Shown: in pieces, positions 1-32,354 of the stretch
How the letters are laid out: each line of letters opens with the position of its first letter
Numbering within the stretch: position 1 is the stretch's first letter
Translations under genes and position numbers: made by a program
Notes under the pieces: generated by a model
Databases searched by the model: none
What the model was told of the DNA's origin: nothing
What the model saw: the letters and a program-made list of their open reading frames with translations, nothing else
NCBI GenBank assembly: GCA_016744905.1
Contig: JADGDM010000026.1
Span: 2,539 to 34,892, forward strand
Reading direction: 5' to 3'
DNA: 32,354 nt
Source: Sulfurimonadaceae bacterium
GTDB taxonomy: Bacteria > Campylobacterota > Campylobacteria > Campylobacterales > Sulfurimonadaceae

Positions 1-54
1 AGACTACTCTAATAGCCTTACAGACATTATGAATCAATTTTTCTTATATTTAGA

Positions 55-285
55 TTAAACGGAGAGATTAGTGTCTATTTGTTTATCAAGTGTAGTAAGT
101 TGTTTCTCAATTTCAAAGAGTTCGTGGCATTTTTTTACGTAAGCTTGTAGGACTTTCTTGGGGTCGTTATTAGATGAAAGACTCAAATCTTTATCTAACT
201 CATTTTCTAAGTAAATTGCGAATTCTTCTTCAAGATCGATATCAAAACGGTTTCCACTGAGTGTGATACTGATCTTTTTTTTCAT
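55..285 (-). CDS. small conserved-type protein, possibly ZapA-like
   Basis: A 76-residue protein I cannot name firmly. The N-terminus (KKKISITLSGNRFDIDL, residues 2-18) reads as a short beta hairpin, and the rest is charged and helical with heptad-like spacing towards the C-terminus. That layout (N-terminal beta strands, then a long helix) resembles ZapA, which bundles FtsZ at the division site, but the resemblance is only to the fold outline. It begins 2 bases after the stop of the upstream coiled-coil gene and has no clear ribosome binding site, so translation is probably coupled to that gene. No signal peptide or membrane segment. The pairing with a ZapB-like coiled-coil protein is the main reason to suspect a division role; this is inference. 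Confidence 0.7.
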   Translation of the reverse strand: MKKKISITLSGNRFDIDLEEEFAIYLENELDKDLSLSSNNDPKKVLQAYVKKCHELFEIEKQLTTLDKQIDTNLSV

Positions 286-287
286 AA

Positions 288-515
288 TTAAGCCATTATA
301 CTTTCAATTTTACTGATGATCTCTTCAATTTCAAGATCTTTCATGCTGTTCTCTTCAACTAAGCGGACATTATCTTGCTGAATGACATCATTTTGCGCTT
401 TTAATGTAATATTCTCATTACGTAACACTTCGATTTCAGATTTTAATTCTGCATGGGCACTTACTATTGTGCCTACTTTTTGACTTAATTTTTCTAGCGC
501 GCTGAGCTCTTCCAT
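288..515 (-). CDS. small coiled-coil protein, possibly ZapB-like
   Basis: A 75-residue protein that is almost entirely a predicted coiled coil: residues 5-72 carry hydrophobic residues (L, I, V) at heptad spacing between E, K, N and Q. There is no signal peptide or membrane segment. Size and composition match ZapB-type cell-division coiled coils, but such sequences are low in information and other short coiled-coil proteins look alike. The start is supported by a TAAGG ribosome binding site about 8 bases upstream, and a candidate extended -10 box lies at 548-553. It is the first gene of a two-gene unit with the small protein that starts 2 bases after its stop. Confidence 0.7.
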   Translation of the reverse strand: MEELSALEKLSQKVGTIVSAHAELKSEIEVLRNENITLKAQNDVIQQDNVRLVEENSMKDLEIEEIISKIESIMA

Positions 516-547
516 GGATAAACCTTACTGTTATTAACTTTTACCGC

Positions 548-553
548 ATTTTA
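548..553 (-). promoter_or_regulatory. candidate -10 box for the two small genes
   Basis: On the minus strand the sequence reads TGC-TAAAAT, an extended -10 box. This would start transcription near 541, about 25 bases before the ATG at 515. No -35 consensus is visible, which is normal for housekeeping promoters in Campylobacter and Helicobacter. Confidence 0.45.
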
Positions 554-607
554 GCATAAGCAGTTTAATACGAAGTAATATGATTGTGTTATTTTTGTTT
601 TGAAGGT

Positions 608-684
<77 letters not shown>

Positions 685-721
685 ACATTTGAGTTTTAAA
701 TTTGAAGTTTTAAATGAAGAG

Positions 722-747
722 TATCAAGTAGTAAAAACTACTTGATA
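722..747 (-). terminator. hairpin downstream of the cold-shock gene
   Basis: A perfect 11-base inverted repeat, TATCAAGTAGT and ACTACTTGATA, around an AAAA loop, beginning 6 bases after the cold-shock stop codon. The T-tract on the minus strand is poor (CTCTTCATTT), so it may act as an mRNA-stabilising 3' end as much as a terminator. It also separates the cold-shock gene from the tRNA gene downstream. Confidence 0.6.
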
Positions 748-753
748 GAAAGG

Positions 754-972
754 CTACAGACCTGTAACGTTTTCTGCTTGAGGGCCTTTTTCGCCTTCGC
801 CTACTTCGAAAGTCACTTTTTGACCTTCGTCTAGTGAAACACGACCGTGACCACTATTATTTACTTGACGAAAGTGTACAAATACATCTTTGCCGCCATC
901 TTCTTGCTCGATAAATCCAAAACCTTTTTCACTGTTGAACCATTTAACTGTTCCGTTTACTAATGTTGCCAT
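754..972 (-). CDS. cold-shock protein, CspA family
   Basis: A 72-residue single cold-shock domain that binds single-stranded RNA/DNA and melts mRNA structure. The RNP1 motif KGFGFI is at residues 16-21 and RNP2 VFVHF at 30-34, with the family start [13 protein letters not shown]. The start at 972 is chosen over an in-frame ATG 33 bases upstream because AAGGAA sits 6-10 bases before it and family members start with M-x-x-x-NGTVKWF. A candidate promoter at 1126-1131 gives a leader of about 147 bases, long for such a small gene and like the cold-responsive leader of E. coli cspA. It diverges from uvrB and is followed by a strong hairpin. Paralogues are common, so I give no letter to the gene name. 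Confidence 0.95.
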
Positions 973-1125
973 TTTAATTCCTTGTTTTTGTTTGAGTACA
1001 CCCAATTACTTAGGTGGTAAAAATCTAATATAAAGTTTTCTTTTAGGGCGAATGTACTGTAAACAAAAAGTTTCAATATAAAGCAGTCTTAAAGGATGTA
1101 ACTAGAATCATCTTTTCTTAAGCGC

Positions 1126-1131
1126 ATTATA
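1126..1131 (-). promoter_or_regulatory. candidate -10 box of the cold-shock gene
   Basis: The minus strand reads CAGT-TATAAT-GCGC, a perfect -10 hexamer. Transcription would start near 1119, so the cold-shock mRNA would have a leader of roughly 147 bases. The 1000-1195 gap holds this and the uvrB promoter on the other strand; I see no further gene in it. Confidence 0.5.
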
Positions 1132-1183
1132 ACTGAATTAAATACAAAGAGCAATATAAACGCATGTATTATCAATAAATAGC

Positions 1184-1189
1184 TATAAT
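1184..1189 (+). promoter_or_regulatory. -10 box directly before uvrB (leaderless start)
   Basis: AGC-TATAAT lies with its last base only 6 bases before the uvrB ATG at 1196. If this is the promoter, transcription starts at or within a base or two of the A of the ATG, giving a leaderless mRNA. In agreement, there is no purine-rich ribosome binding site before the ATG. Confidence 0.55.
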
Positions 1190-1195
1190 CCGTCT

Positions 1196-3178
1196 ATGAA
1201 TAAAACAAATCCTTTTGAAGTCCATACTCCTTATCAACCAGCGGGTGATCAGCCTAATGCTATTAAAGATATTATTGGTAGTATTAAGTCTAAAAACAAA
1301 TTTACAACCTTAGAAGGAGTCACGGGTAGTGGGAAAACCTATACTATGGCGAAGACCATAGAGGGTGTAAATATGCCGACCATTATCATGACACATAACA
1401 AAACCTTAGCGGCGCAACTCTACAGTGAATTTAAAGCTTTTTTCCCCAATAATCATGTTGAGTATTTTATTTCGTATTATGATTATTATCAGCCTGAGGC
1501 GTACATACCGCGTCAAGATCTTTTTATTGAAAAAGACAGTTCTGTTAATGAAGAGTTAGAACGTCTGCGTCTGAGTGCCACAGCAAATCTTCTTAGTTAT
1601 GATGATGTTATCGTTGTTGCTTCTGTTTCTGCCAACTATGGGTTGGGTGATCCTGAAGAGTATGAAAAGATGGTTCAAGTTGTTGAAATCGGGAATGAAA
1701 TTGCGCAGAAAAAGTTATTGCTCCGCCTTGTGGAGATGGGTTATAGTAGAAATGATAACTATTTTGACTCAGGACATATCCGTGTCGGTGGTGATGTCAT
1801 AGACGTATATCCACCTTACATGGCAGATCAAGCGGTACGTATAGAATTTTTTGGTGATGAGATAGACAGTATTTACTACTTTGATCCCGTATCCAATAAA
1901 AAACTCGAAGATCTCAAAAAAGCGACTATCTATGCCACGTCTCAATTTTCTGTCTCTCAAGATAAACTTAAAGTAGCACAACAAAGAATAGAAGATGAGT
2001 TAGGAGAACGTTTAGACTTTTTACTTAAAGAAGATCGCCTTGTCGAAGCCCAACGCCTTCGTCAACGCGTTGAGTTTGACTTAGAAATGTTAGAAAGTAC
2101 TGGCATGTGTAAGGGAATCGAAAATTATTCTCGTCACTTAACTGAGAAAAAAGAGGGGGAAGCACCGTATACTTTACTTGACTACTTCTCACTTCATCAT
2201 GATGAATTTCTTATTATCGTGGATGAGTCACATGTAAGTATTCCTCAGTTTCGTGGAATGCACGCAGGTGACAGATCAAGAAAAGAGGTATTGGTTGAGT
2301 ATGGATTTAGATTGCCCAGCGCGCTGGATAATCGTCCACTGAAGCAAGATGAATTTTTAGAGAAGTCTCCGTACTATCTTTTTGTTTCCGCAACTCCAAA
2401 TGAATTTGAACTTGATTTATCCCCAGTCACAGCCAAACAAATCATACGTCCTACAGGACTGCTCGACCCCGTTATCACTATCCGACCTTCGGATAATCAA
2501 GTTGAAGATATTCATGATGAGATTATTAAAACCGTAGCCAAAGGGGACAGGGTTCTCCTTACAGTACTAACAAAAAAAATGGCGGAACAGTTAACAAAAT
2601 ACTTAGCTGACTTAGGTGTTAAAATTCAATACATGCACTCAGACATTGATGCCATTGAACGAAATCAAATTATACGTTCTTTACGCATGGGTGATTTTGA
2701 TGTGTTGGTGGGTATCAACCTCCTTCGCGAAGGATTAGATCTACCAGAAGTCAGTCTTATCGCCATTTTAGACGCAGATAAAGAGGGATTTTTACGTTCA
2801 GAAACTGCTTTGGTTCAAACTATCGGTCGTGCAGCTCGTAACTCAGAGGGACGTGTAATTTTGTATGCCAACAAAATGACTGGATCTATGCAGCGCGCTA
2901 TTGATAAAACCAATGACCGACGTGCCATACAAGATGCACATAACAAAAAAAATGGAATCACTCCGACAACCGTTAAACGTCTTTTAGACACTGATCTTAA
3001 AGTTGATGATATGGGTGAACTTTATAATAAAAGTAAAAATGCAGAAAAAATGCCAGCTATTGAGAGGCAAAAACTCGTTAAAGAACTCAACGCTAAAATG
3101 AAAGTTGCGGCAAAAAATTTAGACTTTGAAGAAGCAGCGCGCTTACGTGATGAGATAGTAAAAATGAAGAAGTTATAA
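1196..3178 (+). CDS. uvrB: UvrABC excinuclease subunit B
   Basis: DNA-damage recognition helicase of nucleotide excision repair; it is loaded by UvrA, verifies the lesion and recruits UvrC. Length is 660 residues, normal for the family. Visible parts: PYQPAGDQP at residues 12-20, Walker A GVTGSGKT at 41-48, the aromatic damage-probing beta hairpin ([12 protein letters not shown]) at 94-105, the DESH Walker B box at 343-346, motif [11 protein letters not shown] at 541-549, and the C-terminal UVR domain that contacts UvrC at about 622-657. There is no ribosome binding site, and the -10 box is only 6 bases upstream, so the mRNA is probably leaderless. dedA follows after 15 bases and is probably co-transcribed. 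Confidence 0.98.
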
Positions 3179-3193
3179 ACTAAAAGGTTATTT

Positions 3194-3766
3194 ATGGAAG
3201 AGATGTTTACAAAAATTGAGACGTATGGATATATCGCTATATTTTTATATTCACTAGGTGGTGGCTTTGTCGGTTTAATGGCGGGTGCGGTATTGGCATT
3301 TGCAGGAAAGTTAGATTTGGGCTTAGTTATGGGCGTTGCTTTTGTCTCTAACTACCTAGGGGATATGCTTCTTTTTTATCTGGCGCGCTACGAACAGGCT
3401 CAAGTCAAACCTTATTTAATCAAACATAGACGTAAACTTGCTCTTTCACATCTTCTAATGAAAAAATATGGCTCTTGGATTGTTGTTATGCAAAAATTTG
3501 TTTATGGAATAAAGACACTTATTCCTATCGCCATTGGACTCACTAAATATGAGTTTAAAAAATTCGGAATTATAAACTTAGTAGCCTCTGCTATCTGGGT
3601 TACTGCAGTTGGTTTTGGTAGTTATGCGGTAGGTGAGAGCATTATGAGTCTGTTTGGACTGATCGGTGATAAACCTTGGATTGCTCCACTGATTTTATTT
3701 AGCTTTGGTGGACTTTTGTGGTTTTATCTTGAGATGGCAACTAAAAAGAAAAAACCTCGCACCTAA
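3194..3766 (+). CDS. DedA family membrane protein
   Basis: A 190-residue inner-membrane protein of the DedA/VTT (SNARE-associated) family, members of which are implicated in lipid flipping and envelope homeostasis. Hydrophobic segments lie at about residues 12-38, 42-62, 105-116, 123-148 and 161-179. The family signature is seen as GD at 56-57 and the FVYGIKTLIPIAIG stretch at 102-115, which has K in place of the more usual second arginine. The basic tail KKKKPRT is consistent with the positive-inside rule. It starts 15 bases after uvrB with an AAAGG ribosome binding site. Its stop codon lies in the loop of the pckA terminator hairpin. Confidence 0.9.
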   Translation: MEEMFTKIETYGYIAIFLYSLGGGFVGLMAGAVLAFAGKLDLGLVMGVAFVSNYLGDMLLFYLARYEQAQVKPYLIKHRRKLALSHLLMKKYGSWIVVMQKFVYGIKTLIPIAIGLTKYEFKKFGIINLVASAIWVTAVGFGSYAVGESIMSLFGLIGDKPWIAPLILFSFGGLLWFYLEMATKKKKPRT

Positions 3767-3774
3767 GTGCGAAG
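3742..3774 (-). terminator. intrinsic terminator of pckA
   Basis: On the minus strand a TCGCAC/GTGCGA stem with a 4-base TTAG loop (plus-strand 3757-3772) is followed by GG and TTTTTTCTTTTT, a classic intrinsic terminator 13 bases after the pckA stop. It lies inside the last codons of dedA on the opposite strand. There is no T-tract in the plus direction, so it should act only on pckA transcripts. Confidence 0.85.
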
Positions 3775-3785
3775 AGAGATAACTG

Positions 3786-5369
3786 TTAATCGTGGTAAGG
3801 ACCCGCTGAAGAATAGTCAAATTCACTGTTCTCTTGTTGGTACTTCTTAAAGTTAGCAACAAACATATCTGCCAATTTGTCACGTGTTTTGTCAAAGGCA
3901 GCTTTATCTTCCCAAGCGTTACGTGGATTTAGAACCTTAGTATCTACTCCATTTAATGTTTTAGGAACGTGCAATCTAAATGTCATTGTTGTATCAAATT
4001 CAGACTCTTGAATTGATCCATCAAGAATGGCAGTGATACATGCACGAGTATTTTTGATACTCATACGTTTACCAACACCATAAACACCACCAGTCCAGCC
4101 TGTGTTTACAAGATAAACATTTACGCCATGTTTGTCAATTTTCTCACCAAGAAGTTTGGCATAAACTGTTGGATGTAGTGGTAAAAATGCTTCACCAAAA
4201 CATGCACTAAATGCTGCTACTGGTTCAGTAATACCACGCTCAGTTCCTGCTACTTTAGCTGTATAACCACTTAAAAAGTAGTACATTGCTTGTTCTTTAG
4301 TCAGTTTTGATACTGGAGGTAAAACACCAAATGCATCCGCTGTTAAAAAGATAATATTTTTAGGATGTCCTGCTTGAAGTGAAGGTACATGATTTTCAAT
4401 ATGCTCAATAGGATATGAAACACGAGTATTTTCAGTCTTTTCACTGCTCTCGTAATTTACTTCACCTTCACCATACGTGACTACATTTTCTAAAAGTGCA
4501 TTTGTTTTAATTGCACCATAGATTTCTGGTTCACTTTTTTCATCAAGGTCAATTACTTTTGCGTAACATCCACCCTCAAAGTTAAAAACACCATCGTCAT
4601 CCCAACCATGCTCATCATCACCGATTAAAGCCCGGTTTGGATCAGTAGACAATGTTGTTTTACCTGTTCCACTTAGACCAAAGAATAGTGCAGTATCACC
4701 GTCTTCCCCTACATTTGCTGAACAGTGCATAGAGAGTTTATTTTCTAGTGGTAACCAGTAGTTCATCATTGAAAAAATACCTTTTTTCAACTCACCACCA
4801 TAATAGGTTCCACCAATAATTCCAACATTTTCTTCGACATTGAACATTACAAACACTTCAGAGTTAAGACCATGCTCTTTCCATTTTGGATTAGAGGTTT
4901 TACATGCATTATAAACAGTAAAATCTGGCTCAAAGTTTTCTAACTCTTCTTCTGTTGGGCGAATAAACATATTTTTTACAAAATGTGCTTGCCACGCAAT
5001 TTCTGTTACAAATCGTACAGAGCGTTTACTTGCGGCACTTGAACCACAAAAGACATCTGTTACATAAAGATCTATTCCGCTTAGTTGCTCTTTAGCTACA
5101 ATAGAGAGTTCGTCAAAGATATCTTTTGATACTGGTTGATTGATATCACCCCATGAGATATATTTATTTGATTCAGCTTGATCAACAAAAAATTTATCTT
5201 TTGGGCTTCTACCCGTAAATATACCTGTATCAACAGCAGTGGCACCTGTCTTCATCTGTTGTACTTCGCCATTATCAAGCTCGTGCTTAATCATCTCCTC
5301 ATAACTTAAGTTATGAAAGACTTTACCAACGTTCTTTAGGCCGAGTGTTTCCATATGTTCAGAAATCAT
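3786..5369 (-). CDS. pckA: phosphoenolpyruvate carboxykinase (ATP)
   Basis: Catalyses oxaloacetate + ATP to phosphoenolpyruvate + CO2 + ADP, the committing step of gluconeogenesis and the link from the (reductive) TCA cycle to sugars. At 527 residues it has the length of the ATP-dependent family. Motifs: TGRSPKDKF (52-60, oxaloacetate-binding arginine), GGTYYGGE with K195/K196 (186-196), the kinase-1 P-loop GLSGTGKTT (231-239), and the metal-binding DDEHGW (251-256). All expected active-site residues that I can place are present. The start is supported by a candidate promoter 30 bases upstream, although the ribosome binding site (AAGAAG) is modest. It is monocistronic, between its own promoter and terminator. 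Confidence 0.98.
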
Positions 5370-5397
5370 AAATTCTTCTTTTTATTTTGATAACGGA

Positions 5398-5403
5398 ATT
5401 ATA
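5398..5403 (-). promoter_or_regulatory. candidate pckA promoter -10 box
   Basis: The minus strand reads TGT-TATAAT, a perfect extended -10 box, placing the start of transcription near 5391 and giving pckA a leader of about 22 bases. It lies in the divergent pckA/rpe gap. Confidence 0.6.
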
Positions 5404-5472
5404 ACAGATGTTTGTCTGTATAAAAGATTAAATTATGAAAATAGTTTCACATTAACTGAATTATCTTTTGGA

Positions 5473-5478
5473 TAAAAT
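5473..5478 (+). promoter_or_regulatory. candidate rpe-trpF operon -10 box
   Basis: TAAAAT preceded by TTTTGGA. It would start transcription near 5485, just before the AAGAGG ribosome binding site of rpe. The match is weaker than that of the divergent pckA box. Confidence 0.4.
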
Positions 5479-5502
5479 AAGAAAAATTAAAAAGAGGTCC
5501 TT

Positions 5503-6144
5503 ATGCTTGTAGCTCCTAGTATATTATCAGCTGATTTTGGTAACCTAGCGCGTGATGTAAAAAATATTTGTGATTCAGGCTGTGACCTTGTTCATGTAGA
5601 TGTTATGGATGGTCATTTTGTTCCAAACTTAACTATCGGACCTGTTGTTGTTTCCGCCGTTGCGAAAGCTGCGACTAAAGGTTTAGATATTCACTTAATG
5701 GTAGAAAATAATACTTTTTTTGTTGAACTTTTTGCCCCATTAAAACCTGAATATATCTCGTTTCATATAGAAGAAGAGAAACATCCCCACCGTTTAATTC
5801 AAAAAATACGTTCTTTAGGTATTAAACCAGCCATTGTTTTAAATCCTCATACAACACCAGAATCTATAGAATTTCTATTAAAAGATTTAGATATGGTGTT
5901 ACTAATGAGTGTTAATCCTGGTTTTGGTGGACAAAGTTTTATAGAAAGTGTTATAGAAAAGGCATCTCGTCTTAATGAAATGCGTAATCGTCTTAATCCT
6001 AACTGTCTTATTGAAGTTGATGGAGGAGTGAATGATAAAAATATTCACGATCTTAAAGAGGCAGGTGTTGATGTAGTTGTCGCTGGATCTTATGTATTTA
6101 AACATGAAAATATCGAGACTGCTATTAAAAGCTTACAGGTTTAA
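5503..6144 (+). CDS. rpe: ribulose-phosphate 3-epimerase
   Basis: Interconverts ribulose 5-phosphate and xylulose 5-phosphate in the pentose phosphate pathway. A 213-residue TIM barrel with the metal ligands in place: H31 and D33 (in HVDVMDGHFVPN), H64 (DIHLM) and D173 (EVDGG). S7 and the MSVNPGFGGQ phosphate loop at 135-144 are also present. AAGAGG lies 7 bases before the ATG. First gene of a compact operon: the stop is 2 bases before the TTG start of trpF. Confidence 0.97.
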   Translation: MLVAPSILSADFGNLARDVKNICDSGCDLVHVDVMDGHFVPNLTIGPVVVSAVAKAATKGLDIHLMVENNTFFVELFAPLKPEYISFHIEEEKHPHRLIQKIRSLGIKPAIVLNPHTTPESIEFLLKDLDMVLLMSVNPGFGGQSFIESVIEKASRLNEMRNRLNPNCLIEVDGGVNDKNIHDLKEAGVDVVVAGSYVFKHENIETAIKSLQV

Positions 6145-6146
6145 AT

Positions 6147-6737
6147 TTGCGCGTAAAAATTTGTGGCATCACCTCTTATGAAGATGCAATTATGGCGATT
6201 AATACTGGAGCTGATGCACTAGGTTTTGTTTTTTATGATAAATCACCTAGGTATATCAGCGCGCTAGAAGCACATAAAATCATCAAAAAGCTTCCTCCTT
6301 TTATTGAAAAAGTAGGTCTTTTTGTCAACCATAGTGCTAAAGAAATTAACATCATGAGTCAAGAATCAAAAATAACTTTAGCACAGATACACTTTGAAGC
6401 CAGTGAGAATACCCTCAACGCGCTAGATATTCCTTATATAGAAGTCAAACGTGTGCAATCAAAAGAAGAGTTATTAAAACTCGATAATAAGTACTATCTC
6501 GTAGATGCCTATTGTGAAGCTTATGGTGGAGTTGGAAAACGTATTAATTTAGAGTGGTTTGATAATATTGATTGCTCAAAGCTTATTTTAGCAGGTGGAC
6601 TCAGTCCTCAAAATATTCATGAAATTTCCCCTTATAACTTTTTTGGTGCAGATGTAAGTTCAAGCGTCGAGCGCGCTAAGGGTGTTAAAGATGCAAAAAA
6701 AACAGAGCAATTTATTATAAAAGCCAAAGCACTCTAA
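6147..6737 (+). CDS. trpF: phosphoribosylanthranilate isomerase
   Basis: Converts phosphoribosyl-anthranilate to CdRP, the third step of tryptophan synthesis. A 196-residue TIM barrel starting RVKICGIT, with the general base C6 and general acid D120 (LVDAY). The phosphate-binding loops are AGGLSPQN (149-156) and GADVSSSVE (167-175). The start is a TTG at 6147, 2 bases after the rpe stop; no in-frame ATG lies at the conserved N-terminus. Translation is probably coupled to rpe. It is detached from any other trp gene in this window, sitting instead between a pentose-phosphate gene and a nuclease gene. Confidence 0.95.
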   Translation: MRVKICGITSYEDAIMAINTGADALGFVFYDKSPRYISALEAHKIIKKLPPFIEKVGLFVNHSAKEINIMSQESKITLAQIHFEASENTLNALDIPYIEVKRVQSKEELLKLDNKYYLVDAYCEAYGGVGKRINLEWFDNIDCSKLILAGGLSPQNIHEISPYNFFGADVSSSVERAKGVKDAKKTEQFIIKAKAL

Positions 6738-7546
6738 TGTTTAGGTTAAGCAATGAACAAATTCAAGGGCTTAGTAAAAAAGGACTTTCTCATAAAATGT
6801 TTTTTGAACAGTGCCCTTTTAATGTAGAAGAGTGCCTAGAAATAGCGCGTGCACAGGGTATTGAAGTTTACAACCGAAGAGGAAAATACTATTTTCAATC
6901 TTGTGAAACACTTATTCCTGAAGAGAACTATTGCATAGTAGATATTGAAGCCAATGGCTCAGATACTAAAAAGCACCAAGTTATTGAAATTGGTGCTGTT
7001 AAAATTAAAAATGGTGTTATTATTGATACCTTTGATAGTTTGGTTTATTGTGAAGAGATATCTAAACATATCACTAAATTAACGGGAATTACAGCAGAAG
7101 ATACAAAGGATGCACCTTATTTAAATAAGGTTATGCAAGACTTTCGTCTCTTTCTCGGTACTGATATTTTTGTTGCGCACGCAGTGAAATTTGATTACAA
7201 CTATATATCTGCTATGTTTGAGCGCTGTAATTTACTTCCATTACAAAATAGACCCCTATGTAGTATAGATTTGGCTGAACGTTCTTTTGTCTCTTTTAAG
7301 TATGGTCTTCAATACCTTAATGATAATCTCAAACTATATGAATCTGCTACCCATCATCGCGCGCTTTCTGATGCGATGACTACTGTAAAATTGTTTCAAT
7401 ACACTTTGAAACATATAGATAGAGAAATTAGAACCAGTGAAGATTTGATACGTTTTTCTAAAGAAGCTAAAAGATTTAAACGGCCAATGTTTGATCCAAA
7501 TATTGTTGAAGAGAATTTAAAAAGAGAGAAGAGTTTAAAAAAGTAG
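6737..7546 (+). CDS. DnaQ-like 3'-5' exonuclease (DEDDh)
   Basis: A 269-residue protein with an exonuclease domain of the DnaQ/epsilon type at about residues 64-225. The catalytic acids are visible: D69 and E71 (VDIEANG), D153 (HAVKFDYN), and H207 and D212 (HHRALSDA), i.e. the DEDDh class. It could be the proofreading subunit of DNA polymerase III or a stand-alone 3'-5' exonuclease; the sequence alone does not decide. The first 60 residues form an extra region outside the exonuclease fold, and the C-terminal 40 residues are basic. The ATG overlaps the trpF stop by one base (TAATG), so translation is coupled. Confidence 0.88.
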   Translation: MFRLSNEQIQGLSKKGLSHKMFFEQCPFNVEECLEIARAQGIEVYNRRGKYYFQSCETLIPEENYCIVDIEANGSDTKKHQVIEIGAVKIKNGVIIDTFDSLVYCEEISKHITKLTGITAEDTKDAPYLNKVMQDFRLFLGTDIFVAHAVKFDYNYISAMFERCNLLPLQNRPLCSIDLAERSFVSFKYGLQYLNDNLKLYESATHHRALSDAMTTVKLFQYTLKHIDREIRTSEDLIRFSKEAKRFKRPMFDPNIVEENLKREKSLKK

Positions 7547-7562
7547 AACTGGCTTTCGCCAG
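7535..7562 (-). terminator. intrinsic terminator of accA
   Basis: On the minus strand CTGGC-GAAA-GCCAG (plus-strand 7549-7562) is a 5-base-pair stem with a GNRA tetraloop, followed by TTCTACTTTTTT. It starts 7 bases after the accA stop, and its T-tract runs into the end of the convergent exonuclease gene. Confidence 0.75.
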
Positions 7563-7569
7563 CTAAATA

Positions 7570-8505
7570 TTATTCGCTGAAAGCGCCTACCGAAGTCAGA
7601 CGTATGTAACGCTGATCTAAACGATCTTTACTTGAAGTATCTTTATAAGATATTACAGTGGAGATGAAATAATCAGCAATGGCATTCGCTGCACCTTCAC
7701 GATCACGGTGTGCTCCAATTAGTGGTTCATCAATAACATCATCAACTAAATCCAAATCTTTAAGATCAGAACTTGTAATTTTTAATGCCTTAGTCGCTGT
7801 CTCAACCTTTGAAGGGTCATTCCAAAGAATTGCTGAACAGCCCTCCGGTGAGATAACACTAAAGACTGAGTAACGCATCATCGCCAATTTATCAGCAACA
7901 CCAATTGCTAAAGCACCACCAGAGCCACCTTCACCGATAACCACTGAAACAGTCACTGTATCAAGTTGTGAAAGTTCAAGTAAATTACGTGCAATCGCTT
8001 CTGATTGGTTACGTTCTTCTGCACCTAAACCTGGATATGCACCCGGAGTATCGATAAGCATTAAAAGTGGCATATTAAACTTTTCAGCCATTTTTGCAGC
8101 GCGTAGCGCCTTACGATAACCTTCTGGATTTGGCATACCAAAATTACGTTTTAACTTATTTTTAGTTCCACGCCCTTTTTGTTCGCCAATAACCATCGTA
8201 CGTTGACCTTGGATATAACCGATATAACAGACAATTGCTTGATCGTCCGCAAAATGACGATCACCATGAATTTCATATTTATCTTCTAAAATAATATTAA
8301 TATAATCAAGGGCATATGGTCTGTCTTGATGACGTGCCAATTGTAGTTCTTGGTAAGGAGATAAGTTTTTATAGGTCTTAGCAACTTCTTTTTCAAGATC
8401 TTTCTTGAAAATTTCTACTGCATTTACATCATGACGAACCTCTGCTGAGATTACATCATCTTGTATCTGCTTTATTTTTTGTTCAAAATCTAAATATGTT
8501 GCCAT
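7570..8505 (-). CDS. accA: acetyl-CoA carboxylase carboxyltransferase subunit alpha
   Basis: Alpha half of the carboxyltransferase that moves CO2 from biotin to acetyl-CoA, making malonyl-CoA for fatty-acid synthesis; it works with AccD, which is not in this window. Length of 311 residues is normal. Conserved stretches: IDTPGAYPG (151-159), the oxyanion-type [10 protein letters not shown] (191-200) and [10 protein letters not shown] (219-228). AGAAGGA precedes the ATG by 6 bases. It lies 13 bases after the fabF stop, so the two are co-transcribed and end at a shared terminator. Confidence 0.97.
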
Positions 8506-8518
8506 GGGTGTCCTTCTA

Positions 8519-9736
8519 CTATATCTTTTTAAAGATTACTACGCCGTTAGTTCCACCAAAACCAAATGAGTTACTCATAACTACATTTAATTCTGCTTTT
8601 CTTGCTTCATTAGGAACGACATCAAGGTCACAAACCTCATCAGGATTTTCATAGTTAATCGTTGGAGGAATAATACCATCACGCATTGCCATTAAACATG
8701 TTACTGCTTCAATAGCTCCTGCTGCACCTAAACAATGACCCAATTGACCTTTAATTGAACTCATTGGAGGACAATTTTCTTTTCCACCAAACAGCGCTTT
8801 AACAGCAGCTGTTTCGTTTTTATCATTTGCAGGTGTTGAAGTTCCATGTGCATTAACATAATCAACCTCAGGTTCACCTGCCATTTTGTAGGCTGCTTTC
8901 ATTGCACGTAATGGTCCTTCTAAACTTGGCATTGTGATATGACTTGCATCACCACTTTCACCAAATCCAATAAGCTCACCATAGATTGTCGCTCCACGTG
9001 CTACCGCACTTTCATACTCTTCAAGTATAATAGAACCTGCACCCTCACCCATAATAAAACCATTACGTTCTGCATCAAATGGACGAGAAGCTTTTTTAGG
9101 GTCTTCATTACGAGTTGACAGTGCTTTCATAGCAGCAAAACCACCAATACCGACGCCACAAACTGCTGATTCAGCACCAACAACCAACATCTGATCAGCA
9201 CCACCAACCATAATTGTTTTAGCCGCTTCACCAATTGCATGAGTACCAGCCGCACAAGCCGTTACAGAAGAGAGATTTGGACCTTGAATACCGTGTTCAA
9301 TTGACACAAAACCACCCAACATATTTACCAATGCTGAAGGAATAAAAAATGGAGACAATCTACGAGGGCCACGTGTTTCTAAAATAATAGAATTTTTCTC
9401 AATTGCTGGAAGACCACCAATACCAGAGCCTGCACTTACACCAAAACGTTCTCTATCAAAGTCCTCGGGAAAGTTAGCATCTTCCATAGCTTCTTTAGCG
9501 GCTTGAAGGCCTAAGTGAATAAAACGATCCGCTTTTTTCACATCTTTAGCAGTCATTACTGTTGATGGATCAAAGTCTTTAACTTCACCAGCAATGGTTA
9601 CACTTAAAGCAGAAGCGTCAAAGCCAGAGATAGTATCAATTCCACATTCACCAGCAACAATTGCTTTAAATGAACTCTCTTTATCATTACCAAGTGCATT
9701 TATCATGCCTAATCCAGTTACAACTACTCTTTTCAA
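8519..9736 (-). CDS. fabF: beta-ketoacyl-ACP synthase II
   Basis: Condenses malonyl-ACP with acyl-ACP in fatty-acid elongation. A 405-residue thiolase-fold protein with the Cys-His-His triad: nucleophile C161 ([10 protein letters not shown]), H297 (NAHGTST) and H334 (LGHCLGAAG), plus K329. The C-terminus carries the FGFGGTN loop. Initiation is at TTG (9734-9736): the conserved [10 protein letters not shown] start fits exactly there, AGGAG lies 8 bases before it, and no in-frame ATG is near. It lies downstream of acpP, but a strong terminator separates them, so its expression depends on read-through or on an unrecognised promoter. Confidence 0.97.
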
Positions 9737-9782
9737 ATGGCTCTCCTAATTTATATGCTATGTTCTTATGTTAGACTTTCTA

Positions 9783-9822
9783 TAAAGTGAAAAATAAAAA
9801 CATTAGGGCAATGCCCCATGTT
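9783..9822 (-). terminator. intrinsic terminator between acpP and fabF
   Basis: The minus strand reads AACAT-GGGGC-ATT-GCCC-TA-ATGTT, then TTTATTTTT. The two stems (GGGC/GCCC and AACAT/ATGTT, plus-strand 9799-9822) are separated by a small internal loop. It starts 18 bases after the acpP stop. It should reduce, rather than abolish, transcription into fabF-accA. Confidence 0.75.
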
Positions 9823-9840
9823 AAATCTAAATACTTAGAC

Positions 9841-10068
9841 TTATTTGCTTTCGATGTAAGCGATTACATCTTGAACAGTTTGAATTTTTTCAGCTTCATC
9901 ATCAGGAATTTCAATATCGAATTTCTCTTCAAGAGCCATTACTAATTCTACAACGTCAAGGCTATCAGCACCTAGGTCTTCTACGAACTTTGAATCTTCT
10001 TTTACTTCATCAGCGTTAACGCTTAATTGCTCAACTACAACTTCTTTAATATCTTCTAATAGTGCCAT
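9841..10068 (-). CDS. acpP: acyl carrier protein
   Basis: A 75-residue acidic four-helix protein that carries growing acyl chains on 4'-phosphopantetheine. The prosthetic group attaches to S36 in [10 protein letters not shown]. The start at 10068 (MALLEDI) is chosen because AGGAG lies 8 bases upstream; a longer frame to 10113 would run across the candidate promoter. It has its own promoter (10102-10107) and terminator (9783-9822), which fits a protein needed in far larger amounts than the enzymes encoded around it (fabG upstream, fabF downstream). Confidence 0.98.
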
Positions 10069-10101
10069 TCTAGCTCCTGTTTTTGTGTTTAAAATCGCGA
10101 A

Positions 10102-10107
10102 AGTATA
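10102..10107 (-). promoter_or_regulatory. candidate acpP promoter -10 box
   Basis: The minus strand reads TGT-TATACT, an extended -10 box. Transcription would start near 10095, 27 bases before the acpP ATG. Confidence 0.55.
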
Positions 10108-10154
10108 ACACACCTTGCTTTAATATTTAATTATTTTGTTTTATTTTCATAGCA

Positions 10155-10901
10155 TTACGCCATGTTAAGGCCGCCGTTAACCTTTAAAGTCTCACCTGTG
10201 ATGTAAGAAGAGTGATCACTTAATAAAAATGCTGTCGCTTCTGCCACTTCTTTAGCTTCCCCGAAACGTTTCATCGGAATATTTGCCACAAAGTTTGCTT
10301 TAATCTCTTCTGGTAATTCATCTGTCATATCCGTAGCAATAAAGCCTGGAGTGATGGTGTTATAACGAATGCCACTGGTACCTGCTTCAATGGCAAAGCT
10401 TTTAGTCATCGCAATCACACCACCTTTAGATGCGGCGTAGTTTGTTTGACCCGCATTACCTGTCTCACCAACTATAGATGCCACATTTACTACTGATCCA
10501 AACTTCTTTTTACGCATCACTTTCATTGCTTCTCTACATCCCGTAAAAACTGAAGTCAGGTTGGCATTGATAACAGACATAAAATCTTCATTTTTCATTC
10601 TTAGTGCCAGTTTGTCGTTAGTAATTCCGGCATTATTGACTAGGTAAGCGAATTCACCATCTGCTGCCATAATTTCTTTAATCCCCGCAGTAAAAGCAGC
10701 CTCATCACTAACATCAAAACCGATAACCTCAGCTGATCCGCCAGCGTCTATAATAGCTGTCTTAACTGCATTTGCTTGTTCTTCGCCACTTCGATAATTA
10801 ACCCAAACTTTTAGACCATAAGCTGCTAGACCTTTTGCAATCTCTGCACCAATTCCTCTACTTGCTCCGGTTACTAAAACATTTTTTCCACTAAATTTCA
10901 T
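10155..10901 (-). CDS. fabG: 3-oxoacyl-ACP reductase
   Basis: NADPH-dependent reduction of 3-oxoacyl-ACP in fatty-acid elongation. A 248-residue short-chain dehydrogenase: nucleotide-binding TGASRGIG (11-18), NNAG (89-92), and catalytic S142, Y155 and K159 (YAASK). The C-terminal ITGETLKVNGG is typical of FabG. AAGGAA precedes the ATG by 7 bases. It follows gpmI by 21 bases and is probably co-transcribed with it. Position next to acpP and fabF supports FabG over another reductase of the same fold. Confidence 0.96.
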   Translation of the reverse strand: MKFSGKNVLVTGASRGIGAEIAKGLAAYGLKVWVNYRSGEEQANAVKTAIIDAGGSAEVIGFDVSDEAAFTAGIKEIMAADGEFAYLVNNAGITNDKLALRMKNEDFMSVINANLTSVFTGCREAMKVMRKKKFGSVVNVASIVGETGNAGQTNYAASKGGVIAMTKSFAIEAGTSGIRYNTITPGFIATDMTDELPEEIKANFVANIPMKRFGEAKEVAEATAFLLSDHSSYITGETLKVNGGLNMA

Positions 10902-10922
10902 ATATACTTTCCTTTTCTCAAT

Positions 10923-12398
10923 TTATATTAAACTATGATCCATCTGGGATGGTTTTGCTATACCCATCAACTCTAAAACAGTTGGTGCAATATTATTTAA
11001 TCCACCAGTTTCAACTTTATGCACACCATCAGCCATCACAAAACACCAAACCTTACCAACGGTATGATTGGTTAAAATATTACCTGAGCTATCACGCATC
11101 TCCTCACAGTTTCCGTGATCAGAAGTAATTACTAAGGCATAATCTTCATCTTTTGCTTTTTGCACAATCAAACCAAGCTGAGTATCTACTGTATTTACTG
11201 CTATTTTTGCTGCTTCAAAGTCACCAGTGTGCCCAACCATATCCCCATTGGCAAAATTCACTACAATAAAATCAGTATGGGCATCCATCCCTTTTAATAC
11301 GGCTTCGCCTACTTCTGGCGCGCTCATTTCAGGTTTCATATCATAAGTACGTACGTCAGGACTAGGAATTAGAACACGTGATTCATTTAAGTATGGTTCA
11401 TCTATTCCTCCATTTAAAAAGAAAGTCACATGGGCATACTTTTCAGTCTCTGCCGTGTGTAGTTGTGTCAAACCCTGCGCACTGATAACTTCTGCTAAAG
11501 TGTTTTTAGGAGGCTCTTTACTAAACAGAACTGGATAGTTGAAAGACTTATCATACTCTGTAATGGTCGCAATATTAACGTTCTTAAACTCTCTCTTAAA
11601 ACCTTCAAAACTTTCATCACCAAGCGCTGTGACAAATTCTCTCATTCTATCACTTCTAAAGTTGATAGTTAAAACACTGTCTCCTGCTAACATTCCTTGA
11701 TAACCATGAAAGGCTGTTGGCACTAAAAATTCATCATATACATTTTGTGCATAAGAGTTTTCTATATAGTCGCTTGGTGAGTTGTCTGTACAGGGACTTG
11801 CATTCACAATAGCATTATAGCCCTGCTCTACTCTGTCCCATCTACTGTCTCTATCCATAGTATAAAAACGTCCGCCTATTGTGGCAATTTTAATATTATC
11901 ATTACAGTGTGCCAATACTTGATTCAAATATAAATTAGCAGAACTAGGGCTCACATCTCTACCGTCTGTTATCAGGTGAAGCAGTACCTCTTTTCCTTTC
12001 GCTGCAGCAATCTCAGCCAAGCCTAAAAAGTGATCAATATGCGAATGCACACCACCATCACTCATCAAGCCTACTAAGTGAATTCTATTAGAGCTTTTCA
12101 TCAATGTTTTAAGACTACTATTGTCTTTTAGCGTACCTTCGTCTAATGCCAATGAGACCTTTACAAGATCTTGATAAAGGACTCGTCCACTACCAATGCT
12201 CATATGTCCTACCTCAGAGTTACCCATTTGGCCTTCAGGTAAACCAACACTTAAACCAAAAGTATCAATTAATGAATGCGGAACTTCACTAAACAATTTA
12301 TCATATGTTGGTTTGATAGCGTTATGAAAAGCATTATGTTCGCTCTTTTCACTAAATCCTATACCATCTGTTATGACCAAAATAGCTTTTTTTGCCAA
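10923..12398 (-). CDS. gpmI: 2,3-bisphosphoglycerate-independent phosphoglycerate mutase
   Basis: Interconverts 3- and 2-phosphoglycerate; a metal enzyme of the alkaline-phosphatase superfamily. At 491 residues it is slightly shorter than the usual ~510. Visible residues: D11 (VITDGIG), the phosphorylated serine S61 (GNSEVGH), GGVHSH near 115-120, ITDGRD near 143-148, and the C-terminal metal cluster in FANGDMVGHTG and TSDHGN. Initiation is at TTG (12396-12398) with AAGGA 8 bases upstream; no ATG fits. It leads a minus-strand run into fabG. Together with pckA it serves gluconeogenesis. Confidence 0.97.
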   Translation of the reverse strand: MAKKAILVITDGIGFSEKSEHNAFHNAIKPTYDKLFSEVPHSLIDTFGLSVGLPEGQMGNSEVGHMSIGSGRVLYQDLVKVSLALDEGTLKDNSSLKTLMKSSNRIHLVGLMSDGGVHSHIDHFLGLAEIAAAKGKEVLLHLITDGRDVSPSSANLYLNQVLAHCNDNIKIATIGGRFYTMDRDSRWDRVEQGYNAIVNASPCTDNSPSDYIENSYAQNVYDEFLVPTAFHGYQGMLAGDSVLTINFRSDRMREFVTALGDESFEGFKREFKNVNIATITEYDKSFNYPVLFSKEPPKNTLAEVISAQGLTQLHTAETEKYAHVTFFLNGGIDEPYLNESRVLIPSPDVRTYDMKPEMSAPEVGEAVLKGMDAHTDFIVVNFANGDMVGHTGDFEAAKIAVNTVDTQLGLIVQKAKDEDYALVITSDHGNCEEMRDSSGNILTNHTVGKVWCFVMADGVHKVETGGLNNIAPTVLELMGIAKPSQMDHSLI

Positions 12399-12431
12399 TG
12401 CGTATCCTTATTTAACCCAATATTTCATACG

Positions 12432-12437
12432 ATTATA
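12432..12437 (-). promoter_or_regulatory. candidate gpmI-fabG promoter -10 box
   Basis: A perfect TATAAT on the minus strand (TTAA-TATAAT-CG). Transcription would start near 12425, about 27 bases before the TTG start of gpmI. The 12399-12497 gap is shared with mraY on the other strand; for mraY only a weak TATACA near 12479 is seen. Confidence 0.5.
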
Positions 12438-12497
12438 TTAAAATAAGTCTTTGTAACTAATAACACTCCAATACTCGATATACAGTTAAAGGCGCAT

Positions 12498-13559
12498 ATG
12501 CTCTATTTTTTATACTCATTTTTTGATATCAACCTCTTTCAATACATTTCTGTTCGCGCTGGCTTCTCATTTTTCATAGCTCTAAGCATCACTTTATTTG
12601 CTATTCCAAGATTTATAGCTTGGGCGCAAAGAACCTCTTCACACCAGCCTATCAATGAGGATGCACCGGATTCTCACCAAGCTAAAAGTTCAACCCCAAC
12701 TATGGGTGGAATTGTATTCATAGGCGCTACCATAGTTGCCTCACTTTTTAGTATGAAACTCTTTGATATTTATAGTCTTATAGGTCTTTTTATACTTCTC
12801 ACTTTTTCTTGGATTGGATTTAAAGATGACATCGCTAAAATAAGAAAAAATCAAAACAGTGCTGGATTATCACCTCGACAAAAACTCTTTTTTCAGATTT
12901 TCTACAGCGCGCTGTCCATGATAGCACTCTGTCTATTTGCAGAATTTAATACCGATCTTTATCTCCCTTTTGTTAAAAACCCTATCCTTGATATGACGTA
13001 TGCATCCATACCATTTTGGATATTCATATTGGTAGCCACTTCAAATGCTGTGAATCTAACAGATGGGCTTGATGGTTTGGCCACCGTTCCCTCACTCTTT
13101 TCGTTAACAACCCTTATTGCCTTAGTTTATATCACAGGTCATACCGGAATGAGCAGCTACCTACTACTGCCTAACTTCCCTGTTGGAGAGGTAGTTATAA
13201 TTGCCGCTGCACTCTCTGGCGCACTGGTTGGTTTTCTATGGTTCAATTCACATCCTGCAGAAATATTTATGGGGGACAGTGGCTCATTAGCTATTGGAGC
13301 TTTTATAGCTTATATGGCCATTATCTCTAAAAGTGAAATTTTACTTATTTTAATTGGCCTGATATTTGTAATTGAGACGGTCTCCGTTATTTTACAAGTA
13401 GGTTCTTACAAGCTTCGTAAGAAAAGAGTCTTTTTAATGGCCCCTATTCATCATCACTTTGAGATGAAAAATTGGGCTGAAAATAAAATCATCGTTCGCT
13501 TTTGGATCATCGCTATGCTTTCAAACATCTTAGCACTCATCTCACTAAAGATTCGATAA
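12498..13559 (+). CDS. mraY: phospho-N-acetylmuramoyl-pentapeptide transferase
   Basis: Transfers phospho-MurNAc-pentapeptide from UDP to undecaprenyl phosphate, making lipid I at the inner membrane. A 353-residue polytopic protein with about ten hydrophobic segments. Active-site motifs: D110/D111 (GFKDD), NLTDGLDGLA (186-195), FMGDSG with D260, and the three histidines HHH at 318-320. Basic loops (for example KLRKKR at 305-310) fit cytoplasmic sides. AAAGG lies 6-10 bases before the ATG. The stop overlaps the murD start by one base. Confidence 0.97.
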   Translation: MLYFLYSFFDINLFQYISVRAGFSFFIALSITLFAIPRFIAWAQRTSSHQPINEDAPDSHQAKSSTPTMGGIVFIGATIVASLFSMKLFDIYSLIGLFILLTFSWIGFKDDIAKIRKNQNSAGLSPRQKLFFQIFYSALSMIALCLFAEFNTDLYLPFVKNPILDMTYASIPFWIFILVATSNAVNLTDGLDGLATVPSLFSLTTLIALVYITGHTGMSSYLLLPNFPVGEVVIIAAALSGALVGFLWFNSHPAEIFMGDSGSLAIGAFIAYMAIISKSEILLILIGLIFVIETVSVILQVGSYKLRKKRVFLMAPIHHHFEMKNWAENKIIVRFWIIAMLSNILALISLKIR

Positions 13560-14758
13560 TGCAGCGCGTTTCACTTTTTGGATATGGTAAGACAACCAAG
13601 GCATTGGCTAAACATTTTCCCGCATGTACTTACTATGATGATAATGTAAATAAACCCTTTAAAGATGACTTGGGAAACAGTGTTAAACCACCTCGCGATT
13701 TTAACCCAACGCGCAGTGATTTACAGATACCTTCTCCTGGGATGAATCCCAACCATCCACTCATAAAAAATGCTCACAATCTAATCAGCGAATATGACTA
13801 TTTTTCAAAGAACATGCCCTTTTCAATTTGGATTAGTGGTACCAATGGTAAAACGACAACCACACAGATGATGGGTACTCTACTAGAAGATAGAGACGCA
13901 ATTATAGGGGGTAATGTTGGTATCCCATTAGGGGACTTAGATCCTAATAAAAAAATATGGATTCTAGAGAGTAGCTCATATACACTGCACTACACAAACA
14001 TTGCCTCTCCCAATGTATATATCTTACTCCCTATTTCCCCAGATCATCTTTCATGGCATGGAAATTTTGACGAGTATATTAAAGCCAAGCTGAAACCTCT
14101 TCTACGCATGAAAGAAGGCGAACTTGCCATAATTCCAAAAGAGTATGAATCTTATCTGCCCTCTTCAGCGTTTATCAAAAGCTATGAATCTGTAACTGAT
14201 TTGGCACAGCAGTTTGATATTGACATGTCAAAGATTAATTTCAAGGGTGGATTTCTTCTTGATGCACTTTTAGCACTGTGTGTAGAAAAATCCCTTTTCG
14301 ATACGATTAGTTATAATAAGATCAATGCATTCACCCTTGAGAAGCATAGACAAGAGCGTATAGAGGACAATCAGGGACGTATTTGGATCAATGATTCAAA
14401 AGGAACCAATATTGACGCTACACAAGCTGCTTTAGATGCGTACAGTGATAAAAAAATATATCTTATCCTAGGGGGAGATGATAAGGGGGTAGAACTTACT
14501 CCACTTTTTGAAAGTCTACAAAAAGTGGATGTGGAGATATATGCTATAGGGGCCAATGAAGAACGTCTAATCAAATATGCGCATAAATTTAATATAAAAT
14601 GTAACCAATCATCAACCATTGAGCGCGCAGTAAAAGAGATAGACAGCAAACTCGATAAAAAAAGTATCGCACTACTTTCTCCAGCCGCAGCCAGTTTTGA
14701 TCAATTTAAATCATACGAAGAGAGAGGGGATACTTTTAGAAGTTTGGTTAAGATGTAG
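13559..14758 (+). CDS. murD: UDP-N-acetylmuramoyl-L-alanine--D-glutamate ligase
   Basis: ATP-dependent addition of D-glutamate to UDP-MurNAc-L-Ala in the cytoplasm. 399 residues, shorter than the ~440 of E. coli but of a kind seen in Campylobacterota. Motifs: the N-terminal Rossmann GYGKTTKAL (8-16), P-loop GTNGKTTTT (94-102), SSSYTLHY (138-145, substrate loop), a conserved lysine at 177 (KAKL) likely to be carbamylated, and NDSKGTN in the second half. The start is the ATG overlapping the mraY stop (TAATG); a longer frame from 13502 would run through mraY in another frame. The overlap implies coupled translation with mraY. Confidence 0.95.
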   Translation: MQRVSLFGYGKTTKALAKHFPACTYYDDNVNKPFKDDLGNSVKPPRDFNPTRSDLQIPSPGMNPNHPLIKNAHNLISEYDYFSKNMPFSIWISGTNGKTTTTQMMGTLLEDRDAIIGGNVGIPLGDLDPNKKIWILESSSYTLHYTNIASPNVYILLPISPDHLSWHGNFDEYIKAKLKPLLRMKEGELAIIPKEYESYLPSSAFIKSYESVTDLAQQFDIDMSKINFKGGFLLDALLALCVEKSLFDTISYNKINAFTLEKHRQERIEDNQGRIWINDSKGTNIDATQAALDAYSDKKIYLILGGDDKGVELTPLFESLQKVDVEIYAIGANEERLIKYAHKFNIKCNQSSTIERAVKEIDSKLDKKSIALLSPAAASFDQFKSYEERGDTFRSLVKM

Positions 14759-14776
14759 TTAGTTCTACTTTTTATT
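14755..14776 (+). terminator. weak terminator after murD
   Basis: GTAG-TTAGTT-CTAC (14755-14768) followed by TTTTTATTT. The stem has only four base pairs and includes the murD stop codon, so the call is tentative; no better terminator is visible before the convergent gene. Confidence 0.3.
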
Positions 14777-15432
14777 TACTTAATTCCTAATTCACTTTTC
14801 TGTTTTTTATGAAGTTCTTCTTTTTGCTTGTCTATCTCAGCATCAATCTCTTTTTTATTGGCCAACTCTTTTCTCTTCTCTTTTTCTCTTAATCTCTCAA
14901 CTTTTGAAGCATTAACATTTCCACTACTTTTTTTTACTTTGACTACTTTATTACCATTTTCATTAATATTTAAATACGACATAAATATACTCAAATCTAA
15001 TTTATCAGCATTGACTTCATAAAAAAGTTCAAGCTCTATAAGTGACTTCTCATTTTCAAGTAAATTTGAATCTAAGAGTAATTTAATATCTTTCAATTTA
15101 GCATCAGCAATAGCTTTTTTATAAGCAACTCTGGCTATTCTAGTATAGTAATCATTCTCTTTTGAAAGTTTACGTAAGGTATTAAGATATTCTTTAGGCG
15201 AGATTGCTGTAGGGTTGTGATCAGAAATCATCTGACCTTGTTTCTTTGCTTCACTCGTTGTAAACATATACTCAAATATTTTTTTATGATGTGCTTCTAA
15301 TGTTTCAACTTGCAATAAAAGATCTATTCCATTGGCATTATCATAAATTTTATCCCCTAAAGAGGCATATATAGCTGGGTTTTGTGCATAAAGTGTATTA
15401 AGTAGTAAAAAAGTTAATAATAATAATTTCAT
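14776..15432 (-). CDS. secreted protein of unknown function
   Basis: A 218-residue protein I do not recognise. Residues 1-16 form a typical Sec signal peptide (MK, a leucine-rich core, LYA before the cut), with cleavage likely between A16 and Q17. There is no cysteine after the cut, so it is not a lipoprotein; a periplasmic location is most likely. The mature part is mostly helical. The last ~55 residues (165-218) are very rich in K and E, with coiled-coil character. It has its own candidate promoter (15456-15461) and a TAGGA ribosome binding site, and lies between murD and fusA on its own. No function can be assigned. Confidence 0.8.
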   Translation of the reverse strand: MKLLLLTFLLLNTLYAQNPAIYASLGDKIYDNANGIDLLLQVETLEAHHKKIFEYMFTTSEAKKQGQMISDHNPTAISPKEYLNTLRKLSKENDYYTRIARVAYKKAIADAKLKDIKLLLDSNLLENEKSLIELELFYEVNADKLDLSIFMSYLNINENGNKVVKVKKSSGNVNASKVERLREKEKRKELANKKEIDAEIDKQKEELHKKQKSELGIK

Positions 15433-15455
15433 AATAATCCTAGTTTAAAAATGTG

Positions 15456-15461
15456 ATTGTA
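15456..15461 (-). promoter_or_regulatory. candidate -10 box of the secreted protein gene
   Basis: TACAAT on the minus strand, preceded by TTGTG, would start transcription near 15449, about 17 bases before the ATG. Confidence 0.4.
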
Positions 15462-15513
15462 CACAACATCGACAAAAAATGAGATAAAAAAAGGAATTTT
15501 AGTGTGAATATAA

Positions 15514-15539
15514 TATTTCTAAGGCAAGTGCCTTAGAAA
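15514..15539 (-). terminator. hairpin ending the str operon
   Basis: A perfect inverted repeat, TTTCTAAGGC and GCCTTAGAAA around a 4-base loop (plus-strand 15516-15539), 14 bases after the fusA stop. On the minus strand it is followed by TATTATATT, a broken T-tract. Likely the terminator of rpsL-rpsG-fusA. Confidence 0.7.
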
Positions 15540-15553
15540 GGAGAGTCAAAAGA

Positions 15554-17641
15554 CTATCCGTTACGTTTTTTCTGAATCTCTTCAGCAACATTACGTGGAA
15601 CATCAGCATAGTGATCAAATTCCATAGAGTATGTTGCACGACCTTGAGTTGCAGAACGAAGGTCAGTTGAGTAACCAAACATTTCTGAAAGTGGAACAAA
15701 TGCATCAACAATTTTGTTACCTGAACGGTCACCCATATTGTTAACTTGGCCACGACGACGGTTAAGGTCACCAATAACGTCACCCATGTAATCCTCAGGA
15801 ACTTCAACTTCAACTTTCATTAAAGGTTCTAAAATTGCTGGATTGGCTTTACGACAAGCTTCTTTGAAGCCCATAGATGCAGCCAATTTAAACGCCATTT
15901 CATTTGAATCGACATCATGGTAAGAACCATCATAAAGTGTAACATCGATATCTTCCATTGGATAACCAGCAAGAACACCAGTTTGCATCGCTTCTTTACA
16001 GCCTTTTTCAACAGCAGGAATAAACTCTTTTGGAACTGATCCCCCTTTAATTGCATTAGTAAATACAAATCCAGAATCTGCTTCACCTGGCTTAACAGTA
16101 AGATAAACGTGACCAAATTGTCCACGACCACCAGATTGCTTAGCGTATTTATACTCTTGGTTAACAGTCTCTTTAATTGACTCTCTGTATGAAACTTGTG
16201 GCGCGCCAACTTCAGCTTCAACATTAAACTCGCGTCTCATACGATCTACAAGAATCTCAAGGTGTAACTCACCCATACCAGAAATAATAGTTTGACCAGT
16301 TTCATCATCAGTATGAACACGGAAAGAAGGATCTTCTGCAGCAAGTTTACTTAATGCAATACCCATTTTTTCTTGATCCGCTTTAGTTTTTGGTTCAACA
16401 GCAACAGAGATAACTGGTTCAGGGAAATCCATACGCTCTAAGATAACTTTTTCACCATTAGCAAGTGTATCACCAGTTGTTGTATTTTTAAGACCAATAA
16501 CTGCACCGATTTCACCAGCATAAATCTCTTTAACTTCTTCACGTTTGATAGCGTGCATCTTAACGATACGGCCGATACGCTCTTTTTTATCTTTAGTTGT
16601 GTTGTGAACAAATGAACCAGCTTCAAGTGAACCACGATATACACGAACAAAAGTAAGAACACCAACAAATGGATCTGTCATAATTTTAAATGCAAGTGAT
16701 GCAAAATCACCCTCATCAGTTGAAGGAACAGCAACTTCTACTTCTTCATCATCCATTAATGTACCCATGATCGCTTCTGATTCAACAGGAGAAGGTAAGT
16801 AAGCAACAACAGCATCAAGTAAAGTTTGAATACCTTTGTTTTTAAACGCAGTACCACATACCATTGGAACGATTGCCATACCTAGAGTTGCCGCTTTAAT
16901 CGCTGCAGAAATTTCTTCTTCAGAAATTTCTTCGCCTTCTAAAAATCTCTCAGCAAATTCTTCATTACCGTCAACTTCAGAAATAGACTCTAGCATCTTC
17001 TCTCTATACTCATCACATTTATCTTGTAGGTTTGCAGGAATTTCTTCTACATGGTAGTTAGAACCCATAGCAGCATCTTTATCCCATACAATAGCTTTCA
17101 TTTTAACTAAATCTACAACACCATCAAATTCAGCTTCAGCACCGATTGGCACTTGAATAGGCACTGGATTACCTTTTAGTCTTTCACGAATTTGAGTCTC
17201 AACTTCAAAGAAGTCTGCACCCGTTCTATCCATTTTATTAACAAAAACAATAGATGGAACTTTATAACGATTTCTTTGTCTCCAAACTGTTTCTGATTGA
17301 GGCTGAACGCCACCAACAGCACAGAATACTGAAACAGCACCATCGAGTACACGCATAGAACGTTCAACTTCAATAGTAAAGTCAACGTGTCCCGGAGTGT
17401 CAATAATGTTAATTTGCTTTTTTTCCCATTCACAAGTAGTTGCAGCAGAAGTAATTGTAATACCACGCTCTTGCTCTTGTTCCATCCAGTCCATAGTAGC
17501 AGCACCATCATGAACCTCACCGATCTTATGTTCAACGCCAGTGTAGAATAAAATTCTTTCTGTTGCTGTAGTTTTACCTGCATCAATGTGTGCAGCAATA
17601 CCGATGTTTCTTACGTCTTCTAGCTTATGTGATCTTGCCAT
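15554..17641 (-). CDS. fusA: translation elongation factor G
   Basis: GTPase that drives translocation and, with RRF, ribosome recycling. 695 residues, normal. G-domain motifs: G1 AHIDAGKTT (17-25), G2 RGITIT (59-64), G3 DTPGH (81-85), G4 NKMD (135-138); domains II-V follow without interruption. The start is a single ATG with AAGG about 10 bases upstream. It is the third gene of the str operon after rpsL and rpsG, with a 133-base structured gap before it. tuf does not follow here, as it does in E. coli; the only tuf seen is at the right end of the window. Confidence 0.98.
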
Positions 17642-17676
17642 ATTATTTATACCTTGGGGTTATATTTTAGAGTTGA

Positions 17677-17753
17677 ACCTCTTTGAACAATCTAGTAATC
17701 TAAACTGATCAAAGAGGTACGAGAAATTGTACCAACTCGAAAGAGTATGGTAC
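17677..17753 (-). promoter_or_regulatory. alternative-pairing leader between rpsG and fusA
   Basis: Three pairings are possible. ACCTCTTTGA (17677-17686) pairs with TCAAAGAGGT (17709-17718). GGTAC (17716-17720) pairs with GTACC (17729-17733). The same GTACC pairs with GGTAC (17749-17753), enclosing an ACTC/GAGT stem with a 4-base loop. The first and second share bases, and the second and third share bases, so they exclude one another. Such arrangements can control the downstream gene, here fusA, but this one has no demonstrated function. Confidence 0.35.
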
Positions 17754-17774
17754 AAAAAATTTATTGCGAAATGA

Positions 17775-18251
<477 letters not shown>

Positions 18252-18333
18252 TCAATTTTTTCAAATTTACTCAAAACACATAATATGTCCTGACAGCTTG
18301 AATATTTTATAGTTTTAAACGGCTAAGCCGAAA

Positions 18334-18708
18334 TTATTTCTTTGGCTTCTTAGTACCGTATTTAGAACGTGCAACAGTTCTGTTGGCAACACCAGCAGTA
18401 TCCAATGCACCACGAACGATGTGATACTTAACACCAGGTAAATCTTTAATACGACCACCACGTACAAGTACGATAGAGTGTTCTTGAAGGTTGTGACCCT
18501 CACCACCAATGTATGAGATAACTTCAAAACCAGAAGTTAAACGAACTTTTGCGACTTTACGTAAAGCCGAGTTAGGTTTTTTTGGAGTAGTTGTATATAC
18601 ACGAGTACATACACCACGACGTTGTGGACAAGAGTCAAGTGCAGGTGATTTTGATTTTTTAATCACACGCTTGCGCTCTTTACGAATCAGTTGATTGATT
18701 GTAGGCAT
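18334..18708 (-). CDS. rpsL: 30S ribosomal protein S12
   Basis: Decoding-centre protein of the 30S subunit. 124 residues with the conserved PTINQL start and the loops [11 protein letters not shown] (41-51) and [13 protein letters not shown] (84-96). The lysines at 43 and 88 where streptomycin-resistance substitutions arise are wild type. D89 is the usual methylthiolation site. AAGGA lies 7 bases before the ATG, and a perfect -10 box at 18767-18772 makes it the first gene of its own transcription unit, separate from rpoBC. Confidence 0.98.
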
Positions 18709-18766
18709 AGTTTTCCTTATATAATTTGTTCCAGTAGATTACCCGTTAGGGAGTAATAAACGCGCA

Positions 18767-18772
18767 ATTATA
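18767..18772 (-). promoter_or_regulatory. candidate str-operon promoter -10 box
   Basis: The minus strand reads GGG-TATAAT-TGCG, a perfect -10 hexamer, with an AT-rich upstream region and no -35 consensus. Transcription would start near 18760, leaving a leader of about 52 bases before rpsL. The 18709-18952 gap holds this promoter and the repeat-like element next to rpoC. Confidence 0.55.
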
Positions 18773-18840
18773 CCCAAATGTGTTTAAATGAAGCTTTATT
18801 TAAGATTGTAATAATATTTGAAAAAAGGAAAATATATAAG

Positions 18841-18951
18841 TTGAGTTAAAACTCAAAAGAGTGATGTAATTGCAAGGCGCATAGTGAGGAAGCGCACTAA
18901 TGTGCGTGACGAACGTAGCAACGCAGCAAGTGCGTTGCTATTTTGAGTTTT
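18841..18951. repeat. nested inverted-repeat element after rpoC
   Basis: An outer 11-base inverted repeat, AAAACTCAAAA (18848-18858) and TTTTGAGTTTT (18941-18951), encloses a GC-rich core with two hairpins: CGCAC-TAAT-GTGCG (18893-18906) and a 10-base-pair stem TAGCAACGCA-GCAAG-TGCGTTGCTA (18916-18940). A further TTGAGTT/AACTCAA pair (18841-18856) competes with the outer arm. The right arm ends one base before the rpoC stop codon. In the plus direction the big stem is followed by TTTTGAGTTTTTTT. It may serve as the rpoC terminator. The GC-rich core in an AT-rich gap and the nested arms resemble a REP- or MITE-like interspersed repeat; only one copy is in the window. Confidence 0.55.
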
Positions 18952-18952
18952 T

Positions 18953-27620
<8,668 letters not shown>

Positions 27621-27675
27621 TTAATAAATGTAAATTGAAAATTGAGTAAGTAGTTACGTTTACTACTTAGGTAAG

Positions 27676-27696
27676 TGTCTCAGGCGTCCCTGAACA
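27676..27696 (-). promoter_or_regulatory. small hairpin upstream of rpoB
   Basis: TCAGG-CGTC-CCTGA (27680-27693), extended by TGT/ACA with one bulged base, in the rpoB leader. A further CCACT/AGTGG pairing (27699-27721) lies next to it. Function unknown. Confidence 0.35.
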
Positions 27697-27728
27697 GACC
27701 ACTAGTGAAAGATGTCAGTGGCTTTTTA

Positions 27729-27781
27729 ACGACAAAAGGGTCATTAATAGAAGTGACTATATCACAACTATTAATGACCCT
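27729..27781 (-). terminator. attenuator-like hairpin between rplL and rpoB
   Basis: A perfect 14-base-pair stem, AGGGTCATTAATAG (27737-27750) and CTATTAATGACCCT (27768-27781), is topped by an AA/AA internal loop and a GTGA/TCAC stem. On the minus strand it is followed by TTTTGTCGTT, a short T-tract. It lies between the abundant L7/L12 gene and rpoB, where E. coli has both an attenuator and an RNase III cleavage site. Either role fits: partial termination before rpoBC, or processing of the long dsRNA stem. Confidence 0.65.
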
Positions 27782-27788
27782 GAGGTCA

Positions 27789-27810
27789 TGAGAAAGCAGA
27801 TGCTTTCTCA
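27789..27810 (-). terminator. second hairpin after rplL
   Basis: A perfect inverted repeat TGAGAAAGCA-GA-TGCTTTCTCA about 23 bases after the rplL stop; the working loop is AGAT. There is no T-tract, so it is more likely to protect the 3' end of the rplJL message than to terminate. Confidence 0.45.
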
Positions 27811-27832
27811 AGTAAATATTAATTAGTAAAAA

Positions 27833-28204
27833 CTATTTAACTTCTACAGATGCACCAGCTTCTTCTAAAGTAGCTTTAGTTGCTTCGGCAGTATCTTTAT
27901 CAACACCTTCTTGAAGTGCTGTAGGACAACCGTCTACTGCAGCTTTTGCTTCTTTAAGACCTAAACCAGTAATAGCACGAACTGCTTTAATTACATTGAT
28001 TTTTTTCTCGCCAGCACCCGTAAGGATAACATCAAATTCAGTTTGCTCAGCAGCTCCACCAGCGTCGCCGCCAGCAGCACCAGCAACAGCAACAGGCTGT
28101 GCAGATACACCAAATTTTTCTTCAAATTCTTTTACTAACTCAGATAATTCTAACACAGAAAGGTTAGAGATAAATTCTAATACGTCTTCTTTAGTTGTAG
28201 CCAT
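27833..28204 (-). CDS. rplL: 50S ribosomal protein L7/L12
   Basis: Stalk protein, present in several copies per ribosome, that recruits translation GTPases. 123 residues: N-terminal dimerisation helices (about 5-31), an alanine/glycine-rich hinge (36-53) and the globular C-terminal domain with [20 protein letters not shown] (68-87). AGGAG lies about 8 bases before the ATG. Downstream lie two strong hairpins before rpoB, consistent with more rplL than rpoB mRNA. Confidence 0.98.
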
Positions 28205-28235
28205 TTTAATCTCCTAAGATTAATTACGCAAAAAG

Positions 28236-28280
28236 AACAAAATTCTTTCTACTACGTTAGCAGTATGCTAACATTTTGTT
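28236..28280 (-). promoter_or_regulatory. compound hairpin between rplJ and rplL
   Basis: AACAAAAT (28236-28243) pairs with ATTTTGTT (28273-28280), and inside it GTTAGCA pairs with TGCTAAC around a 3-base loop (28256-28272), leaving a 12-base one-sided bulge. A smaller TCTGT/ACAGA stem follows at 28283-28295. It lies in the 116-base rplJ-rplL gap and could affect the ratio of L12 to L10 made from one message; this is inference. Confidence 0.4.
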
Positions 28281-28320
28281 GATCTGTAAAACAGACACTA
28301 TTTAAAAAAATTAGTACTGC

Positions 28321-28809
28321 TTACGCAGCAGCTTCTTCTTCTTTTTTAATTCTAAGAGCGTCAAGTCCAACAGTAAAGTTACGTACAGGAGCGATCCATG
28401 TAGCAGCAAGCATACCAAGTAACTCTTCACGTCCTGGTAATTTAGAGAATGCAGTAACAGTTGCAGCATCAGTAGCTTCGCCATCAATATATGCATATCT
28501 AGTTACAAAAGTCTCATTTGCTTTAGCAAATTCAGCAACAGTTTTAGCAGTTGCAATTGAATCTTCACCCCAAATAAAAATATTTGTATCAGTGATTTCA
28601 ATTCCTGACATGTCGCAGTTTTTAAGAGCAACAGTAGCAAGTGAATTTTTAACAACTTGAACTTTTACATCTTTAGAACGAGCAATATTACGTAGGCCTT
28701 CTAAATTTAGATGGCTAATTCCACGATAATCACACATTACAACAGCGCCAGCAGTCTTGAACTCACCAGTAAGGTTTTCAATAATTGCAGCTTTTTGTGT
28801 TTTAGTCAT
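28321..28809 (-). CDS. rplJ: 50S ribosomal protein L10
   Basis: Base of the ribosomal stalk; it anchors L7/L12 dimers and in many bacteria represses its own operon through the mRNA leader. 162 residues from MTKTQKAAIIENL. This start is chosen because AAGGAGA precedes it by about 5 bases; a longer frame to 28836 has no such signal. The C-terminal helix that binds L12 is at about 135-160. A perfect -10 box at 28962-28967 gives it its own leader of about 146 bases. Confidence 0.97.
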   Translation of the reverse strand: MTKTQKAAIIENLTGEFKTAGAVVMCDYRGISHLNLEGLRNIARSKDVKVQVVKNSLATVALKNCDMSGIEITDTNIFIWGEDSIATAKTVAEFAKANETFVTRYAYIDGEATDAATVTAFSKLPGREELLGMLAATWIAPVRNFTVGLDALRIKKEEEAAA

Positions 28810-28955
28810 AGTTTCTCCTTTCCAGACAAACTTCAAGAAGGGCGATTGTAATAATCGTTTGAGCTTACGCCCCTAACTATCTTAAGTCCATAATATATAT
28901 TTGAAATAAAATTTCAAATCGAAAATCTGGAAGATTTCCTATAAGAAATTTCAGG
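28810..28955 (-). ncRNA. candidate L10 leader region
   Basis: The 5' leader of rplJ can fold into a 9-base-pair hairpin, ATTTGAAAT/ATTTCAAAT (28899-28919), and closer to the gene a CGATT-GTAAT-AATCG stem (28843-28857) closed by GGG/CCC (28840-28842 and 28871-28873) around a one-sided purine-containing loop. L10-L12 autoregulatory leaders are known at this place in many bacteria and contain a kink-turn-like bulged stem. I cannot confirm that the bases match that family. Confidence 0.35.
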
Positions 28956-28961
28956 AGTGCA

Positions 28962-28967
28962 ATTATA
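28962..28967 (-). promoter_or_regulatory. candidate rplJ-rplL promoter -10 box
   Basis: The minus strand reads CAG-TATAAT-TGCA, a perfect -10 hexamer. Transcription would start near 28955. With the hairpin at 29039-29074 it marks the boundary between the L11-L1 and L10-L12 units. Confidence 0.55.
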
Positions 28968-29038
28968 CTGAAATGAAGCTTAATTATATATAAAATGAAG
29001 TTTTGTATTATAAAGAGTGTAGGTATGAGGATTTAAAG

Positions 29039-29074
29039 TGAATGAATAAGTAGCATAAAGCACTTATTCATTCA
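29039..29074 (-). terminator. hairpin after rplA
   Basis: A perfect 13-base-pair stem TGAATGAATAAGT/ACTTATTCATTCA with a GC/GC extension inside the loop, starting 9 bases after the rplA stop. The following minus-strand bases are CACTTTAAAT, so the T-tract is weak. Likely the end, or a partial end, of the L11-L1 transcript. Confidence 0.6.
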
Positions 29075-29083
29075 AGGTTATAA

Positions 29084-29779
29084 TTATTTGATATCTGCTA
29101 ATTCAGAAAGGTCAAATTTAACTGCTGGGCTCATTGTTAATGAAAGCGCTGCATTTTTAATGTAACGACCCTTTGCAGAAGCTGGTTTTTGTTTATTGAT
29201 AGCAGCAACAAATGCACTGATATTTTCAGCAATTTTGTCAGCATCAAAAGAAACTTTACCAATACCTGCATGGATATTACCTTTTTTATCAACACGGAAA
29301 GCAACTTGGCCACCTTTAACGTTGTTAACTGCAGTAGCAACATCAGGAGTTACTGTTCCAGTTTTAGGATTTGGCATTAAACCTTTTGGCCCAAGAATAC
29401 GACCAATTTTACCTACAAGACCCATACAATCAGGAGCAGCAACAACTACATCGAAGTTGAAGATTCCCTCTTTAATTTGGTCCACTAAATCGTCAGTACC
29501 AACGATATCAGCACCAGCTGCTTTAGCCTCATCAGCTTTAGCACCTTTAGCAAAAACTGCAACACGAACAGTTTTACCAGTACCATTTGGTAGTACAATC
29601 GCACCACGTACCATTTGATCAGCGTGACGAGGATCAACATTAAGATTCATAGCTATTTCGATTGTTTCATCAAATTTTGCTGATTTAAGATCTTTAATTA
29701 AAGCTGCAGATTCTGCAACTGAATAACTTTTTGTATTATCAATTTTTTCAATTAATGATTTGTAACGTTTACTTGCCAT
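29084..29779 (-). CDS. rplA: 50S ribosomal protein L1
   Basis: Binds the L1 stalk of 23S rRNA and helps release E-site tRNA; in E. coli it represses the L11-L1 operon. 231 residues from MASKRYKSL, with [20 protein letters not shown] and [17 protein letters not shown] in the order usual for L1. The start at 29779 has GGAGAA about 6 bases upstream; the longer frame to 29806 adds nine residues without support. An unusual 140-base structured gap separates it from rplK. Confidence 0.97.
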
Positions 29780-29804
29780 ATTATTCTCCATAATAGTGTG
29801 CCGC

Positions 29805-29901
29805 ATAAAAATATTTATTTTTATTACACAGGCTCTCCTTAAGAGAGCTAAGTGCCTTGTACTATTTGATAAGTCTGTTGCGGTCGACAGTACTTAAGTA
29901 C
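29805..29901 (-). promoter_or_regulatory. structured gap between rplK and rplA
   Basis: Three inverted repeats lie in 97 bases: ATAAAAATA-TT-TATTTTTAT (29805-29824), GCTCTC-CTTAA-GAGAGC (29832-29848), and the palindrome GTACTTAAGTAC (29890-29901). In most bacteria rplK and rplA are nearly adjacent, so a structured 140-base gap suggests processing or control of L1 translation. No T-tract follows the GC-rich stem on the minus strand. Confidence 0.4.
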
Positions 29902-29919
29902 AAAATTACTCTGTAGAGC

Positions 29920-30345
29920 TTAGTCTACGATTTCAACACCCATTGAGCGCGCTGAACCAGCAATAATTTTTGCTGCTTGTTCTTCATCATCAGTGTTAAG
30001 ATCTTCGATCTTAGTTTTAACAATGTCTAAAAGCTGAGCTTTAGTTAGTTTACCAACCTTATTTAAAAGTGGATTATCAGTACCTTTTTTAAGACCTGCC
30101 GCTTTCATAATTAGCTCAGATGCTGGTGGTTGTTTAGTTGTGAAAGAAAAACTTCTATCACTATAAACTGTAATGACTACTGGAATTTTGAAACCCATTT
30201 TGTCTTTTGTTTTTTCATTAAATGCTTTACAGAATTCCATGATGTTAACACCACGTTGTCCTAGTGCGGGACCAACTGGTGGTGCCGGGTTTGCTTTACC
30301 AGCTGCGATGTGTAGCTTGATATAATCTGTGACTTTTTTTGCCAT
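29920..30345 (-). CDS. rplK: 50S ribosomal protein L11
   Basis: Part of the GTPase-associated centre; target region of thiostrepton and partner of RelA in stringent control. 141 residues with the proline-rich [20 protein letters not shown] at 20-39. AAGGA lies about 8 bases before the ATG, and the gene starts 19 bases after nusG, so it is in the same unit. Near its end the gene contains one copy of the palindrome AGCGCGCT (29946-29953). Confidence 0.98.
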
Positions 30346-30364
30346 TATCTTTCCTTTGTGTTTA

Positions 30365-30892
30365 TTAAATTATTTTTTCAACTTGAGTGTATGAGATATC
30401 AACAGGCGTAGCACGCCCAAAGATAGATACATTCAATTTAAGTGAACCGTGTTCCATATCATACTCATCTACTGTACCAGTAAAGTTCGCAAATGGACCA
30501 TCGATAATACGCACAGTCTCACCATTTTCAAAGTAAACTTTAGGTTTTGGTGCTGCACGATTGTTCACACGATCTAAAATTACATTAATGTCATGCTCGC
30601 TAAGAGGTGTAGGACGGTTTGACTCCCCTACAAAACCAGACACTTTTGGAATCGCTTGAAGCATGTGTTGAACATTTGTATTTAGATCAAGTTTGATAAA
30701 TACATACCCAGAGTATAAAGAACGCTCAGTTACTTTCTTTTTACCGTCTTTAACTTCAATAACATCTTCAGTAGGAACAATTACCTCTTCGATGATATCT
30801 TCTAGTTTGTTATCTTCTATAAGTAATAAAATTGCTTCTCTTACTTTTCTTTCACTTCCATAAGTCTGGATAGTGTACCATTCTTGTGCCAT
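30365..30892 (-). CDS. nusG: transcription termination/antitermination protein NusG
   Basis: Binds RNA polymerase and links it to the ribosome (S10) or Rho. 175 residues: the N-terminal NGN domain starts [14 protein letters not shown], and the C-terminal KOW domain lies at about 123-150 ([15 protein letters not shown]), followed by GRATPVDI near 159-166. No inserted domain. AAGGGG lies about 7 bases before the ATG. It follows secE by 9 bases, the usual secE-nusG pairing. Confidence 0.98.
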
Positions 30893-30901
30893 AACTACCC
30901 C

Positions 30902-31084
30902 TTAACCTAAAATTACTGAAAGCGTAGATGACATAATTAAATCTACCAATGCTAAAAATATTGAAATAAAAGTTACCACTAAAAAAACAGCAATAAATGC
31001 TTGCTTTACTTGTGGTTTAGTTGGGAATATAACTTTCGCCAATTCCAATTTAGAATTTCTGTAATACGTTGTAAATTTACTCAT
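30902..31084 (-). CDS. secE: preprotein translocase subunit SecE
   Basis: Small inner-membrane subunit of the SecYEG channel. 60 residues in the single-span form: a cytoplasmic amphipathic part (1-28, with KLELAKVIFPTKPQ) and one membrane segment (about 29-51). The start at 31084 is chosen because AAGGGA lies about 7 bases before it and the sequence then begins MSKFTTYYRNSK; an ATG 30 bases upstream adds an unlikely acidic stretch. A small TTGTC/GACAA hairpin lies just before the ribosome binding site. nusG follows after 9 bases. Confidence 0.95.
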   Translation of the reverse strand: MSKFTTYYRNSKLELAKVIFPTKPQVKQAFIAVFLVVTFISIFLALVDLIMSSTLSVILG

Positions 31085-31148
31085 ATCGTCCCTTGTCATT
31101 TCCGACAAATACAACTCGAAAGTTACATTGGTTGAAAATCAATTAAAG

Positions 31149-31224
31149 TGGCAGGCGTGGAGGGACTCGAACCCCCAGCACCCGGATTTGGAATCCGGTG
31201 CTCTACCATTGGAGCTACACGCCT
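31149..31224 (-). tRNA. tRNA-Trp (CCA)
   Basis: A 76-base cloverleaf with anticodon CCA. Acceptor stem AGGCGTG/CACGCCT, anticodon stem CCGGA/TCCGG around TTCCAAA, and T-loop GGTTCGAGTCC. The CCA end is encoded (TGG at 31149-31151 on the plus strand). It lies between rpmG and secE and is probably cut out of the same transcript. Confidence 0.97.
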
Positions 31225-31229
31225 AAAGT

Positions 31230-31251
31230 GAGTCAAAGAAAACTTTGACTC
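31230..31251 (-). promoter_or_regulatory. hairpin between rpmG and tRNA-Trp
   Basis: A perfect 9-base-pair inverted repeat GAGTCAAAG-AAAA-CTTTGACTC, ending 6 bases before the 5' end of the tRNA. Possibly a processing site that releases the tRNA from the message, or a 3' stabiliser for rpmG. No T-tract before the tRNA. Confidence 0.45.
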
Positions 31252-31272
31252 GAACTCTAAAGAAGAGGAACC

Positions 31273-31425
31273 TTACAGTTTCATCTCTTTATGTTCTGTG
31301 TGCTCACGACACCATTTACAGTACTTACGTACTGTAAATTTTTCTGTGTGAGTCTTTTTGTTTTTTGTTGTGTGATAATTACGTCTAGTACATTTCTCAC
31401 AACCTAAGTGAATAGATTCTCTCAT
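31273..31425 (-). CDS. rpmG: 50S ribosomal protein L33
   Basis: A 50-residue large-subunit protein, MRESIHLGCEKCTRRNY at the N-terminus and EMKL at the end. It keeps both zinc-binding cysteine pairs (C9/C12 in CEKC and C36/C39 in CKWC), so it is the zinc-containing form. AGGAA lies about 7 bases before the ATG. It starts 13 bases after the tuf stop, in the common order tuf-rpmG-(tRNA)-secE-nusG. It is too short to be seen in a 60-residue open-frame screen. Confidence 0.96.
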   Translation of the reverse strand: MRESIHLGCEKCTRRNYHTTKNKKTHTEKFTVRKYCKWCREHTEHKEMKL

Positions 31426-31438
31426 AATGTATTCCTAA

Positions 31439-32354
31439 TTATCCAAGAATTTCAGAAACAACACCAGCACCAACAGTACGGCCACCTTCACGAATAGCGA
31501 AGTTAGTACCTTTTTCCATTGCGATAGGTGCGATAAGTTCAGCAGTAACAGTTAAGTTATCTCCTGGCATTACCATTTCAGTACCTTCTGGAAGAGTGAT
31601 TGCTCCAGTTACGTCAGTTGTACGAACGTAGAACTGTGGACGGTAACCATTAAAGAATGGAGTATGACGACCACCCTCATCTTTAGAAAGGATATAAACC
31701 TCAGCAGTAAATTTAGTATGAGGATTAATAGTACCTGGCTTACATAGAACTTGTCCACGCTCAACAGCTTCTTTATCAATACCACGTACTAGAACACCAC
31801 AGTTATCTCCAGCAACACCTTGATCCATCTCTTTACGAAACATCTCAATACCAGTTACAGTAGTTGTTTGTGTGTCTTTGATACCAACGATTTCAATTGA
31901 ATCACCAATATTTACAAGACCACGTTCGATACGACCAGTTACAACTGTACCACGACCAGAAATTGAGAAAACATCCTCAACAGGCATTAGGAAATCTTTA
32001 TCAGTTTCACGTTGTGGTTGAGGAATGTATGCATCAACAGTTTTCATTAGTTCAATGATTTTAGCTGACCAGTCACCAAGTGTACCAGATTTAGCTTCGT
32101 CAAGTGCTTTAACAGCAGAACCCGCAGTGATAGGTGTATCATCACCTGGGAAATCGTAGGTATCAAGTAGCTCACGGATTTCCATTTCTACTAGTTCCAT
32201 TAACTCTTCATCATCAACTAGGTCTTCTTTATTCATGAAAACAACGATGTATGGTACACCTACTTGCTTAGAAAGAAGAATGTGCTCACGAGTTTGTGGC
32301 ATTGGGCCATCCGCTGCAGAAACAACAAGAATAGCACCATCCATTTGTGCAGCA
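31439..32354 (-). CDS. tuf: translation elongation factor Tu (partial)
   Basis: GTPase that delivers aminoacyl-tRNA to the ribosome. The gene runs off the right edge; 304 codons are present and about 95 N-terminal residues (G1-G3 motifs) are missing. The visible part begins within [16 protein letters not shown], contains the G4 motif [17 protein letters not shown] in domain II, and ends GVVSEILG. In NKED the third residue is E where E. coli has C, a position that varies. It is the first visible gene of the tuf-rpmG-secE-nusG cluster; its promoter is outside the window. Confidence 0.97.

Follow-up and report, generated by a model that had tools for sequence, protein, structure and literature searches.

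A conserved, family-specific structured RNA between rplL and rpoB in Sulfurimonadaceae

The junction between rplL and rpoB is the textbook place where bacteria uncouple the output of ribosomes and RNA polymerase, which raises the question of what the RNA between these genes does in a Sulfurimonadaceae genome. Our window, the whole 32,354-nucleotide stretch analysed here, comes from a 3.0 Mb genome that is closest, among named relatives, to Sulfurimonas and Sulfuricurvum, and its own genus is represented by one genome in the comparison set. The minus strand carries nusG, rplK, rplA, rplJ, rplL and rpoB in that order, and the two hairpins reported by an initial annotation of the sequence do lie between rplL and rpoB on the transcript strand. 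A 1512-aa ORF that follows rpoB (18953-23491) is probably rpoC, and the two frames overlap by 26 bases (23466-23491); in a neighbouring family (f2), rpoB/rpoC frames of ~2,600-2,930 aa look as if rpoB and rpoC were fused. A terminator-like hairpin is also present on the plus strand of the rplJ-rplL spacer (28256-28272). The junction itself, in transcript order, is laid out below.

27833-28204, minus strand: rplL, ribosomal protein L7/L12, the gene upstream of the spacer (TIGR00855, 149.3 bits)
27612-27832, minus strand: rplL-rpoB spacer, 221 nt
27789-27810, minus strand: P1, hairpin of 9 bp with a 4-nt loop, starting 22 nt past the rplL stop; its sequence varies in relatives (folding, shuffles)
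27737-27781, minus strand: P2, long hairpin of 14 bp, a 2x2 internal loop and 5 bp, the core of the element (folding, covariation)
27723-27736, minus strand: linker UUUGUCGUUAAAAA, kept around GUCGUU in most of 44 aligned relatives (alignment A1)
27698-27722, minus strand: P3, CCAC/GUGG hairpin with a conserved 13-nt loop (comparison of 13 sequences)
27679-27694, minus strand: P4, hairpin with a GACG tetraloop (tetraloop survey, covariation)
27647-27669, minus strand: P5, 8-bp hairpin ahead of the ribosome-binding site (2/200 shuffles as good)
27609-27622, minus strand: putative ribosome-binding site (AAAGG) and rpoB ATG, outside the hairpins in the MFE fold
23466-27611, minus strand: rpoB, downstream of the spacer

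The predicted folding energy of the whole spacer is -67.7 kcal/mol, compared with a mean of -37.5 in shuffles (z -8.9; 0/200 shuffles as good), and the two hairpins noted earlier, P1 and P2, are part of a larger element that continues through the linker, P3, P4 and P5. The 14-bp perfect stem of the initial annotation corresponds to the 14 contiguous pairs of P2, which are followed by the internal loop and five more pairs; the accompanying T-tract exists but is short, UUUU and then GUCG (27737-27730). The second hairpin, described as having 10 bp, is P1, which we count as 9 pairs since a 10th would leave a loop of 2 nt. P1 reaches -11.7 kcal/mol and P2, folded alone without its outermost A-U pair, reaches -26.0 kcal/mol (z -8.7), with 0/200 shuffles as good in either case. 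For the P4 piece (27676-27696), 6/200 shuffles are as good. Taken by itself, P3 does not fold better in the window than expected by chance (a shuffle fraction of 0.2; z +0.4 for a 27-nt piece without its first two bases).

Comparison with relatives indicates that this fold is under selection. The window and 112 loci, three of which are the window's own site, made up a set of 113 sequences. Of these, 109 yielded an rplL-rpoB spacer, 83 of them distinct, and four loci were without rplL; the addition of 20 more divergent family loci brought the collection to 100 distinct family spacers. By eye, these share a layout in which P1, which varies, is followed by a long P2, the conserved linker and then P4. 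A stem of at least 14 pairs occurs in 97/100 family spacers and in 0.00 of 1000 shuffles, and in 84/100 a hairpin located between rplL and P2 is better than shuffles (p<=0.05), while in 16/100 it is not. A hairpin with a GACG or GAUG loop on at least 3 pairs was found 3' of P2 in 92/100, while L005, L012, L016, L022, L117, L127, L129 and L132 failed this rule and were excluded from the alignment. From the 92, we chose 44 diverse sequences for alignment A1.

Across the P2 and P4 pairs of A1, 93.2% of 1216 cells are standard pairs (75.0% shuffled) and 226 cells have changes on both sides (63.5 shuffled), counts that take the relatives as independent and come from stems located by pairing, which favours paired cells. 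Both-side changes with pairing kept occur at 25/28 pairs compared with 16.1 in shuffles, and the covariation score is 0.536 compared with 0.199. None of 500 shuffles attains any of these measures, and structures slid along the alignment stay at or below 50.7% paired and a score of 0.104. P2 alone changes on both sides at 17/20 pair positions and P4 at 8/8; P2 retains ~20 bp while its letters change. RNAalifold, unaided, recovers both hairpins with 26 pairs, 23 of them with both-side changes. These compensatory changes, in excess of both the shuffled and the slid controls, mark the element as conserved structured RNA. The initial annotation had made its reading depend on stem-preserving substitutions in relatives, and they are abundant here; the hairpins that it placed at the junction where E. 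coli has an attenuator and an RNase III site belong to a selected RNA structure, as covariation in 44 relatives shows. In addition, G-U cells outnumber C-A cells in the 28 pairs by 97 to 22, and by 72 to 22 when a single position with G-U in 25 sequences is left aside, indicating that selection acts on the strand of the rplL-rpoB transcript.

Not all parts of the element are free in sequence. The linker is commonly UUAUGUCGUUUAUAAGCACU in Sulfurimonas and UUUUGUCGUUAAAAAGCCACU in the window (by eye), and its G52, C54, G55, T56 and T57 (numbered on the window row) are nearly invariant in A1. The invariant G, A and G of the P4 loop are partly a product of construction, as members of A1 were chosen by a GA(C/T)G loop, and we therefore compared every tetraloop without that rule. 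A GACG tetraloop on at least 5 contiguous pairs 3' of P2 is present in 90/100 spacers and 1/2000 shuffles, the next commonest tetraloop reaching 9/100; the loop is AGUA or AGUG in L005 and L012. P3 with its conserved loop occurs in 13 sequences from six genera, that of the window included, and is different in Sulfurimonas proper (by eye). Its covariation is weak: both-side changes are found at 2/5 pairs, each in a single sequence, and 22/500 shuffles do as well. The best hairpin between P2 and P4 reaches p<=0.1 in 22/92 relatives, and the best one 3' of P4 does so in 53/92. Spacers of 335-424 nt with extra inverted repeats between P4 and rpoB occur in two genera (L016, L128, L130, L131, L218-L220, L223 and L224).

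Two further interactions were considered and rejected. A pseudoknot pairing the GACG loop with YGUC of the linker, suggested by eye, is contradicted by L100, L104 and L109, which retain the loop without the linker partner, and by L005 and L012, in which the linker persists but the loop does not. A CsrA site, the motif of which is GGA in a loop, does not describe the P4 loop, where many members carry AGACG.

A covariance model of the element, R1, matches 133/151 family genomes in 17/18 genera (E<=0.01), with one or two matches per matching genome. Among the matches listed, every second one overlaps the first on the opposite strand, because P2 is palindromic, and the window's own genome likewise holds a single site with no further copies. 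The match is flanked by rplL and rpoB in 37/37 loci examined, the best-scoring ones, and at the fetched family loci a sense-strand match was found in 96/97 sources (95 and L127), model-building loci included. Nine of the 18 family genomes without a match are also without an identified rpoB start. When inspected, three others (G034, G048 and G054, with loci L218-L220) prove to have P1, a long P2 and P3, together with a weak GGACG hairpin, so R1 misses divergent members. As for individual genomes, the contig of G059 stops 18 bases upstream of rpoB, G091 could not be parsed, and G097 and G144 have no usable rpoB start; G049 (L127) keeps P2 with a changed P4 and a marginal match (E 0.0011), and G016 (L129) carries a reduced hairpin only, without P4. 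A class-wide draw gave matches in 26/298 genomes, every one in the same family. With filters off, R1 found nothing better than E = 0.1 in 41 loci (40 from other Campylobacterota families and E. coli). Plasmid records gave no match. In the genomes searched, the P2-P4 element is restricted to Sulfurimonadaceae. One contig labelled 'Gammaproteobacteria' (L057) encodes an rpoB 90% identical to that of the window genome over 200 aa, and this bin is probably mislabelled or mixed.

Other Campylobacterota families have their own structures at this boundary. A hairpin within 60 nt of the rplL stop beats shuffles in 30/40 spacers outside the family, and a stem of at least 14 pairs is present in 11/40 compared with 0.00 of 400 shuffles (e.g. 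L136, L139, L144 and L194, with differing sequences). The remaining 29/40 have no long stem, and the order therefore does not need one. The arrangement of a hairpin followed by a long duplex recurs in part of the order, and the P2-P4 element is found in one family only. In one other family (L136, L137 and L202 of a single genus, and L192), the rplL-rpoB hairpin has 18-27 bp, with AGCAUC...GAUGCU in one genus, and is unmatched by R1 at E<=0.01.

The element apparently is an undescribed, family-specific structured RNA, as no Rfam family matches it and no description was found in a full-text search of the open-licence PMC literature. At gathering score, Rfam 15 gave no match in the spacer or in 14 other Campylobacterota loci, and elsewhere in the window it found two tRNAs only; at relaxed E (up to E<=5 for the window), there were only sub-threshold matches to unrelated families, four in the window and two in seven other loci. 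As a positive control, the E. coli rplL-rpoB region matches Rfam P26 (RF00630) at 74.5 bits. Neither P26 nor Lacto-rpoB (RF01709) matches the window or the 14 other loci. Lacto-rpoB RNA sits before rpoB. It is comparable in being an order-restricted candidate structured RNA named after rpoB, and differs in being listed for Lactobacillales (PMC2864571). Leaders of the L10(L12)4 type are structured RNAs in the same operon (PMC10931766), but are located before rplJ, and Rfam finds none of them in the window.

The E. coli junction is a close parallel. It shares with ours the operon position, a hairpin soon after rplL, the same dosage problem and, in E. coli itself, reported RNase III action. The element probably works like the E. 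coli junction without belonging to its family. There is no detectable similarity between the two: R1 scores E = 3.1 on E. coli, and P26 matches E. coli and 0/14 Campylobacterota loci, in agreement with the initial annotation, which held the sequences to be unrelated. They also differ in that the E. coli hairpin at spacer position 40-65 runs into UUUUU, while the hairpins of the window have no such tail. The Rfam family 'Pseudomonas sRNA P26' covers 62 nt directly after rplL in E. coli (L210, 931-992) and overlaps the attenuator hairpin there; judged by this overlap, the P26 'sRNA' may be the E. coli rplL-rpoB attenuator.

The spacer is probably a built-in cutting or control site through which the cell can produce the two proteins in different amounts. 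Our preferred reading, held tentatively, is that the conserved RNA separates the rplL and rpoB messages after transcription. RNase III, or a different double-strand nuclease, would cut the long duplex of P2. Upstream of the cut, P1 would shield the 3' end of the rplJ-rplL mRNA from exonucleases; downstream, P3-P5 would become the 5' leader of the rpoBC mRNA, in which the GACG hairpin P4 would be a likely contact for a protein. The two halves would then decay and be translated at different rates. P2 has the structure of an RNase III site, a near-perfect predicted duplex of ~20 bp (14+5) maintained by covariation, and a duplex of this length with changing letters fits an enzyme that recognises the duplex. 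The window genome encodes RNase III (TIGR02191, 245.6 bits), and P2, as a long duplex, is a plausible substrate. The transcript-strand bias, the fixed position, the presence of the long stem throughout nearly all family spacers and the long stems at the same place in 11/40 spacers of other families point the same way, and PMC2777011, which credits Barry et al. 1980, includes E. coli rplL-rpoB among the substrates of RNase III. Against this reading, 20-bp duplexes also serve as terminators or binding sites, and the conserved sequence of the linker and the GACG loop is unneeded for cleavage alone. The outside spacers without a long stem, the 16/100 family spacers in which P1 is not above shuffles, and G016, with its reduced hairpin and no P4, also weigh against it.

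It is unlikely that the junction is a leaky transcription attenuator of the E. coli kind, with P1 (and in the window perhaps P2) ending a share of the transcripts and thereby lowering the amount of RNA that extends into rpoB. PMC4670729 places the E. coli attenuator at the same junction, and the hairpin soon after rplL that beats shuffles in most spacers inside and outside the family would suit such a role. The tails are a poorer fit, and they weaken the attenuator-like character that the initial annotation had given these hairpins. In the window, P1 is followed by UGACCUCA, with 2 U of 8, and P2 by UUUUGUCG, four U and then mixed sequence, so that a GC-rich stem directly followed by a U-run is absent, and no U-run is conserved in relatives. 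P1 tails with at least 4 U of 8 are hardly enriched, at 53/100 family spacers compared with 0.35 of shuffles and 19/40 outside spacers compared with 0.43 (a tally of 77/100 for the family includes P2 tails). The P2 tail is UUAUGUCG in 59/100 family spacers and AUACGUCG, the Sulfuricurvum form, in 6/100, both of them poor tails and the former not a U-run. Good P1 U-tails do exist in some relatives, 5/100 in all; L027 and L125, each with 6 U of 8, are among them. Some relatives may thus terminate transcription here, but termination is not the conserved property; conservation extends to a ~20-bp duplex of free sequence, the linker and a tetraloop of specific sequence whose stem is free to vary.

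The conserved linker and sequence-specific tetraloop suggest a bound protein, and this leads to an alternative that we also regard as improbable, namely an autogenous site made up of P3-P4 and the linker, where a bound protein (RNA polymerase beta/beta', L10-L12 or another factor) would set rpoBC translation or readthrough. The near-universal GACG tetraloop atop a freely covarying stem and the P3 loop conserved in six genera are consistent with such a site, and PMC10931766 states a separate autogenous control of E. coli rpoBC. However, the MFE fold leaves the ribosome-binding site free, and the loop is replaced in L005 and L012. Moreover, a GACG-loop hairpin with at least 4 pairs is absent from six 16S/23S loci of two relatives (the window's own genome yielded no rRNA), and P4 is therefore no simple rRNA mimic. 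A bolder version, to which we give little credence, is that P3-P4 and the linker are the target of RNA polymerase (beta/beta') or a dedicated factor that would gate P2 as a switchable processing site, providing direct RNA-level feedback on RNA polymerase dosage in Sulfurimonadaceae.

A riboswitch-like exchange, in which a downstream segment would displace P2, is very improbable: a downstream GCACU/GCACUU repeats part of the P2 5' arm and is the longest complement of the 3' arm in 54/100 spacers, but the P2 3' arm is more complementary to the sequence downstream than in shuffles (p<=0.05) in only 2/100, with p = 0.88 in the window. Long palindromes can come from mobile elements, yet a DNA-level or chance inverted repeat without RNA function is scarcely credible here, given the single place in the genome, the covariation, the transcript-strand G-U bias and the fixed gene context.

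The Sulfurimonadaceae element is an RNA conserved through a family, unmatched in Rfam and with no detectable likeness to the E. coli RNA of this junction. Long hairpins of other sequence lie at the same junction in some neighbouring families, and this pattern suggests that RNA devices were invented here more than once. The element offers a compact, testable target for understanding how bacteria other than E. coli set the dosage of RNA polymerase.
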